Assembly: GCF_000007925.1 (NCBI RefSeq)
Contig: NC_005042.1
Coordinates: 372,001 to 436,000 of the forward strand
Source: Prochlorococcus marinus subsp. marinus str. CCMP1375
GTDB lineage: Bacteria > Cyanobacteriota > Cyanobacteriia > PCC-6307 > Cyanobiaceae
Direction of reading: 5' to 3'
Length of the DNA stretch: 64,000 nt
Positions 1 to 64,000 of this stretch are shown piece by piece. The stretch's first letter is position 1. Each line of letters starts with the position of its first letter. The notes under the pieces were generated by a model. That model made no database searches. It was not told the origin of the DNA and was given only the letters and a program-made list of their open reading frames with translations. A program made the position numbers and the translations under genes.

Positions 1-1
1 A

Positions 2-628
2 GTTGCTTACCCAGTTGCAAAGTTAGGATCAAAAAGTATGGCAAGTGAAATTGCCTGTAGTTTTATTAAAAATAAGAAATGCTTGCCAATAGTGTTCCCT
101 ATGATCACTGATAATGAAGCCCTAAAGAGGGCATGGGCTTTTGGTGCTAATAAATTAATAGAAGAAGTTAAGAAGGGAGAAGAAGTTGTTTTACTTTCGC
201 AAGGAGATCCGTCTTTATATTCAACTAGTGCTTATATTCTTTTAGAAATTAAATCAAATTTTCCTTTAATCCCTTTAAAAGTAATTCCTGGCATTTCTTC
301 TTTTAATGCAGCTGCTGCAGAAGCTCAATTTCCATTATCTTTGCAAAAAGAAGAATTATTGATATGCGCAGTGCCTGACAATCCAAATCATTTAAAGGAA
401 ATGCTTGATAATGCAATTAAAACTAAAAGAGTACTTGTCTTAATAAAATTAGGGAAGAGATGGGAATGGGTTAGAAAAGTTTTAGATGAGAAGGGCTTAT
501 TAACAAAAACTCTTTTCGCTAAGAGAATTGGATTCGCCGACCAGTTAACTATTAAAGCCAACAATATTAGCAATGAAGAAGCTCCTTATTTTTCTCTATT
601 AATAATAAGAGAAGACGCTATTTTTTAA
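2..628 (+). CDS. cobI: Precorrin-2 C20-methyltransferase, 5' end outside the window
   Basis: SAM-dependent tetrapyrrole methylase that adds the C20 methyl group to precorrin-2 in cobalamin (in picocyanobacteria, pseudocobalamin) synthesis. The frame is open from base 2 (VAYPVAKLGSKSMA...), so the gene starts before the window and the ATG at 38 is internal. About 208 residues are visible of a usual 230-250. Motifs seen are the glycine-rich SQGDPSLYSTS stretch and PGISSFNAAAAE, both typical of the CobI/CbiL branch. A stop is followed by a 75-base AT-rich gap before the next gene. A CobT-like gene lies at 46.3 kb, so the pathway is spread over the chromosome. The family is clear; the subfamily is from motif recall. 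Confidence 0.88.
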   Translation, partial: VAYPVAKLGSKSMASEIACSFIKNKKCLPIVFPMITDNEALKRAWAFGANKLIEEVKKGEEVVLLSQGDPSLYSTSAYILLEIKSNFPLIPLKVIPGISSFNAAAAEAQFPLSLQKEELLICAVPDNPNHLKEMLDNAIKTKRVLVLIKLGKRWEWVRKVLDEKGLLTKTLFAKRIGFADQLTIKANNISNEEAPYFSLLIIREDAIF

Positions 629-702
629 GATTACTATTAAAGAGCAATTCGTTATTTATTGTTTGTTTGTAAACATGCATATAATAAATAGAAAATATTT
701 AT

Positions 703-1179
703 ATGTTTATAAAAAATATGTACTCCCCTTGGCCTCTTAGTAGGGATTTGTTTTGTAAGATTCTTTCTGATCAGATAAGCGATAGATTTGTATGTAATCT
801 TGTTTGGGAAAGGATTGGTTATAAGGCTATAACGAACTCAGGGGAAAGCAATCCTGCAGGGCCTAATACACCTCGTTATTGGCGTGAAAAGTTCCCAGAG
901 GCTCCTCAAATTATTTCTAAAAGAGCAGCTTCAATTCATTTAACTCGGTCAATACCTAAGGAATATAAGCAATCTCTCAAAGAATGTTTGAATTTTGAAG
1001 GCTACTCTATCAATCAGCTTTACCCTAGGCGAACTCGACGAGCTACAGCGATAAACTGGCTTTTAGCATGGATTTTAATGGAGGGAGAGACTATTCCTCA
1101 AAGTGGACCTTTACCTGTTTTAAATGCTGCTCCAGTTGATCCTCTTAAGGGACATCCTGGGGACCCTGAAATTTTTTGA
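703..1179 (+). CDS. DUF1823 family protein, function unknown
   Basis: A 158-residue soluble protein resembling the cyanobacterial DUF1823 family: the N-terminal WPLSRDLFCKIL and the NLVWERIGY stretch fit my memory of it. The C-terminal half has an RRTRRATAINWLL segment and ends in a proline-rich tail (GPLPVLNAAPVDP). No catalytic motif, signal peptide or membrane segment is visible. ATG at 703 gives MFIKNMYSPWPLS; the second ATG at 718 (MYSPWPLS) is an equally plausible start. It sits between cobI and der with gaps on both sides, so it may be its own transcription unit. No function can be inferred from the sequence. Confidence 0.75.
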   Translation: MFIKNMYSPWPLSRDLFCKILSDQISDRFVCNLVWERIGYKAITNSGESNPAGPNTPRYWREKFPEAPQIISKRAASIHLTRSIPKEYKQSLKECLNFEGYSINQLYPRRTRRATAINWLLAWILMEGETIPQSGPLPVLNAAPVDPLKGHPGDPEIF

Positions 1180-1320
1180 ATATTACTTTGTATAGGAAAT
1201 AATATCTAAACTTTTCTCGATTTTCCTAAGAAGGATTTTTGCAATTTTAGGTTTTAGAAAAAAAGTTTTGTTTATTGTCCTATGCCTAAGTATTGTCAAT
1301 ATGAATCATGTTTAGAGAGA

Positions 1321-2691
1321 ATGGCGCGGCCAATAGTCGCAATAATTGGACGTCCTAATGTAGGTAAGTCAACCTTAGTTAATAGGTTATGCCAGAGCAG
1401 GGAGGCAATAGTTCATGATCAACCTGGGGTTACTAGGGATCGTAGTTATCAAGATGGTTTTTGGGGGGATCGAGAATTTAAATTAGTTGATACTGGTGGA
1501 CTTGTTTTTGATGATGAAACAGAGTTTCTTCCTGAGATAAGAGAGCAGGCTAATCTTGCGCTTTCGGAAGCGTCAATAGCCCTTTTGATAGTTGATGGCC
1601 AGCAGGGCCTTACTGCTGCAGATGAAGTTATAGCGGCGTGGCTGAGGCATTCTAAATGCGAAATTCTTTTGGCAGTAAATAAATGCGAATCAGTTGAATT
1701 AGGACTTTCAATGGCCGGAGAATTTTGGCGATTAGGTCTTGGTGAGCCCTATCCGGTTTCGGCTATTCATGGTGCAGGCACTGGGGAGTTGCTTGATCGC
1801 TTGATTTCAATACTTCCGCCCAAAGAATTAATCAAAGATGAGGAGGAGCCTATTCAAGTCGCAATTGTTGGTCGACCAAATGTAGGCAAGTCAAGTCTGT
1901 TAAATGCAATATGTGGTGAGAAACGGGCAATAGTTAGTGCTATCAGGGGGACTACACGTGACACTATTGACACTTCAATTGTTAGAGAGGGTAAGCTTTG
2001 GAAATTGATTGATACTGCAGGTATTAGGCGACGTAAAAGTGTTAATTATGGACCTGAATTCTTTGGGATTAATCGTAGTTTTAAAGCTATTGAAAGAAGT
2101 GATGTATGCGTTTTAGTTATAGATGCTTTAGACGGTGTAACAGAGCAAGATCAGCGACTTGCTGGAAGGATTGAGGAAGAAGGTAGAGCATGTTTAGTAG
2201 TAGTCAATAAATGGGATGCAGTTGAAAAAGATACTTACACTATGCCTTTGATGGAAAAGGAACTTCGCTCAAAACTTTATTTTTTAGATTGGGCTCAAAT
2301 GTTATTTACTTCTGCTCTCACTGGTCAACGAATAGATCCCATTTTTAGTTGCGCATCTTTAGCTGTTGAACAGCATAGGAGAAGGGTTTCTACCTCAGTA
2401 GTTAATGAAGTTGTTTATGATGCATTAAGTTGGAGAAGTCCACCTACTAGTCGTGGAGGTAGGCAAGGGCGAATTTATTATGCTACTCAAGTAGCAAGCT
2501 CCCCTCCTAGCTTTACTCTATTTGTGAATGAACCAAAGTTATTTGGAGATTCATATAGACGATATTTGGAGCGTCAATTAAGAGAAGGCCTTGGTTTTGA
2601 GGGGACTCCGTTAAAGTTGTTTTGGCGAGGGAAACAAAAGCGTGAGGTTGAAAAAGATTTAAAACGTCAACAAAATAAGTCTTCTGATTAA
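1321..2691 (+). CDS. der: Ribosome biogenesis GTPase Der (EngA)
   Basis: Double-GTPase needed for 50S subunit assembly. Two tandem G domains each show GRPNVGKS (about residues 10-17 and 180-187), the G3 boxes DTGG and DTAG, and a C-terminal KH-like domain ending in a lysine-rich tail. The second domain has a normal NKWD G4 box; in the first it reads NKCE, so the usual Asp is Glu. An upstream in-frame ATG at 1282 would add 13 residues, but homologues begin with [13 protein letters not shown], so the ATG at 1321 (preceded by AGAGAG) is preferred, giving 456 residues. Only 4 bases separate it from the EcfT-like gene downstream, suggesting cotranscription. Confidence 0.95.
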
Positions 2692-2695
2692 TTAA

Positions 2696-3613
2696 ATGGA
2701 GTTTTTAAGAAACGTTCCTATTGGTCAGTATGTAACAGGGAAAACTGGTTGGTTAAGAAATTTAGACCCTAGGTTGAAATTTGCTTGGGTGTTGATGTTT
2801 TTGATTACACCCGTATTGGCCGGACCTCTTTGGAGAATAGGATTGTTGCTATTTCTTTTGGCAATTTCTGTACTTGGCGCAGTACCACTAAGAATTTTTT
2901 GGCGATCTCTTTTTTTCTTATTCTTTATTTCTTGTTTCTTTGGATTATTAGCGATTTTTCTTCCAACAAACTTAGCTGTTCCAATGGATACAGTTCGTTC
3001 TCCTCAAGAACTTAATGATGCAATTGTGGTAGGGAGTTCTTGGGAATTAATAAGAACAACATCAATACAAATAGGCCCACTTTCTTTGGGCTCAATTGTT
3101 GTTGATAGGCGCTCAGCTGAATTAGCTATCAAGACTTCGACATTAATTTTTACTGTCGTTCATAGTGTCAACTTGATGTTGATAACAACTTCTCCTGAGG
3201 ATTTAATGTGGACTTTGAGGTGGTATCTAAGACCACTTTCATTCTTAGGACTTCCCTTAGATAGATTGAGCTTTCAACTCCTTTTAGCATTACGCTTTAT
3301 TCCATTAGTACAAGAAGAGTTCCAAAATCTAATTAGGTCTTTAGTTACTAGAGCTGTTGATTTTAGAAAATTAGGTTTCAAGAGGTCCTTAGAGGTATTT
3401 CTTTCTATAGGAGAACGTCTGCTGGCAAATATTCTTTTAAGAGCTGAACAAGGTGCTGATTCGTTATTAATTAGGAATGGCGGCTATTTGCTACATCCAG
3501 AATTATTTAAACCAAAATGTCTGTTTAAGCCAAAAACGATGTTCTTGAACTCATTCTCTATATTGACACTTTTCATCATCTTACTTTTGAGACGAAAATT
3601 TGGATCTTTTTGA
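2696..3613 (+). CDS. ECF-type ABC transporter transmembrane protein (CbiQ/EcfT)
   Basis: Integral membrane T-component of an energy-coupling-factor transporter, which couples the ATPases to a substrate-binding S component. The 305-residue protein has the characteristic early LDPRLKFAWVL segment, several hydrophobic spans (about residues 28-60, 65-90, 140-165), the cytoplasmic coupling region around LLLALRFIPLVQEEFQNLIRS, and a C-terminal hydrophobic span. No ATPase or S component lies nearby, so it probably serves a shared module with unlinked substrate proteins; the substrate is unknown. It is tightly linked to der (4-base gap), an order I recall from other marine picocyanobacteria. Confidence 0.85.
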   Translation: MEFLRNVPIGQYVTGKTGWLRNLDPRLKFAWVLMFLITPVLAGPLWRIGLLLFLLAISVLGAVPLRIFWRSLFFLFFISCFFGLLAIFLPTNLAVPMDTVRSPQELNDAIVVGSSWELIRTTSIQIGPLSLGSIVVDRRSAELAIKTSTLIFTVVHSVNLMLITTSPEDLMWTLRWYLRPLSFLGLPLDRLSFQLLLALRFIPLVQEEFQNLIRSLVTRAVDFRKLGFKRSLEVFLSIGERLLANILLRAEQGADSLLIRNGGYLLHPELFKPKCLFKPKTMFLNSFSILTLFIILLLRRKFGSF

Positions 3614-3744
3614 TTCTTTCTCTACCTATAAAAACTAATATTGAGCAAATGAATTTTTGTTTGTTTTGGTTCCGTATTAGTAATAAGTGGTTTCTATAAA
3701 TAGGTATTATCCTATCTTTTATAAATGCTTACTTTTAAAGCAAA

Positions 3745-4017
3745 TTGAGCTCAGGTTCAGAGCGATATCTTAATCATCCCACTTTTGGGATGCTTTATTT
3801 AGTTGCTCCTGCAGGTGAGGGGAGAGATATTTATGCAACTTTGTATGCCCAGAAGATCTTCTTTTTAGTTACTCTTCAGCCGCGAGGTGCAGATTTTGAA
3901 GTAATCCCATACATGGATGCAAGGCATTACGCTGACATAAACGTAGCTCGTTGTAGAAAGATGAGAACTGAAGATTTAGAGGTTTGGGAGGAATTATTTA
4001 AACAGACCTTTATTTAG
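3745..4017 (+). CDS. pipX: PII-interacting protein PipX, NtcA coactivator
   Basis: Small Tudor-like protein that swaps partners between PII (GlnB) and NtcA, so linking 2-oxoglutarate/energy status to nitrogen-gene transcription. The 90-residue product carries family landmarks YLNHPTFGMLY, LYAQKIFFLVT and DARHYADINVARCRKMR. The best start is TTG at 3745; there is no ATG before the conserved YLNHPTFG block. It is followed after 19 bases by pipY, the usual cyanobacterial pairing whose balance is known to matter in Synechococcus. The 131-base gap upstream is AT-rich and holds the short inverted repeat ATAGG-TATTAT-CCTAT at 3700-3715. No clear NtcA box (GTA-N8-TAC) was seen. Confidence 0.93.
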   Translation: MSSGSERYLNHPTFGMLYLVAPAGEGRDIYATLYAQKIFFLVTLQPRGADFEVIPYMDARHYADINVARCRKMRTEDLEVWEELFKQTFI

Positions 4018-4036
4018 AAAATTTTGTAAAGTTGTT

Positions 4037-4660
4037 ATGCATTTTAAGAGCTTTCTTAATTCTCTTCCTAATGGCGTCAAGTTGGTAGCAGTTAGCAAGG
4101 GTCAGTCAACTAGTCAAATTCGTTCCTTGGCTTCTCAAGGCCAAGTTGACTTTGGTGAAAGTAGATTGCAAGAGGCTTTACCAAAATTGAATTCATTAAA
4201 GGATTTAAAAACCGTTCGATGGCATTTTATTGGTAGTTTGCAAGCAAATAAAGTTAGGCAAGTAGTCAAGGCTTTTGATGTTATACATTCAATTGACTCT
4301 TTGAAGCTCGCTAAAAGAATCTCACGAATTTCTGCTGAAGAATGCAAGAAACCTAGGGTTATGGCTCAAGTTAAATTTCGCAATGATCCAAGTAAATTTG
4401 GATTTACTCCTGATGGGCTACTAGAGGTATGGAATGAATTTATTGCCTTACCTAATATTGATGTGATTGGTTTGATGACTATTTCTCCTAAGGAGCTTGA
4501 TCTAAATCAAAGGAAAATTCTTTTTAGAGAATGCAGAGTTTTCTCGGAGAAGCTGGGTTTAAAGGATTGTTCAATGGGTATGAGTCAAGATTGGAAAGAA
4601 GCTGTAGAGGAAGGAGCTACTTGGATTCGTGTAGGGTCATTATTGTTTGGTGGGAGATAG
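4037..4660 (+). CDS. pipY: PLP homeostasis protein PipY (YggS/PLPBP family)
   Basis: Single-domain PLP-binding protein of fold type III, thought to control vitamin B6 and amino/keto-acid balance; it has no known catalytic activity. The PLP lysine is in VAVSKGQS near residue 20. Other family signatures are HFIGSLQANKVR, IDVIGLMTISP and the C-terminal MGMSQDWKEAVEEGATW-IRVGSLLFG phosphate-binding stretch. At 207 residues it is slightly shorter than typical (about 220-230). It starts with ATG 19 bases after pipX and is expected to be cotranscribed with it, matching the conserved pipXY operon. Confidence 0.93.
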   Translation: MHFKSFLNSLPNGVKLVAVSKGQSTSQIRSLASQGQVDFGESRLQEALPKLNSLKDLKTVRWHFIGSLQANKVRQVVKAFDVIHSIDSLKLAKRISRISAEECKKPRVMAQVKFRNDPSKFGFTPDGLLEVWNEFIALPNIDVIGLMTISPKELDLNQRKILFRECRVFSEKLGLKDCSMGMSQDWKEAVEEGATWIRVGSLLFGGR

Positions 4661-4720
4661 TTTCGAACTCAAATACTCACAGATATCAATAAAATCAATT
4701 GAAAACCTTGCCCCTGCCTA

Positions 4721-4736
4721 TAAATAACGTTATTTA
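4721..4736. promoter_or_regulatory. Perfect 16-base palindrome upstream of sepF
   Basis: TAAATAACGTTATTTA reads identically on both strands and lies about 100 bases before the sepF GTG start, in the 172-base pipY-sepF gap. Its symmetry suits a dimeric regulator, but AT-rich palindromes also arise by chance in such a genome. No regulator can be named. Confidence 0.3.
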
Positions 4737-4784
4737 GGTATTAAGGATACATTTTCCTTTCCCCAAGGCTAATCTCCTTAAAAG

Positions 4785-4800
4785 TTCGGTATTAGCCGAA
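4785..4800 (+). promoter_or_regulatory. Small hairpin in the sepF leader
   Basis: TTCGG-TATTAG-CCGAA forms a 5-base-pair stem with a 6-base loop, ending 32 bases before the sepF start. It is GC-rich relative to its surroundings and has no U-tract after it, so it is not a terminator. It may be a leader structure of sepF mRNA. Confidence 0.3.
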
Positions 4801-4832
4801 ACAGTAAAAATTATTCAGAGAGGATTCAACTG

Positions 4833-5402
4833 GTGTCGCTTATTTCACGCCTTAGAGCAGTTGTTGCTGGTGATGATTACTTAGACGGTGATTTTGATGA
4901 GCTTGACTATGAAACAGGCGATGATTTTGATACTGGGAATGATGGGGGTGGAAATTACTCAAGTGGATTAGCCGCTTTGTCAAATGCAAATCCTTTTAAT
5001 AATCGAGGAGGATCTTCTAAAGTGATTGGAATGCCAGGTATCTCCACAGCTGCGGCAGAAGTTAGTTTGATGGAGCCAAGAAGTTTTGATGAAATGCCTA
5101 AGGCAATTCAGGCTTTAAGGGAAAGGAAAACGGTTATTTTAAATCTGACAATGATGGAGCCTGATCAAGCTCAAAGGGCAGTTGATTTTGTAGCTGGCGG
5201 TACTTTTGCAATAGATGGTCATCAGGAGCGTGTTGGGGAAAGTATTTTCTTATTTGCGCCCAGTTGTGTCACTGTTACAAATTCCTTTCAAGAAGAACCT
5301 TCCCCTTCAAGCGTAATGAATAAGGATAATGAAGGCCCTGTTAGCGAGAGTGTTATGGCTCCAGAGCCTGCTTGGGGAGCCTCTGTTCCATCGGCTATTT
5401 AA
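4833..5402 (+). CDS. sepF: Cell division protein SepF (Cdv2)
   Basis: Cytoplasmic FtsZ partner that anchors and aligns the division ring. The N-terminal 75 residues are acidic and glycine/asparagine-rich ([18 protein letters not shown]), probably disordered behind a short amphipathic membrane-binding start ([13 protein letters not shown]). The core SepF domain occupies about residues 80-155 with [40 protein letters not shown] and GESIFLFAP. The start is GTG at 4833, preceded by AGAGAGGA. It lies 172 bases after pipY and 9 bases before proC, the usual cyanobacterial order. Confidence 0.93.
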
Positions 5403-5411
5403 GGCTCTTAA

Positions 5412-6239
5412 GTGGCTTGTTCTCTTGGTGTTATTGGTTTAGGAAGAATGGCACAAGTCATTCTTCAAAGTTTATTTGAAGCAGGCCAATTTAATCCGGA
5501 AGAGGTTTTCGGTGTTGTAGGGAAAAAAAATAGTGTGGAGAGAGTACTCCATCAATTTAAGAGTCCCTTTACTGTCGTTGATGTAAATGATAAAAATGCT
5601 ATTGATGTTTGGAACACACCTGTAAAGATATTGGCAGTAAAACCACAACAGTTGAATCAAGTTCAGGAGAAATGTTCTAAAGAATTCCTTGCAAAATTAC
5701 CTGCTAAGCCGTTGTTAATTTCCATATTGGCTGGAGTGAAATTAAAAAGATTGCAATCGTTGTTCCCTGATCATGTATGTGTGCGTGCTGTGCCTAATAC
5801 TCCTGCACTTGTAAGTGCTGGTTTAACAGGCCTTTCATGGGGGGAAGAAGTGACAGAAGATCAGAAGTCTTTAGTGGAATCTATTTTTAAGCCCATTAGC
5901 CAGGTATTTGAATTGCCTGAAGACCAATTAGATGCTTTCTTAGCTCTTACATCTTCAGGTCCTGCATATTTAGCTCTGATTTCAGAGGCACTAGCTGATG
6001 GCGCGGTAGCAGCAGGACTGCCTAGAGCTTTGGCACAGTCTTTGACAAATTTCACTCTTGAAGGCACAGCAATATTGCTTAAGAAAAAGGAGTTACATCC
6101 AGGGCAACTAAAAGATATGGTTGCTTCTCCCGCAGGTACAACTATTTCGGCTTTGCGCCATCTTGAAAAAGAAGGAGTTCGCTCTGCGTTGATTGAGGCT
6201 GTTATCCTTGCGGCAAAGAAAAGTCGTGAGATGGCTTGA
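5412..6239 (+). CDS. proC: Pyrroline-5-carboxylate reductase
   Basis: NAD(P)H-dependent enzyme making L-proline from 1-pyrroline-5-carboxylate, the last step of proline synthesis. The N-terminal Rossmann motif is GVIGLGRMAQVIL; further signatures are VRAVPNTPALVSAGLTGL and, near the end, SPAGTTISALRHLEKEGVRSA, the ProC family signature. The length (275) is typical. The start is GTG at 5412, nine bases after sepF, and AAGG lies just upstream, so sepF and proC look cotranscribed. It converges on the glycosyltransferase gene with a 6-base gap. Confidence 0.95.
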   Translation: MACSLGVIGLGRMAQVILQSLFEAGQFNPEEVFGVVGKKNSVERVLHQFKSPFTVVDVNDKNAIDVWNTPVKILAVKPQQLNQVQEKCSKEFLAKLPAKPLLISILAGVKLKRLQSLFPDHVCVRAVPNTPALVSAGLTGLSWGEEVTEDQKSLVESIFKPISQVFELPEDQLDAFLALTSSGPAYLALISEALADGAVAAGLPRALAQSLTNFTLEGTAILLKKKELHPGQLKDMVASPAGTTISALRHLEKEGVRSALIEAVILAAKKSREMA

Positions 6240-6245
6240 TTGATT

Positions 6246-7403
6246 CTAAAGGAATTTTTTGTAAACATTTTCCAGAGAATCTATGTTTTTTTCCAAGGTG
6301 TATTGATCTAGAACTCTTAAACGAGCAAGTCTTCCAAGTTCTGAGGTTAAGAAAGGATGTTCTTTGAGAACAGGTAATAGAGTCTTTAATTGAGAGGTCA
6401 CTCCTTCAGTGCTGAGAATTATTCCTGCACCATCTTTGAGAACTTCTCCGTCTGCTCCGGCGTCAGTAGCTATACAAGCTGTACCGGTTGCCATTGCTTC
6501 TAATAAAGCCAGTGATAAGCCTTCAACCAAACTAGGCAGTATAAAAACTTCTGTGCATTGAAGAAGAGCAACTTTTGTTTTTAAATCTGCTTCATAACCC
6601 CACCAAAGAATTTTAGAATCTTGAGTTGACAAAAAATTATTTTCTAAGGTGGGTCTTAAAGGCCCATCGCCTACAATTACTAGTTGGCAACCTTCCGTGT
6701 TTGTTGCTTTCCAAGCTTTTAGAAGAGCTTCTACATTTTTCTCTGCAGCAATTCTTCCCATATAAAGAAAAGTTCTTTTTCTTCCAAGCCTTTTTTGAAC
6801 CTTTAATAGTTCTGATTCTGCTGACTCATTGGTATTAGGTGCCCACAATTTTGCATCCACTCCATTAGGAATGACAGCAATACTTTTTTCTTTTACACCT
6901 AACTTTGTAAGCACCTCAGCTTGTTTGTCTGAAAAGACTATTACATTGTTAAATCGGGAAAGTGAAGGTGCATATAGTTGATAAGTAAGTTGTTGTGTAC
7001 TTGCGGTTAGGCTTCTGATACTTGAATCAAAAGGGGGATGGAATGTTGCTAATAATGGGACTCTGATTTGTTGGCAAAGATCTGGGAGTCTGAAATCAAG
7101 AGGAGACAAAGTAAGACTTGCATGAACAATGTCTGGTTTTAATCTTTCTAATGATTCTCTTAATTCTCGTTGAGCTCTTGGTGAAGGAATTGTATAAACC
7201 TGCGATTTGATTAAATATGGAAGACTGACGTCTGGGTCATTTGCTAAAAGAGATGTTTTGGAATTCCCAGAGTCAGTTGGATTATCAAAGTGAATAAAAC
7301 TTGTTTGATATCCTCTCCCTTTAAGGGCTGTTGTAGTACTTAGGCCATAGCTGACGTTTCCGCAAAATGGAGATTTTTTGCCAAGCCAGGCTATATGTGA
7401 CAC
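6246..7403 (-). CDS. GT4-type glycosyltransferase
   Basis: GT-B fold retaining glycosyltransferase, 385 residues, probably acting on a cell-surface glycan or glycolipid; donor and acceptor are unknown. The acceptor-side N-terminal domain begins MSHIAWLGKKSPFCGN. The C-terminal nucleotide-sugar domain shows GRIAAEKNVEALLKAW, IVGDGPLR, and the signature PSLVEGLSLALLEAMATG with the EX7E pattern, then GADGEVLKDGAGII. No membrane segment is seen. ATG at 7403 is preceded by the end of an AT-rich 87-base gap from recO. No polysaccharide cluster surrounds it. Confidence 0.85.
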   Translation of the reverse strand: MSHIAWLGKKSPFCGNVSYGLSTTTALKGRGYQTSFIHFDNPTDSGNSKTSLLANDPDVSLPYLIKSQVYTIPSPRAQRELRESLERLKPDIVHASLTLSPLDFRLPDLCQQIRVPLLATFHPPFDSSIRSLTASTQQLTYQLYAPSLSRFNNVIVFSDKQAEVLTKLGVKEKSIAVIPNGVDAKLWAPNTNESAESELLKVQKRLGRKRTFLYMGRIAAEKNVEALLKAWKATNTEGCQLVIVGDGPLRPTLENNFLSTQDSKILWWGYEADLKTKVALLQCTEVFILPSLVEGLSLALLEAMATGTACIATDAGADGEVLKDGAGIILSTEGVTSQLKTLLPVLKEHPFLTSELGRLARLRVLDQYTLEKNIDSLENVYKKFL

Positions 7404-7490
7404 CTAAGTATTCTGAAATGAGCTTCTAGAAAGTTAGCAGGAGTTCAAGTTATCTTCTAGAAATTTTTGCTACCAAAAAATATATTTGCT

Positions 7491-8261
7491 TTAAAGAAGA
7501 ATTTTTTTCAGCATTGAAAGCGCATTAATATTGCGATTTAAATGAGTCTCTATCCAAAGTTCTATTACTCTTAATAATTTCATCCAAACTTTCATTGGGC
7601 CCAAAAGTTCCCCAGTTTGCTTTAAAGGAAGTATTGGTTTTAAGAGACGTTGCAGCAGTGCTAGCTCAGAAGCATTTAATGTGATTTCTGCATTGGTAAT
7701 TTCACCGATTGCGAATCCCTCGCTTTCTATAAGACTGCAACGCCATGTCCAGTCACCAATGGGAGGGATAAGATCTATTCCCGTCCAGCAACATTTTTGA
7801 ATAGGTAGACCATATCCTCCTAGAGCAAGTAAATGAACACAAGCTTGAACGCAATTTGCTAAGGCTTCTACAGGTTTGATGTCTTCTTTTTGCAAACGTT
7901 CAAGATGAATTAGGACAGCTTGCAATATTTCAGGTTGTGGATCATTGGTACCTACTAATAACATTGCAAGTTCAGATAATGCTTGAGCTGCGGAAAGGGT
8001 CTCTAGTTTTTCACCTAGTTTGCTGAAACTTTTAATCACTTTGATTTGCCGTGCTCTGCGAAGAGTACTTTTCCCTCCGATGAGAAGCTCAAGGAAAGTC
8101 AATGCTGATGTTGCCGCAAGACGACTTTTTGGCCGCCTTGCTCCTGGGACAGCAATACGAACAATTCCTTCTTCATGAGTTAAGAGGGTTAATAAGCGGT
8201 CATTTTCTCCTAAAGGCCCAACTTTTAGGCAGAGGCCTTTAATAGTTCTATCTGCAATCAA
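7491..8261 (-). CDS. recO: DNA repair protein RecO
   Basis: Recombination mediator that, with RecR, loads RecA onto SSB-coated single-stranded DNA. The N-terminal OB fold shows the typical KVGPLGENDRLLTLLTHEEGIVRIAVPGAR stretch (in two parts, about residues 11-41) and the rest is an alpha-helical domain with ALSELAMLLV. Length 256 is normal. A cysteine pair in KCCWTGIDL is seen, but not the full four-cysteine zinc site of some RecO proteins. It overlaps the deoC-like gene by 4 bases (ATGA), so translation is probably coupled. Confidence 0.9.
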   Translation of the reverse strand: MIADRTIKGLCLKVGPLGENDRLLTLLTHEEGIVRIAVPGARRPKSRLAATSALTFLELLIGGKSTLRRARQIKVIKSFSKLGEKLETLSAAQALSELAMLLVGTNDPQPEILQAVLIHLERLQKEDIKPVEALANCVQACVHLLALGGYGLPIQKCCWTGIDLIPPIGDWTWRCSLIESEGFAIGEITNAEITLNASELALLQRLLKPILPLKQTGELLGPMKVWMKLLRVIELWIETHLNRNINALSMLKKILL

Positions 8262-8947
8262 TTTTGATGATTGTAAATTTTAAATTGTTTTGCCAAATCT
8301 GCTCCGACTGATGTTCCGATCGAAGATGCGCCAGCCTCAACAAGCTCTAACACTTGATGAAGATTTTTAATGCCACCGGCAACTTTGAGTTCACAGCGGT
8401 TTTTTATCAATGCTCTTAATTTCAAAATATGTGAGGCTTGTATTGGAGTGCCAAATCCATTACCCGCCTGAATGCCTCTAGCACCTGCATCTATTGATGC
8501 TTCTATTGCTAAAGAAAGCTTTTCTTCAGGGATTCTTATTGAGTCTAAAATCACCCTATAAGGAAGCCCTATCTTAAATATTTCTGCAAGTTCTTCGGCA
8601 AAGCTGTCGATTTTTCCTTCGTAAAGCTTCAGGTAATTTGGAACTATGTCGAGCTCTTCGGCACCATGCTCTGCTGCCAATTCCGCTTCAGTTTTTTTTA
8701 TTGAGTTAGGAATATCGCCAAAAGGAAAGGCTATAACAGCTATAAGTTTGGTTTGTTTGTTTTTCCCAAGACTTTTTCTGGCAGCTTGGATTCGAATAAG
8801 ATTTGTACACAACCCTGCAAAATTAAAATGTTTGCATACATCACAGATTTGATTTAGTGAATCTAAATTAATATGTGGATCAAGAGCAGCTTGATGGATA
8901 AAAGAATTTATTTCACTTATTTCTAAATTATTTGATTTGTATTGCAT
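8258..8947 (-). CDS. deoC: DeoC-like aldolase-fold protein lacking the Schiff-base lysine
   Basis: A TIM-barrel protein homologous to deoxyribose-phosphate aldolase (DERA), which cleaves 2-deoxyribose 5-phosphate through a lysine Schiff base. Family features present are AFPFGD, AEELDIVPNY (with the catalytic Asp position), and LKVAGGIKN followed by AGASSIGTSVGAD. However, where DERA has VKTSTGFG the sequence reads IQAGNGFG, so the Schiff-base lysine is Gln and the TST is changed. Activity as an aldolase is therefore doubtful; the phosphate-binding end of the barrel is kept. 229 residues. It overlaps recO by 4 bases and hpf by 1 base, forming a tight hpf-deoC-recO operon. The symbol denotes homology only. 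Confidence 0.85.
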   Translation of the reverse strand: MQYKSNNLEISEINSFIHQAALDPHINLDSLNQICDVCKHFNFAGLCTNLIRIQAARKSLGKNKQTKLIAVIAFPFGDIPNSIKKTEAELAAEHGAEELDIVPNYLKLYEGKIDSFAEELAEIFKIGLPYRVILDSIRIPEEKLSLAIEASIDAGARGIQAGNGFGTPIQASHILKLRALIKNRCELKVAGGIKNLHQVLELVEAGASSIGTSVGADLAKQFKIYNHQN

Positions 8948-9534
8948 TAGTTTTTTGCTTGTATTACACCATACCCTCCATTTTTTCTTCTATAAATAAC
9001 CTGCAATTGTTCACTTTCTGCCTCTTTAAATAGATAAAAATCATGATCTATTAGATCAAGTTGATGTTGCGCTTGCTCAATGTTCATGGGATGCATTGGG
9101 AAATATTTGCGACGAATTCCAGGCTTTGGGAGCTTGGCTTCTTTGCCTTCTACAAGCGATCCATTTATTGATTTGTCTTCTAGTACTTCTTCAGTTGTTG
9201 GGGTTATAGAGGCTCTGTGACCAGGGCTGTGATGATGGTCACTATGTCTTTCTTTGTACCTTCTTAATTGACGACACAATTTGTTTGAGACTAAGTCAAT
9301 GCTTGCATAAAGGTTCTGGCTGCGTTCTTGTGCACGAATTACAGTCCCATTAGCAAAAACAGTAACCTCAGCAGTTTGTTGGGGGACTCTTGGATTCTTT
9401 GCTACTGATAGATGGACATCAGCCTCTTTGACCATGTCACCAAAATGGTGAATAGCTTTTTCTAGCTTTGATTTTGTGTATTCGCGCAATGCAGGAGTCA
9501 ACTCAAGATTTCGTCCATGAATCAGCACTTTCAT
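8947..9534 (-). CDS. hpf: Ribosome hibernation promoting factor, long form (LrtA)
   Basis: Binds the 30S subunit and dimerises 70S ribosomes into inactive 100S particles during stress or darkness; the cyanobacterial protein is also called light-repressed LrtA. The N-terminal S30AE domain (about residues 1-100) starts [19 protein letters not shown] and includes [11 protein letters not shown]. After a histidine/serine-rich linker, the C-terminal dimerisation domain has [20 protein letters not shown] and [10 protein letters not shown]. The strong AAGGAG Shine-Dalgarno lies 7-8 bases before ATG. First gene of the hpf-deoC-recO set, divergent from lipB across only 25 bases. Confidence 0.93.
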
Positions 9535-9559
9535 TTGTACTTCTCCTTATCTAGAAGAT

Positions 9560-10234
9560 ATGCATAATTTAGTTATAAATGATTTACCAGAAGAAGGTCT
9601 CCCTACGGCTCTTTTTGAACCATCTGAATTAATAGATTTTAAGATTGCATGGGATTGGCAAAGAAAATGGCAAGAAAAACTTCTAGCAGAACCATCTAAT
9701 AAGCAGGCAGTTTGGATGCTGGAGCATTTTGATTGTTATACCTTAGGCCGAGGGGCTAGCGAAGATAATTTGCTTTTTGATGTTGAGAAACCACCGATTG
9801 ATTTTTATCGAATTGATAGAGGAGGTGATGTGACTCACCATTTGCCTGGTCAATTAGTTGTCTATTTAGTACTTGATCTTCGTCGCTATAAAACAGATTT
9901 GGATTGGTATTTGAGGCAACTTGAGAATGTTTTGCTTGATGTATTAGATGGGTTAGGTCTAAATGGTTATCGAATCAATGGGATGACAGGTGTTTGGTGT
10001 AATGGGAAAAAGGTAGCTTCTATTGGGATTAGTTGCAGAAGATGGATTACTCAACATGGTATAGCCCTTAATGTTGACTGTGATCTTTTAGGTTTCAATC
10101 AGATAGTTCCTTGTGGGCTGAAAGATTATCAAACTGGGCGACTCAATTCTTGGCTCCCAAAATTACAAATGAAAGAAGTTCGTTTTTTAATGAAGAAAAG
10201 CTTGAATAAGCGTTTCGGATTGTTATGGATATAG
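9560..10234 (+). CDS. lipB: Octanoyl-[ACP]:protein N-octanoyltransferase LipB
   Basis: Transfers octanoate from octanoyl-ACP to lipoyl domains, the first step in lipoate attachment; the pdhC E2 product encoded 3 kb downstream is one expected substrate. Signatures are [25 protein letters not shown], the catalytic lysine in GKKVASIGI and the catalytic cysteine in IVPCGL. Length 224 is typical. ATG at 9560 starts [13 protein letters not shown]; the intergenic space to hpf is 25 bases, so its promoter must overlap hpf coding sequence. Confidence 0.94.
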
Positions 10235-10287
10235 TAAAAAAAACTCTGAAAACAGATAAGAATTAAGTATTGGGAAATAAATTTTCA

Positions 10288-12297
10288 ATGTCAAAAATTT
10301 GGAGAAAAAGCGTGGATTTTGATAAAAGAGTCAAACATTTCAGGAAAAGGAGCAATTTAGACTTAGCAGAATCCACTTGGATTCCTGCTAAGGAAGAGAA
10401 GCAAGCCTTAGAAGCTCATATTTCTGTAAAAGGAATTAATAGAGTTGATCAAATTTGGCCATGGTTGAAAGAAAATCACGGCAATGTTTTAGCTGTTAAT
10501 TCACCTCATTATATTTTCCCAGAGCGTTATAACTATGAAGAACTTGCAGACAAGATTGCTGTTGCAGCAGCTGCTTTTGAATCCTTAGGAGTTGTTAGTG
10601 GAGATGTTGTGGCTTTATTTTCAGAAAATAGCCCTAGATGGTTGATTGCGGATCAAGGGTTAATGAGATTAGGCGCATCAAATGCAGTGCGAGGAAGTTC
10701 AGCACCAGTTGAAGAACTTCGGTACATCTTGGCTGATTCTCGTTCGGTTGGATTGGTAGTTCAATCATCGGAGTTATGGAAAGCCCTTGCTTTAAGTGAA
10801 GATGATAAGAAGCAATTTAAGTTTGTTTTACAAATAGAAGGCCAACCAGAAAATAATCTTCTTGGGTGGGAAGAGTTTTTACTTAAGGGTGCCAATAAAA
10901 GTCCAATTAATGCTTTTAAGGAGGCTACTGGGATTACAGCAAATTCTTCTATCGCAACTATTCTCTACACCTCAGGGACTACAGGAAAGCCAAAGGGTGT
11001 TCCGCTTACTCATGACAACCTTTTGCATCAAATGAGGTCTTTAGCATGTATAGCCAGTCCTCCACCAGGGACTCCTTTGCTTAGTGTTTTGCCAATTTGG
11101 CATTCTTATGAAAGAAGTGCTGAGTATTATTTTTTCTCTTGTGCATGTTCTCAACATTACACCACTATTAAGCATTTTAAACAAGATTTGCAAACAGTAA
11201 GACCTGTTGTTATGGCTACTGTTCCAAGGCTTTGGGAAGCTGTTAAAACAGGATTTGACGAAGCCCTAAAGAAAATGCCTAGATCGCGTCAAATGGTCTT
11301 AAAAGCAGCTCTTAATAACAGTCGTTTGTTTAAGGCAGCCCTACGTAAATCAAGGAATTTATTGTTGCTTGAGATCAATAAAACTAATAGAGCTATTGCT
11401 TTTTCTGAAGTCGTTTTTCGTTGGCCAATTCATGCACTTGCTTCTAAGCTTTTGTGGCCGAAGGTTCTTCAGCAGTTGTCAGGAGGCAGGTTACGTTTTC
11501 CTATTAATGGAGGAGGAGCGATAGCGCCTCATGTTGATACTTTCTTTGAGGCCTTAGGAGTTGAATTATTGGTTGGGTATGGACTTACTGAAACAAGCCC
11601 TGTTTTGAGTTGTAGGCGAACTTGGAGAAATATTAGAGGCAGTTCAGGCTTGCCCTTGCCTGAAACTGAGTTTCGCATTGTTGATCCTCTCAATGGTGGA
11701 CCACTGAAGTTTTCTCAACAAGGGAGAGTTCTAGTGCGTGGGCCTCAAGTAATGAATGGCTATTTAAGAAAGCCTGAAGAAACATCCAAAGTACTAGATC
11801 AGAAGGGCTGGTTTGATACTGGAGATCTTGGGATGCTCCTTGCTGATGGTTCTATTGTTTTGACTGGACGTGCTAAAGACACAATCGTATTAAGTAATGG
11901 AGAAAATGTTGAACCAGGACCTTTAGAAGAGTTCTTGTTAGGAAGTCCGCTTATCGAACAGATAATAATGATTGGTCAAGATGAAAGACAATTAGGCGCT
12001 TTAATAGTCCCTGATATTGATCAAATTTTGAAATGGGCACATCAAAGAAATCTTTTCTTAAAAGAAGATTTAGGTGGGGGAATGGGCGATTTAAAACTCA
12101 GAAGATTGCTTCAACGAGAAGTGAATGACATTCTTTCAAAACGCCCAGGTTCTCGCTCAGATGAAAGGGTGGCAGGTATTGCATTGGTTAAACCATTCTC
12201 AATAGAGAATGGTTTGTTGACTCAGACGCTTAAGCAAAGGCGCAATAAAATCGTAGAAAGAGACCAAAAAGCAATTGAGGATATTTTCAACCGATAA
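10288..12297 (+). CDS. aas: Long-chain acyl-ACP/acyl-CoA synthetase
   Basis: Adenylate-forming enzyme that activates free fatty acids; in cyanobacteria the single such enzyme acts as acyl-ACP synthetase, recycling fatty acids released from membrane lipids. The AMP-binding P-loop-like motif TILYTSGTTGKPKGVPLTH is at about residue 225, followed by the A5 motif GYGLTETSPVLS, the A8-type DTGDLGMLLADGSIVLTGRAKD hinge region (in two parts), and LSNGENVEPGPLE. About 669 residues from ATG 10288; an in-frame TTG at 10270 is an alternative start. Near its 3' end is an 11-base-pair perfect inverted repeat (12190-12215). A lipB neighbour suggests no strict operon. Confidence 0.88.
   Translation: MSKIWRKSVDFDKRVKHFRKRSNLDLAESTWIPAKEEKQALEAHISVKGINRVDQIWPWLKENHGNVLAVNSPHYIFPERYNYEELADKIAVAAAAFESLGVVSGDVVALFSENSPRWLIADQGLMRLGASNAVRGSSAPVEELRYILADSRSVGLVVQSSELWKALALSEDDKKQFKFVLQIEGQPENNLLGWEEFLLKGANKSPINAFKEATGITANSSIATILYTSGTTGKPKGVPLTHDNLLHQMRSLACIASPPPGTPLLSVLPIWHSYERSAEYYFFSCACSQHYTTIKHFKQDLQTVRPVVMATVPRLWEAVKTGFDEALKKMPRSRQMVLKAALNNSRLFKAALRKSRNLLLLEINKTNRAIAFSEVVFRWPIHALASKLLWPKVLQQLSGGRLRFPINGGGAIAPHVDTFFEALGVELLVGYGLTETSPVLSCRRTWRNIRGSSGLPLPETEFRIVDPLNGGPLKFSQQGRVLVRGPQVMNGYLRKPEETSKVLDQKGWFDTGDLGMLLADGSIVLTGRAKDTIVLSNGENVEPGPLEEFLLGSPLIEQIIMIGQDERQLGALIVPDIDQILKWAHQRNLFLKEDLGGGMGDLKLRRLLQREVNDILSKRPGSRSDERVAGIALVKPFSIENGLLTQTLKQRRNKIVERDQKAIEDIFNR
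12190..12215. repeat. Perfect 11-bp inverted repeat inside the acyl synthetase gene
   Basis: AAACCATTCTC, a 4-base AATA loop, then GAGAATGGTTT. The stem is perfect and lies about 80 bases before the stop codon, in sequence coding VKPFSIENGLL. It could fold in mRNA or single-stranded DNA; no U-run follows. Confidence 0.5.
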
Positions 12298-12364
12298 TTA
12301 TTTACCTATTTAGTTGACCTAATTACCATTGGCTGAGAACCTTGGCGTTGGTAATAGTTTTTTC

Positions 12365-12808
12365 ATGGCCGAAGTAAATTCCATCTCAATTAAGCGATCC
12401 ATCACAATTCGTGCGGTGGTTACTCCTGCTTGGAAAGAAGAAGCAGAAAGGGAAATCAGTGCTGCAATTGCAACAAGTGATCAGCAATTAGCGCAATTAG
12501 AAAAAGAAGGCCAACAAGTAGTCGAAGGATTGAGGACTCAAAGTGCAAATCCTTTAGACCCAAGAGTGCAAGAACAAGTTGCGCAAGTTCAACAACAAGT
12601 TGCTGCAAAAAGATCTGAATTGGAAGAACAAAAAACAAATTTGCTTCAACAGCAAAGTCAAGTAAGGGAATTAGAGATGGAACAGATCGTTGACCAGGGA
12701 CAGATAGAGAGCTTCTGTGATCTAAAAGTTGGGGATAATTTAGTTAAGAAAATGCAAGTTTCATTGCTCGTTCGAGATGGTGTTGTTGAATCTATTGATC
12801 AAGATTAA
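12365..12808 (+). CDS. YlqD-like coiled-coil protein
   Basis: A 147-residue protein (ATG at 12365; a TTG at 12329 would add 12 residues) with a beta-rich N-terminal segment (SISIKRSITIRAVVTPAWK), a glutamine-rich central coiled coil from about residue 30 to 110 (QQLAQLEKEGQQVVEG, QVAQVQQQVAAKRSELEEQ), and a compact C-terminal beta segment (LKVGDNLVKKMQVSLLVRDG). This layout matches the YlqD family, whose function is unknown. It lies 67 bases upstream of pdhC on the same strand. No signal peptide. The family assignment is from pattern memory. Confidence 0.75.
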   Translation: MAEVNSISIKRSITIRAVVTPAWKEEAEREISAAIATSDQQLAQLEKEGQQVVEGLRTQSANPLDPRVQEQVAQVQQQVAAKRSELEEQKTNLLQQQSQVRELEMEQIVDQGQIESFCDLKVGDNLVKKMQVSLLVRDGVVESIDQD

Positions 12809-12874
12809 TTTTTTGCTTTTGTTTCTTGGGGCAATAGGTCTTTAAGATTGGTTCAAAACTTTAGGGAGAAGGCA

Positions 12875-14257
12875 TTGGCAAGTCACGACATTTTTATGCC
12901 AGCTCTTAGTTCGACTATGACTGAGGGAAAGATTGTTGAATGGTTAAAGCAACCAGGAGAGAAAGTCTCTCGCGGTGAGTCAGTACTTGTTGTTGAATCT
13001 GATAAAGCTGATATGGATGTTGAGTCATTTCAAGATGGCTTCCTGGCCGCGGTTTTAATGCCCTCAGGAAGCACTGTGCCAGTAGGAGAAACGATTGGCT
13101 TGATAGTTGAGACTGAAGCGGAAATCCCTGCAGTTCAGGCCGCTAACCCAACCAAAAGTAATGTTTCGCCTCCAGAGAATCTTTCTGTTTCTAAAGACTC
13201 CAAACAAACTTCAGATGATTCCAAACAAACTCCTGAAGATAAGCCCTCTACAGCTGAACCTTTCACTTCTCCAAAAGCATCAAGTGCATCATTGCCTGCT
13301 AAAGCAATAATCAATCAAGGTCGAATCGTTGCAACACCTCGTGCAAAAAAACTTTCTACTCAACTTGGGGTTGATCTTGCAACCGTTTCTGGTACTGGTC
13401 CACACGGAAGAATCCAAGCAGAAGATGTCCAAAAGGCTCAAGGGCAACCAATAACTGTTCCATGGATTGCTGAAAGCAATGCGCCTGCCTCTATTCCAAC
13501 TGCACCATCAGTTGTTGTCACTGAGAGTTCTAGGAATAGATCGCAGCCAGTTGAAGTTCCAAAAGGCAATAGTTTTGGAAATCCTGGCGAAACTATCCCA
13601 TTTAATACCCTTCAGCAGGCAGTCAATAGGAATATGGAGATGAGTTTGTCTGTTCCTTGTTTCAGAGTAGGGTATGCAATTACAACAGATAAGCTTGATG
13701 CCTTTTATAAGCAAGTAAAGCCTAAGGGTGTAACTATGACAGCGTTGTTGGCAAAAGCTGTTGGCAAGACTCTTGCAAGGCACCCTCAGCTAAATGCAGC
13801 TTGGAGCAATGAGGGAATGACATATCCAAAACAAATTAATGTTGCAGTAGCAGTGGCAATGGAAGAAGGAGGTCTTATTACCCCTGTCCTTCAGAATGCT
13901 GATCTCACAGATTTGTTCGAATTATCACGTCAATGGGCTGATTTGGTCAAACGTTCTAGAACCAAGCAACTTCAACCAAATGAATACAATAGCGGGACAT
14001 TTACACTTTCAAATTTGGGTATGTTTGGAGTAGATCGTTTTGACGCGATACTTCCTCCTAATACAGGAGGCATTTTGGCAGTTGCAGCGTCTCTCCCTAA
14101 AGTCATAGCGGGGAGAGACGGATCCATTTCAGTTAAGCGTCAAATGCAAGTAAATCTAACTGCTGACCATCGAGTTGTTTATGGTGCAGATGGTGCTTCT
14201 TTCTTAAAAGATCTTGCTAATTTAATTGAGAATAATCCTGAAAGCCTTTCTTCTTGA
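12875..14257 (+). CDS. pdhC: Pyruvate dehydrogenase E2, dihydrolipoamide acetyltransferase
   Basis: Core subunit of the pyruvate dehydrogenase complex, moving acetyl groups from E1 to CoA. One N-terminal lipoyl domain (DIFMPALSSTMTEGKIVEW; lipoyl lysine in ESDKADMDVES near residue 43), a serine/proline-rich linker to about residue 150, the E1/E3-binding domain (ATPRAKKLSTQLGVDLATV), a second linker, and the C-terminal catalytic domain with the active-site DHRVVYGADGASFL. Homologues begin MATHDIFMPA, so TTG at 12875, preceded by AGGGAGAAGG, is preferred over the TTG at 12848. About 460 residues. The lipoyl domain is an expected LipB substrate. Confidence 0.93.
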   Translation: MASHDIFMPALSSTMTEGKIVEWLKQPGEKVSRGESVLVVESDKADMDVESFQDGFLAAVLMPSGSTVPVGETIGLIVETEAEIPAVQAANPTKSNVSPPENLSVSKDSKQTSDDSKQTPEDKPSTAEPFTSPKASSASLPAKAIINQGRIVATPRAKKLSTQLGVDLATVSGTGPHGRIQAEDVQKAQGQPITVPWIAESNAPASIPTAPSVVVTESSRNRSQPVEVPKGNSFGNPGETIPFNTLQQAVNRNMEMSLSVPCFRVGYAITTDKLDAFYKQVKPKGVTMTALLAKAVGKTLARHPQLNAAWSNEGMTYPKQINVAVAVAMEEGGLITPVLQNADLTDLFELSRQWADLVKRSRTKQLQPNEYNSGTFTLSNLGMFGVDRFDAILPPNTGGILAVAASLPKVIAGRDGSISVKRQMQVNLTADHRVVYGADGASFLKDLANLIENNPESLSS

Positions 14258-14307
14258 AGCTGTTCTCCCTTCTTATTCAGGTGGTTTGTAATTATTTTTG
14301 AAATCCA

Positions 14308-15420
14308 TTGGTTATTGATCCGAGAGATTTTTTACTTAGCTCTTACGACTATGAGTTGAATTCAAGCCTTATAGCGCAAGAACCAATTGAGCCTAGGCAT
14401 AATGCTCGTATGCTTCATGTGTCTAAGCGAAGCGGGGAAGGGCTTAAGGCTTTTCACTTAAAGGTTTGGGACTTATTGGCTGAGCTAAGAGCGGGCGACT
14501 TGCTTGTAATGAATGACACGCGTGTTTTGAAGGCAAGATTGAAGGTGAGGTTGCGGAATGGTACTTTTGTAGAACTTTTCTTGTTAGAACCAAAAGGCCA
14601 AGGGCGATGGTTGTGCCTTGCGAAACCAGCAAAGAAGCTTCGTGCTGGTGATTGTATATGGATGGAATCTTCTGGAGAGGAATCCATTCCGTTGAAGATT
14701 ATTGATCAAGACATTAGTACTGGAGGAAGAATAGTACAGTTCCCTGAACTTTTTAGTGATAGGCGGAAGATAGAGCCTCTTCTAGAGAAATTCGGAGAAA
14801 TACCATTGCCTCCATATATAAATCGATGCGATTTCAAGGATGTTAATCGATATCAAACTAGATATGCATCTACTCCTGGAGCTGTTGCCGCACCCACGGC
14901 TGGCTTGCATTTAAGTGACCAATTTTTGGAGGCTTTATCTCAACAAGGTATTAAAGATGCAAAAGTGACTCTTCATGTTGGACTGGGTACCTTTAGACCA
15001 TTAGTTGAGGAAAACCTAGCCAATTTGCATCTACATAGCGAGTGGGTTGAAGTAAAAGAAGAAGTTGTTTCAGCAATTAAAGAATGTCGTGATAGAGGTG
15101 GAAGGGTTATTGCTATTGGTACAACTACTGTTAGATCACTTGAGGCATCTTTCTTGGCAGGCGATGGTTGCTTGAAACCTTTTAAAGGTGAAGTTGATCT
15201 AGTTATCAAGCCTGGTTATAAATTCGGAATAGTTGATGGGTTACTAACGAATTTCCATCTTCCGAAAAGCTCATTGTTATTACTTGTGAGTGCTCTTATT
15301 GGACGAGAAAACTTGCTTGAACTGTATAAAGAAGCGATTGACCAAAAATATAGGTTTTTCTCTTATGGGGATGCAATGTTTATTTCCCCAGAGGGCGTTT
15401 TGCCATCTGCACGACTTTAG
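14308..15420 (+). CDS. queA: S-adenosylmethionine:tRNA ribosyltransferase-isomerase
   Basis: Adds the epoxycyclopentanediol moiety to preQ1 in tRNA, the penultimate step of queuosine synthesis. 370 residues with family landmarks [18 protein letters not shown] near the start, [49 protein letters not shown], and [17 protein letters not shown]. The start appears to be TTG at 14308; there is no ATG before the conserved [10 protein letters not shown] block. Its stop overlaps the cysK stop by 4 bases on the opposite strand, so the two messages would be complementary at their 3' ends. Confidence 0.94.
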
Positions 15421-16403
15421 TTGGTTTTGGGTTGTTCGATAATACCTGTTGGGACTTCTGCGAACATTACTGATGAGAGATAGCGCTCAGCAAGGTCTGG
15501 TAAAACAACAACAATTGTTTTGCCAGCAAATTGTTCTTGTTCGGCCAATCGAATTGCAGCTGTTGCTGCAGCTCCGCAAGATATACCAACTAGTAAGCCT
15601 TCTTCTTTTGCCAAGCGAAGAGCCATTGCGATTGATTCTTCATTACTGACTTGCTCAACTTGGTCAACTAATGAGAGGTCTAAATTTTTAGGGATAAATC
15701 CAGCTCCGATGCCTTGTATTTTATGAGGTCCTGGCTTTACTTCTTGGCCATTGATGGTTTGGGAAATCACAGGGCTATGGGATGGTTCTACTGCTACGGA
15801 AAGAACTTGTTTCCTTTTCTCTTGCTTTAAAAATTTTGATACACCAGTAATAGTTCCTCCAGTGCCTACTCCTGCAACAAGTACATCAATGTTCCCATTG
15901 CAGTCATTCCAGATTTCTGGACCTGTTGTTTTGAAGTGAATCTCTGGATTGGCAGGGTTGTCAAATTGTCCAGGCATGAAATATTTATTAGGATCACTTT
16001 CTGCAATCTCTTTTGCTTTTGCAATAGCGCCAGGCATACCTTTTGCAGCTTCAGTAAGAATTAGTTCAGCACCAAGGACTGCCATTACCCTCCTCCTTTC
16101 CAAGGACATTGACTCAGGCATTGTGAGTGTTAGTTTGTAACCCTTTGCAGCAGCAGTAAAAGCAAGGGCAATACCAGTATTACCTGAAGTGGGTTCAATA
16201 ATGGTTTGCTGTTTATTGAGGAGACCTTTCTTTTCTGCATCCCAAATCATGTTCGCTCCAATTCTGCATTTGACGCTATATGCAGGATTGCGACCTTCGA
16301 TTTTTGCCAAAACTGTTGCTTTACAGTTTTTGGTAACAGAGTGAAGTTTTACTAGCGGGGTGTTGCCTATTGCAAGGCTGTTGTCTTCGTATATTGGGGT
16401 CAT
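15417..16403 (-). CDS. cysK: Cysteine synthase (O-acetylserine sulfhydrylase)
   Basis: PLP enzyme making cysteine from O-acetylserine and sulfide. The PLP lysine is in [13 protein letters not shown] (about residue 45), the substrate loop is [12 protein letters not shown], the phosphate loop is [11 protein letters not shown], and the C-terminal [11 protein letters not shown] serine region is present. 328 residues, typical. It is the last gene of a minus-strand sulfur amino acid group with the two trans-sulfuration genes upstream, separated by 88 bases, and it converges with queA with a 4-base overlap. Confidence 0.94.
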
Positions 16404-16491
16404 GATGATTAATCAACCATTTAATAATTAGCTAAGGAATTTGCTTCTTGCATAATTCTGATGTTGATCTAAAAACTGTTAAGGGCTTTAT

Positions 16492-17964
16492 TTAGTTATT
16501 CAAGGCTTTTTGAAATCTATCCCAAAGGTCTTCGGTTGCTTCAAGACCAACGGAAACCCTTATAAGCGAAGATGGGACACCACATTGTTTTGCCCAATTT
16601 AGTTCGTTGTAATGGGCTAACAGAACGTATGGACATACCAAAGTAAAGATTGTTCCTAAGCTAGGCCCTTTGCAAACTTTTAATGAGTTATAAAATCTTT
16701 CTGCTTTTGAGACACCTCCATGTAATTCAAATGAAAACAAACAGCCGAATCCTGCATTTGGTTTCATAAGCAATTGAAAGTTCGGGCATTGTGCAGGATG
16801 CAGGACTCTTGCTACATCTGGGTGAGCCTCTAAACGATTCTTGAGATTTATGCATGCTTTGTTTAATTCAGGTATACGACTAGTGACATCTTTACTTGCC
16901 TTTTGAAGAGCGATTGCATCTGAATCAGATAAGTTGCTTACAGAGACCAAAGGAATTATTTCTTTTAAGACTTCTTTCCATGGAGACTTTGGACTGATTG
17001 TTAGAGAACCTGCCATGATGTCTCCTTGTCCTGCGAAGCTTTTAGTAAGAGAGCTAAAGACAAGGTCTGCATACGGTAGAGGGTCAATGTTTATGGCTGA
17101 ACCAATAGTGTCATCTGCAATTACTGGGATTCCACGATCATGAGCCATCTTTGTAATTAGAGGCAGATCAACACATTTGAGCATAGGGTTACTAGGCAAT
17201 TCAACTATTACGGCTGAAGGCTTTTTCTGGTCAAGTTGTTTGGCAAGCTCTATTGGATTAGGGTTAAGTAGCAATTCACTTCCATCAAATATCACTTGAG
17301 GAAGCTTTAAGACATCAACATATGGGAACCCCAGTTGAAATGCTGCTTTCCTAGGCCTGATTTCTCTTAAAGCCTCAAGAGCTGTGGTTAAAGCAGCCAT
17401 GCCTGAAGGGTGCAGTTGAATTAAATCAGAGTTGCAACCATAAATTTTGGCAAGCCTTTTGCGGATAGAGTTTCTAGCTGCCTCACCTTCATTAATTGAA
17501 GGAGCCTTTTCTTTATTAAGAGCTATCGCTGCTTGTCTAGATGATGCCCCTAGCCCTGTATGTTGCCAGAATGCTTTTGCGGCAGGAGTTGCTTTATCGT
17601 CAACTATTAAACATTGAAGTCCAGAAAATTCTTGAATAATTACTTCTGAATTTGAATTTAATTTTTGGCAGTATTCTTTGGCTTTTTTTGCGGAGTTAAT
17701 ATTGGGATAAGGCCAGACGCTTTGTGACTCGTTTTCTTGAAAAACAAGTGCCTTTTTTGCTATTAGTTTAATTAAAGGGTTGAAACCAAAACGTGGATAA
17801 ATTGCTTGAAGTGCATTTATGCAGTATGGATCTTTTTCCTCATACGCAATAACATCTTGCCAACGAGGTAATGCTACTGAAACTGCATGGGGACTTTGTG
17901 GAATTGCCTGCCCAAGATGTTTGGCTTCCCACAAGGGGTCTGATAGCAAATTGTTTCCAATCAC
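16492..17964 (-). CDS. Cystathionine gamma-synthase-like enzyme with long N-terminal region
   Basis: A 490-residue trans-sulfuration PLP enzyme (Cys/Met metabolism family); the C-terminal 350 residues carry the PLP-lysine segment SSLTKSFAGQGDIMAG, VIVELPSNPML and VIADDTIGSA. The first 140 residues are an extension absent from usual bacterial MetB (about 380 residues); it has PHAVSVALPRWQDVIAYEE and IYPRFGFNPLI, a pattern I recall from fungal Str2-type cystathionine gamma-synthases. Expected reaction is O-acyl-homoserine plus cysteine to cystathionine, but this is inference. It overlaps the upstream metB-like gene by 4 bases, so the two are cotranslated. Confidence 0.8.
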   Translation of the reverse strand: MIGNNLLSDPLWEAKHLGQAIPQSPHAVSVALPRWQDVIAYEEKDPYCINALQAIYPRFGFNPLIKLIAKKALVFQENESQSVWPYPNINSAKKAKEYCQKLNSNSEVIIQEFSGLQCLIVDDKATPAAKAFWQHTGLGASSRQAAIALNKEKAPSINEGEAARNSIRKRLAKIYGCNSDLIQLHPSGMAALTTALEALREIRPRKAAFQLGFPYVDVLKLPQVIFDGSELLLNPNPIELAKQLDQKKPSAVIVELPSNPMLKCVDLPLITKMAHDRGIPVIADDTIGSAINIDPLPYADLVFSSLTKSFAGQGDIMAGSLTISPKSPWKEVLKEIIPLVSVSNLSDSDAIALQKASKDVTSRIPELNKACINLKNRLEAHPDVARVLHPAQCPNFQLLMKPNAGFGCLFSFELHGGVSKAERFYNSLKVCKGPSLGTIFTLVCPYVLLAHYNELNWAKQCGVPSSLIRVSVGLEATEDLWDRFQKALNN

Positions 17965-19130
17965 TTCAGTTTTTCTAAACTTTGTTTTAGATCTTGATCG
18001 AGATCTAAAACGTCTTCACATCCTATTGAAAAGCGAACTAGTGATTCGCTGATGCCTAACTTTTCTTTTGTTTGAGATGATACTGATGCATGAGTCATAG
18101 TGGCTGGATGGCAAACAAGACTTTCCACTCCTCCAAGGCTCTCAGCCATGGTGAAATATTTAAGCCTTTCACAAAATGCATAAGTTTGATCAAGATTTGC
18201 TTTCAGTCTGATTGTGATAATTGCCCCTCCTGCTGCCATTTGCTTTTTTGCAATTTCATATTGAGGGTGGTCTGATCTAAATGGATAGCTAATCCATTGC
18301 ACATATTCATTCTTAGCTAATTGATTAGCAAGAGATGTTGCATTGGAAACTTGCCTTTGCAAACGAAGAGGGAGAGTTTTAACGCCTCTAGTGATTAGCC
18401 AACAATCAAATGGAGAGGCTTGCAGTCCTAAAGCTTTTTGAGCAAATCTCATTTGCTCATGCCAATAAGAGTCTTGAGTGCACACTGCGCCACCTAAGGC
18501 ATCAGAATGCCCATTAATGTACTTTGTTGTACTTGTGAGAGACAGGCTTGCTCCTAGGTCCAATGGTTTTTGTAAAATGGCCGTAGAGAATGTGTTGTCA
18601 ACTACTACTGGGATTTGATTCTCTTTTGCTTTCGTACAAATTGTCTTCAAATCAAGAACTTTTAATAGAGGATTAGTTGGACTTTCTAACCAAATCATTG
18701 CTGGGCTTAGCTTCTTAATCTCATCGAAGCAAGATGGGTTCGAGAAATCTAACCATTTAGTTCGCAGACCGAATTTACTAAATACCTTTTCAAATAACCG
18801 AACTGTACAGCCATAAAGGTTTTCCTCACATAAGACAAGATCTCCTGATTTAAGGGAACTTGCGATAGCCGTAATAGCACTTACTCCGGAACCAAAAACT
18901 GTTGAATACTTGCAATCTTCTAAAGATGCTAAAACAGACTCTAATATTCGAAAGTTTGGATTTCCTGAGCGGGTGTAATCAAATCCTTCTTCATTACCTT
19001 GTCTAAAAGTTGAGCTTTGAAATATAGGCGGCATAACTGTGCCAGTGGTTTTAGCGAAACTTTCACCGTGATGAATTACCCTTGTATTTATTCCTGGGTG
19101 GGAGCCCTCCTTAAGTTCTGTTGATTCCAA
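17961..19130 (-). CDS. metB: Trans-sulfuration PLP enzyme (cystathionine gamma-synthase/beta-lyase type)
   Basis: A 389-residue Cys/Met metabolism enzyme of standard length. The start HPGINTRVIHHGE, YTRSGNPNFRILESVLASLE, GSGVSAITAI, VDNTFSTAILQKPLDLGA and the PLP-lysine segment LTSTTKYINGHSDALGG are all typical; SLGGVESLVCHPATMTHA near the C-terminus fits both gamma-synthases and beta-lyases. With the neighbouring long homologue it could form the pair that converts cysteine to homocysteine (gamma-synthase plus beta-lyase); which gene does which cannot be told from sequence alone. First gene of the metB-metB-like-cysK series. Confidence 0.85.
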   Translation of the reverse strand: MESTELKEGSHPGINTRVIHHGESFAKTTGTVMPPIFQSSTFRQGNEEGFDYTRSGNPNFRILESVLASLEDCKYSTVFGSGVSAITAIASSLKSGDLVLCEENLYGCTVRLFEKVFSKFGLRTKWLDFSNPSCFDEIKKLSPAMIWLESPTNPLLKVLDLKTICTKAKENQIPVVVDNTFSTAILQKPLDLGASLSLTSTTKYINGHSDALGGAVCTQDSYWHEQMRFAQKALGLQASPFDCWLITRGVKTLPLRLQRQVSNATSLANQLAKNEYVQWISYPFRSDHPQYEIAKKQMAAGGAIITIRLKANLDQTYAFCERLKYFTMAESLGGVESLVCHPATMTHASVSSQTKEKLGISESLVRFSIGCEDVLDLDQDLKQSLEKLK

Positions 19131-19295
19131 TTGCTTAAATAGTAATTTTTTAGGCTAGATGATAATTCTATAAAAACCGCTCTGTATAAATCAATCTAAT
19201 AATAGCTGTCTTAATTAATTTCTTTTTAAAATCTCATCTTTCAGAATATATAAAATTTAAACTAGGCAATATATCTTTTCTAAATAGCTAGTTCT

Positions 19296-20276
19296 TTATT
19301 TCATTTCATAAGCCTCTAAAGATAAGATCTTTTTTACCAAATCTACTTTTTTTAATCTAGATATTTTTTCAACTCCCTTTAAAAGAGATTTTAACTCAAT
19401 ATTAGTTTTACCCATTAAGAATGATTCTCTTTCCTCTATTGCTAGTTTTTTGAGTGCTAGTGGACTTGAGGATATTAAGTTGATTAATTGATCCCTCTCT
19501 AGATTGGGGATTAGCTCAAGCCCTTTTAGAAGGTCCCTTAGCTCAAGATCACTTTTCTTATCTAATTGTTTAGAAATAGCTTTTTTATTAATTCCATTAG
19601 ATGGCCCAGTACTATTAATTTGTGAATTATTCAGATACATTCTGAATAATTCAATAGAAGCTTCATATGTAAGCAAGAAAACCGTTAGAATAGGTAATGC
19701 AACTTTGTTTGTGTCAACACCTGTCTCTTTAAAGAAATTCTGAAAATGATCTTTCAAAGGAGTTCTTTTTCTAACAGGAACTTTTACTATTATATTGTCA
19801 GCTAAAGTTAACTTATCTGAAGAAAAATTTTCTTCCCCCTTTTTTTTAATTGCTAATTTTGGGCTTGTGATTGCAGATGCATTCTTTATTAGGGACTCTA
19901 GCTTTTTAGGATTACTTCCCTCTTCCTTCTTAATGCTCAAACTTAGACTTGTGATTTCAGATTTATCCTGTAGGGAAGTCTCTTTGCTTGAATTACTATT
20001 ATTATCTTTTTTGGGAATTATTTTCATTGGTTTTATAGAGTCAAGATTTTGGACCGAATTTTTTAAATATCTTCTAGTTGAAAGATATATCACAAGAGAA
20101 GAAAAAGTGATTATCAAGAGTAATAGTAATCTATAGCCACTAAAAGATAAGAAATCGAACTTATTAAGGTCTAATAGTTTTGCATAGCTGATTGCTCCTT
20201 CTTCAGACCAGCCTATTAGCCTAAGCTCTTCAACAGTCTTTATGAGTTCGTTTGACAAAACATTTGTGCCTTTCAA
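19296..20276 (-). CDS. Membrane protein with two SAP/Rho-N-like C-terminal repeats, function unknown
   Basis: A 326-residue protein I do not recognise. A short N-terminal helical part (LIKTVEELRLIGWSEEGAI) precedes one transmembrane segment at about residues 47-67 (YRLLLLLIITFSSLVIYLS). A charged lysine/serine-rich region of about 110 residues follows. A second hydrophobic stretch lies around residues 185-210 (VALPILTVFLLTYEASIELF). The C-terminal 90 residues contain two related units, ELRDLLKGLELIPNLERDQL and ELKSLLKGVEKISRLKKVDL, about 45-50 residues apart, with the hydrophobic spacing of SAP or Rho-N helix-extended-helix motifs. It is AT-rich and lies between metB and the microprotein genes, in a lineage-specific patch. 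Confidence 0.7.
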   Translation of the reverse strand: MKGTNVLSNELIKTVEELRLIGWSEEGAISYAKLLDLNKFDFLSFSGYRLLLLLIITFSSLVIYLSTRRYLKNSVQNLDSIKPMKIIPKKDNNSNSSKETSLQDKSEITSLSLSIKKEEGSNPKKLESLIKNASAITSPKLAIKKKGEENFSSDKLTLADNIIVKVPVRKRTPLKDHFQNFFKETGVDTNKVALPILTVFLLTYEASIELFRMYLNNSQINSTGPSNGINKKAISKQLDKKSDLELRDLLKGLELIPNLERDQLINLISSSPLALKKLAIEERESFLMGKTNIELKSLLKGVEKISRLKKVDLVKKILSLEAYEMK

Positions 20277-20474
20277 CCAATGTTGCTTAGATAATTGATG
20301 AATGTCTGTCCAATTTTATTTTTTGAAAAAAACCTTGCAATTATGCTTAAAGCAAAGCAAAATCAATATTTGCCTTAGTAACTATTACTTAGGTACTTTA
20401 TCTTAATTAATAAAAGTCATTAAAAGAAAAATATTTGTGCTAATAATGTCTTCAATTTTAGAGGGGTATAGATC

Positions 20475-20627
20475 ATGTCTAAAAGGGAAGGTGACTTGCT
20501 TCAGCTTAATGAGAGCGATGCAATAGATTCTTATTTTGAGTGCATTACTGAATGCAGCTTGGATCAAAAAGGTATGGAGTGTATTACGCAATGCGTAGAA
20601 GTGCATCTAAAAAAGGAGGATCAATAA
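20475..20627 (+). CDS. Twin-CX3C microprotein, function unknown
   Basis: A 50-residue ORF starting ATG at 20475 with AGAGGGG eight bases upstream. The C-terminal half reads FECITECSLDQKGMECITQC, i.e. two CX3C pairs separated by eight residues on what look like two amphipathic helices. This resembles the helix-hairpin layout of twin-CX3C proteins, which form two disulfides or bind a metal, but the spacing is shorter than in small Tim proteins. No signal peptide. The stop TAA overlaps the ATG of the next gene by one base (TAATG) and a strong AAGGAGG lies in its last codons, so the pair is translationally coupled. Confidence 0.65.
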   Translation: MSKREGDLLQLNESDAIDSYFECITECSLDQKGMECITQCVEVHLKKEDQ

Positions 20628-20794
20628 TGAAAAATAATTCTCCTAGACAACGCAAAACAACGCTTAAGTGGAATTCTGATGGTGAATTAACTGCTATTGA
20701 TAAAGCTAGAATTTTAGAGAGGCTTACCAATAAAGAATTGACAGAATGTGAATTGTCCTGCAATGCATTGAGCACATTGAAAAACAAGAAATAA
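20627..20794 (+). CDS. Small basic protein with a CX3C motif, coupled to the upstream microprotein
   Basis: A 55-residue ORF, ATG at 20627 preceded by AAGGAGG at the ideal distance. The N-terminus is basic (MKNNSPRQRKTTLKW), followed by a helical stretch GELTAIDKARILERLTNKEL and then ECELSC, a single CX3C, and a basic tail. The helix pattern faintly recalls small DNA-binding helix-turn-helix proteins, but I cannot support that. The shared CX3C with its upstream partner suggests the two products work together or even form mixed disulfides; this is inference. The open frame extends upstream to 20552, but the strong ribosome-binding site points to 20627. Confidence 0.6.
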   Translation: MKNNSPRQRKTTLKWNSDGELTAIDKARILERLTNKELTECELSCNALSTLKNKK

Positions 20795-20944
20795 ATTCAA
20801 ATACCAGTAGATTTAATTAAGCTTTTCTATAAAATTTTTAGCTTTAACAAATTAATGTGGGATGTTTTCTTTTACATTACCTGAATTTTGTTTCTGTCTT
20901 GAATGCCCAACAAAAGTATCGATTAAAAATGGTTGAAAATGGCC

Positions 20945-21247
20945 TTAGCTAGCAGCAGATCTTCTTCTTACTGTTCTTCTTCCTTCTGAGGAAGATTCAC
21001 TTGTGGAATCATTTTTGTTTGTTGACTCTTTAACTTCACCTTCATTACTACCTTCATCTTCTTCCATCTCTAAGCAAGTAGCAACTACCATTGCAGCTTC
21101 AATGGGATTAGGTAGATCGCCAATAGTGATTAGCGCTTTAAGCACAAGTTGCATTCTTGGATCTTTGCCAAGATCAGGACGCAATTTTTTGACTGATTGC
21201 CAAAGCTCTTTTGTGACTTCTTTCATCAAGGCTTTGTCAGTAACCAC
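20945..21247 (-). CDS. Small conserved protein with acidic, serine-rich tail
   Basis: A 100-residue protein; the first 65 residues are a helical domain (KEVTKELWQSVKKLRPDLGK, LVLKALITIGDLPNPIEAAM, ATCLEMEED). The rest is low-complexity acidic and serine-rich, ending in a basic patch (GRRTVRRRSAAS). The start is GTG at 21247; ATG seven codons later is an alternative. It may belong to a picocyanobacteria-restricted family catalogued as TIGR03894, but that is memory without a search. No functional motif is visible. It is separated from rpsD by about 230 bases containing the rpsD terminator. Confidence 0.7.
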   Translation of the reverse strand: MVTDKALMKEVTKELWQSVKKLRPDLGKDPRMQLVLKALITIGDLPNPIEAAMVVATCLEMEEDEGSNEGEVKESTNKNDSTSESSSEGRRTVRRRSAAS

Positions 21248-21396
21248 AGCAATTTCCTTATATATGATTACTTAACGTAACAGCTCATCAGAAAAAAGCT
21301 TCATCAAAGATAAAAAAAGGGCACTTAGTGAGCTCAATAAGAGAATCTTTACCCGTGGATGATCATTTGATTTTTTGCAAATACAAAAATACTTCA

Positions 21397-21427
21397 GAAA
21401 AAAATAACCCTCCAAAGTTTGAAGGGT
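21397..21427 (-). terminator. Rho-independent terminator of rpsD
   Basis: Reading the minus strand, ACCCTTC-AAACTTT-GGAGGGT forms a 7-base-pair stem with one G-U pair, followed by TATTTTTTT. It begins about 50 bases after the rpsD stop. Confidence 0.75.
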
Positions 21428-21477
21428 CATAAATAAATTTTAAAACCTAAAGAATTAATCTAACTAGAATCATTTAG

Positions 21478-22086
21478 TTAGACCTTACGTGAGTAGTACT
21501 CCACAACTAATAGTTCATTTATCTCAATGGCCACCCATTCTCTATCACATTTGCCTGTGACTTTTGCTGTCATCTTTGACTTTTCAAGCTCAAGATGAGG
21601 TGGAACATTTGCAAGCCCAGGGAATTCAAGGTTCCCTTCAGCTAGCTTTTTACTGCCTTTCCTTTCACGAATAGCAATAGTATCCCCCGATTTGCATTGA
21701 TAACTTGCTATATCAAGGGTTTTTCCATTTACAGTTACATGTCCATGGTTTACTAGTTGGCGCGAGCCTGGAATAGTTGGTCCAAAGCCAAGACGGAAGC
21801 AAACATTATCTAGCCTTCCTTCTAGTAATTTAAGAAGATTTGTTCCTGTAGAGCCTTCCATTGCCCTTGCTTTCTTGACATATCGAACAAGTTGTCGTTC
21901 CGAAATGCCGTAATTAAATCGAAGCTTTTGCTTTTCTTCTAAACGAATCGCGTATTCAGAGCGCTTGCGACGGGCATTGCCATGCTGACCTGGTGGATTA
22001 GACCGCTTTGCGGCTTTCCGGGTGAGACCTGGGAGGTCTCCCAAGCGACGCGTGATCCTCAATCGAGGTCCACGGTATCTAGACAT
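21478..22086 (-). CDS. rpsD: 30S ribosomal protein S4
   Basis: Primary 16S rRNA-binding protein that nucleates the 30S body. It starts [20 protein letters not shown], the cyanobacterial S4 form without the zinc-binding cysteines, and contains the S4 RNA-binding domain [32 protein letters not shown]. 202 residues from ATG at 22086; the frame is open 25 codons further upstream but no homologue has that extension. It stands alone, divergent from yidD across about 100 bases, with its own terminator. Confidence 0.97.
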
Positions 22087-22189
22087 AGATAAAATAAGTA
22101 AGGGACAATTGTGATGAAATGAGCCATGCTGGAAGAAATGCTCCTCCTGACGCTTTTTCACTCACTAATTTAATATTCTATCTTGAAGC

Positions 22190-22429
22190 ATGATTAAGAA
22201 AATCAATGCAGTTATTAGTAATTTGTTTTTGACATTGATCCGCTTTTATAGATCTTGGATTTCACCCTTGCTGGGGCCAAGTTGCCGCTTTGTCCCAACT
22301 TGTAGTGAATATGGAGTAGAGGCAATTGAGAAGCATGGTCCTTGGAAAGGAGGATGGTTGACTCTGAAAAGACTTTTACGGTGCAATCCTTTGACTCCAT
22401 GTGGTTACGATCCTGTCCCAGACAAATGA
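22190..22429 (+). CDS. yidD: Membrane protein insertion efficiency factor YidD
   Basis: Small membrane-associated protein that aids YidC-dependent insertion. The 79-residue product has the amphipathic N-terminal helix and the family core [36 protein letters not shown] and [17 protein letters not shown] with its conserved cysteines. The last codons overlap the next gene (ATGA), so the thioredoxin-fold gene downstream is translationally coupled. Confidence 0.95.
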
Positions 22430-22737
22430 GGCAAAATAGATTAATTTTATTCAGCCGAGCAGGCTGTTGTTTGTGTGAAGGATTAGAAGCTCGCTTAAGA
22501 AAGCTTGCTTTAGAGCATTTAACCCCTCCTTTAACTCTTTCAGTAATAGATATTGATGGAGCAGATGTTACTAGCGAGGAGAATGCCCGTTATTCATTGG
22601 AAATTCCAGTTTTGTTTATTGAATTAAAGAGTCCAGTGAGAAGATTTGAATTGCCAAGAGTTTCTCCAAGACTTACAGAAGAGGGGCTTTTAAATTGGCT
22701 TAAGAAAAATCTTCAAGAAAAAATGGAAAGAATCTAG
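22426..22737 (+). CDS. Glutaredoxin/thioredoxin-fold protein (DUF836 type)
   Basis: A 103-residue protein with a thioredoxin-like fold: beta strand [19 protein letters not shown] carrying a CCLC redox motif at about residues 14-17, then [11 protein letters not shown], a cis-proline-like segment [11 protein letters not shown], and a C-terminal helix ending in lysines. This matches small glutaredoxin-like DUF836 proteins; the redox partner is unknown. ATG at 22426 overlaps the yidD stop as ATGA. It precedes murE by 14 bases, so yidD, this gene and murE look like one operon. Confidence 0.85.
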
Positions 22738-22751
22738 CTGTATTTATTTAC

Positions 22752-24263
22752 ATGAATTACCAATTACATGAACTTTTTAAAGCAGTGGGGATCCACCGGC
22801 AGATTGTTGGGAAAGATTTGATCATTGACAGTATTAGTTGTGACTCACGTCATATCAGTAAGGGCGGATTGTTTTTTGGCTTGCCTGGAGAGAAAGTTGA
22901 TGGAGGAATTTTTTGGCGCAAGGCTCTGGCATCAGGTGCTGTGGCTGCTGTGATAGGGGAAGAAGCAGCGCAAAAAGATCCTCCAAGTAATGAAGATATG
23001 GTTTTTGTTGTTTCAGATCCAGTTGCACATTGGATGGGTGAAATGGCCTCAGTGTTTTGGAAGAGACCATCTTCACAGATTGATTTGATAGGTGTTACAG
23101 GGACTAATGGGAAAACAACAACGACATATCTAATAGAACATTTATGTAAACAATCTGGTATAACTTCTGCGTTGTTTGGAACACTCTATAATCGTTGGCC
23201 TAAACATAGCGAAGTAGCTATACACACAACTGCTTTCGGAGATGTTTTGCAATCGCAACTTGCACAAGCAGTTGCAGCTGGGGCTCGATTGGGAGTCATG
23301 GAAATTAGTTCTCATGCTCTAGATCAAAGGCGTGTTGCAGGGTGTAGTTTCTCAGGAGCTGTATTTACCAATCTGACTCAAGACCATCTTGATTATCATG
23401 AATCTATGGAGGCGTACTTTCAATCTAAAGCGCTTTTATTTCAAGCTCCTTTATTGAGAGATAAAGAAAGCTGCTCTGTTGTCAATATTGATGACCCATG
23501 GGGACTGCGATTGTCAAAGCAATTAAATAAGAGCTGTTGGCGTGCTTCGTTGGAGAAGCGCGTGATTGACTCTATTCAGCCAGAACTATTTCTTACGGAT
23601 CTAAATATAACTAACAAAGGTATTGAAGGTGTTTTGCACAGTCCTTTCGGACAGGGACCTTTCGTTTCTTCGCTCATAGGTAGGTTTAATTTAATGAATA
23701 TGCTTGAAGCTGTTGGTATTTTGATTCAACACGGCGTTTCATTGCAAGAGCTTTTACCCTCGATCAAAAGTTTTTCTGGAGTTCCTGGACGAATGGAACA
23801 AATCAAGGTCGAAGGTGACTTGCCAGTAGTATTAGTTGATTATGCTCATACTCCTGATGGTTTAAAAAATGCTTTGATTGCTTTACGCTCGTTTGGTTCA
23901 GGAAGACTATTTTGCGTGTTTGGTTGTGGTGGTGATAGAGATCGAAGCAAGAGACCTCTGATGGGAGCTATTGCCTCAAAGTTCGCTGATCATGTAACAC
24001 TCACCTCTGATAATCCGCGTACTGAAGACCCTCAGCAGATTCTTAACGATGTTCTTCCTGGAATAGCTACTGAGACAGAGCTTATTATCGAGATTGACCG
24101 AGCCAATGCAATTCAAATGGCTATAATGAAAGCTTTGCCAGGTGATATTGTTTTAATAGCTGGGAAAGGACATGAGAATTATCAAATTCTTGGATTAGAA
24201 ACAATCGAATTTGATGATAGAGAGATTGCAAAAAAAATATTGCATTTAAAATTAAACCCTTGA
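22752..24263 (+). CDS. murE: UDP-MurNAc-tripeptide synthetase MurE
   Basis: Cytoplasmic Mur ligase adding meso-diaminopimelate to UDP-MurNAc-L-Ala-D-Glu. 503 residues with the ATP-binding [17 protein letters not shown], the domain-2 segment [35 protein letters not shown], the catalytic-domain [16 protein letters not shown] and [17 protein letters not shown], and the diaminopimelate-specificity motif region [13 protein letters not shown] (DNPR). Usual length and arrangement. It converges with the cysteine-lyase-like gene 11 bases downstream. Confidence 0.96.
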
Positions 24264-24274
24264 ATATTTAATTA

Positions 24275-25468
24275 TCATTTCATTGCCAACTCTGAAAGTG
24301 CTTCTATAAGTTTTGTTATTTCTTTTTGGGTGCTAGTGACATGTAAACATGCACGAAGCCAAATCGGGTCTTCTAGGACTCGTATCCAAATTGATTGCTT
24401 ACCAAGAAGTTTAATAGCCTGATCAGGAGGAATTGAGCAATTCATTGAAAAACTTACCAGCCCTGCTTGGGGAGCATCTTGAAGAACTGGACTTACCTTG
24501 TTGATGTCCTTAAGTTCAGACCACAGTTGGTAGCTAAGTCGCTGAATCTTTTTAATTCTTTCATGTGCAGACCCTTCTTTTTCTAAAAGATTAAGAGAAG
24601 AGCGCAGTCCGGCTAATAAGGGAGTACAGGATGTTGCGATTTCAAAGCGTCTCCCATCTACATGAAAAGGCTCTGGGTTATTTTTATAAATACTTCCTTC
24701 GTGTTTAAGGCTTTTCCATCCAATAAATGTTGGCCTTGCTTGCTCTAGTATTCTTTCTGAAAGGATTACTCCTCCTAATCCCTCTGGGCCAAATGCCCAT
24801 TTGTGGCCTGTAAAAGCATATATATCTGTTTTTGAGACAACTTGATCTATAGGGATTTGCCCAAAGCTTTGAGCTGCATCAACTAATAAGAAAGGTCTCT
24901 TATTATGATTTTGTAGTATGTCACCAATTAACTCTATTGGGATGATTTCACCAGTGTTCCATAGTAGATGAGATATAACTACTAGTTTGGTGTTTGTCGT
25001 TAGGCTTTCTTCTAATTCTGAAATTAACGCTTGATTCCGTGTGAGCTTTGGATTCACTCCTTTGTGCAGTCGTTGAAGCTTAAGAATGTCTATCTCTAAG
25101 CTTTTGTGTCTGGCTAATTCTTTGCAAGCTGCAACTACACCTGGGTGTTCGCAATCACTTATCAGCAGACGATCTCCTTTTGAGAAAGGCAATCCCCATA
25201 TTGGCAATACACAGCCACTCGTAACATTTTCAGTTAGAGATACTCGATTAGGCTTTACACCACAAAGTTTTGAGACTTGTTCTTTTGTTTTCTGGATTTC
25301 ATTGGAGACATATGGCCATACGTCATTTGTAAATGGCCCTAGTTCTTGGATTTTCTCCCAGCTTTTCACCATCGCCTTTAGCGATGGTGAAGGTAATGGT
25401 CCTTGCCCGCCATAATTAAAATAATACTTGTTTGATAATGCCGGGAGGTTTTTTCTAAGGTGGCTCAT
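24275..25468 (-). CDS. Class V aminotransferase, cysteine/cystine lyase-like
   Basis: PLP enzyme of fold type I, 397 residues. The PLP lysine is in AFTGHKWAFGPEGLGGV (about residue 222); other matches are LTENVTSGCVLPIWGLPF, the aspartate in LLVDAAQSFGQIP, and GRRFEIATSC. The layout resembles the cyanobacterial L-cysteine/cystine C-S lyase rather than housekeeping IscS/SufS: there is no obvious active-site cysteine loop. It could release sulfide or persulfide from cysteine for Fe-S cluster assembly. NifU-type scaffold lies 1.3 kb away but is not in the same unit. The exact substrate is uncertain. Confidence 0.8.
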   Translation of the reverse strand: MSHLRKNLPALSNKYYFNYGGQGPLPSPSLKAMVKSWEKIQELGPFTNDVWPYVSNEIQKTKEQVSKLCGVKPNRVSLTENVTSGCVLPIWGLPFSKGDRLLISDCEHPGVVAACKELARHKSLEIDILKLQRLHKGVNPKLTRNQALISELEESLTTNTKLVVISHLLWNTGEIIPIELIGDILQNHNKRPFLLVDAAQSFGQIPIDQVVSKTDIYAFTGHKWAFGPEGLGGVILSERILEQARPTFIGWKSLKHEGSIYKNNPEPFHVDGRRFEIATSCTPLLAGLRSSLNLLEKEGSAHERIKKIQRLSYQLWSELKDINKVSPVLQDAPQAGLVSFSMNCSIPPDQAIKLLGKQSIWIRVLEDPIWLRACLHVTSTQKEITKLIEALSELAMK

Positions 25469-25548
25469 TTGGAAACTTGATATAAAGCTTTTCTCTTAAG
25501 TTAAGTTGAATCAGATAATTTATAGATATAAATCTAAAGTAAATAAGC

Positions 25549-25773
25549 TTATTTAATATGTTGGGGACATTTTAAAAGTGCAATAGCAACTGCAGAGAAA
25601 TTTAATGCATCAGAATCTTTTATCACATTCCTTACTTCTTTGACTCCATATTTTTCACTTGCATCGCTGTAAGCTAAGAGTAGAGACTTGTATGTATCGC
25701 TTCCTTCAGAACGGTATGCACAGAACTGATCTCCAACAGTATTTAGAAGTACCATTAAAGTTAGTTCAACCAT
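25549..25773 (-). CDS. Small hypothetical protein
   Basis: A 74-residue protein I do not recognise. It begins with a hydrophobic stretch (MVELTLMVLLNTVGDQF), followed by helical, mildly charged sequence (YKSLLLAYSDASEKYGVKEV, VRNVIKDSDALNFSAVAIAL) with two cysteines (C18, C69). The start ATG at 25773 is the only one. No motif or clear membrane span. It lies in a small-gene stretch between the lyase-like gene and the riboswitch-controlled DUF4278 gene, beyond that gene's terminator. Confidence 0.55.
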   Translation of the reverse strand: MVELTLMVLLNTVGDQFCAYRSEGSDTYKSLLLAYSDASEKYGVKEVRNVIKDSDALNFSAVAIALLKCPQHIK

Positions 25774-25971
25774 TGAATTGATTTCTTGCTAATTTGCAGA
25801 TCATAAGACTTTTTTAACTAAAATTTTGGAAAGTAGTATTTAATTATAAATTTTCGAATTGTAATCTTGCCGTACTGTCGTTCCTACTTCAAATTATTAT
25901 CTTGCATTTAAGCTAGCACTTAATCCAGCCAGATATGCTTTTTACGTTAATTGTTTAGGAAGACATTGATC

Positions 25972-26002
25972 AAAAAAAGCCTCCTTAAAAGAGGCTTTTT
26001 TT
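25972..26002 (-). terminator. Bidirectional rho-independent terminator after the DUF4278 gene
   Basis: AAAAAAAGCCTC-CTTAAAA-GAGGCTTTTTTT: a GC-containing stem flanked by an A-run and a T-run, so it can work in both directions. On the minus strand it lies about 34 bases after the DUF4278 stop. Confidence 0.85.
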
Positions 26003-26035
26003 AGTTTTTCAGATTTATCAGATTTAATTTTCCAG

Positions 26036-26203
26036 CTATATCTGATAAGGGATACCACGATATGTTAGTTGAGCATGATCAGTTGAAGCTTTTTTCTTTC
26101 TGTTTGAATAGACATTGCGTCTATAAGTTAATTCAACGTACTGCTTTTTAGCAGCTTCTTTGTGTTGAACGTAGTTTGATCCTCTATAAACAAGGTTTGT
26201 CAT
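26036..26203 (-). CDS. DUF4278 microprotein behind a candidate glutamine riboswitch
   Basis: A 55-residue ORF (ATG at 26203, stop at 26036) with three degenerate repeats of the DUF4278 signature: LVYRGSNY near the start, LTYRRNVY in the middle and LTYRGIPYQ at the end. It is basic between the repeats (HKEAAKKQY, SNRKKKAS) and soluble. AGAGGA lies eight bases before the ATG. DUF4278 small proteins include, from memory, the cyanobacterial PII-interacting regulator PirA/CfrA, which controls arginine synthesis and carbon flow. Together with the upstream leader, a role in nitrogen signalling is a reasonable inference, not shown here. It is followed by a strong terminator, so it is monocistronic. 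Confidence 0.85.
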   Translation of the reverse strand: MTNLVYRGSNYVQHKEAAKKQYVELTYRRNVYSNRKKKASTDHAQLTYRGIPYQI

Positions 26204-26223
26204 TTGCAGTGTCCTCTAATTTG

Positions 26224-26280
26224 TAAGGTCCCCGTTCCGTGGCCTTATTGGGTCTGCGCCCTGAAGTATCAGGGTGAACG
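26224..26280 (-). ncRNA. Candidate Downstream-peptide (glutamine) riboswitch
   Basis: Read on the minus strand, P1 is CGUUC (26280-26276) with GAACG (26237-26233). It encloses a perfect hairpin CCCUGA-UACU-UCAGGG (26274-26259), the segment CGCAGACCC (26258-26250) and UAAGG (26247-26243). UAAGG can pair with CCUUA (26228-26224) beyond P1, giving an H-type pseudoknot just before the AGAGGA ribosome-binding site. This geometry, and the CGUUCACCC plus GGAACG elements, match what I remember of the glnA/Downstream-peptide class that binds L-glutamine and occurs in Prochlorococcus and Synechococcus upstream of short ORFs, exactly this context. The switching direction cannot be read from sequence. 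Confidence 0.75.
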
Positions 26281-26281
26281 T

Positions 26282-26303
26282 TTTTGTAGCAATCGCTACA
26301 AAA
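26282..26303 (-). promoter_or_regulatory. Perfect hairpin abutting the riboswitch 5' side
   Basis: TTTTGTAGC-GATT-GCTACAAAA on the minus strand, a perfect 9-base-pair stem with a 4-base loop, ends one base before the aptamer P1. It may stabilise the 5' end of the leader or stack on the aptamer. Whether it is transcribed is unknown. Confidence 0.5.
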
Positions 26304-26406
26304 TACATTTTGCAATCTTCGCTCTTTGAGAGGAGTTCAGATTGATACAAATCGAATTAAACTATAGATTTTGTTAATGTTTTCAGATCATTGCTTTAGG
26401 GTATAA

Positions 26407-26417
26407 GTAATTATTAC
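26407..26417. promoter_or_regulatory. Short palindrome in a divergent intergenic region
   Basis: GTAATTATTAC, an inverted repeat centred on T, lies between the riboswitch leader and the small membrane-protein gene on the plus strand. It is not a standard NtcA box. Weak evidence. Confidence 0.2.
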
Positions 26418-26490
26418 CTCTGACGCTCATTTTTTTCTAGTAGAAAATTGAGGTGGAGATTTTCTTTATTCTTTGAGAAATTAATTGAAG

Positions 26491-26748
26491 ATGAAAGCTT
26501 GTTTGTTTTTCCTTGGATCAGCAATTAGATGGATGGGAAGTGCTCCTAGTCGATTCCTGTATTTTCATTTATATCTTTTATGTGTTTACTTCTTCACATA
26601 TTTTGCCAAGTTAGGTTCACTAGAAGTTTATAGACTGATCTTCACTCTTGGAATATTAAGTCCTTTTTTGTTTGCAATATATAGGGGACTCCCTTTGGAT
26701 TGCCTGAATTTTGAGTCAGCACTTAAAAAGGAATTCCCTGAAGCTTAA
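26491..26748 (+). CDS. Small hypothetical membrane protein
   Basis: An 85-residue protein (ATG at 26491; a TTG two codons upstream is possible) with two to three hydrophobic segments: FFLGSAIRWMGSA, FLYFHLYLLCVYFFTYFAKL, and LIFTLGILSPFLFAIYRG. The C-terminus is short and hydrophilic (NFESALKKEFPEA). I do not recognise the family. It is divergent from the DUF4278 leader across about 190 bases and converges with the NifU-type gene 17 bases downstream. Confidence 0.6.
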   Translation: MKACLFFLGSAIRWMGSAPSRFLYFHLYLLCVYFFTYFAKLGSLEVYRLIFTLGILSPFLFAIYRGLPLDCLNFESALKKEFPEA

Positions 26749-26765
26749 ACTTATGATTTGATTAT

Positions 26766-27011
26766 TTAAAGCACTTGAATAACTTCGCTAACTTCGGGGA
26801 TCATTTCACATAGTTTTCTTTCTATGCCCATTTTTAGAGTCATAGTGCTACTGGGGCAGCTCCCGCAAGCCCCTTGCAATCTAACTTTTACGATAGGACC
26901 ATCAATTTCTACAATCTCTACGTTCCCACCATCAGCCATTAGAAATGGTCTTAATTCGTCTAATACTTTTTCAACATTCGCATGTGTAAGAGCCATTGTT
27001 TGATTTTCCAT
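26766..27011 (-). CDS. NifU C-terminal-type Fe-S scaffold protein
   Basis: An 81-residue protein consisting only of the NifU C-terminal domain, like plastid/cyanobacterial Cnf[21 protein letters not shown], then [20 protein letters not shown] with the CXXC cluster-binding motif, ending in VIQVL. It builds and donates [2Fe-2S]/[4Fe-4S] clusters, in cyanobacteria notably for photosystem I. ATG at 27011 ([10 protein letters not shown]) or 26996 (MALTHANV) can be the start. It is divergent from mqo across 68 bases. Confidence 0.94.
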
Positions 27012-27079
27012 AAGGATGTTTATTGTGTTTAATTAGGTCTAGCCTACTCATCTCTTGAACTAATAGGAAAAAAGGATTC

Positions 27080-28570
27080 GTGGTCTTATCTGATTCTCTA
27101 GCCTCTGATACTCGTTTTGACGCAGTATTAATAGGTGCTGGAATTATGAGCTCGACATTGGCTGTATTGCTTCATGAGTTAGACCCTGAAATGCGAATTT
27201 TGATTGTTGAAAGATTAGAAGCCCCAGCATTAGAAAGCAGCTCGGCTTTGAACAATGCTGGTACCGGACACGCTGCTAATTGTGAGTTTAACTATACGCC
27301 TTGTCACCCAGATGGAAGTATAAATATTCAGAAGGCATTAGTTATTAATAGTGCTTTTGAAAGAAGTTTGGAGTTTTGGGCTTCAATGACGGAACTGGGG
27401 AAATTGTCGCCAAAAACTTTTTTGAATTTGGTGCCACATATAAGCTTTGTGAACTGTGAAGAAGATGTTCTGTTTTTGCAGCAACGCTATAAAAAGCTCA
27501 GTGCTATTAATGCTTTTAGAGATATGGAGTGGAGTGCAGATAAAGAGGAATTGAGCGAATGGATCCCGTTAATAATGAATAATAGGAACCCTGATCAAAA
27601 AGTAGCAGCAACACGGGTTAAACGCGGAACAGATATAAACTTCGGAGCTCTTACATTGGCTTATCTGGAGACATTGCAAGAGTCTGGAGCTGTAGAACTA
27701 AAATTGTCTACCGAAGTTGTAGATATTTCTAGGCTTCAAGAAGAAACTTGGGAAATTTCTCTAGCCAACACTGCAGGAACCTATTGTGTTCAAGCACCAT
27801 TTCTTTTTCTTGGAGCTGGTGGGGGAGCATTGTCCTTATTACAGAATTCAGGAATAGAAGAAGGAAAAAAATATGGTGGGTTCCCAGTAAGTGGTCAATG
27901 GTTGGTGTGCAACGATTCAAAACTCGTAAAAATGCATCATGCAAAGGTTTACGGTAAAAGTGCAATAGGTGCTCCTCCAATGTCAGTTCCTCACTTGGAC
28001 ACTCGTTGGATCGGGACAGAAAGGTTTTTATTGTTTGGACCATTTGCAGGGTTTAATACTAAATTTTTAAAAAATGGATCAAATTGGGATTTTTTACGAT
28101 CAATTCAATTCTCAAACTTTGCTCCAATGATACAAACAGGTTTACGGAACTTTGATTTGATTAAATATCTGATTGGCCAACTTAAGCTTGATCACGATGA
28201 CAGAATTGCTGTGTTGAAAGACTTTTTCCCAGAGGCTAGATCGTCTAATTGGACATTATCTCTAGCTGGTCAGCGAGTTCAGATTATCAAGAAGACCTCT
28301 AAGGGGGGTGTCCTTAAGTTAGGAACAGAAGTTGTGACTTCATCAGATGGTTCCCTAGCAGCATTGTTAGGGGCCTCGCCAGGAGCGAGTACTGCCATAT
28401 CAATTATGTTGGAGGTATTACAACGCTGTTGGGGTAAGAAAATGTCAACAGATATTTGGCAGAAGAGATTAAGAGATTTACTGCCAAGCTTTGGCCAAGA
28501 TATTAATCATGACAAATCTTTGCTTGATAAACTTAGAAATCGAAGTGATTCTCTGCTTGGATTGAGATAA
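27080..28570 (+). CDS. mqo: Malate:quinone oxidoreductase
   Basis: Membrane-associated FAD enzyme oxidising malate to oxaloacetate with transfer to quinone. The FAD motif is [20 protein letters not shown] near the N-terminus, followed by [20 protein letters not shown], and further Mqo landmarks [19 protein letters not shown] and [18 protein letters not shown]. Length 496 is typical. The start is GTG at 27080 preceded by GGAAAAAAGGA. In a cyanobacterium with an incomplete classical TCA cycle, Mqo would link malate to the plastoquinone pool. It is followed by lepA after 71 bases. Confidence 0.95.
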
Positions 28571-28641
28571 GAGTTTTATGCAACTTTTCTTCTTGGCTAG
28601 GGTGCATATCATCCGAAACTCATCCCGTGAATTGAACGCAA

Positions 28642-30450
28642 ATGACTGATATACCTGTTGCTCGATTGAGAAATTTTTGCATAATTGCCCACATTGATCA
28701 TGGGAAGTCAACGTTGGCCGATCGACTCTTGCAAGAAACAGGAACAGTTTCTTCTAGAGATATGCAAGAGCAGTTTCTTGACAACATGGATCTAGAAAGG
28801 GAAAGAGGCATAACTATTAAGCTCCAAGCAGCGAGAATGAATTATTGCGCTAGTGATGGAGAGCAATATGTACTCAACTTAATTGATACGCCTGGTCATG
28901 TTGACTTTTCATATGAAGTGAGCAGGTCTTTGCAAGCATGTGAAGGCGCTTTACTAGTAGTTGATGCAAGTCAAGGAGTTGAGGCGCAAACCTTGGCTAA
29001 TGTTTATTTAGCGTTAGAAAATGATCTTGAAATAATTCCTGTATTAAACAAAGTTGATTTACCCGGTGCAGACTCTGAACGAATTAAGCAAGAAATTGAG
29101 TCGATAATTGGCTTAGATACCTCTACTGCAATTGAATGCTCTGCAAAAACCGGAATAGGCATCCCTGAAATCTTGCAGTCTGTAGTAGATCGCATCCCAC
29201 CACCTAAAGATTTGCTGAATGATCCTACAAAAGCTTTGATTTTTGATTCTTATTACGACTCTTACAGAGGAGTAATAGTCTATTTCCGTGTAATGACCGG
29301 TAGCATTTCCCGAAGAGACAAGATCCTTTTAATGGCTAGTAGAAAGAGTTATGAACTAGATGAAATAGGTATTATGTCACCTGATCAGAGAAAAGTTGAA
29401 GATCTTCATGCAGGAGAAGTCGGTTATTTATCAGCATCAATTAAAGCTGTCGCAGATGCTCGTGTTGGGGATACTATTACATTAGTTGATGACTCAGCAA
29501 GTGAGCCCTTGCCTGGATATACAGAAGCAAAGCCAATGGTATTTTGTGGATTGTTCCCAACAGATGCTGATCAATATCCAGATTTGAGAGAGGCTTTAGA
29601 CAAATTGCAACTGTCAGATGCTGCTTTGAAGTATGAGCCAGAAACAAGCAGTGCAATGGGGTTTGGATTTCGGTGTGGATTTCTTGGATTGCTTCATATG
29701 GAGATAGTGCAAGAAAGATTAGAACGCGAATATGACCTTGATTTAATAGTTACTGCTCCATCAGTTATTTATCAAGTTAATATGATTGGTGGAGAGACTT
29801 TGTTGATTGACAATCCTGCGACATTACCTGATCCACAAAAGCGTGAATCAATTGAAGAACCTTATGTTCGAATTGAAATTTATGCACCTAATGAATATAA
29901 CGGTACCTTAATGGGGCTATGTCAAGATCGTCGAGGTGATTTCGTTGATATGAAATTTATAACTACTGATCGAGTAACTCTTATATATGAGATTCCATTA
30001 GCAGAGGTTGTTACTGATTTCTTTGATCATATGAAGAGTAGAACTAAGGGCTATGCTTCTATGGAATATCATCTGATTGGATATCGTGAAAATGATTTGG
30101 TTCGCTTAGATGTATTAATAAATGCTGAAAGAGCAGACCCTTTAACAACTATTGTTCACCGGGAAAAAGCTTATGGGGTTGGGAGGGGATTGGTTGAAAA
30201 GTTGAAAGAACTTATTCCTAAGCAACAATTTAAGATACCTTTGCAAGCCTCGATAGGGAGTAGAATTATTGCAAGTGAAAGCATTAGTGCCTTGCGTAAA
30301 GATGTTTTAGCAAAATGTTATGGGGGGGATATTTCACGCAAGAAAAAATTACTTAAGAAGCAGGCTAAAGGTAAGAAAAGAATGAAATCAATGGGTAAAG
30401 TGGATGTCCCTCAGGAGGCTTTCATGGCAGTACTTAAATTAAATCAATAG
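28642..30450 (+). CDS. lepA: Elongation factor 4 (LepA)
   Basis: Translational GTPase acting on ribosomes at initiation and under ionic stress. 602 residues; the G domain has [15 protein letters not shown], the switch region [25 protein letters not shown] and NKVDLPGAD; then EF-G-like domains and the unique C-terminal domain with [19 protein letters not shown] and [19 protein letters not shown] (in two parts). The ATG at 28642 gives [21 protein letters not shown]. Followed by a 57-base gap to a minus-strand microprotein gene. Confidence 0.97.
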
Positions 30451-30506
30451 GAAATTGATATTTATAGTAAAAATTCAATCAGAAACAACTTTTTTTACTT
30501 CTAGAG

Positions 30507-30674
30507 CTAATTTCTCATTGAACTTAGTAAGATGGTTGGTGAAGATTGAATGAATTTGCTTTGATCGGATTCTTGATTCCTTGAAATATTTGTCCAAATC
30601 AGACCAGCAATTATTACTATTGCAATTGTTATAGTTAACTCCCCAACAGTCAGACCTTGATCTTGCGAGTTCAT
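30507..30674 (-). CDS. Prepilin-like 55-residue membrane protein
   Basis: A 55-residue ORF starting ATG at 30674. Residues 1-7 (MNSQDQG) resemble a short prepilin leader ending in Gly; then LTVGELTITIAIVIIAGLIW is a hydrophobic helix with Glu at +5 after the Gly, as in class III (type IVa) prepilins cleaved by PilD. The remaining 30 residues are polar. It could equally be a small single-pass membrane protein. It lies between lepA and the peptide permease on the opposite strand, and the ATG is not preceded by a strong Shine-Dalgarno. Coding status is inferred from composition and the motif only. Confidence 0.5.
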   Translation of the reverse strand: MNSQDQGLTVGELTITIAIVIIAGLIWTNISRNQESDQSKFIQSSPTILLSSMRN

Positions 30675-30760
30675 GTTGATTCTATTTATTTACATATATT
30701 TAAGCGCTTGTGCATAAATTTTCTACCTTTTATTATGAATTTTATAGCTGAGTTTTTCTT

Positions 30761-31630
30761 TTGAAATATCTTTCTGCTTTTGGACTTCTAGAGACGAGGA
30801 AACTCTCTAGTAAAATGGCTCGCTGGGGAATTGTCTTACTAGGGCTTTACTTGATTGCTGCTTTTTTAACCCCTGTATTGGTTGGTTTAGGGTTTTTGCC
30901 TGATGGACAAATGGGCCTAGATAGCCCCATGTATTCCTCTCCATCTTGGGGACATTGGTGTGGAACTGATCGACTAGGCAGAGATGTTTGTGTGCGGACT
31001 TTGCAAGGAACGAATGTGGCACTCCAAGTTGTTCTTTTAGCAGTTGGTTTTGCTGTTCTTATTGGTGTGCCTATAGGTATTCTTAGCGCTTATATGGGTG
31101 GTTTTGTCGACAGAATAATGGTTTTGATAATGGAAACACTTTATACAGTTCCTGTTTTGTTGCTTTCAGTTGTTATTGCGTTCCTTTTGGGGAGGGGGAT
31201 TCTGAATGCAGCAATTGCGTTATGCGTTGTATATATACCTCAATATTTTCGTGTTGTTAGGAATCAGACTATGCAAGTTAAAACGGAACTTTATATTGAA
31301 GCGGCAAGATCAATGGGAGCTGGCCCTCTTTGGATAATGAGAAGGTATCTTTTTAAAAATGTAATTACTTCTGTGCCTGTTCTTCTAACACTAAATGCTG
31401 CTGATGCAGTTTTAGTGTTAGGAGGACTTGGCTTTCTAGGACTTGGCTTGCCTGAAACTATTCCGGAATGGGGGAGTGATTTAAATATGGCTTTAGATGC
31501 TGTTCCAATAGGCATTTGGTGGACAGCACTATTCCCTGGAATTGCTATGTTTGGCTTAGTTCTTTCACTTTCTTTACTGGGAGAAGCTCTTGAAGATTTC
31601 ATCAGTGGAAATGAACTTGTTAAAGAATAA
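30761..31630 (+). CDS. ABC transporter permease, peptide/nickel (DppC) type
   Basis: Inner-membrane permease of the binding-protein-dependent family, 289 residues. It has an N-terminal TM (WGIVLLGLYLIAAFLTPVLV), the DppC-type periplasmic segment HWCGTDRLGRDVCVRTLQG, five further TM spans, and the cytoplasmic EAA loop EAARSMGAGPLWIMRRY that contacts the ATPase. The likely substrate is oligopeptides or a metal, not determinable here; no partner genes are adjacent, which is normal in this group. The start is TTG at 30761, or ATG at 30815 (MARWGIVLL). It converges with trmH. Confidence 0.85.
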   Translation: MKYLSAFGLLETRKLSSKMARWGIVLLGLYLIAAFLTPVLVGLGFLPDGQMGLDSPMYSSPSWGHWCGTDRLGRDVCVRTLQGTNVALQVVLLAVGFAVLIGVPIGILSAYMGGFVDRIMVLIMETLYTVPVLLLSVVIAFLLGRGILNAAIALCVVYIPQYFRVVRNQTMQVKTELYIEAARSMGAGPLWIMRRYLFKNVITSVPVLLTLNAADAVLVLGGLGFLGLGLPETIPEWGSDLNMALDAVPIGIWWTALFPGIAMFGLVLSLSLLGEALEDFISGNELVKE

Positions 31631-31670
31631 TTGTCTTACTGAAATTCAATTCTTTTAGTCTGAGCTCTAG

Positions 31671-32360
31671 TTAATACCGTAGTTTTATTGTTCTTGGAAG
31701 ATTCTCTAGAATCTCTCCTTTTGAACCTAGCTTTGGATATTCACGCCCTTGATCCTTACACCAATTTGCTACTTCAGGGTAAGACCATTCGAACAAGGTT
31801 TTGTTATATAGGTCCGTGTTAAGCCCCTCTCCAGAGTTGGGTGATATCCCGACTTTTTCGCGCTGTCTTAATGCTTCAAAAAGGAGTGTTGCTGAAGCTA
31901 CTGAGACATTTAAAGACTGCACCATCCCTCTCATAGGTATAAAAATAGATTCATCGACAAGACTTGTAGCCAACTGACTGAGCCCCCATTTTTCTGCCCC
32001 CAATACAAACGCTGTCGGGCCTTTGTAATCAAAAAGACGATAGTCTTTAGCCTGTTCATTGAGATTGGTACCATATATCTTAAACCCCTCTCCTTTAAGC
32101 GATTTTATTGCGACTTCAATATTTGGGTGTTTTACAAGTTTGACCCATTTTTGGCTGCCCTGAGCCGTACTGTTAAAAGTTGGTATTTTGCTTTGCTTGA
32201 AAACTGCATGTGCTTGTAATATCCCAATAGCATCACAAGTTCGAAGAATAGCGGAAAGGTTATGAGGCTTCTCTACTTCTTCAGCAAGGACGGTTAAATT
32301 GGACATCCTCCGATTAAGAACAGACTTGATGCGGTCAAATCGACGTGGCAAGAGAGGCAT
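31671..32360 (-). CDS. trmH: tRNA (guanosine-18-2'-O)-methyltransferase TrmH
   Basis: SPOUT-superfamily enzyme methylating the ribose of G18 in the tRNA D-loop. 229 residues with MPLLPRRFDRIKSVLNRRM, the invariant arginine in NLSAILRTCDAIGI, FVLGAEKWGLSQLA, and the knot-forming MVQSLNVSVASATLLFEALRQ. ATG at 32360. It stands alone, convergent with the permease gene and divergent from rsmB across 249 bases. Confidence 0.93.
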   Translation of the reverse strand: MPLLPRRFDRIKSVLNRRMSNLTVLAEEVEKPHNLSAILRTCDAIGILQAHAVFKQSKIPTFNSTAQGSQKWVKLVKHPNIEVAIKSLKGEGFKIYGTNLNEQAKDYRLFDYKGPTAFVLGAEKWGLSQLATSLVDESIFIPMRGMVQSLNVSVASATLLFEALRQREKVGISPNSGEGLNTDLYNKTLFEWSYPEVANWCKDQGREYPKLGSKGEILENLPRTIKLRY

Positions 32361-32609
32361 AGAAATAAAAAATAATTTAAGAAGATGTAGGTGTTGTGAA
32401 TCACAAAATTCTTTTAATAGCCTATAACTACTTTTGCAATCTATGTGGAATTGTTGATTAGCTTTAAAAGCGAAGATGTTTTTGTTTCGAAGGATTTATA
32501 TTTTATCAGCTTTTTAATTACTTGAGATGAGACTTTGTTGATAGCTGCTTTAAAATTAAGTTGTTAAATTGAATTTTCTTAAAGGAGTAAAAGAATTATT
32601 TCAGAACTG

Positions 32610-33926
32610 TTGTTAAAAAAAGGATTACTTTCCAGGCTTGCAGCCTGGGAAATTCTTCAGACTGTTGGTAGAGGAGCTTATTCTGATATCGCAATAGATC
32701 ATTCATTCCGGAAATATAGTTTGAGTATTGCTGATAGAGCACTGGCGACTGAATTGGCGTGTGGTGCTATTCGTCAACGTCTTGTTTTGGATTGTTGGAT
32801 TGATTGTTTAGCAAAGGTGTCAGCAGAGAAACAACCACCATTGCTAAGGTGGCTGCTTCATGTCGGCCTTTATCAGATATTTTATATGGATCGAATCCCC
32901 GTCTCGGCAGCAGTTAATACAACTGTGGAGTTGGCAAAAAAAAAGAATTTAAAGTCTCTTGCTCCTGTAGTTAATGCAATTTTAAGAGAAGCAATTAGAG
33001 CTCGTGATCTTGGTAAAGAATTACCTGGGTTAATTGAGCCGCAAGATCGTCTTTCGCTAAAACATTCAATACCAACTTGGTTGGCATACGAATTGATTGA
33101 GTGGAAAGGAGAAAAAGGGGCTGAGATTATTGCAAAGGCTTTTAATCAGGCTCCTGCAATTGATTTGAGAGTCAATTCTAAGCGTTCGAGTGTTAAGAGT
33201 TTAAGGCAGAAATTTCAAGATTCTGGGATAGAAAGCAAGCTTATAGAGACCTGTCCTTATGGATTAACTGTCACATCCGGTGCCGGAGACTTGCGTCAGT
33301 GGCCTGGTTATGAGCAAGGGGAATGGTCAGTTCAAGACAGGTCTGCACAGTGGGTAGTCCCTCTCTTAGAGCCAAGATCAGGAGAGGTGGTTCTGGATGC
33401 TTGCTCAGCTCCAGGAGGGAAAACAACTCATTTAGCAGAATTGATGAATGATATTGGTGAAATTTGGGCTGTCGATCGATCTCCAAAACGTCTGCAGAAA
33501 GTTTCTTTAAATGCAGCTCGTCTTGGACATCATTGCATAAAGTTCTTATCTGCTGATGCTACGAATCTGATAGAACTAAAGCCTTCTTGGAAGGGATATT
33601 TTAATAAGATCTTATTGGATGTTCCTTGTTCAGGGTTGGGGACATTAGCGAGGAATCCTGATGCTCGATGGAGGATGTCACCTTCTCAAATAGAAGGATT
33701 AATACAACTTCAATTCAATCTTTTGGAAGGAATCCTTCCATTACTTAAACCAGGAGGAAGGATCGTCTACTCAACTTGTACTATTCATCCGGATGAAAAT
33801 TTTAGACAAATTGAGAAATTTGTTTCTATGCATCAGCCGCTAAACCTTGAGAGGCAAAAACAAATATGGCCTGGGGATGCTCAAGGCGGAGATGGTTTTT
33901 ATGCAGCAATTATTGATTCGGGTTAG
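32610..33926 (+). CDS. rsmB: 16S rRNA (cytosine-967-C5)-methyltransferase
   Basis: SAM-dependent rRNA methyltransferase. The N-terminal NusB-like domain (residues 1-150) has AAWEILQTVGRGAYSDIA; the C-terminal catalytic domain shows DACSAPGGKTTHLAELM, DVPCSGLGTLARNPDARWR with the catalytic cysteine, and YSTCTIHPDEN. 438 residues from the TTG at 32610. The clear AAAGGAG lies 22 bases upstream of it, which is too far for that TTG; the frame is open back to 32583, so the true start may be a non-AUG codon near 32595. Confidence 0.93.
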   Translation: MLKKGLLSRLAAWEILQTVGRGAYSDIAIDHSFRKYSLSIADRALATELACGAIRQRLVLDCWIDCLAKVSAEKQPPLLRWLLHVGLYQIFYMDRIPVSAAVNTTVELAKKKNLKSLAPVVNAILREAIRARDLGKELPGLIEPQDRLSLKHSIPTWLAYELIEWKGEKGAEIIAKAFNQAPAIDLRVNSKRSSVKSLRQKFQDSGIESKLIETCPYGLTVTSGAGDLRQWPGYEQGEWSVQDRSAQWVVPLLEPRSGEVVLDACSAPGGKTTHLAELMNDIGEIWAVDRSPKRLQKVSLNAARLGHHCIKFLSADATNLIELKPSWKGYFNKILLDVPCSGLGTLARNPDARWRMSPSQIEGLIQLQFNLLEGILPLLKPGGRIVYSTCTIHPDENFRQIEKFVSMHQPLNLERQKQIWPGDAQGGDGFYAAIIDSG

Positions 33927-33967
33927 CCTTTAAAATAACTATGTCATTGGAGACCAGTTTTGGTGAC

Positions 33968-35785
33968 TTAGGGGGAAGATGGCCTTTCAGGAAAATCTGA
34001 CAATAATAAGTCTTTATCTATTCCTTTCATGAATTTCTTCCAAGCGAGTGCTGCATCCCCACTACTACCTTTTATTTCTTCGTTGTCATCTTTGCCAAAC
34101 CAAATGCCAGTTGTGAGTTGTGGAACTGAGCCAATAAACCAAAGGTCTCGAGCCCCTTCAGAAGTTCCAGTTTTTCCTGCAACTTCTCGACCTTCCATCG
34201 AGGCAGCAAACCCTGAGCCTTCCGAAACAACTTTTTTTAACATCCAGTTCATTGTGTCAGCTACGTCGACATCTAATGCTCTAGTCCCCTTATTGTTATT
34301 AGCTCTCTGACTCCATATAACTTTATTGTCAGGTCCTCTTATCTCTTTAATAGGGGATGGCTTATGATAAACACCTCTGTTTGTAATGCCCGCATAAGCT
34401 GCAGTCATGTTAAGCACTGTCTCTTCATATGCCCCTATTGCTAAAGGGTAATAATGACCAAGTTTTCTTTCATTTCCTACACCTAGTCTATTAGCAATAG
34501 ATATTACTTTCTTAAACCCTACTTTTGATAGTAGATCGACAGCTATAGTGTTCAAAGAATTTGAGAATGAATTGACTAGCGATATCTCCCCAAAGTACTT
34601 ATTACCAAAGTTCTTTGGACAATACCCATACCAGCATCTTGGGGTGTCAAAAAGAATGTCTTCTGGCTTGTAGCCCTCGCTGATAGCAGCTGAATATGGG
34701 AATACTTTAAAAGTGGAGCCAGGGGACCTAAGTGCTTGAGTCGCTCTATTAAATTGATTCTTGTTATAATTTTTTCCTCCTATAAGAACTCTAATTAGTC
34801 CAGTGCTTGGTTCAATAGAGACGATTGCACCTTCCGCGTTATCTGGGCTTTGAGTTTTAGTTATTTCTCGAGCTTTTGATTGCCAATCAAGAATAATACT
34901 AGTGTAAATCTTAAGACCACCAATCTCCATTTGCTCTTTTGACAACAGATGAGGGAGCTTTTGCTCTACGTAGCTTGTGAAAAAAGGAGCTTTACTCTTT
35001 ATAAATTTTGGAGCAGCAGGTTTTAGATTTAGTGGACTACTTAAAGCTGTTAATAATTCTGAATCCGAGATGAAATTTTCAAGCCTCATTTTTTTAAGGA
35101 CAATATCTCTACGCTTTAGGGCTAAATTGGTGTTCACTAGAGGTGAATATAATGAGGGTGCAGGAGCTAATCCTGCTATTAGAGCGGCTTCTTCAAGGGT
35201 TAACTCGCTAGGGTCTTTTTGAAAGTACACCCACGCTGCATCTGAGATTCCATATGCACTAGACCCTAAGTAGACATTATTTAAATATTGCTCGATTATT
35301 TCTTCTTTAGTTAAATTTCTTTCTAGCTTGAATGCCAGAGCAATTTCTTTAAGTTTTCGAGTTATAGTTCTATCTTGATTGAGGAAGATTATTCTTGCCA
35401 ATTGCTGTGTAATTGTGCTGCCTCCTTCAACTAATGACTTCTCATTGATATTTGCCATTAATGCTCTACTAATACTCCAAAAATCAACACCTTCATGTTT
35501 GTAGAAACGCCTATCTTCTGCTGAAATAAATGCGTCTTTGACAATTTGTGGCATTGCTCCTGAGGTCATTTTCTCACGAGTAACTGGCCCTCTCTTCTGA
35601 ATTATTTCTCCTTTTGATGAAAAGAACTCAATAGTTCTAGGACGACTAAAGACATTTACTTTATTTGAAGGTGGTAGAAAAGAATCAATGGATTTACTTA
35701 TGAACCCTTCAGATATTGCTGTGAGTGAACCTATGGCTAGTGTGCCTGTTGTTATGAACAGCCAATTTCGAAATTCAACATTCAC
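33968..35785 (-). CDS. Class A penicillin-binding protein (PBP1A type)
   Basis: Bifunctional peptidoglycan glycosyltransferase and DD-transpeptidase. A TM anchor is at about residues 8-28. The GT51 domain has SAEDRRFYKHEGVDFWS, GGSTITQQLARIIFLNQ and LEEAALIAGLAPAPSLYSP. The transpeptidase has the SXXK serine in GSTFKVFPYSA, SXN as SNSLN, and KTGTSEGARDLWF. 605 residues, at the short end for PBP1A and without OB-domain insertions. The start is GTG at 35785, overlapping the chlG stop by one base, so translation may be coupled. Confidence 0.93.
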   Translation of the reverse strand: MNVEFRNWLFITTGTLAIGSLTAISEGFISKSIDSFLPPSNKVNVFSRPRTIEFFSSKGEIIQKRGPVTREKMTSGAMPQIVKDAFISAEDRRFYKHEGVDFWSISRALMANINEKSLVEGGSTITQQLARIIFLNQDRTITRKLKEIALAFKLERNLTKEEIIEQYLNNVYLGSSAYGISDAAWVYFQKDPSELTLEEAALIAGLAPAPSLYSPLVNTNLALKRRDIVLKKMRLENFISDSELLTALSSPLNLKPAAPKFIKSKAPFFTSYVEQKLPHLLSKEQMEIGGLKIYTSIILDWQSKAREITKTQSPDNAEGAIVSIEPSTGLIRVLIGGKNYNKNQFNRATQALRSPGSTFKVFPYSAAISEGYKPEDILFDTPRCWYGYCPKNFGNKYFGEISLVNSFSNSLNTIAVDLLSKVGFKKVISIANRLGVGNERKLGHYYPLAIGAYEETVLNMTAAYAGITNRGVYHKPSPIKEIRGPDNKVIWSQRANNNKGTRALDVDVADTMNWMLKKVVSEGSGFAASMEGREVAGKTGTSEGARDLWFIGSVPQLTTGIWFGKDDNEEIKGSSGDAALAWKKFMKGIDKDLLLSDFPERPSSP

Positions 35786-36735
35786 TAAATATTAATTAGT
35801 GAGCTATGTCCAATAGCTAAGGCTGTGACTAACATCCCCAAGATTAAGAAAGGTTGTGCACTTGCTTGATATTTGACATCAAATTCCAAAGGATCTCTAA
35901 GCAACCAAATATCTTGAAAAGTAATCTGTGGAATGATTAATAGAATAAGAATAACTGAAGCAAGGTGTTGACCAATTAAGATCAATACACCAACCATTGC
36001 TAGTTGAAAGATATCGATCATCCCAGCACTAATGAAGCTGGCGTTCCTAATTCCAAAAACTACAGGAAGTGATTGCAGCCCTAATTTTTTGTCCCCTTCA
36101 ACACTTTTAAAATCATTAATTACCGCAATCCCCAACCCTGCCAAGCTGTAGGCCAACGTTAACAGTGCTGTTGTCCAAGTTAGTTGACCAAAAAGTGCCT
36201 GGCCAGCCCACCAAGGTAGAGCTATATAACTGGCGCCAAGTGCATAATTGCCAAGCCATCCGTTTTGCTTAAGTTTTAATGGCGGAGCTGAATATATATA
36301 ACTAACAAGGGATCCTCCAAGGGCTAGATATAAGACTGATGGTGATGAGTGTCCTGCCCATCTATCAAGCCCATAAGCAAAAGATAGTCCTAACAAAAGA
36401 AGCACCCAAATTTGTATTCTTACTTGTGTTAGGGATATTGCTCCAGAAGGGATAGGTCTACTTGGCTCATTAATCGCGTCTATTTCCCTGTCATAGTAGT
36501 CATTTATAGTTTGTGTGTAACCTGTAAGAAGAGGACCACTCATGACCATGCACGCCAGAGAGGCAAGGAAATTGCTTAAGTTCCAGTGATAATTGCCGCT
36601 TGCAGCTGCACCACAAATGACTCCCCATAGTAAAGGTATCCACGTAATAGGTTTCATGAGCTGCAGACGCAGCTTCCAAATATTTGTTGTTTCTGATCCT
36701 CCTTTTATGCCAAGGAGCTGACGAGTATCACTCAC
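35785..36735 (-). CDS. chlG: Chlorophyll synthase
   Basis: UbiA-family prenyltransferase that attaches phytyl or geranylgeranyl diphosphate to (divinyl) chlorophyllide, here presumably to divinyl chlorophyllide in the Prochlorococcus pigment system. 316 residues, eight or nine TM helices, first Asp-rich motif NDYYDREIDAINEPSRPIPS and second NDFKSVEGDKKLGLQSLPV. PGG-ADS starts: ATG at 36735. It is followed directly by the PBP gene and preceded by the DUF2862 gene (11 bases), so the three probably form a unit. A strong marker of an oxygenic phototroph. Confidence 0.95.
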   Translation of the reverse strand: MSDTRQLLGIKGGSETTNIWKLRLQLMKPITWIPLLWGVICGAAASGNYHWNLSNFLASLACMVMSGPLLTGYTQTINDYYDREIDAINEPSRPIPSGAISLTQVRIQIWVLLLLGLSFAYGLDRWAGHSSPSVLYLALGGSLVSYIYSAPPLKLKQNGWLGNYALGASYIALPWWAGQALFGQLTWTTALLTLAYSLAGLGIAVINDFKSVEGDKKLGLQSLPVVFGIRNASFISAGMIDIFQLAMVGVLILIGQHLASVILILLIIPQITFQDIWLLRDPLEFDVKYQASAQPFLILGMLVTALAIGHSSLINI

Positions 36736-36746
36736 TTTGTTAATCC

Positions 36747-36971
36747 TCAGCTAGGTCCAATTTCATTCTCAAAAAACCAATTTTTTGTTCCATCAGCAAG
36801 CTTAACTACAAGACCCACTCCTCCTCCATCAGTCATTTTGTAGTCAGTGACAGTAGCTCTAGGATCAGAGTAGATCTTTTTAATCAAATTACTTGATATT
36901 CTATCTTGAACTTTATCAAGATCAATCTTGATCCTTGAACCTATTCTCGTAAGATTTGCTGATTGGGGCAT
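36747..36971 (-). CDS. DUF2862 small protein
   Basis: A 74-residue soluble protein (ATG at 36971; a TTG at 36980 would add three residues). It has a small beta-rich domain with IGSRIKIDLDKVQDRI, VTDYKMTDGGGVGLVVKLAD and a terminal NWFFENEIGPS, which matches the cyanobacterial DUF2862 family as I recall it. Function unknown. It lies 11 bases upstream of chlG on the same strand and probably shares its promoter. Confidence 0.8.
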   Translation of the reverse strand: MPQSANLTRIGSRIKIDLDKVQDRISSNLIKKIYSDPRATVTDYKMTDGGGVGLVVKLADGTKNWFFENEIGPS

Positions 36972-37031
36972 GACCGACAAGACTTAAGTAGTTGGGCAAC
37001 CCTAACAGTCGCTGTACTATAAATTGGAATT

Positions 37032-37805
37032 ATGGTTGCTCTTCGTTTAATTCCTTGTCTTGATGTTGCAAATGGACGGGTTGTAAAAGGTGTTAATTTC
37101 GTTGGCCTTAGAGATGCTGGAGACCCTGTAGAACTGGCCTGTAGGTATAGCAGAGAGGGGGCTGATGAATTGGTTTTCTTAGATATAGCTGCAAGTCATG
37201 AAGCGAGAGCAACGTTGGTAGAGATTGTCCGTCGCACTGCTGAATCTGTAACTATTCCATTTACAGTTGGGGGTGGAATTAGCTCAATAGAAGGTATAAC
37301 TGAACTTTTACGTGCAGGTGCTGACAAAATTAGCTTGAATTCATCTGCAGTTAAGGATCCTGGCTTGGTGTCTAGAGGGGCATGCCAGTTTGGATCTCAG
37401 TGCATAGTTGTTGCAATAGATGCTAAACGTCGTTTGGAAGAATCATCTGGATGGGATGTATTTGTAAATGGGGGGAGAAAAAATACAGGCTTAGATGCAT
37501 TGTCTTGGGCGAGAAAAGTTGTGGAATTAGGCGCTGGGGAAATACTTCTAACTTCAATGGATGGAGATGGAACTCAAAAAGGGTATGACTTGGAATTAAC
37601 AAAAACAATTTCTCAGTCAGTACAAGTACCAGTTATCGCTTCTGGAGGTGCAGGCTGTCTTGAAGATGTTTTTGAAGCCTTTGAATATGGGAATGCATCT
37701 GCTGCTTTATTGGCATCTTTATTACATGATCAAGATTTAACAATAGAGGAAATCAAGAATTATTTATTAAAAAAGAATTTAATAATAAGACCTACTAATT
37801 ATTGA
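37032..37805 (+). CDS. hisF: Imidazole glycerol phosphate synthase cyclase subunit
   Basis: TIM-barrel cyclase that, with the HisH amidotransferase, makes imidazole glycerol phosphate and AICAR. The catalytic Asp is in [18 protein letters not shown] (D11) and the second in VVAIDAKR (D130-type). Further motifs are [20 protein letters not shown] and [15 protein letters not shown]. 257 residues; ATG at 37032. Not in a his operon, as usual for cyanobacteria. The next gene, menG, follows after 113 bases. Confidence 0.96.
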
Positions 37806-37918
37806 GAAAGCTCAATTGAAAATTTTTTCTCATTTACTTCTACAGTAAGTCTTACTTAATATGCTTAATTTCAATTAAAGTAAATAATTATTCGTATAGG
37901 CTTACTTTTTTTATATAA

Positions 37919-38620
37919 GTGAAACCTCAAGATCCCATAGCAATTAAAGAATTATTTGACTCGGTTTCTAAAAACTATGATTTTCTCAATGATTTATTTA
38001 GCCTTGGGTTTCATAGGATATGGAAAAGACAATTGTTGACATGGCTTAAGCCTGCTTCAGGAGAAAAATGGATTGATCTTTGTTGTGGAACTGGAGATCT
38101 AAGTTTACCTTTGGCTCGACTAGTACGTCCTTTTGGAAGTGTTATAGGAGTTGACTTCTCTAGAGCGCAAATAAATTGCGCGCATAAAAGGAGCCTAAAG
38201 GAACCATGGTTACCTATTTCTTGGTTGAATGAAGATGTTCTTAAGGCAGGACTTCCTTCTTCTACTTTTGATGGTGTAGTAATGGCATATGGTTTGCGCA
38301 ATCTTTCAAGTCCAGAAGCTGGCTTAAAAGAAATACACCGTCTTTTGAAGCCTGGTGCAAGAGCTGGGGTTTTGGATTTCAATCACACAATTGAGGGCTC
38401 GAAAAACTCTTTTTTTCAGAAATTTTATTTACGTAATTTTGTTGTTCCAATCGCTTCAAAAATGGGGCTAAAGGAAGAATATGCTTATTTGGAAGAGAGC
38501 TTAAAGAAGTTCCCTGTGGGACTTATTCAAGAACAAATAGCTATTAATGTAGGGTTTCAAGAAGCTAACTACAAAACTCTTGCTGGAGGTCAGATGGGAG
38601 CTCTTTTATTAAGAGCATAA
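37919..38620 (+). CDS. menG: 2-phytyl-1,4-naphthoquinone methyltransferase (MenG)
   Basis: Class I SAM methyltransferase of the UbiE/MenG family; in cyanobacteria it performs the last step of phylloquinone synthesis for photosystem I. 233 residues with SVSKNYDFLNDLFSLGFHR, the SAM loop DLCCGTGDLSLPLAR and GVDFSRAQI, MAYGLRNLSSPEAGLKE and GARAGVLDFNH. The start is GTG at 37919; the region just upstream (ACTTTTTTTATATAAGT) is AT-rich. It converges with the DciA-like gene one base downstream. Confidence 0.92.
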   Translation: MKPQDPIAIKELFDSVSKNYDFLNDLFSLGFHRIWKRQLLTWLKPASGEKWIDLCCGTGDLSLPLARLVRPFGSVIGVDFSRAQINCAHKRSLKEPWLPISWLNEDVLKAGLPSSTFDGVVMAYGLRNLSSPEAGLKEIHRLLKPGARAGVLDFNHTIEGSKNSFFQKFYLRNFVVPIASKMGLKEEYAYLEESLKKFPVGLIQEQIAINVGFQEANYKTLAGGQMGALLLRA

Positions 38621-38621
38621 T

Positions 38622-39149
38622 TCAAACTCTTCTCTTAGGAGTGAGATCTTGCCTTCTACAAAGAAGACATTTCCCCCATAAAGATATTTCTCCAGAAGGT
38701 GCAGGAACATTGCATATTGGGCAACAATTTTTCCCGTGTATATCTGATCTACTTGGATGTTCTTCCCAAATAGCATTTTCAGTTTCTTTTTGAATACTTT
38801 TTTGAGGATAGTGTTGTTTGATTCTTATATCTTTGATTTCATGTCCTTCTGCTTTAAGTGCTGCTAGAAGTTGGATACGATTGAACATTAGCGCTTGTAT
38901 CCATTGAGGGTGATTTGCTCCAATTGTTAAAATGCCTCCATGGAAAGTTAAAGGAATACAATTTGATGCAATCTTAGGACCTGCTATCTTTGGCCAGTCT
39001 TGCCAAAGTGAAGCAATGCTTTGATTTTTATTCCATTCAACTTTTAATTGGTCTAGGCATTTAGATAAAGAAGATGGATTTGAAGTATTACCAGAGTTTG
39101 AACCTTCCCCAACATTGATTTTTGAGTTGGCGTAATTATCGAAATTCAT
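38622..39149 (-). CDS. DciA-like DUF721 protein with a C-terminal Cys4 zinc-ribbon-like tail
   Basis: A 175-residue DUF721 protein. The core (about residues 25-110) has LSKCLDQLKVEW, LWQDWPKIAGPKIASNCIP and the hydrophobic IGANHPQWIQALMFNRIQLL, typical of DciA, the DnaB helicase loader of many bacteria. The last 40 residues add two CXXC pairs, CCPIC and CLLC, separated by 17 residues, suggesting a zinc ribbon. Loader function is from family knowledge; the zinc site is inference. It converges tail to tail with menG and starts 135 bases from birA. Confidence 0.85.
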   Translation of the reverse strand: MNFDNYANSKINVGEGSNSGNTSNPSSLSKCLDQLKVEWNKNQSIASLWQDWPKIAGPKIASNCIPLTFHGGILTIGANHPQWIQALMFNRIQLLAALKAEGHEIKDIRIKQHYPQKSIQKETENAIWEEHPSRSDIHGKNCCPICNVPAPSGEISLWGKCLLCRRQDLTPKRRV

Positions 39150-39283
39150 TGCTTAATATTAAGCCGATTTTACTAAAAAACTTGGTTTGCTGGATTAATT
39201 CCTTAGTGAGTTTATAGATTAAAATCAAAAGGGATATGCTTAAGTTATAGAAGTTGTAAGAGCTAAAACATAATTGCTGTTTT

Positions 39284-40045
39284 ATGCAGAATTCTTTGCC
39301 ATGGACTGGAGCTGCCCCAATCACCTGTCTTATAAAAAGATCGGAGGTGTTAAAAAAATCTTGGGTCTTAAGATGGAAGCCCGTTTGCGGGAGTACAGAT
39401 ATTGAACTCTCTAGGTGGTTAAAGCAAAAACCATTGTCAGTAAATAATCCAAGAGCATTTTTAACTGGTAGACAATCACATGGCAGGGGACAGAGAGGAC
39501 GTATTTGGGATTCGCCGTTAGGTGGAGTTTGGCTTAGTGCAGCAATGACTTGTGATGTATCAGTTAAATCTGCTGGATTGTTTGGACTCGCAGTGGCTGT
39601 AGCATTGTCAAATAGGCTTGAGAGAAGCTTGATACCAGTTCAAATCAAATGGCCTAACGATTTATTAGTTAATGGCAAGAAAATAGCGGGATTATTGCCT
39701 CGTGTTTTTAGTAGAGGGCAAGAAGCGAATTTTTTATCTTTGGGAATTGGTTTAAATGTTTGCAACCATGTTCCAAAAGGAGGAATTTCGCTTTTGAAAT
39801 GTTCAGGAAAGAAGAATATTTCCACATTAAAATGGTCTTTAGAAGTTCTTTTGGCTATTGAGCAAGCGAAGATGCTTTTGCTTGATCCAAAGCATCTATG
39901 TAAAGAGGGAGAGAAATTTCTATGGGCAAAACAAATAAAGAAATCTCAATCAAATGAGATTTGGGATGTTGAAGGATTAGATCTCGATGGGAAACTTAGA
40001 GTAAGCAGAGGTTTTATAAAAGAGAATTGGAACCGTTGGGAATAA
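39284..40045 (+). CDS. birA: Biotin--[acetyl-CoA carboxylase] ligase
   Basis: Attaches biotin to the BCCP subunit of acetyl-CoA carboxylase. 253 residues without an N-terminal helix-turn-helix, so a group I (non-regulatory) BirA. The biotin/ATP site is GRQSHGRGQRGRIWDSPLGG, with KWPNDLLVNGKKIAGLL and LGIGLNVCNH. A short SH3-like C-terminal domain follows. ATG at 39284. Convergent with the ABC ATPase gene 15 bases downstream. Confidence 0.93.
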   Translation: MQNSLPWTGAAPITCLIKRSEVLKKSWVLRWKPVCGSTDIELSRWLKQKPLSVNNPRAFLTGRQSHGRGQRGRIWDSPLGGVWLSAAMTCDVSVKSAGLFGLAVAVALSNRLERSLIPVQIKWPNDLLVNGKKIAGLLPRVFSRGQEANFLSLGIGLNVCNHVPKGGISLLKCSGKKNISTLKWSLEVLLAIEQAKMLLLDPKHLCKEGEKFLWAKQIKKSQSNEIWDVEGLDLDGKLRVSRGFIKENWNRWE

Positions 40046-40060
40046 AAAACTTTTTGAGTT

Positions 40061-40741
40061 TTAAGAAAGTTGAATGATTTTTCCATCTTTAAATAGAGCC
40101 TTCTTTTTTGCTCTCAAAGCCACTTCATCTTCGTGTGTGACTAGCACTAGAGTTATCCCTTGACTATGCAAATCATCAAATAAATTCAGTACATCCTCAG
40201 TAGTATTAGAATCAAGTGCTCCTGTGGGTTCGTCTGCAAGTAGAAGCGAAGGTTTATTTATGATTGCTCTGGCAATAGCAACTCGTTGTTGTTGACCTCC
40301 GGAAAGCTGATTTGGCCGATTATTCATTCTTTCCGTTAAACCGACTCTCTCAAGTGCTATTTCTGCCAATTCTTTTCTTTCAGCAGGAGGTATGCATGCG
40401 TAAAGCATTGGCAGCATTACATTTTCTAGTGCAGTGGCATCTTGCAGAAGATGAAATTGTTGGAAGACGAAACCAAGCTCTTGATTGCGCAGATCTGCAA
40501 GTTCATCGTCACTAAGCTCCTGGACGGCATTCCCATTAAGTTGATAGTGACCGTAAGTTGGCCTATCAAGGCAGCCCAAAATGTTCATAGCAGTACTTTT
40601 CCCAGATCCACTTGCTCCCATGACAGCAAGATAATCTCCTTTATTAATTTCTAGGTTTAATTCGTCTAGAGCTTTTACTACTAAATCTCCTTCTCCATAG
40701 TGTTTGCTTACATTAGAAAGCTTTGCGACAAGATTATTCAT
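40061..40741 (-). CDS. ABC transporter ATPase (MacB/LolD type)
   Basis: A 226-residue cytoplasmic ATPase. Walker A is MGASGSGKSTAMNIL, Q-loop FVFQQFHLLQDATALENV, signature LSGGQQQRVAIARAI, Walker B LLLADEPTGALDSNT and H-loop VTHEDE. The subclass pairs with FtsX-like permeases in lipoprotein release or macrolide/peptide efflux (including DevA in cyanobacteria). No permease is adjacent, so the partner is elsewhere. It lies between birA and ndhB on the minus strand with 9 bases to ndhB, so it may be cotranscribed with it. Confidence 0.9.
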   Translation of the reverse strand: MNNLVAKLSNVSKHYGEGDLVVKALDELNLEINKGDYLAVMGASGSGKSTAMNILGCLDRPTYGHYQLNGNAVQELSDDELADLRNQELGFVFQQFHLLQDATALENVMLPMLYACIPPAERKELAEIALERVGLTERMNNRPNQLSGGQQQRVAIARAIINKPSLLLADEPTGALDSNTTEDVLNLFDDLHSQGITLVLVTHEDEVALRAKKKALFKDGKIIQLS

Positions 40742-40750
40742 TCAATTAAT

Positions 40751-42325
40751 TCAACCTATTGCACCTTTTTCTGCTGCAAGAGTCAGGGCTTCTTGAAGTA
40801 AGGGCGTTCCAGCAACTGCACTATTTGCCCATTTGAATAATGGATTTGATAGAACACCCCCTATCGCAGTTGCAAAAACACAAGTCAGGAGAGCAAATCT
40901 TAAAGTAGGCATTCCAATGGAATTCCATTGGATTAATGGATAAGCTTTTACAAGTTCGGATGCTTCTTGAGGTTCTTTAACTACCATCATTTTTATTACC
41001 GAGATGTAGTAATAAATCGAAACTACAGATGTTACAAGCCCCACAATTACTAATAAATATTGTCCGTCCGACCAACCTGCAAAGAAAAGGTATATTTTGC
41101 CGAAGAATCCAAGCATTGGGGGGATGCCTCCTAAAGAAAGCAGACATAAACTTAGTCCTAAAGTAATTAAAGGATCTTTTTGGTATAGACCTGCATAATC
41201 TGCAATCCGGTCGCTACCGGTTCTAAGTGAAAAAAGAATAATGCATGCAAATGCCCCAAGATTCATAAATAAATAGGCAGCCATATAAAGGATCATTGCG
41301 GCATAGCCTTCTTCAGTTCCACAAACAAGCCCAATCATGACAAAACCAGCTTGCCCTATAGAGCTATATGCCAACATTCGTTTCATTGATGTTTGAGCAA
41401 GGGCTACAACGTTCCCTAAAGTCATACTCAGGACAGCTAAAACAGTAAAAAGAAGTTTCCATTGATCATCAAACGCGTTAAAGCAGCCAACTAGAATTCT
41501 TACTGCTAAGGCAAACCCTGCAGCCTTTGAACCGACTGAAAGGAAAGCAACTACAGGTGTAGGAGACCCTTCATAGACATCTGGAGTCCATTGATGGAAT
41601 GGCACTGCCGCTATCTTGAAGGCAACAGTTGCAAGAATAAATACAAGAGCCAACGCTGCTAATGGGGTTGGACTTGTTTGAAGTGCTATCCCAATACTTT
41701 CAAGACTTGTTGATCCACTTAACCCATAAAGCAATGATGCTCCGTATAGAAATACGGCAGCGGCAGCAGATCCAACAAGTAAATATTTTAGAGCCGCTTC
41801 AGAACTTCTGGCATCTCTCTTTAGATATCCGGCGAGTAGATAACTTGCTACTGATAGGGTCTCAAGAGAAATAAAAATGCTTATTAAGTCTGTAGATCCA
41901 CATAAAAGCATTGCTCCAAGAGTTGCCGCTAAAAGAATTGCTGCATATTCTCCAACTGGGCTACCACTTTGTTCAGCATATCTCCAACTGATTAGAAGTG
42001 ATATAAGAGTGGAGAGTGCAACAACTGCTCGAAATGCAATTGAAAAATTGTCGGCTATAAATGCACCAAGGAACGCAGATTCAGGTGATTGGTTCCATCC
42101 AAAGCCAAGAATGATTAATGCAGACCCTAGACCTGCATAGCAGATAGGGGGTGACCATCTTTTTGAGATTTCTTCCCCGGCAAGATCAACCAACAAGGTC
42201 CCAATCAAGGCTAAGAGAACAAATCCTTCAGGTAAAATTGCTTTTGCATTTAGCGAAAGATTTAAGAGTTCTCCAGGGGAGGCCATCCCTTGGATAGTTA
42301 AAAGAGGTGTACCCATATCGGGCAT
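40751..42325 (-). CDS. ndhB: NAD(P)H dehydrogenase-1 subunit NdhB
   Basis: Proton-pumping antiporter-like subunit of the cyanobacterial NDH-1 complex, used in respiration and cyclic electron flow in the thylakoid membrane. 524 residues with about 14 TM helices; key charged segments are [40 protein letters not shown] and the lysine in [20 protein letters not shown] at 42325 (a second at 42316). A 128-base gap separates it from divergent topA. Confidence 0.95.
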
Positions 42326-42453
42326 TGTTTTTACGAAAAAATACCTGCTTTTTTAACTCTAGCGATGTTATGAAATATGCCTTAGTTATGACTATGGTCT
42401 ATGCATTTTGGTGGTTGATGCGATAAAGATAAATAACAGTTATTTCTTCGCCT

Positions 42454-45132
42454 GTGGGGCACACCTTGGTCATCGTAGAAAGTCCAACCAAAGCAAGAAC
42501 TATAAAAAGCTTCTTGCCCAAGGGTTTTCAAGTGATTGCTTCTATGGGGCATGTTAGGGACCTTCCAAAAGGTGCCAGTGAGATTCCTGCTGCTATGAAG
42601 AAAGAAAAATGGTCAAGGATTGGAGTTAATACAGCAGAAGATTTTGAACCTTTGTACGTAGTTCCAAAAGATAAGAAGAAGGTAGTGAGAGAATTGAAGT
42701 CAGCATTAAAAGATGCAAAAGAGGTTTTATTAGCAACTGATGAAGATCGAGAGGGGGAAAGTATTAGTTGGCATTTGTTGGAGCTATTGAAGCCCAAGGT
42801 TCCAACAAAACGAATGGTTTTTCATGAAATTACAAAACAAGCTATTACCAAAGCTCTGCAAAAAACCAGAGACCTTGATATGGAACTTGTCCATGCTCAA
42901 GAGACTAGAAGAATTCTTGATAGATTAGTTGGATATACCCTTTCACCACTTTTGTGGAAGAAAGTTGCATGGGGACTTTCTGCTGGTCGTGTTCAGTCTG
43001 TTTCAGTAAGACTATTGGTTAAACGTGAAAGAGAAAGGAGGGCCTTTCAACGAGCAAGTTATTGGGATCTGAAAACAATTCTTGAAAAAAATAATGTTCC
43101 TATTGAAGCGCGTTTGATTAATTATGCTGATCAAAAGATTGCCAAAGGGAGTGATTTTGATGAAAAAACGGGGAAGCTTAAAGTGGGAAACAAATCAAAT
43201 TTGCTTAAGGAAAAGGAAGCAAAAGAGCTGGTAACTTTATTGGCAGCAGACAAGTGGATAGTTAAATCTGTAGATAAAAAACCAACTATTAGGAAGCCTG
43301 TTCCTCCGTTTACAACAAGTACTTTGCAACAGGAGGCCAATAGGAAGATGAGGCTTTCCGCTAGAGAAACAATGCGTTGCGCTCAAGGCTTGTATGAACG
43401 AGGGTTTATCACATATATGAGAACAGATTCTGTAAACTTGTCGGAACAAGCAATTAGGGCTTCTAGAAAATGTGTTGAATTGCGCTATGGAAAAGATTAT
43501 CTAAGTGAAGCCCCTAGACAATTTGCTTCAAGCACAAGAAATGCACAAGAAGCTCATGAGGCTATTAGACCCGCAGGAGAAACTTTTAGAGCTCCAAATG
43601 ATACAGGACTAAATGGTCGTGATTTGGCTTTGTATGAGCTGATATGGAAAAGGACTGTTGCTAGTCAGATGGCGGAAGCTCGTTTGACAATGCTTTCGGT
43701 GGATATCAGTGTTCGAGATGCGATTTTCAGAGCATCGGGTAAAAATATTGATTTCCCTGGTTTTTTCAGAGCTTATGTTGAGGGTAGTGATGACCCAGAA
43801 GTTGCTTTAGAGGGACAGGAAATTGTTTTACCTGTTCTCAACGTAGGTGATGTGCTCTCTCCTAAGTCAGTTGATGCTATGGGACATGAAACGAAACCTC
43901 CCGCTCGTTATAGCGAAGCATCTTTAGTAAAGACTTTAGAAAAAGAGGGAATTGGAAGACCTTCTACTTACGCAAGCATTATTGGAACGATTGTTGATAG
44001 AGGGTATGCATCTTTGAGTGCTAATTCTCTTGCACCTACTTTTACAGCCTTTGCAGTAACGTCTCTTTTAGAAGAGCATTTCCCTGATTTAGTAGATACT
44101 ACATTTACAGCTCGCATGGAATCTTCTCTAGATGAGATTTCTTCTGGCACGGTTCAGTGGCTTCCTTATCTAGAATCTTTTTATAAAGGTAGAAAGGGGT
44201 TGGCTGCGCAGGTTGATAAGAGAGAAGGTGATATTGATGGGAAAGCTTATAGAAAAGTTGACCTTGAGGGGATCCCTTGCACAGTTCGCATTGGGTCTAA
44301 TGGACCCTGGCTGGAAGGGAAGAGGATTAATGAGGAAGGTGAAGAAGTTGATGCAAAAGGGAATTTGCCAATAGATATTACCCCCGGAGATCTTGATGAA
44401 GAGAAAGTCAAGCAAATATTGGATGGTCCTTCAGATCTTGGAAATCACCCTGATACAGGCGAAAAAGTTTATCTTCGCTTTGGTCCATGGGGACCATTTG
44501 TTCAACTTGGAGAAGCTTTAGATAAAAAAGAAAAACCTCGCCGTGCATCACTTCCTAAAAATATAAAAACTCAAGAACTGTCTTTAGATGAAGCTGTAAA
44601 GCTTTTAAGTTTGCCTCGCTTACTTGGAGAACACCCTGATGGTGGAACAATTGAAGCTCGTACAGGGCAGTTCGGACCATATGTTGTTTGGGATAAAGGT
44701 AATGGTGAAAAACCTGATAATCGTTCTCTAAAAAAAGAAGATGATGTATATGAAATTGATTTAAAGAGAGCTATTGAACTTTTAGCAATACCTAAACTTG
44801 GGCGGGGAGGACGAATGGCCTTAAGAGATTTAGGTGTACCTAAAGGAGGAGAAGAAAATATTCATGTTTATAACGGACCTTATGGTCTTTATGTTAAGCA
44901 GGGGAAGATAAATGCATCTTTACCAAAAGGGAAGGGTGCTGAAGAAATTACAATTGAGGAAGCTATCCAATTATTAGAGGTAAAGAAATCAAGTAAAACA
45001 TCTTCAACAACAAAGAAAAAAAGTACAACAACAAAGAAAAAGAGTACAACAACAAAGAAAAAAAGTACAACAACAAAGACAGGTCGTTTAAGAGCAAGTC
45101 AAGTAAAGGTTATTAAGCCAAAAGATAAGTAA
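42454..45132 (+). CDS. topA: DNA topoisomerase I
   Basis: Type IA topoisomerase relaxing negative supercoils. 892 residues with the Toprim domain VIVESPTKARTIKSF and DEDREGE, the catalytic tyrosine in FITYMRTDSVNLS (about residue 330), and EGIGRPSTYASIIGTI. The C-terminus has no Cys4 zinc fingers; instead there are repeated domains (GPWGPFVQLGE, GQFGPYVVWD, NGPYGLYVKQG) and then a KKKSTTT tail encoded by 21-base tandem repeats. The start is GTG at 42454. It heads a plus-strand run of genes to about 48.5 kb. Confidence 0.96.
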   Translation: MGHTLVIVESPTKARTIKSFLPKGFQVIASMGHVRDLPKGASEIPAAMKKEKWSRIGVNTAEDFEPLYVVPKDKKKVVRELKSALKDAKEVLLATDEDREGESISWHLLELLKPKVPTKRMVFHEITKQAITKALQKTRDLDMELVHAQETRRILDRLVGYTLSPLLWKKVAWGLSAGRVQSVSVRLLVKRERERRAFQRASYWDLKTILEKNNVPIEARLINYADQKIAKGSDFDEKTGKLKVGNKSNLLKEKEAKELVTLLAADKWIVKSVDKKPTIRKPVPPFTTSTLQQEANRKMRLSARETMRCAQGLYERGFITYMRTDSVNLSEQAIRASRKCVELRYGKDYLSEAPRQFASSTRNAQEAHEAIRPAGETFRAPNDTGLNGRDLALYELIWKRTVASQMAEARLTMLSVDISVRDAIFRASGKNIDFPGFFRAYVEGSDDPEVALEGQEIVLPVLNVGDVLSPKSVDAMGHETKPPARYSEASLVKTLEKEGIGRPSTYASIIGTIVDRGYASLSANSLAPTFTAFAVTSLLEEHFPDLVDTTFTARMESSLDEISSGTVQWLPYLESFYKGRKGLAAQVDKREGDIDGKAYRKVDLEGIPCTVRIGSNGPWLEGKRINEEGEEVDAKGNLPIDITPGDLDEEKVKQILDGPSDLGNHPDTGEKVYLRFGPWGPFVQLGEALDKKEKPRRASLPKNIKTQELSLDEAVKLLSLPRLLGEHPDGGTIEARTGQFGPYVVWDKGNGEKPDNRSLKKEDDVYEIDLKRAIELLAIPKLGRGGRMALRDLGVPKGGEENIHVYNGPYGLYVKQGKINASLPKGKGAEEITIEEAIQLLEVKKSSKTSSTTKKKSTTTKKKSTTTKKKSTTTKTGRLRASQVKVIKPKDK
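45005..45078 (+). repeat. 21-bp tandem repeat in the 3' end of topA
   Basis: Unit TACAACAACAAAGAAAAAGAG (or close variants) repeats with a 21-base period, with T positions at 45024, 45045 and 45066; it encodes KKKSTTT. The whole-codon period keeps the frame, so copy number can change without disrupting topA. Confidence 0.85.
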
Positions 45133-45166
45133 TGATTATTTTAAAATTAGTCATTTCTAGAAAATC

Positions 45167-45613
45167 ATGAAGATATTTTTGGCACTAATTTGCTTTTTTG
45201 TGATTCAGTCATGTTCAAATTCGAAAGTTGGCGAAAGACTTGCCAATAGCTTTGAAGCCCCCGTTCAATCACAAGGAAAGGATAGGAAAAAAGATGAACC
45301 TATAGGAGATAAAACTTCTAAAGCAAAAAGTAATAAGATTACAATTGCTAAACGCGCTTCAAAACAAAAAGTAAACTTAGAAAAAAAGAAAAAGCCTCAT
45401 ATTACTAAAAAAAAATTGACTCCTTCCCCTAAAAGAGATAGATCTTTTAAACCTAAACCTTATAGAATTATTATTAGATTGTCAGGAGCAAATCCTTCTG
45501 CTCCAGCAGAAGAAGTAACAAATGCCTTGCGTGATGCTGGCGTGAGTTTTGAAATTGAAAAAATAGAGAGTTTTAATAAAAAAACAGTTTCTAAAGATTC
45601 ATTCTCGAGGTAA
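45167..45613 (+). CDS. Lysine-rich putative lipoprotein
   Basis: A 148-residue protein with a probable lipoprotein signal: MKIFLALICFFVIQSC, with the lipobox IQSC placing the lipidated cysteine at residue 16. The middle is highly basic and low in complexity (KQKVNLEKKKKPHITKKK), and the last 45 residues form a compact segment (KPKPYRIIIRLSGANPSAP, then a helix and IEKIESF). Likely anchored in a membrane and perhaps binding an acidic partner; this is inference. It sits between topA and the DUF2232 gene, closely spaced. Confidence 0.7.
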   Translation: MKIFLALICFFVIQSCSNSKVGERLANSFEAPVQSQGKDRKKDEPIGDKTSKAKSNKITIAKRASKQKVNLEKKKKPHITKKKLTPSPKRDRSFKPKPYRIIIRLSGANPSAPAEEVTNALRDAGVSFEIEKIESFNKKTVSKDSFSR

Positions 45614-45618
45614 GTGAT

Positions 45619-46305
45619 TTGAGGAGTCTTAATAAGGCCATGGTCAGGCAAAAAAATGCTTTTCGTATACCTCTCTCACGAAGGAAGTCGGTTCGCATAG
45701 TAGAAACCTCTTACTTGGCTGCTGCTTCTGCATTGATATGGATAGCTCTTTATTATTTACCTATCGGGGGGGCTTTTTTCAGGATTGCCTTGCCCCTTCC
45801 TTTAGCTCTTTTGCAAGTCAGGAGAGGCCCCTCTTCAGGTATAGAAGGAACAGCTCTTTTAGTGATGCTTTTAGTGGGATTAATGGGGCCTGTGAGAGGT
45901 CCTTTGGTTTTGTTCCCCTATGGATTTCTTGCTCTTTGGCTTGGCTGGAGTTGGTTTAGAGGCTTTAGTTGGTGGGTGAGTTGGTCTATAGGTGTGATGA
46001 TTGGAACAATAGGTTTTCTTGTAAGAGTTTTTTTGCTTTCTTTTTTAGTTGGCGAAAACCTTTGGGTTGTTGTTACTAGAGCAGGATTAATTTTACTTGA
46101 GCGAATAATAGATCTATTGAATCTCTCATTCGTCCCAGATTTATTCTTTGTTCAAATAGCGGCGTTAATGTTAATTATTCTTCAAGAATTGATTTTTGTT
46201 CTAACTTTGCATGCTGTTGCGTTTTGGATCTTTCCAAAATTGCAAGCACCATTGCCATTGCCCCCACGACTATTAAATAATTTGATTTTATGGGACCCAG
46301 TTTGA
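45619..46305 (+). CDS. DUF2232 (YybS-like) membrane protein
   Basis: A 228-residue polytopic membrane protein with about six TM segments ([65 protein letters not shown], and more). The basic N-terminus is [20 protein letters not shown]. The [16 protein letters not shown] segment is typical of DUF2232/YybS proteins. The start may be TTG at 45619 or ATG at 45640. Function unknown. The CobT-like gene downstream overlaps it by 16 bases, suggesting cotranslation. The lipoprotein gene precedes it by 5 bases. Confidence 0.75.
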
Positions 46306-47495
46306 ATCAGTTTGAATCTACTCAAAGCAATATCTTTTCATTAAGGTCATCTGATAGATGCAATGTATTTGGGTCATCATCATCATCACCATCTCTTTTG
46401 AATCGTTGGATAGATATTTGGAGTACTTCTATTAGTGATATAACAAGTATTTTGGTTTTAGCAGGTACTAAGACTGCCGAAATAGAAGGTATATCAGCAG
46501 CTGGCGCAACTAAGGAGTCTAGACGTTTTACTGCTGTTGCAGATGCAGAGTTTCTTTTGCACGGTCCTACTGCTTCAAGAAGGTGGCCTTTGCCCCCTCT
46601 CTCAGCAGGTGTTTCTCCTGCACTAATTAGTTATGTGGCTTCTGACTTAATAGGTGTTAAGTCACTAATTGCTCAGGCTGGCATTCTTCAAACTCCTTCT
46701 TTCCCTTGCCTTTCAATTGAATCACCTTCCCAGGGCCCCTCTGAATGCATAACCACTGGTAAAGCTATGGATATCAATAGAGTAGAAAACCTTTTTGAAG
46801 AAGGCATGAAGATGGGATTAGAATTAGCCAGCCCATTGCTACTTACAGAATGTGTTCCAGGAGGAACGACTACTGCACTAGCGGTATTAACTGGACTTGG
46901 TATTACAGCAAGTGAATTGATCAGCGGTAGTAGTCGTACCCCTCCTATGACTTTAAAAAAGAAGATAGTTGAAAAAGGTTTGCAGTCCTTATCTTTAGGA
47001 GCAAAACCATGCCCTAAGGAGTTATTAGCGGCGGTGGGAGACCCGTTTCAGCCATTTGCAGTTGGCCTTTTGTTAGGTGCAAGAAAAGTTAAACAACCTG
47101 TTTTGTTAGGTGGAGGTAGTCAGATGTTAGCTGTATTAGCAACTGCTCTAGCATCTATTGATTCTTCATTAAAGGATGATTTTGTAGAAGATATTTCGAT
47201 TGGGACAACATATTGGCTTGCAAATGAATCATTATCTTTATCCATAGGTCAGAGTGCTTTCCAATCTTTGATTAAACTTGTAGAAGATTCTTTTGAGGTA
47301 TCTCTTTTAGGCCTTTCTGCTGGATTACGTTTTACGAAAAGCTCTAAGCAGGTTCTGCGAGATTATGAGATTGGATATGTAAAAGAAGGAGTAGGTGCAG
47401 GAGCATTTGTTTTGTTAGCACAAAATAATGGCGTTAGTTGCAAGAAACTAATTGAAGAATGTGAATTTGCAGTTGATCAATTAGATAAAATTTAA
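46290..47495 (+). CDS. CobT-like nicotinate mononucleotide phosphoribosyltransferase (UPF0284 type)
   Basis: A 401-residue protein of the TIGR00303/UPF0284 family, homologous to CobT, which activates the lower ligand base of cobamides as an alpha-ribotide. Features are [39 protein letters not shown] with its glycine-rich phosphate-like loop, and [20 protein letters not shown]. Prochlorococcus makes pseudocobalamin with adenine as lower base, so this protein may act on adenine or have a changed specificity; that is inference. The ATG at 46290 lies inside the DUF2232 gene. The first 40 residues include a serine run (GSSSSSPS) from a CAT-rich DNA run. Confidence 0.8.
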
Positions 47496-47529
47496 TAGGT
47501 ATGCTTTTGATAGTTTTAGGGTCTTGACC

Positions 47530-48531
47530 ATGAAAAATTTGACCCTTGGGAGAAGAGAGTTTATTCGTTTAGGGGCTTTGACTGGATTGTTGAGCCTTTC
47601 AGGTTGTTCTTATGCGTCCAATAGAGCAACTTTAGTTTTGCCTAAAGATGTTTTACCCAGAGAATTTTTGCAGAGTTTGCCATCATCCTGGAGATATCAA
47701 TTTTTGGCTTCTTCAACAGAAGTAAAATTCAATAAAAATCAATTAGACAAACAGATTGATTTAATAGCGCTTGGAGATGGATGGCTTAGTAATTGTCCTT
47801 ATGAGCATTTTCAAGCTATTGGAGACGTTACTTTATATGAGGAGCTTAATAGCCAAGCAATATCATTCTTAAATAGTTTTAAGGCTGATATCTCAGCTCG
47901 GCTTTTACCTCTAGCAGTTAGTCCTTGGGTATTGATTTTTCGAGGAGGAGATCGTTGGTTGCCTAAGGCAAGAGAATCTTGGGAAGTTCTTTTAGAATCT
48001 GATCTAAGAGAACAGGTGATCTTGCCCAGTAGCCCTCGAGTGATAATGTCCTTGGCTGATCGAATGCGAGATACAGATTCATTAAGACTTTTAAAGCTTC
48101 AAGCGAGAAGCTTTGACGATAGGAATGGATTGAATTGGCTGCTTTCAGGAAAAGCAAAAGTAGCTGTTTTACCACTTCATTTTTGCTTAAAAGCTCTTGC
48201 AAGTGATCCTCGCTTAAGTATTGCCTTCCCTAAGGAAGGAGCTCCTTTAAATTGGACATTGTTGCTGCGACCAAAATCAACATCTCAACCATTGCCATCA
48301 GAATGGATCAAGAAAAGTAGGGAGTTGCCGTTGTTGCTTAAATTGCTTGCAAGAGGTGTTATCCCTCCTGTCAAGTACGCTTATCTCAAGGAGGGTATAA
48401 ATTCTTTGCCTAATAGATATCAAACCATTTATCAATTTGAAGAAAATTTTAAGAATTCTTGGTCACTTCCTCCTTTAAATAGTCTTGAAAAGGAAGCTCT
48501 TGAGGACCGTTGGAATAATTCATCCCCATAA
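47530..48531 (+). CDS. Tat-exported solute-binding-like lipoprotein
   Basis: A 333-residue protein whose N-terminus GRREFIRLGALTGLLSLSGC carries a twin-arginine motif and ends in a lipobox-like SGC, so it is probably exported by Tat and lipid-anchored. The rest resembles a type II periplasmic binding protein of the spermidine/putrescine or Fe3+ class: IDLIALGDGWLSNC, LAVSPWVLIFRGGD, ESWEVLLESDLREQVILPSS. No permease or ATPase is nearby. The start is probably ATG at 47530 (MKNLTLGRREF), with a TTG two codons upstream. It overlaps the AKR gene on the other strand by 12 bases at the 3' end. Confidence 0.75.
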   Translation: MKNLTLGRREFIRLGALTGLLSLSGCSYASNRATLVLPKDVLPREFLQSLPSSWRYQFLASSTEVKFNKNQLDKQIDLIALGDGWLSNCPYEHFQAIGDVTLYEELNSQAISFLNSFKADISARLLPLAVSPWVLIFRGGDRWLPKARESWEVLLESDLREQVILPSSPRVIMSLADRMRDTDSLRLLKLQARSFDDRNGLNWLLSGKAKVAVLPLHFCLKALASDPRLSIAFPKEGAPLNWTLLLRPKSTSQPLPSEWIKKSRELPLLLKLLARGVIPPVKYAYLKEGINSLPNRYQTIYQFEENFKNSWSLPPLNSLEKEALEDRWNNSSP

Positions 48532-49677
48532 TCTTCTTTCTGGTTTATCAATTAATTTAGAATGAGTTTCTTCAAGAAGTTCTGGAATATTTAGGTTATT
48601 TGGACATCTAGGCAGGCAATCTCCACATTTCATACAAGCACTTGCATCATATTTTTCCCACCAATGCCCTGCTTTCCCAATGAGATTATATCTTTCTTTT
48701 GAGAAAGTTTGAAGATTAAGTCCAATGTCGAGGTTTCGGAGGCGTAAAATATTTGGGATTGGGACTTCATTGGGACAAGGTAAGCACTCTCTACATTGGC
48801 CACAAAATGTATTCCCCAAGCGATGAGTGATGTTTTTCATTAGGCGATCAATTAAAAGCTTTTCGGAACTAGATAGTGGTGAATTTGAATCCCCAAGCTT
48901 TTTTGCAAGGTATAAGTCTTTAGTCTTATTTGCTCCTAAGGTAAGAGTGCTAATTCCTTGTGATAATAAGTATCGATAAGCCAACTCGAGTGGCTTGAAT
49001 GGGGAACAATCTTCAATCAGAGTTTGACTTGGTGTATGTAAATGACCTCCTTTATCTGCAGGTGAAATGGCTATAACTCCCATTCCTTTTTTTAAAGCTG
49101 CCTGTGCCAGCGGTATCCTTTCTTGATCTAATAAATGTAGATGAAGACTGCAGAAATTAAATTGATTACTTTCAATTGCCTCATTGATTAATTGAAATGA
49201 GCCATGAGAGCTGAAGCCTACTTGTCCAATTAGGTCCTCAGATTGGGCCCATTTTAGCAATTCAGCACCTTCTCCTTGTAAAGCCCAGTTAAGGTGCTCA
49301 GGGAGATTTAAGCCATGAATTGCAAGATTATGAACTTTGGATATTCCTAGTCTCTTGATGATTCCTTTAAGTTGTTTTTTGCCATTGGAGAATTTAATGC
49401 TTGGAAGAAGTTTGCTGGTTATTATCCAACCACCTCTAGGCTCAATTCCTTTGGCTTTCAGCTTTTTTAGAGATTCCCCTAGGAAAATTTCTGCTGGTCC
49501 ATATGCAGGAGATGTTTCTATATGATTAATTCCTGCAAAATAAGCTTCCTTAAGAATCAAATACATCTGATCTATTGATTCAATTGCGCGCATTGTCCCT
49601 AATGTAAATAAACTCACCTCAGGGCCAAGACCAAATGGATTTCTTTTATGACTCATTTTCCATTGATTAGAACGCAT
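48520..49677 (-). CDS. Aldo/keto reductase with C-terminal 2[4Fe-4S] ferredoxin domain
   Basis: A 385-residue fusion. The N-terminal aldo/keto reductase barrel (about 280 residues) has HIETSPAYGPAEIFLGESL with the catalytic tyrosine, ITSKLLPS (lysine) and LAIHGLNLPEHLN (histidine). The C-terminal part has two cysteine clusters: CGQCRECLPC and CMKCGDCLPRC, each followed by an N/P-rich loop, binding two [4Fe-4S] clusters. This class occurs widely in anaerobes and some cyanobacteria; the redox partner is unknown. ATG at 49677 is preceded by AAGAGA; an internal ATG at 49656 is an alternative. Confidence 0.9.
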   Translation of the reverse strand: MRSNQWKMSHKRNPFGLGPEVSLFTLGTMRAIESIDQMYLILKEAYFAGINHIETSPAYGPAEIFLGESLKKLKAKGIEPRGGWIITSKLLPSIKFSNGKKQLKGIIKRLGISKVHNLAIHGLNLPEHLNWALQGEGAELLKWAQSEDLIGQVGFSSHGSFQLINEAIESNQFNFCSLHLHLLDQERIPLAQAALKKGMGVIAISPADKGGHLHTPSQTLIEDCSPFKPLELAYRYLLSQGISTLTLGANKTKDLYLAKKLGDSNSPLSSSEKLLIDRLMKNITHRLGNTFCGQCRECLPCPNEVPIPNILRLRNLDIGLNLQTFSKERYNLIGKAGHWWEKYDASACMKCGDCLPRCPNNLNIPELLEETHSKLIDKPERRLWG

Positions 49678-49780
49678 TTCATGATCTCTTCGCTGTAATC
49701 TTAGGTATCGCCATTTAATTTTCTTCGCTTTAGATTGCTTGCTTGATTATGGCTCAGTATTTTCTTTTTAGGACTATCTA

Positions 49781-50449
49781 ATGTTTACGGGTCTTGTACA
49801 AGCAGTAGGAACTATTCATCGTGCTGGCAAGAAAGTATTGGTAGAGGTTCCTACTTCCTTCCCTTCTATAGCGCTTGGAGATAGTATCGCTGTTGATGGC
49901 GTTTGTTTAACAGTTGCTGCATTAAGGAATAAAGGTTTTTTTGCTGATGTAAGTGAAGAGACTTTAGCCAGGACTTCGTTGGGAGAGAAGGCTACGGAAA
50001 GAGGCTTTGTCAATTTAGAACCTGCTTTGAGGATTTCTGATCGCTTAGGAGGACATTTTGTTAGCGGTCATATTGATGGTTTAGGGAAAGTTGTTTCTAT
50101 TAAAGAGTTAACTAGTTCTTGGGATTTGCAAATTCGCTGGCAAGAAAATATTTTTGCAAAATATACCTGTGATAAAGCAAGTATTGCTTTGAATGGTGTA
50201 AGTCTTACTATTGCAAAAAGAAAGGAAGGCAACATACTTTCAATAGCAGTAATTCCGCATACTTGGGCAAATACCTCATTGCAATACTTGCTTGAAGGTG
50301 AATTTGTTAATCTAGAAGCAGATTTAATAGCTAAATATACTGAAAGCTTGCTTGAACAAAGATCTGATATGGCTGATAAAAGTAATCAATTGAAAACAAA
50401 ACCTCTTGAAATATCTGATAATTGGCTTAAAGCTAATGGATATTCATAA
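49781..50449 (+). CDS. ribE: Riboflavin synthase alpha subunit
   Basis: Dismutates two 6,7-dimethyl-8-ribityllumazine molecules into riboflavin. 222 residues with the duplicated barrel: MFTGLVQAVGTI at the start, VDGVCLTVAALRNKGFFADV, LGGHFVSGHIDG, and the second half LNGVSLTIAKRKEG with IPHTWANTSL. The length is typical. It is a lone gene, divergent from the AKR gene across about 100 bases, and converges with the cyAbrB gene after 46 bases. Confidence 0.95.
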   Translation: MFTGLVQAVGTIHRAGKKVLVEVPTSFPSIALGDSIAVDGVCLTVAALRNKGFFADVSEETLARTSLGEKATERGFVNLEPALRISDRLGGHFVSGHIDGLGKVVSIKELTSSWDLQIRWQENIFAKYTCDKASIALNGVSLTIAKRKEGNILSIAVIPHTWANTSLQYLLEGEFVNLEADLIAKYTESLLEQRSDMADKSNQLKTKPLEISDNWLKANGYS

Positions 50450-50495
50450 AACTTGAACCTATTAATAAAATAGAAATATACCAGTTGAATTCTGT

Positions 50496-50873
50496 TTAAT
50501 TGTTGATTTCTAATTTTTTACCCCCAAGTGGGAGTAAACATATGGCCCCAGAATCTCTCCTTACATCGATTCGAAACTCTTGACCAGGCTCTAAGCCCAT
50601 CTTTTTTGTATATGCATGGCCAATTAGAAGATTGCCATTCCCATGGACTTTTGTTTTAAATTCTGCCTGCCGTCCACGTGAGGATCTATTGCCAGGTCTT
50701 CCAGGACCATTTGAACGTAGCTTATATCCTTTGGCTTGTACTAATGCTCTGTAGTAACTTTTACGCAAAACCCTTCCGCTTGGGCCTACGTAACCACAGC
50801 CTCTTGCGATTTCATCCTCAGAACATTTGCTTAAGGATCTGGCTTTGTCGAGTAATTCCTTGCCTACCAGCAT
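50496..50873 (-). CDS. AbrB-family transcriptional regulator (cyAbrB)
   Basis: Cyanobacterial AbrB-like DNA-binding protein, 125 residues. The N-terminal part (LLDKARSLSKCSEDEIARGC, GYVGPSGRVLRKSYYRALVQ) precedes the basic linker GPGRPGNRSSRGRQAEFKTK and the C-terminal AbrB swapped-hairpin-like domain GHAYTKKMGLEPGQEFRIDV. cyAbrBs are known to control nitrogen and carbon genes and are essential or nearly so. ATG at 50873. It lies 97 bases from the ctaE stop on the same strand, so it could influence or share transcription with ctaCDE; no evidence beyond position. Confidence 0.92.
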   Translation of the reverse strand: MLVGKELLDKARSLSKCSEDEIARGCGYVGPSGRVLRKSYYRALVQAKGYKLRSNGPGRPGNRSSRGRQAEFKTKVHGNGNLLIGHAYTKKMGLEPGQEFRIDVRRDSGAICLLPLGGKKLEINN

Positions 50874-50969
50874 TTAATAGTTCTATTAGTTTCTATTAAT
50901 TCTGACGAATAAGTGCAATTGTGGCAATAAACCATGTGAAATATTTTTTTTGCTATCAAGAATTCAAGA

Positions 50970-51572
50970 TTAAAGTAGATAAAGGATGATGAATAAAATT
51001 ACCCAAATCCCATCAACAAAGTGCCAATAGAGTTCTGCGGCTTCCAAAGGAAATTTATTTTCTGTGGTTATTCGCCCCCCTGGAGAACGTGCTTGCCACC
51101 AGACAATTAAAATCATTATCGCGCCTAGAGTTACATGTAGGCCATGAAAACCAGTGAGAGCATAGAAAGTACTTGCGTAAAGATTGTCGGTAAGCCCAAA
51201 GGGCAAAGTAAAGTATTCAAACATTTGACTTACAAGGAAAGCTATTCCAAGGCCAGCGGTTATTAGTAACCATCTTTGGCATTTTTCTGATTCTTTCGCC
51301 TCCAAAGCCTTCCCAGCTCTATGGAAGGTTGCACTGCTAACAAGCAGCAAAATGGTATTTAGTGTTGGTAGAGGTAGTTCTAATTCGTATATAGCGTCAG
51401 GTAGCAGTGGGTTGACTGCTTTGAAAGTTAAATATGCTGCAAAAAAGCCGGCAAATGTCATTCCGTCTGCAACCAAGAAAGAAACTAGGCCAAATAATCT
51501 GAGATCGGGATGTTCTTCTGTTTGCGAAGTTAATTCTTCAGCTTTTTTGTCAACAGATGAAATAGTTGTCAT
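50970..51572 (-). CDS. ctaE: Cytochrome c oxidase subunit III
   Basis: Membrane subunit of the aa3-type cytochrome c oxidase. 200 residues with five or so TM helices, including DGMTFAGFFAAYLTFKAVNP, and GFHGLHVTLGAIMILIVWWQ, and the terminal YWHFVDGIWVILFIILYLL stretch. The ATG overlaps the ctaD stop by one base (TAATG), so it is coupled. Last gene of ctaCDE. Confidence 0.95.
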   Translation of the reverse strand: MTTISSVDKKAEELTSQTEEHPDLRLFGLVSFLVADGMTFAGFFAAYLTFKAVNPLLPDAIYELELPLPTLNTILLLVSSATFHRAGKALEAKESEKCQRWLLITAGLGIAFLVSQMFEYFTLPFGLTDNLYASTFYALTGFHGLHVTLGAIMILIVWWQARSPGGRITTENKFPLEAAELYWHFVDGIWVILFIILYLL

Positions 51573-53230
51573 TATTTTTTGTCCTCAATAAAGGAATTGG
51601 GAATTTCTTTGGACAGTTGGCTTTGTCCATAGCCATAAGGCTTAGTTACTAGAGGAGGCTCTCCAACCCAGTTCTCAACGGGAGGGGGGGAACTGGTAAG
51701 CCATTCAGGCGTGAGTGCTTGCCATGGATTATCCCCAGAAGATTCTCCGCGAAAGGCACTATGGAAAACATTCCAAAGGAATGGAAGAGTACTTAGAGCC
51801 ATTAGGAGAGCCCCAACACTACTAATTTGATTGACAAAAGTGAATTGAGGGTCGTATTCAGCTACTCGTCTTGGCATTCCATTAAGTCCTAGCCAGTGTT
51901 GAGGAGCAAAACAGAGATTAAATCCAATAAAGGTTAAAAGGAAATGAATCTTTCCAAGTTTCTCGTCAAGCATTTTTCCTGTGAATTTTGGATACCAATG
52001 GTAAATAGAAGAAAATATTACAAAAACTGACCCCCCATAGACTATGTAATGGAAGTGAGCAACTACAAAGTAGGTGTCATGAACATGAACATCAAAAGGC
52101 ACTTGAGCCAAAGCTACTCCAGTAATGCCTCCTAAAACAAAGTTAACAATAAAACCACAGGAAAATAGTATTGCGCTATTAAGAGAGATACGCCCTCCCC
52201 ATAGAGTTGCTACCCAGTTAAAGAATTTTATTCCTGTCGGTACAGCAATAAAGGAAGTGGCAATAGTAAAAAAGAGTCTCATCCAAGGAGGAGTACCACT
52301 TGTAAACATATGGTGAGCCCACACCACAAGTCCCAAAACTACAATCCCCATGATTGAGTAAACCATTGTGGCATAGCCAAAAAGAGGTTTACGTGAATGA
52401 ACTGGAAGGATTTCACTTACTAATCCAAAGGCAGGCAAAACCATGATGTAAACAGCAGGGTGTGAATAAAACCAAAAAAGATGTTGATAAACAATTACGT
52501 TGCCGCCAAGAGACGGATTAAAGAAACCTGTATGAGCAACAATGTCAAAACTCAGCAGGATAAGAGTGCCCGCTAAAACAGGTGTTGATAGAACTACCAA
52601 TATGCTTGTACCTAGCATTGCCCAGCAATACATAGGTAATTGCATCAGCTTTAATCCTGGCCGTCGAAGCTTGAGAATAGTCGCGATGAAGTTAATTCCA
52701 CCAAAAATAGAGCTTCCTCCTAAAAGAAGAACACTTAATATCCATACAATTTGGCCTGCTGCAGGCGTCGTAATACTTAGAGGAGGGTAAGCTGTCCATC
52801 CTGATTGGGCTGCACCATTTATAAAATAACTACTAATGAGCATTAATCCTGCTGGAGGTATTAACCAGAATGCAACTGCATTTAGGCGAGGGAAAGCCAT
52901 ATCTCTAGCCCCTACATAGAAAGGTATTAGATAGTTACCAAATGCTCCATTTACTACTGGAACAATCCAGAGAAATATCATTATAGTGCCATGAAGAGTA
53001 AGAACTTGGTTATATACATCTCTAGGCATAAAGTCAGAGATAGGGCTGGTTAATTCGATGCGTATTGCACTTGCAAGTGCTCCACCAATTAAATAAAAAA
53101 TGAATCCACAAACTAAATATTGGAGTCCGATGACTTTGTGATCAAGGCTAAAACTAAAATAACGCAACCACCCTGTTGGCTGAATGCCTTTAGAGCTTTG
53201 TTCAGTGTTTGGTGGAACTGAAATACTCAT
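51572..53230 (-). CDS. ctaD: Cytochrome c oxidase subunit I
   Basis: Catalytic heme-copper subunit; reduces O2 and pumps protons. 552 residues with 12 TM helices. Visible ligands are the first His in LTLHGTIMIFLW, the copper-B His in FWFYSHPAVYIMVLPAFG (with the H-Y cross-link partner), HHMFTSGTPPWMR, and DTYFVVAHFHYIVYGG. The start MSISVPPNTEQSSKG overlaps the ctaC stop by four bases (ATGA), so it is translationally coupled. This is the terminal oxidase for respiratory electron flow. Confidence 0.97.
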   Translation of the reverse strand: MSISVPPNTEQSSKGIQPTGWLRYFSFSLDHKVIGLQYLVCGFIFYLIGGALASAIRIELTSPISDFMPRDVYNQVLTLHGTIMIFLWIVPVVNGAFGNYLIPFYVGARDMAFPRLNAVAFWLIPPAGLMLISSYFINGAAQSGWTAYPPLSITTPAAGQIVWILSVLLLGGSSIFGGINFIATILKLRRPGLKLMQLPMYCWAMLGTSILVVLSTPVLAGTLILLSFDIVAHTGFFNPSLGGNVIVYQHLFWFYSHPAVYIMVLPAFGLVSEILPVHSRKPLFGYATMVYSIMGIVVLGLVVWAHHMFTSGTPPWMRLFFTIATSFIAVPTGIKFFNWVATLWGGRISLNSAILFSCGFIVNFVLGGITGVALAQVPFDVHVHDTYFVVAHFHYIVYGGSVFVIFSSIYHWYPKFTGKMLDEKLGKIHFLLTFIGFNLCFAPQHWLGLNGMPRRVAEYDPQFTFVNQISSVGALLMALSTLPFLWNVFHSAFRGESSGDNPWQALTPEWLTSSPPPVENWVGEPPLVTKPYGYGQSQLSKEIPNSFIEDKK

Positions 53231-54060
53231 AGCGCTACCTCAGGTATTTTTGAGTTTTTGTTGAACCAAGATTCATATTCTTCCGGCTCCTCAACTACTA
53301 CAGTTGATCTCATTCCCCCGTGGTATGGCCCACAAAGCTCTGCGCATATTATGGGATATCTACCGATTTTAGTAGGTGTAAAATTTAAAATTGTTGGTTG
53401 ACCGGGAATTATATCTTGCTTTAGTCGGAATTCAGGGACCCAAAAGGCATGGATGACATCTTTTGAATCCATTTTCATACTTACGGGACGACCTGCTGGA
53501 ACATGAAGTTCTCCAGAGATTATTTCTCCTTTGGGATAATTAAAAAGGAATGCAAATTGCATTGCAGTTACTTCAACATTAACGGGGGATAGAGCTCCTT
53601 CAGGATTCTCTTCTTGCGCCGTGCCAATACCTCCCCATATTCTTTCGTCTTTCATCATTAAGCTGTGATCATGTGAATTATTAGAGGCTAATTGCATCCC
53701 ACCCATTCGTTCGTATATGTCGTAGCTATAAAGACCAACAAACAGAACAACTATTGCAGGTACAGCTGTCCAAAATATCTCTAAAGGCAGATTGTCTTCT
53801 ATTGCTATGCCGTCACTAGTTTGTCCTGGTCTTTTTCTAAATGTGATAAGACTATAAATTACTAAGGCTGTCATCCCAACAAATAAAATTATTCCAATAA
53901 CAAAAAGAACCCTGAAGAGTTCATCATAAATAGGAGCATTTGAGCTAGCGACAACTGGCAATAAATTTAGATTGTCCTCAGCCCATATACCCCCCAAAAT
54001 GAGGGCTAGGCTAATTAATATCGTATATATAGCCGTTAGTGGCAATACAAAACTCCTCAA
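53227..54060 (-). CDS. ctaC: Cytochrome c oxidase subunit II
   Basis: Electron-entry subunit with the binuclear copper A site. 277 residues; an N-terminal TM/signal (residues 5-25), a second TM around 50-70, and a periplasmic cupredoxin domain with HAFWVPEFRLKQDIIPGQPT and CAELCGPYHGGMRSTV, which carries the CuA ligands. It heads the ctaCDE operon. The start is ATG at 54060. The 235-base divergent region upstream to ctaA must hold both promoters. Confidence 0.95.
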   Translation of the reverse strand: MRSFVLPLTAIYTILISLALILGGIWAEDNLNLLPVVASSNAPIYDELFRVLFVIGIILFVGMTALVIYSLITFRKRPGQTSDGIAIEDNLPLEIFWTAVPAIVVLFVGLYSYDIYERMGGMQLASNNSHDHSLMMKDERIWGGIGTAQEENPEGALSPVNVEVTAMQFAFLFNYPKGEIISGELHVPAGRPVSMKMDSKDVIHAFWVPEFRLKQDIIPGQPTILNFTPTKIGRYPIICAELCGPYHGGMRSTVVVEEPEEYESWFNKNSKIPEVAL

Positions 54061-54295
54061 ATCTATATATATCTAACTTATATATAATCTTTCCTTTTAG
54101 CATGAACAACGAATGTATTTTGATTAGATTCATTAGAATTTCTTCCTTTTTTGGACTTTTTGGTATTGAGAAACCCGCAAGAGAATATTTTTTGTCAGGA
54201 ATGGGAGATTTTAGGAACAATTTAAGGTGAAGTCCTGAGAAATATCGTGCCGTAATTCTCTGAATAGCTAACTTGCTATACAAGAAGACTATTTA

Positions 54296-55234
54296 TTGCT
54301 GAGCTTGACTATTAGTCTGACTTCAAATTTGATTAGAGACCGCCTTGGTAAATTGGCTGCTCATATTGTTGTAGCACTAGTTTTTCTAGTTGTTATTGGG
54401 GGTGCTACACGTGTTATGGAAGCAGGGTTGGCATGCCCAGATTGGCCTCTTTGTTATGGAGTCCTTTTCCCGAAAGGACAAATGAATGTTCGGGTTTTTC
54501 TTGAGTGGTTTCATCGTTTAGATGCTTTTTTTGTTGGAATAACTATCGCAATACAATTTTGCTTGTCTTTAATCTTTAAATCTTATTTGCCTAAATGGTT
54601 CCCTTGGATTAGTGGATTGATATTTGCTTTAGTTATTTTTCAAGGTGGTCTAGGTGCTATTACGGTTGTAGATCTTTTGCCATCAACTATTGTTATGGCA
54701 CATTTGTTTTTAGCTTTAACACTTGTTGCATTGATGAGTGGTCTGACTAGGAGATTACTCTCTCCTGCTGGTATAGAGCCTCCTCTTTGGTGGAAACTTT
54801 TTAGTGGAATATCTCTTTTTGCTGTAATTGCTCAAAGTTTGATAGGGAGCAGAATGGCAACCACTTGGGCTGCTCAAAGATGCCTTGCCAATGGACTTGA
54901 CTGCAAATTGCTTGACTTGCATAGATTTTTATCAATACCTGTTTCCTTATGGCTTTTTTCTTTTGTTTTAACTGCGATTTTTTTAGGCGGTTGGTTTCGT
55001 GCTCAATGGCCATTCCTTTTATTTGTATTAGTCCTCTTATCTATGCAAATTATGTTAGGGATTCTTTCTGTTCATTCAATCCTAAGCGAACCTCTAATTC
55101 GAGTTTTTCATCAATTATTTGCATCTTTGTTAGTGGCCTCTTTATCAGCACTTTGCTGTAGCAAAGATCTCTATTCTGTTTCGATTTCTTCTGGTGAACC
55201 TGAAGGAATTTCTTTGGAGGCTTGTCATGGTTAG
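54296..55234 (+). CDS. ctaA: Heme A synthase (COX15/CtaA)
   Basis: Converts heme O into heme A for the oxidase. 312 residues with eight TM helices in two homologous halves; the heme-ligand-like histidines are in [29 protein letters not shown] and [10 protein letters not shown], and [11 protein letters not shown] is a typical early motif. The start appears to be TTG at 54296; AAGAAG lies upstream. The end overlaps ctaB by 8 bases. Divergent from ctaC, as expected for a coordinated oxidase cluster. Confidence 0.93.
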
Positions 55235-56228
55235 TTCAACTTCTCAAATCATTTCCACTTCTCCAAGTCGTGACGATGTTGTTCCTTCTAGAAAGAAAGT
55301 TACTCTCCCGCCTTGGTTAGAGGTGGCCAAGCCTCGCCTCATCCCTCTGCTTTTAGCTACAACACTTGGTGGGATGGCTTTGAGCGAGGGTTGGCCTTTA
55401 CCTTCCCCAAGACTTGCTTGCACTCTTGGTGGAGGAGCTCTCGCTGCTGCTGCTGCTGGAGCTCTTAATTGTCTTTGGGAGCAGGACTTAGATGGCCGAA
55501 TGAAACGAACAAGCTCTAGGGCATTACCTGCTGGCAAGTTATCTCCTTCAGCTGTTTTTACAGGCGCTATTTCTTGTACTTTGGCCGCAGCAGCTCTATT
55601 GGTAAGTGGTGTTAATTGCTTGGCTGCAGGTTTATCTTTGCTTGGTTTATGTAGTTACGTTCTTCTTTATACAGCATTTTTGAAGCCGCGCACTTCTCAA
55701 AATATTGTTATAGGAGGAGTGGCAGGTGCAATTCCTCCTTTGGTTGGAGCTGCAGCCGCAACAGGTCATATAGGTCTTAGTGGATGGTGGCTATTTGCAT
55801 TGGTAATGGTATGGACTCCTGCGCATTTTTGGGCTTTGGCAATTCTTCTCAAAGATGACTATCGATCCGTAGGGATACCAATGTTACCTGTAGTGAAAGG
55901 ATCTGTATTTACTGCGAAAGCAATAGCTCAGTATGGTTGGGCAACAGTACTATTGAGTTGTTTTGGTGTATTTGCCTTGCCAGAAGGCGGTGCTTTGTAT
56001 GGGATTTTGCTAGTACCTTTCAATGTACGACTTTTACAGATGGTTCGTAGATTAGCTGCTGATCCAGAAGATTTGCAAAGGGCTAAAGGACTTTTTCGAT
56101 GGTCTATTCTTTATATGTTTGGGATTTGCCTTCTACTAGTTGTTAGCAGATCTACTTTGGCCGATCAATTTCATAATCAGGCTATTTATCTTTTTACTAA
56201 TATGGGCAGTGTCTTTTCTATTGCCTAA
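55227..56228 (+). CDS. ctaB: Protoheme IX farnesyltransferase (heme O synthase)
   Basis: UbiA-family prenyltransferase adding the farnesyl group to heme B, giving heme O. 333 residues with eight or nine TM helices and the Asp-rich motif [20 protein letters not shown], second Asp motif [14 protein letters not shown]. The frame opens at a GTG (55194), but ATG at 55227 with GGAGG about 7 bases upstream is the likely start, overlapping the ctaA stop. It is followed after 92 bases by the ABC exporter genes. Confidence 0.94.
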
Positions 56229-56320
56229 AAAGAATATGATTAATAGCTTTCAAAATACACTTAATTTGAATTTACTATCTAGATTATAAGAAAGTAATTA
56301 ATTAGCTGATTTCTTCTTTA

Positions 56321-57334
56321 ATGTCATTTGTAGAGTTAAAAGATATAGAGAAGTCCTATGGCCCTGTAAAAGCTTTAAGGAAGTTTACTCTTTCAATTCC
56401 TAAAGGGTCTCTTTTTGGTCTTCTTGGGCCAAATGGATCTGGGAAAAGCACTACCCTTAGGATTCTTTGTACGTTGTTGGAACCTGATTCTGGAGAGGTC
56501 ATTGTCGGAGGAGAAAATGCTTTGAAAAACCCAAGAGGTGTTAGAAAAAAGATTGGTTATGTTGCTCAAGAAGTTGCAATAGATAAAATATTATCCGGCA
56601 GGGAACTACTTCAACTGCACGGAGATCTTTATCATTTACCTAGAACTTTTCGAAACAGCAAAATACAGGAGCTAATTGCTCGACTTGATATGAGTGAATG
56701 GATAGACCGTAGAACTGGCTCTTATTCAGGGGGCATGAGAAGACGCCTTGACCTTGCTTCAGGTTTAATGCATGAACCGGAGTTATTGGTTTTGGATGAA
56801 CCTACTGTTGGCTTGGATATCGAGAGCCGAGCCGCTATTTGGTCTTTATTAAGAGAACTATGTGCAGATGGCACAACTATTCTTTTGAGCAGTCATTATC
56901 TTGAAGAGGTTGATGCACTTTCTGATCAAATGGCAATCATTGATTCAGGCAAAGTTATTGCAAGTGGATCACCTGATGAACTAAAAAGTAAACTAGGTAA
57001 TAAAAGAGTAAGTTTAAAAGTAAGAGAATTTAGTAATGAAGAAGAGGCTGAAAAAGTCAAGTCTATTATTGAAAATATTAAAGGATTGCATGACATTATT
57101 TTAAATCGTTCCCAAGGGTTTTCTTTAAACTTTTTTGCTGATGATTCAGAGCCTCTGAATATTTTACGTACTCAATTAACTAACGCAGGATATGATATTT
57201 TTGCGCTTGCCGAAAGTCGCCCAAGTCTAGATGATGTCTATCTTCAGGCAACTGGCCAAACACTTATGGATGTGGAACTTGAGATTGCAAGCAAGAGAGA
57301 TTTGAAGAAAGAGGCTAAACAGGCAATGAGATAA
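56321..57334 (+). CDS. ABC-2 exporter ATPase (DrrA/CcmA type)
   Basis: ABC ATPase of the drug/lipid export class, 337 residues. Walker A LLGPNGSGKSTTLRIL, signature SYSGGMRRRLDLASGL, Walker B LLVLDEPTVGLDIESR, and H-loop LLSSHYLEEVDAL. The C-terminal DrrA-type extension runs from about residue 230. Paired with the permease gene 17-53 bases downstream, and placed behind ctaAB, a neighbourhood I recall from other cyanobacteria. Substrate unknown. ATG at 56321. Confidence 0.92.
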   Translation: MSFVELKDIEKSYGPVKALRKFTLSIPKGSLFGLLGPNGSGKSTTLRILCTLLEPDSGEVIVGGENALKNPRGVRKKIGYVAQEVAIDKILSGRELLQLHGDLYHLPRTFRNSKIQELIARLDMSEWIDRRTGSYSGGMRRRLDLASGLMHEPELLVLDEPTVGLDIESRAAIWSLLRELCADGTTILLSSHYLEEVDALSDQMAIIDSGKVIASGSPDELKSKLGNKRVSLKVREFSNEEEAEKVKSIIENIKGLHDIILNRSQGFSLNFFADDSEPLNILRTQLTNAGYDIFALAESRPSLDDVYLQATGQTLMDVELEIASKRDLKKEAKQAMR

Positions 57335-57387
57335 AAATTTGCTTTTACTTATTGCACTTCCTTAAAAAATCTCGGTATTTTAAACTT

Positions 57388-58245
57388 ATGGACATGACTA
57401 TCTCTTCATCAATCTCAGCTAAAACAAATCAAGATTTTAAATTTCTGCAATTTAGCCAAGAAGTTCTAGCTCTTACCAAGAGGCTTTTTCTACAGTTAAT
57501 ACGTAGACCTTCGACATTAATTGCTGGAATACTTCAGCCTTTGATATGGCTTATTTTATTTGGAGCTTTGTTTTCAAATGCTCCCGCAAATTTTTTGCCA
57601 GGAGGAATGGATTATGGAAGCTTTCTTGGTGCAGGAATAATTGTATTTACAGCATTTAGTGGTGCTCTTAATGCTGGGTTGCCAGTGATGTTTGACCGTG
57701 AGTTTGGTTTCTTAAATCGTTTATTAGTTGCTCCATTAGAGAGCCGAAGTTCTATTTTGATCTCTTCAGTGATTTATATAACCACTATTAGTATATTGCA
57801 GAGTTTTGCGATTATGACAGCAGCATTTTTTCTTGGATATGGATGGCCAGCTAATGGAGGTATTTTTCTCGTTTTGATAACTCTTTTAATATTAGTTTTT
57901 GGTGTAACAGCATTAAGTTTGGGTTTGGCATTTGTTTTGCCAGGACATATTGAATTACTAGCAGTGATATTTGTTACCAACCTTCCTTTGCTTTTTGCAA
58001 GTACTGCTTTAGTTCCAATTTCTTTCATGCCTGCATGGTTGGGCTGGCTAGCAGCACTTAATCCTCTTACCTTTGCTATAGAACCTATTCGAGCTGCATA
58101 TAGCAGTTCCTTTAATTTAGGTAGTGTTCTTATTCATGCTCCTTATGGAGACATATCAGGATATGGATGCTTATTCCTTTTAACGGTTCTAACAATAGGA
58201 TTGTTCTTTGCTATTAAACCACTCCTAAATCGCAAACTCATTTAA
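57388..58245 (+). CDS. ABC-2 exporter permease
   Basis: Membrane partner of the preceding ATPase. About 285 residues from ATG at 57388 (an in-frame TTG at 57352 would add 12). Six TM helices, beginning after the amphipathic FLQLIRRPSTLIAGILQPLI with WLILFGALFSNAP, and the ABC-2 signature region YPLSFLS-like element here NPLTFAIEPIRAAY near the C-terminus. It exports an unknown lipid, peptide or drug. The hypothetical polyproline gene follows after 17 bases. Confidence 0.9.
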   Translation: MDMTISSSISAKTNQDFKFLQFSQEVLALTKRLFLQLIRRPSTLIAGILQPLIWLILFGALFSNAPANFLPGGMDYGSFLGAGIIVFTAFSGALNAGLPVMFDREFGFLNRLLVAPLESRSSILISSVIYITTISILQSFAIMTAAFFLGYGWPANGGIFLVLITLLILVFGVTALSLGLAFVLPGHIELLAVIFVTNLPLLFASTALVPISFMPAWLGWLAALNPLTFAIEPIRAAYSSSFNLGSVLIHAPYGDISGYGCLFLLTVLTIGLFFAIKPLLNRKLI

Positions 58246-58262
58246 TTCCTTGATTACAAACA

Positions 58263-58769
58263 ATGCCAATAGAAATTTCCCCTCGTAGAAAAGATCAACT
58301 CCGATCACAAATTCAAGAAGCAGTCGAGCTTGATGCTAACGATCATCTTCATTGCTTAAAGGCTCAATGGGTACATCGTTATGGCATTGAAACTCTTCAA
58401 GAAATTGAATTAAAAGAAAAAATTCTTGAGGTTTCGACAAATAAGGATCTCGAAATTTTCCAGCCTTCTAAGAGCGACATGTTTGATGAGCAGAAAAGCA
58501 TAGAGGAAAATAAAACCCTTGCTAATACCCTAATTCAGGAAACTTCTTTGCAAGACAGTTCAAATTCTCAAAGCTGTCAACTTGATAATGTTGAACTTGA
58601 GACTACTGAATTAATTGATAAGGCTCAAAGTTGTAGCTCTGATGAAGATAATGATCAATTATTTACTCCTCTAAGTAGTCCTAACTCACCACCACCACCA
58701 CCACCATCTTTAAACCATTTGAGACGTTGGCTTCCGTTGATTGGTGATTCACTCCCTAAAGCTTCTTAG
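58263..58769 (+). CDS. Polyproline-tailed hypothetical protein
   Basis: A 168-residue soluble protein of unknown function. The N-terminus (PRRKDQLRSQIQEAVELDAN, HLHCLKAQWVHRYGIETLQE) looks like a helical adaptor domain. The middle is acidic and serine/glutamine-rich, likely disordered. A PPPPPP run at about residue 145, encoded by CCA repeats, precedes a short basic end LRRWLPLIGDSLP. It follows the exporter permease by 17 bases and may be cotranscribed. It converges with groEL. Confidence 0.7.
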   Translation: MPIEISPRRKDQLRSQIQEAVELDANDHLHCLKAQWVHRYGIETLQEIELKEKILEVSTNKDLEIFQPSKSDMFDEQKSIEENKTLANTLIQETSLQDSSNSQSCQLDNVELETTELIDKAQSCSSDEDNDQLFTPLSSPNSPPPPPPSLNHLRRWLPLIGDSLPKAS

Positions 58770-58832
58770 TTGATTCAAAAACACATTAGGTATATAGATT
58801 TTGTATGAGTGATTTTTTATATAGATAATCAA

Positions 58833-60557
<1,725 letters not shown>

Positions 60558-60653
60558 TTAACACTCTTACGCAAAGCTTGATGTTAATAAGTGGGGAAAT
60601 CCGAATCCTTTGAATTTTAGATTCAAATAGTGCTTAATGCCTCTTGGCAGATT

Positions 60654-60839
60654 ATGGTTCAAAGTATGAATGATTCAGGATCACTGTTTTTCATATTGAT
60701 GGCTGGCCTGGCAGGGACAATGACTTTGATTTATTTCCCTTTACGCCTTTTCTTAACAGCCACAGCTAGAAGTAGAAGGTTAAAGCTATTACAGCGTATT
60801 CGGAAGCTTCGCGATGAGCTTGGCCAACCGATTGAATAA
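60654..60839 (+). CDS. Small membrane protein with basic C-terminus
   Basis: About 61 residues from ATG at 60654; ATG at 60666 or GTG at 60630 are alternatives. One TM helix (LFFILMAGLAGTMTLIYFPL) is followed by a strongly basic stretch RSRRLKLLQRIRKLRDELG, so the tail is probably cytoplasmic. Function unknown. It is divergent from groEL by about 130 bases and starts a run of small plus-strand membrane-protein genes. Confidence 0.55.
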   Translation: MVQSMNDSGSLFFILMAGLAGTMTLIYFPLRLFLTATARSRRLKLLQRIRKLRDELGQPIE

Positions 60840-61113
60840 CTTGTGATGGAGCTAGTTTTTCTTTTTTCATAAGAGAAGGTTGTTTAACCAATTTTTTTTG
60901 AGTTGAGACTTCCTTGAGTAAAGGCCTTTAAATTTATTCACGCCTATTTGGTAGCTCTATTTTCCCTTTTGATTATTATTTCTTGGCATTCCGTGAGAAT
61001 AGATTCCTTTGTTAGTTAGAAGCTTTTAGCAGATGGAACTTGAAAAACTTGATTAAGGGCATTTTTGAGTAGAGTATGTTTGAAATTTTGCTCTTAAAAG
61101 GCATTATAGAAAT

Positions 61114-61227
61114 ATGGAAAATGATTTCGCAGCAACTCTTCAGAAATACTTTCTCTTTGTGCTCTTAGGCATTGCTTTGTTTGCAATCCTTGGGCTCTTT
61201 GTGTTTTTTCTTTTATCAACTTATTAA
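61114..61227 (+). CDS. 37-residue single-TM microprotein
   Basis: ATG at 61114, coding MENDFAATLQKYFLF then a leucine/isoleucine/phenylalanine-rich helix VLLGIALFAILGLFVFFLL and STY. A single membrane span with an acidic start and short tail. It resembles the small accessory subunits of photosynthetic or respiratory complexes in size and layout but I cannot match it to any named one. No strong ribosome-binding site. Confidence 0.5.
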   Translation: MENDFAATLQKYFLFVLLGIALFAILGLFVFFLLSTY

Positions 61228-61288
61228 ATAGTTGTGTATTTAATAGCAAGTCTTTGAAACTTTGTAGCTAAGGCGCCATTATGAATTT

Positions 61289-61489
61289 ATGAAAAGAGTT
61301 TTTGGCCGTTGGATAATCCCTAGCTGGGCAAGCATGTCATCTCAAGAAAAATTGCAGTGCAAAAGGTTTTGTTTGTTACCTTTATTTGCTTATGGGGTAC
61401 TCATATTTCTAAATAAATATGCGCTTACTCTTCTGATAATGCTACTTATATATTTTGCATATCAATACTTTGAAAAGAAGAAGAGATAA
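61289..61489 (+). CDS. Small two-TM membrane protein
   Basis: A 66-residue protein: MKRVFGRWIIPSWASMSSQ, a hydrophobic span RFCLLPLFAYGVLIFL, short loop NKYAL, a second span TLLIMLLIYFAYQYF and a KKR tail. Hairpin-like membrane topology with both ends likely cytoplasmic. ATG at 61289. Function unknown. It converges with a minus-strand small membrane ORF. Confidence 0.55.
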   Translation: MKRVFGRWIIPSWASMSSQEKLQCKRFCLLPLFAYGVLIFLNKYALTLLIMLLIYFAYQYFEKKKR

Positions 61490-61493
61490 ATAG

Positions 61494-61667
61494 TCAATCT
61501 TTTCTTGTGTGAATCCAACCAAAGTATTTTAACATTCGTTGATGGATATAGAACATCTGAGTTTTGTTTAAGATAAATGGTTCATTGCGTTTATTTTTAA
61601 AAACTTGCAAGGCTATATAAGACTGTATCCCTAGGAAAGCAATCAGTATTGTAGCAAGACCAATCAC
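61494..61667 (-). CDS. Possible small single-TM protein
   Basis: A 57-residue ORF if it starts at GTG 61667; the frame is open further upstream without an ATG. The start IGLATILIAFLGIQSYIALQ is a membrane helix and the tail is basic (VFKNKRNEPF, QRMLKYFGWIHTRKD). Composition looks coding-like, but start and expression are uncertain. Confidence 0.4.
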   Translation of the reverse strand: MIGLATILIAFLGIQSYIALQVFKNKRNEPFILNKTQMFYIHQRMLKYFGWIHTRKD

Positions 61668-61919
61668 CTCAAAAATGCTTTGATTTAAGTCTAATGATCT
61701 TAGATTTAAATTGCATGATAGCCTTTAAAAAAGTTCTTAAAGTCACTTTAATTGTAATATTTTACTGGTCTTGCTGATAAATTTACTTGAAGAATCCTCT
61801 AAAAAGTGTTTTTTATTTTTGATCTCTATTGACTTAATTCAAGTATCTCCAGAAAGGTATATAGAAATGGTTGAATTACAGTGCTAAAAGTTTCAATGCA
61901 TTGAATTAATTTATAAGAT

Positions 61920-62324
61920 TTAATTCTTAGCTTTGAAAATATTTAAAGGAAAGGGGCCAAAAGTATTCGCAATTTTCTGATCTTTATTGTATTGACAACT
62001 TAAGAGGACTCCTTCGCCTAAGCCATATTCAACTCTGATATGAACATCTCCTGTGTTTTGATTAGCTTTAAGGAAAACGGGCCCATCTTCTTGAGGCTTT
62101 GTTGCTACTTTCATTGGGGACCAACTAAAAAGACTTTCCATTTCTTTTAAAACAAAAATCGCATGCATGCATGAAGGAGCCATTATTCCAACAGTGAACC
62201 AATCAGCGTCATCCATATATGAACTAAGTTCTTTTAATAATCTTTTCTCTTGGTTTATATCTAGCATTGGAGCTGAGCGAATCTTTCTAAGATCATTAAG
62301 AGAATTAATTTCCGCATTAATCAT
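61920..62324 (-). CDS. DUF1824 family protein
   Basis: A 134-residue soluble protein resembling the cyanobacterial DUF1824 family: DADWFTVGIMAPSCMHAI, the central GPVFLKANQNTGDVHIRVEY, and GEGVLLSCQYNKD, ending ANTFGPFPLNIF. Function unknown. ATG at 62324. It lies between the small membrane genes and fabG, with no clear operon partner. Confidence 0.8.
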   Translation of the reverse strand: MINAEINSLNDLRKIRSAPMLDINQEKRLLKELSSYMDDADWFTVGIMAPSCMHAIFVLKEMESLFSWSPMKVATKPQEDGPVFLKANQNTGDVHIRVEYGLGEGVLLSCQYNKDQKIANTFGPFPLNIFKAKN

Positions 62325-62453
62325 TCCTTGCTATAGCATGTATCATTTGTCTTCATAACGTTCCAAAAGGCAGCTGTCTAGAGAGCTGCTTCTCTTGCAA
62401 GTGTTTTATACAATTATCATTGGAAAATACTTAATTATTTTGTTTGGAAATTC

Positions 62454-63206
62454 TTAGCTCATAACCATTCCACCATCAACTTGAAGAACTTGCCCTGTTA
62501 TATAAGAAGAGGCTGGATCTGCAGCTAGAAAACGAACTGTCCCAGCAACATGCTCAGTACTCCCAAAATGCCCTAATGGGATCGCTGAAAGTATTGGTTC
62601 TGCATCTAACTCTTTTGTCATATCTGTTTCTATAAAGCCAGGTGCAACAGCATTTACTGTGATACCTCTACTAGCAAATTCTTTTGCAGCACTCTTTGTG
62701 AAGCCAATTACCCCTGCTTTTGCAGAAGCGTAATTTGCTTGTCCTGCATTACCCATTAATCCTACAACTGAAGTGATATTGATGATGCGCCCTTTTCTTT
62801 GTTTAAGCATTGATCTTGAAACTGCTTTAGTGCACAGGAAAACACCAGTGAGGTTTAGATTTAATACTGATTGCCAATCTTCAGTTTTCATCCTCATTAA
62901 TAGACCATCTTTGGTTATACCCGCGTTGTTTATCAAAATATCTATATGATCACTTTTTTCTAATACAGTATCTACCAATTCATTTACAGAACTCTCGTCT
63001 GCCACATTTGCTTGCAATGCATATGCTTTCCCTCCAGTGCTTTTGATTAAGGAGACTACTTCTTCTGCTTTGGTTGCTGAATTTGCATAGTTCACTACAA
63101 CTTCTGCGCCTGCCTGAGCAAGGTTCAAGGCAATAGCTTTCCCTATTCCTCTGCTTGCCCCTGTGACAATTGCAGTTTGGCCAATAAGAAGTGATGAAGA
63201 AGTCAT
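62454..63206 (-). CDS. fabG: 3-oxoacyl-[ACP] reductase FabG
   Basis: NADPH-dependent short-chain dehydrogenase reducing 3-ketoacyl-ACP in fatty acid elongation. Motifs are VTGASRGIGKAIALNLA, ILINNAGITKDG, the catalytic Ser in ITSVVGLMGNAGQ, and YASAKAG with Tyr and Lys. It ends VDGGMVMS. 250 residues from ATG at 63206; a TTG at 63230 would add eight residues. Divergent from ispD across about 115 bases. Typical length. Confidence 0.95.
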   Translation of the reverse strand: MTSSSLLIGQTAIVTGASRGIGKAIALNLAQAGAEVVVNYANSATKAEEVVSLIKSTGGKAYALQANVADESSVNELVDTVLEKSDHIDILINNAGITKDGLLMRMKTEDWQSVLNLNLTGVFLCTKAVSRSMLKQRKGRIINITSVVGLMGNAGQANYASAKAGVIGFTKSAAKEFASRGITVNAVAPGFIETDMTKELDAEPILSAIPLGHFGSTEHVAGTVRFLAADPASSYITGQVLQVDGGMVMS

Positions 63207-63285
63207 ACGATTTTTGTTTCCTTGATCCAATAGATCAACGTAGTTTGTACTAAGCCTAATAAATTAGATCAGTGTTGATTAAGTT

Positions 63286-63316
63286 GAAAGGAGTTAAGAC
63301 CTTTCTTAAAAGGAGA
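63286..63316 (+). promoter_or_regulatory. Possible alternative hairpins over the ispD ribosome-binding site
   Basis: GAAAGG (63286-63291) can pair with CCTTTC (63300-63305), or CCTTT (63300-63304) can instead pair with AAAGG of the ribosome-binding site just downstream. The two are mutually exclusive, like a simple translation switch. It may be chance in a purine-rich leader. Confidence 0.2.
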
Positions 63317-63321
63317 AAGTT

Positions 63322-64000
63322 TTGCATTTATTAATTGCTGCTGCCGGTAGTGGTAAACGCATGGGAGCTAATTGCAACAAGTTATTGCTAAAAGTTGCTG
63401 GTAGATCAGTTTTAGCATGGACCTTGGATGCGGTTAAGAGATCGAATTCTATAAGTTGGATAGGAATTGTTGGCCAGCCTTCTGATAAAGAAGCAATAGT
63501 TTCTATTTTTGATGAATGTGCTCTTCAAGCTAAATGGATTAACGGAGGTGATTCGCGCCAAGAGTCTGTGCAATTAGGTTTAGAGGGTTTGCCTCTTGAT
63601 GCAAAACATGTTCTTATTCATGATGGTGCGAGATGTTTGGTAGAACCAGAATTGTTTGACAAGTGTAGTGAGATGCTCAGGCAAGGGGTTTCTGTGATTG
63701 CAGCAACTCCTGTAATTGACACGATAAAAAAAGTTTCTTTGGATGGCTTTATCAACAAAACCTTCAATAGAGCTGAATTGTGGGCAGCTCAAACACCTCA
63801 GGGCTTCAATGTTGAACAATTAAGACAAGGACACAAAAAGGCGCTTGTTAACAATTGGACTGTTACTGATGATGCATCACTTTTCGAAAAACTAGGTTGG
63901 CCTGTGAAGATTTTGGAATCTTCTCCATCTAACATTAAAGTTACTACTCCATTTGATTTGCTTATTGCTGACGCATTGCTTTCTAGCAGGGGTGCAGACT
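63322..64000 (+). CDS. ispD: 2-C-methyl-D-erythritol 4-phosphate cytidylyltransferase, 3' end outside the window
   Basis: Makes CDP-methylerythritol in the MEP isoprenoid pathway. The N-terminal [20 protein letters not shown] holds the CTP-binding loop with the lysine, and further landmarks are [25 protein letters not shown] and [13 protein letters not shown], plus [11 protein letters not shown]. About 226 residues are visible, nearly the whole family length, with no stop before the window ends. TTG at 63322 with AAGGAGA before it is the best start. Upstream, alternative pairings of GAAAGG, CCTTTC and the AAAGG of the ribosome-binding site are possible. Confidence 0.94.

Follow-up and report, generated by a model that had tools for sequence, protein, structure and literature searches.

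A glutamine-II riboswitch lies, near certainly, at 26223-26283 on the minus strand of the window, the 64-kb stretch C1:372001-436000 of a single-contig Prochlorococcus genome of 1,751,080 bases. The account that best fits the locus, and that is very probably correct, places this riboswitch in the 5' leader of a monocistronic DUF4278 gene that would be repressed by NtcA, activated by glutamine and serve as a nitrogen-excess effector. The locus adds one more member to a known class. It is a real but ordinary find, because the class with its DUF4278 genes, its multiple copies in marine picocyanobacteria and its activation by glutamine have all been published. What is added here is a comparative observation, namely a GTA-N8-TAC site directly before the aptamer. 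The interest of the locus is that it would give this genome a direct RNA sensor of glutamine on small proteins that are suspected regulators of nitrogen assimilation.

Aptamer and controlled gene

An Rfam scan of the whole 64-kb window returns one match at the gathering level, to RF01704 Glutamine-II at 26223-26283 on the minus strand (60.6 bits against a cut-off of 33, E 3.6e-12). The family was earlier named Downstream-peptide RNA, the class to which the initial annotation had assigned this RNA. The P1 hairpin, the P2 hairpin and the PK pairing CGUUC/GAACG are all present in the sequence and in the Rfam alignment. Within the linker CGCAGACCC, the alignment identifies CGC as the counterpart of the strand which the crystal structure shows lining the glutamine site (PMC6698751). 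Selective binding of L-glutamine is published for the class (PMC6698751, PMC6316151), and family membership suggests that this RNA binds it too. Weak Rfam matches to leaders and small RNAs at about 25970-26070 are all far under their cut-offs and reflect the downstream terminator.

Each element listed in the initial annotation is found on the minus strand: CGTTC, CCCTGA/TCAGGG, CGCAGACCC, TAAGG, GAACG, CCTTA, AGAGGA and the 55-aa ORF. Its pairings and topology were also right, but two helix labels were swapped: its 'P1' (CGUUC/GAACG) is the PK helix and its 'pseudoknot' (UAAGG/CCUUA) is P2. The perfect hairpin CCCUGA/UCAGGG, which it left unlabelled, is properly P1 in the Rfam model and in PMC6698751. 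The features of the locus, in the order of transcription, are as follows.

26286-26299, minus strand: GTAGCGATTGCTAC, a GTA-N8-TAC palindrome; probable NtcA operator, also a potential 5' transcript hairpin (sequence; conservation in relatives)
26223-26283, minus strand: glutamine-II riboswitch aptamer, RF01704 (covariance-model score and Rfam alignment)
26276-26280, minus strand: PK helix 5' strand CGUUC (DNA CGTTC), pairs with GAACG at 26233-26237 (Rfam alignment; nomenclature of PMC6698751)
26259-26274, minus strand: P1 hairpin CCCUGA-UACU-UCAGGG, arms 26274-26269 and 26264-26259 (sequence, Rfam alignment, folding)
26250-26258, minus strand: linking strand CGCAGACCC (Rfam alignment; PMC6698751)
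26243-26247, minus strand: P2 5' strand UAAGG, pairs with CCUUA at 26224-26228 (Rfam alignment)
26233-26237, minus strand: PK helix 3' strand GAACG (sequence and Rfam alignment)
26224-26228, minus strand: P2 3' strand CCUUA (sequence and Rfam alignment)
26212-26217, minus strand: Shine-Dalgarno-like AGAGGA, 8 nt before the ATG; its GG is predicted to pair with the linker when ligand-free
26036-26203, minus strand: controlled gene for a 55-aa DUF4278 protein, ATG at 26203 (PF14105)
25972-26002, minus strand: terminator-like 12-bp hairpin with a T run (scan entry on the plus strand; the palindrome and T run also read GAGGCTTTTTTT on the minus strand)

The ATG of the 55-aa ORF lies 20 nt downstream of the aptamer. 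Residues 3-53 of its product match the Pfam profile PF14105 (43.3 bits against a cut-off of 25.3), in accord with the DUF4278 gene of the initial annotation. The hairpin at 25972-26002 is the probable end of a monocistronic DUF4278 transcript.

Proposed release of the ribosome site

The authors of the crystal structure propose that glutamine stabilizes the PK helix and thereby exposes a ribosome site that would otherwise be occluded (PMC6698751), and a glutamine-II copy from Prochlorococcus activates expression (PMC6316151). At the present locus, L-glutamine would stabilize the CGUUC/GAACG pseudoknot, free the AGAGGA ribosome site and allow the small protein to be made. The 55-aa protein would then act as the nitrogen-excess effector and may be related to the N-terminal part of the glutamine synthetase inactivating factor IF17.

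One strand that may occlude the ribosome site is the linker. In the ligand-free minimum-energy fold of the 55-aa gene leader, P1 and P2 are kept and GCAG/CC of the linker pairs with CUGC/GG across the Shine-Dalgarno region. The two G residues of the Shine-Dalgarno sequence are predicted to be unpaired with a probability of 0.02-0.03 in the free ensemble, rising to 0.52-0.91 when the bound fold is imposed, that is, with P1 and P2 formed and the PK strands and linker unavailable. Because a nested folding model cannot represent a pseudoknot, the bound state is set by constraint, and the exposure is what would follow from binding rather than proof that it occurs.

Comparison across loci gives a mixed picture. 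Among the regions compared over 124 loci, it is the linker that pairs most with the Shine-Dalgarno stretch (2.96 nt vs 1.72 in shuffles). The linker-Shine-Dalgarno duplex energy in 79 non-redundant loci shows a modest excess over shuffled Shine-Dalgarno sequences (-5.03 vs -4.42 kcal/mol, sd 0.20), and of 200 permutations of linkers among loci, 1 reaches the observed mean. It is mainly in the 55-aa subfamily that the excess is seen. Compensatory change between linker and Shine-Dalgarno sequence was not found in 46 variant-linker loci, in a test that delimits the linker and P2 by fixed-length windows: a locus's own linker beats the consensus linker in 12 of these loci and is worse in 33. Since these loci speak against compensatory evolution, linker sequestration is not claimed for the class, and the slight excess over shuffles does not rescue it as a general mechanism. 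It is retained as a weaker proposal for the 55-aa leader copy only, in which, without ligand, the linker CGCAGACC would pair with GGACACUGC across the Shine-Dalgarno region until glutamine drew that linker into the binding site.

The chance that the switch works by some other route is only slightly below even. Candidate routes include pairing of the P2 3' strand CCUU with GAGG, pairing of the PK 5' strand CGUUC with a GGAAC-like Shine-Dalgarno sequence, or an action on RNA stability or transcription. The linker model is without covariation support, and pairing of the PK 5' strand with the Shine-Dalgarno stretch is about twice that of shuffles (0.41 vs 0.21 nt, 124 loci). CCUU is complementary to GAGG in the 55-aa gene leader, but P2 3' strand pairing with the Shine-Dalgarno stretch has no excess over shuffles (0.53 vs 0.52), and this pairing is rejected. 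A terminator scan of the coding strand from aptamer to ATG finds no terminator-like site, which also counts against another route.

The upstream NtcA-type site

The palindrome GTAGCGATTGCTAC at 26286-26299 fits GTA-N8-TAC, the NtcA consensus, and is separated by 5 nt from the CGTTC of the aptamer. Across the whole window the pattern is not enriched over chance (9 vs 5.7 expected), so the weight of the site lies in its position and conservation. The site was sought within 40 nt upstream of 132 oriented copies from genomes of the taxonomic family, this copy included, and GTA-N8-TAC precedes the aptamer in 128 of them, with a gap to CGTTC of 3-10 nt (mode 5). Control windows of 40 nt further upstream at the same loci contain it in 6 of 1320 cases; the copy counts take related copies as separate, without phylogenetic correction. 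The search predetermines GTA and TAC in the 127 distinct copies that have the site, and the interior between them shows a strong preference for GTAGCAACNGCTAC. In 93 of these 127 copies a hexamer resembling TATAAT lies upstream, with its end 6-7 nt from GTA; the copy at 26286-26299 has a weak -10 box, AAAATG, at the usual position.

For yfr6, the transcription start is placed some 20 nt ahead of the Downstream-peptide motif (PMC2864571). A start at this distance would mean that the operator spans roughly +1 to +14, the position expected for repression. NtcA binding at 26286-26299 is suggested by the match to the consensus.

The same geometry allows a different reading, in which GTAGC-N4-GCTAC is a hairpin at the 5' end of the transcript, acting in RNA stability or aptamer folding, and not an NtcA operator. 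The palindrome coincides with or closely follows the inferred transcription start, so it would be part of the RNA, and it folds in the window as a 6-bp hairpin. Moreover, one locus, L066, departs from the exact pattern and has GCAGC...GCTGC, in which both partners of a pair have changed. An RNA stem would allow other pairs, however, whereas 128 of 132 copies keep GTA...TAC without a single substitution, and the inner pair 5-10 is a C/A non-pair in 12 of 127. The NtcA consensus match and the published nitrogen repression of such genes likewise suit a protein site. A hairpin without an operator is therefore an unlikely explanation, and a protein site is favored because GTA and TAC are conserved by letter.

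With a protein site, NtcA and 2-oxoglutarate would occupy the operator under nitrogen starvation and block transcription; when nitrogen is sufficient, NtcA would leave and transcription would start just upstream of the aptamer. The conserved site 3-10 nt before the aptamer and the TATAAT-like box join promoter, operator and aptamer into one cassette that probably serves as an AND gate for nitrogen sufficiency. That an NtcA-type operator and the aptamer are joined so consistently suggests that these genes read 2-oxoglutarate and glutamine together. A broader generalization is offered tentatively, as one that may well not hold in full: that promoter, NtcA operator at the transcription start and aptamer make up a compact, almost invariant cassette of ~95 nt, spread before small DUF4278 genes and a few others as a two-metabolite AND gate (low 2-oxoglutarate, high glutamine), and that in the 55-aa subfamily the glutamine-contacting linker is also the anti-Shine-Dalgarno strand.

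Other copies and known systems

The initial annotation described a sensor on one microprotein, but two further copies occur in the genome, one at full score and one below threshold. The second aptamer (C1:923944-924002, 74.6 bits) precedes a 33-aa DUF4278 ORF of the Yfr6 type (L001). Its cassette, consisting of GTAGCAACAGCTAC, a 5-nt gap and the aptamer, matches the arrangement at the 55-aa gene. These are the only two DUF4278 genes in the genome, each behind a strong glutamine-II aptamer.

The third, divergent glutamine-II-like aptamer (C1:1418933-1418984; L003 1501-1552, minus strand) scores 32.2 bits, just under the cut-off of 33. A GTA-N8-TAC site lies 10 nt upstream of it and GGAG precedes an ATG, which opens an ORF of only 7 codons (MLRTLSP); no DUF4278 gene follows the aptamer. 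Another open frame nearby has a KRLHxAQL motif that recurs further down. This copy is possibly a decayed or unusual target.

In the taxonomic family, the aptamer occurs in 92 of 151 sampled genomes, often in several copies each; of 132 copies examined, 127 are followed by an ORF that carries a YRG/YRR-type DUF4278 motif. Two loci (L104 and L127) have the aptamer and the usual upstream GTA-N8-TAC before a different controlled gene, which encodes a non-DUF4278 protein of ~105 aa in which a hydrophobic stretch (AGFLGAF..SL.VQL) occurs and ATLW motifs recur. At three others (L120, L126 and L128), the aptamer precedes a 68-aa protein with the N-terminus MNALQLLKERELR and a DUF4278-like YRG only near the C-terminus.

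The Downstream-peptide motif was described by Weinberg et al. before short cyanobacterial ORFs (PMC2864571). A review by the group that carried out the experimental work on type 2 glutamine riboswitches reports glutamine binding, association with DUF4278, restriction to marine picocyanobacteria and several copies per genome (PMC6316151). The setting before short ORFs of marine picocyanobacteria, as the initial annotation had it, is thus published (PMC2864571, PMC6316151). The present locus shares with the glutamine-II class (RF01704) its sequence, both hairpins, the pseudoknot, the conserved linker, a place before a short DUF4278 ORF, whose 55 aa fall within the 17-100 aa set for the class, and a marine picocyanobacterial host. 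Nothing essential differs: the linker is CGCAGACCC here and most commonly CGCAGUUCGAC, and the loop is CACGGAACGGGG here and CAUGGAACGGGG in the class. Membership in the Glutamine-I (glnA) family is rejected and has next to no chance of being correct, for although the two aptamers have binding-site sequence in common and RF01739 gives a weak match, that match reaches 20.7 bits against a cut-off of 35 (vs 60.6 for RF01704) and the pseudoknot topology is of the glutamine-II type; of the two models paired in the initial annotation, Downstream-peptide thus holds and glnA does not.

A closely similar system is PMM1846 of Prochlorococcus MED4, a type 2 glutamine riboswitch for which both riboswitch and NtcA motif are present (PMC6316151). 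The two have in common the RNA class, DUF4278 and an NtcA motif in the promoter region; PMM1846 belongs to another strain, and the likeness is one of class, domain and motif. The yfr6 or 33-aa Downstream-peptide genes, to which L001 of this genome belongs by type, share the leader architecture but have a shorter protein and a different Shine-Dalgarno context. The logic proposed for the present locus, NtcA repression combined with glutamine activation of a small DUF4278-containing protein, is also that of gifB of Synechocystis, which encodes IF17 (PMC6316151, PMC7760959). The gifB aptamer, however, is glutamine-I, whereas that of the present locus is glutamine-II, and DUF4278 forms only the N-terminal part of IF17 but nearly the whole of the 55-aa protein.
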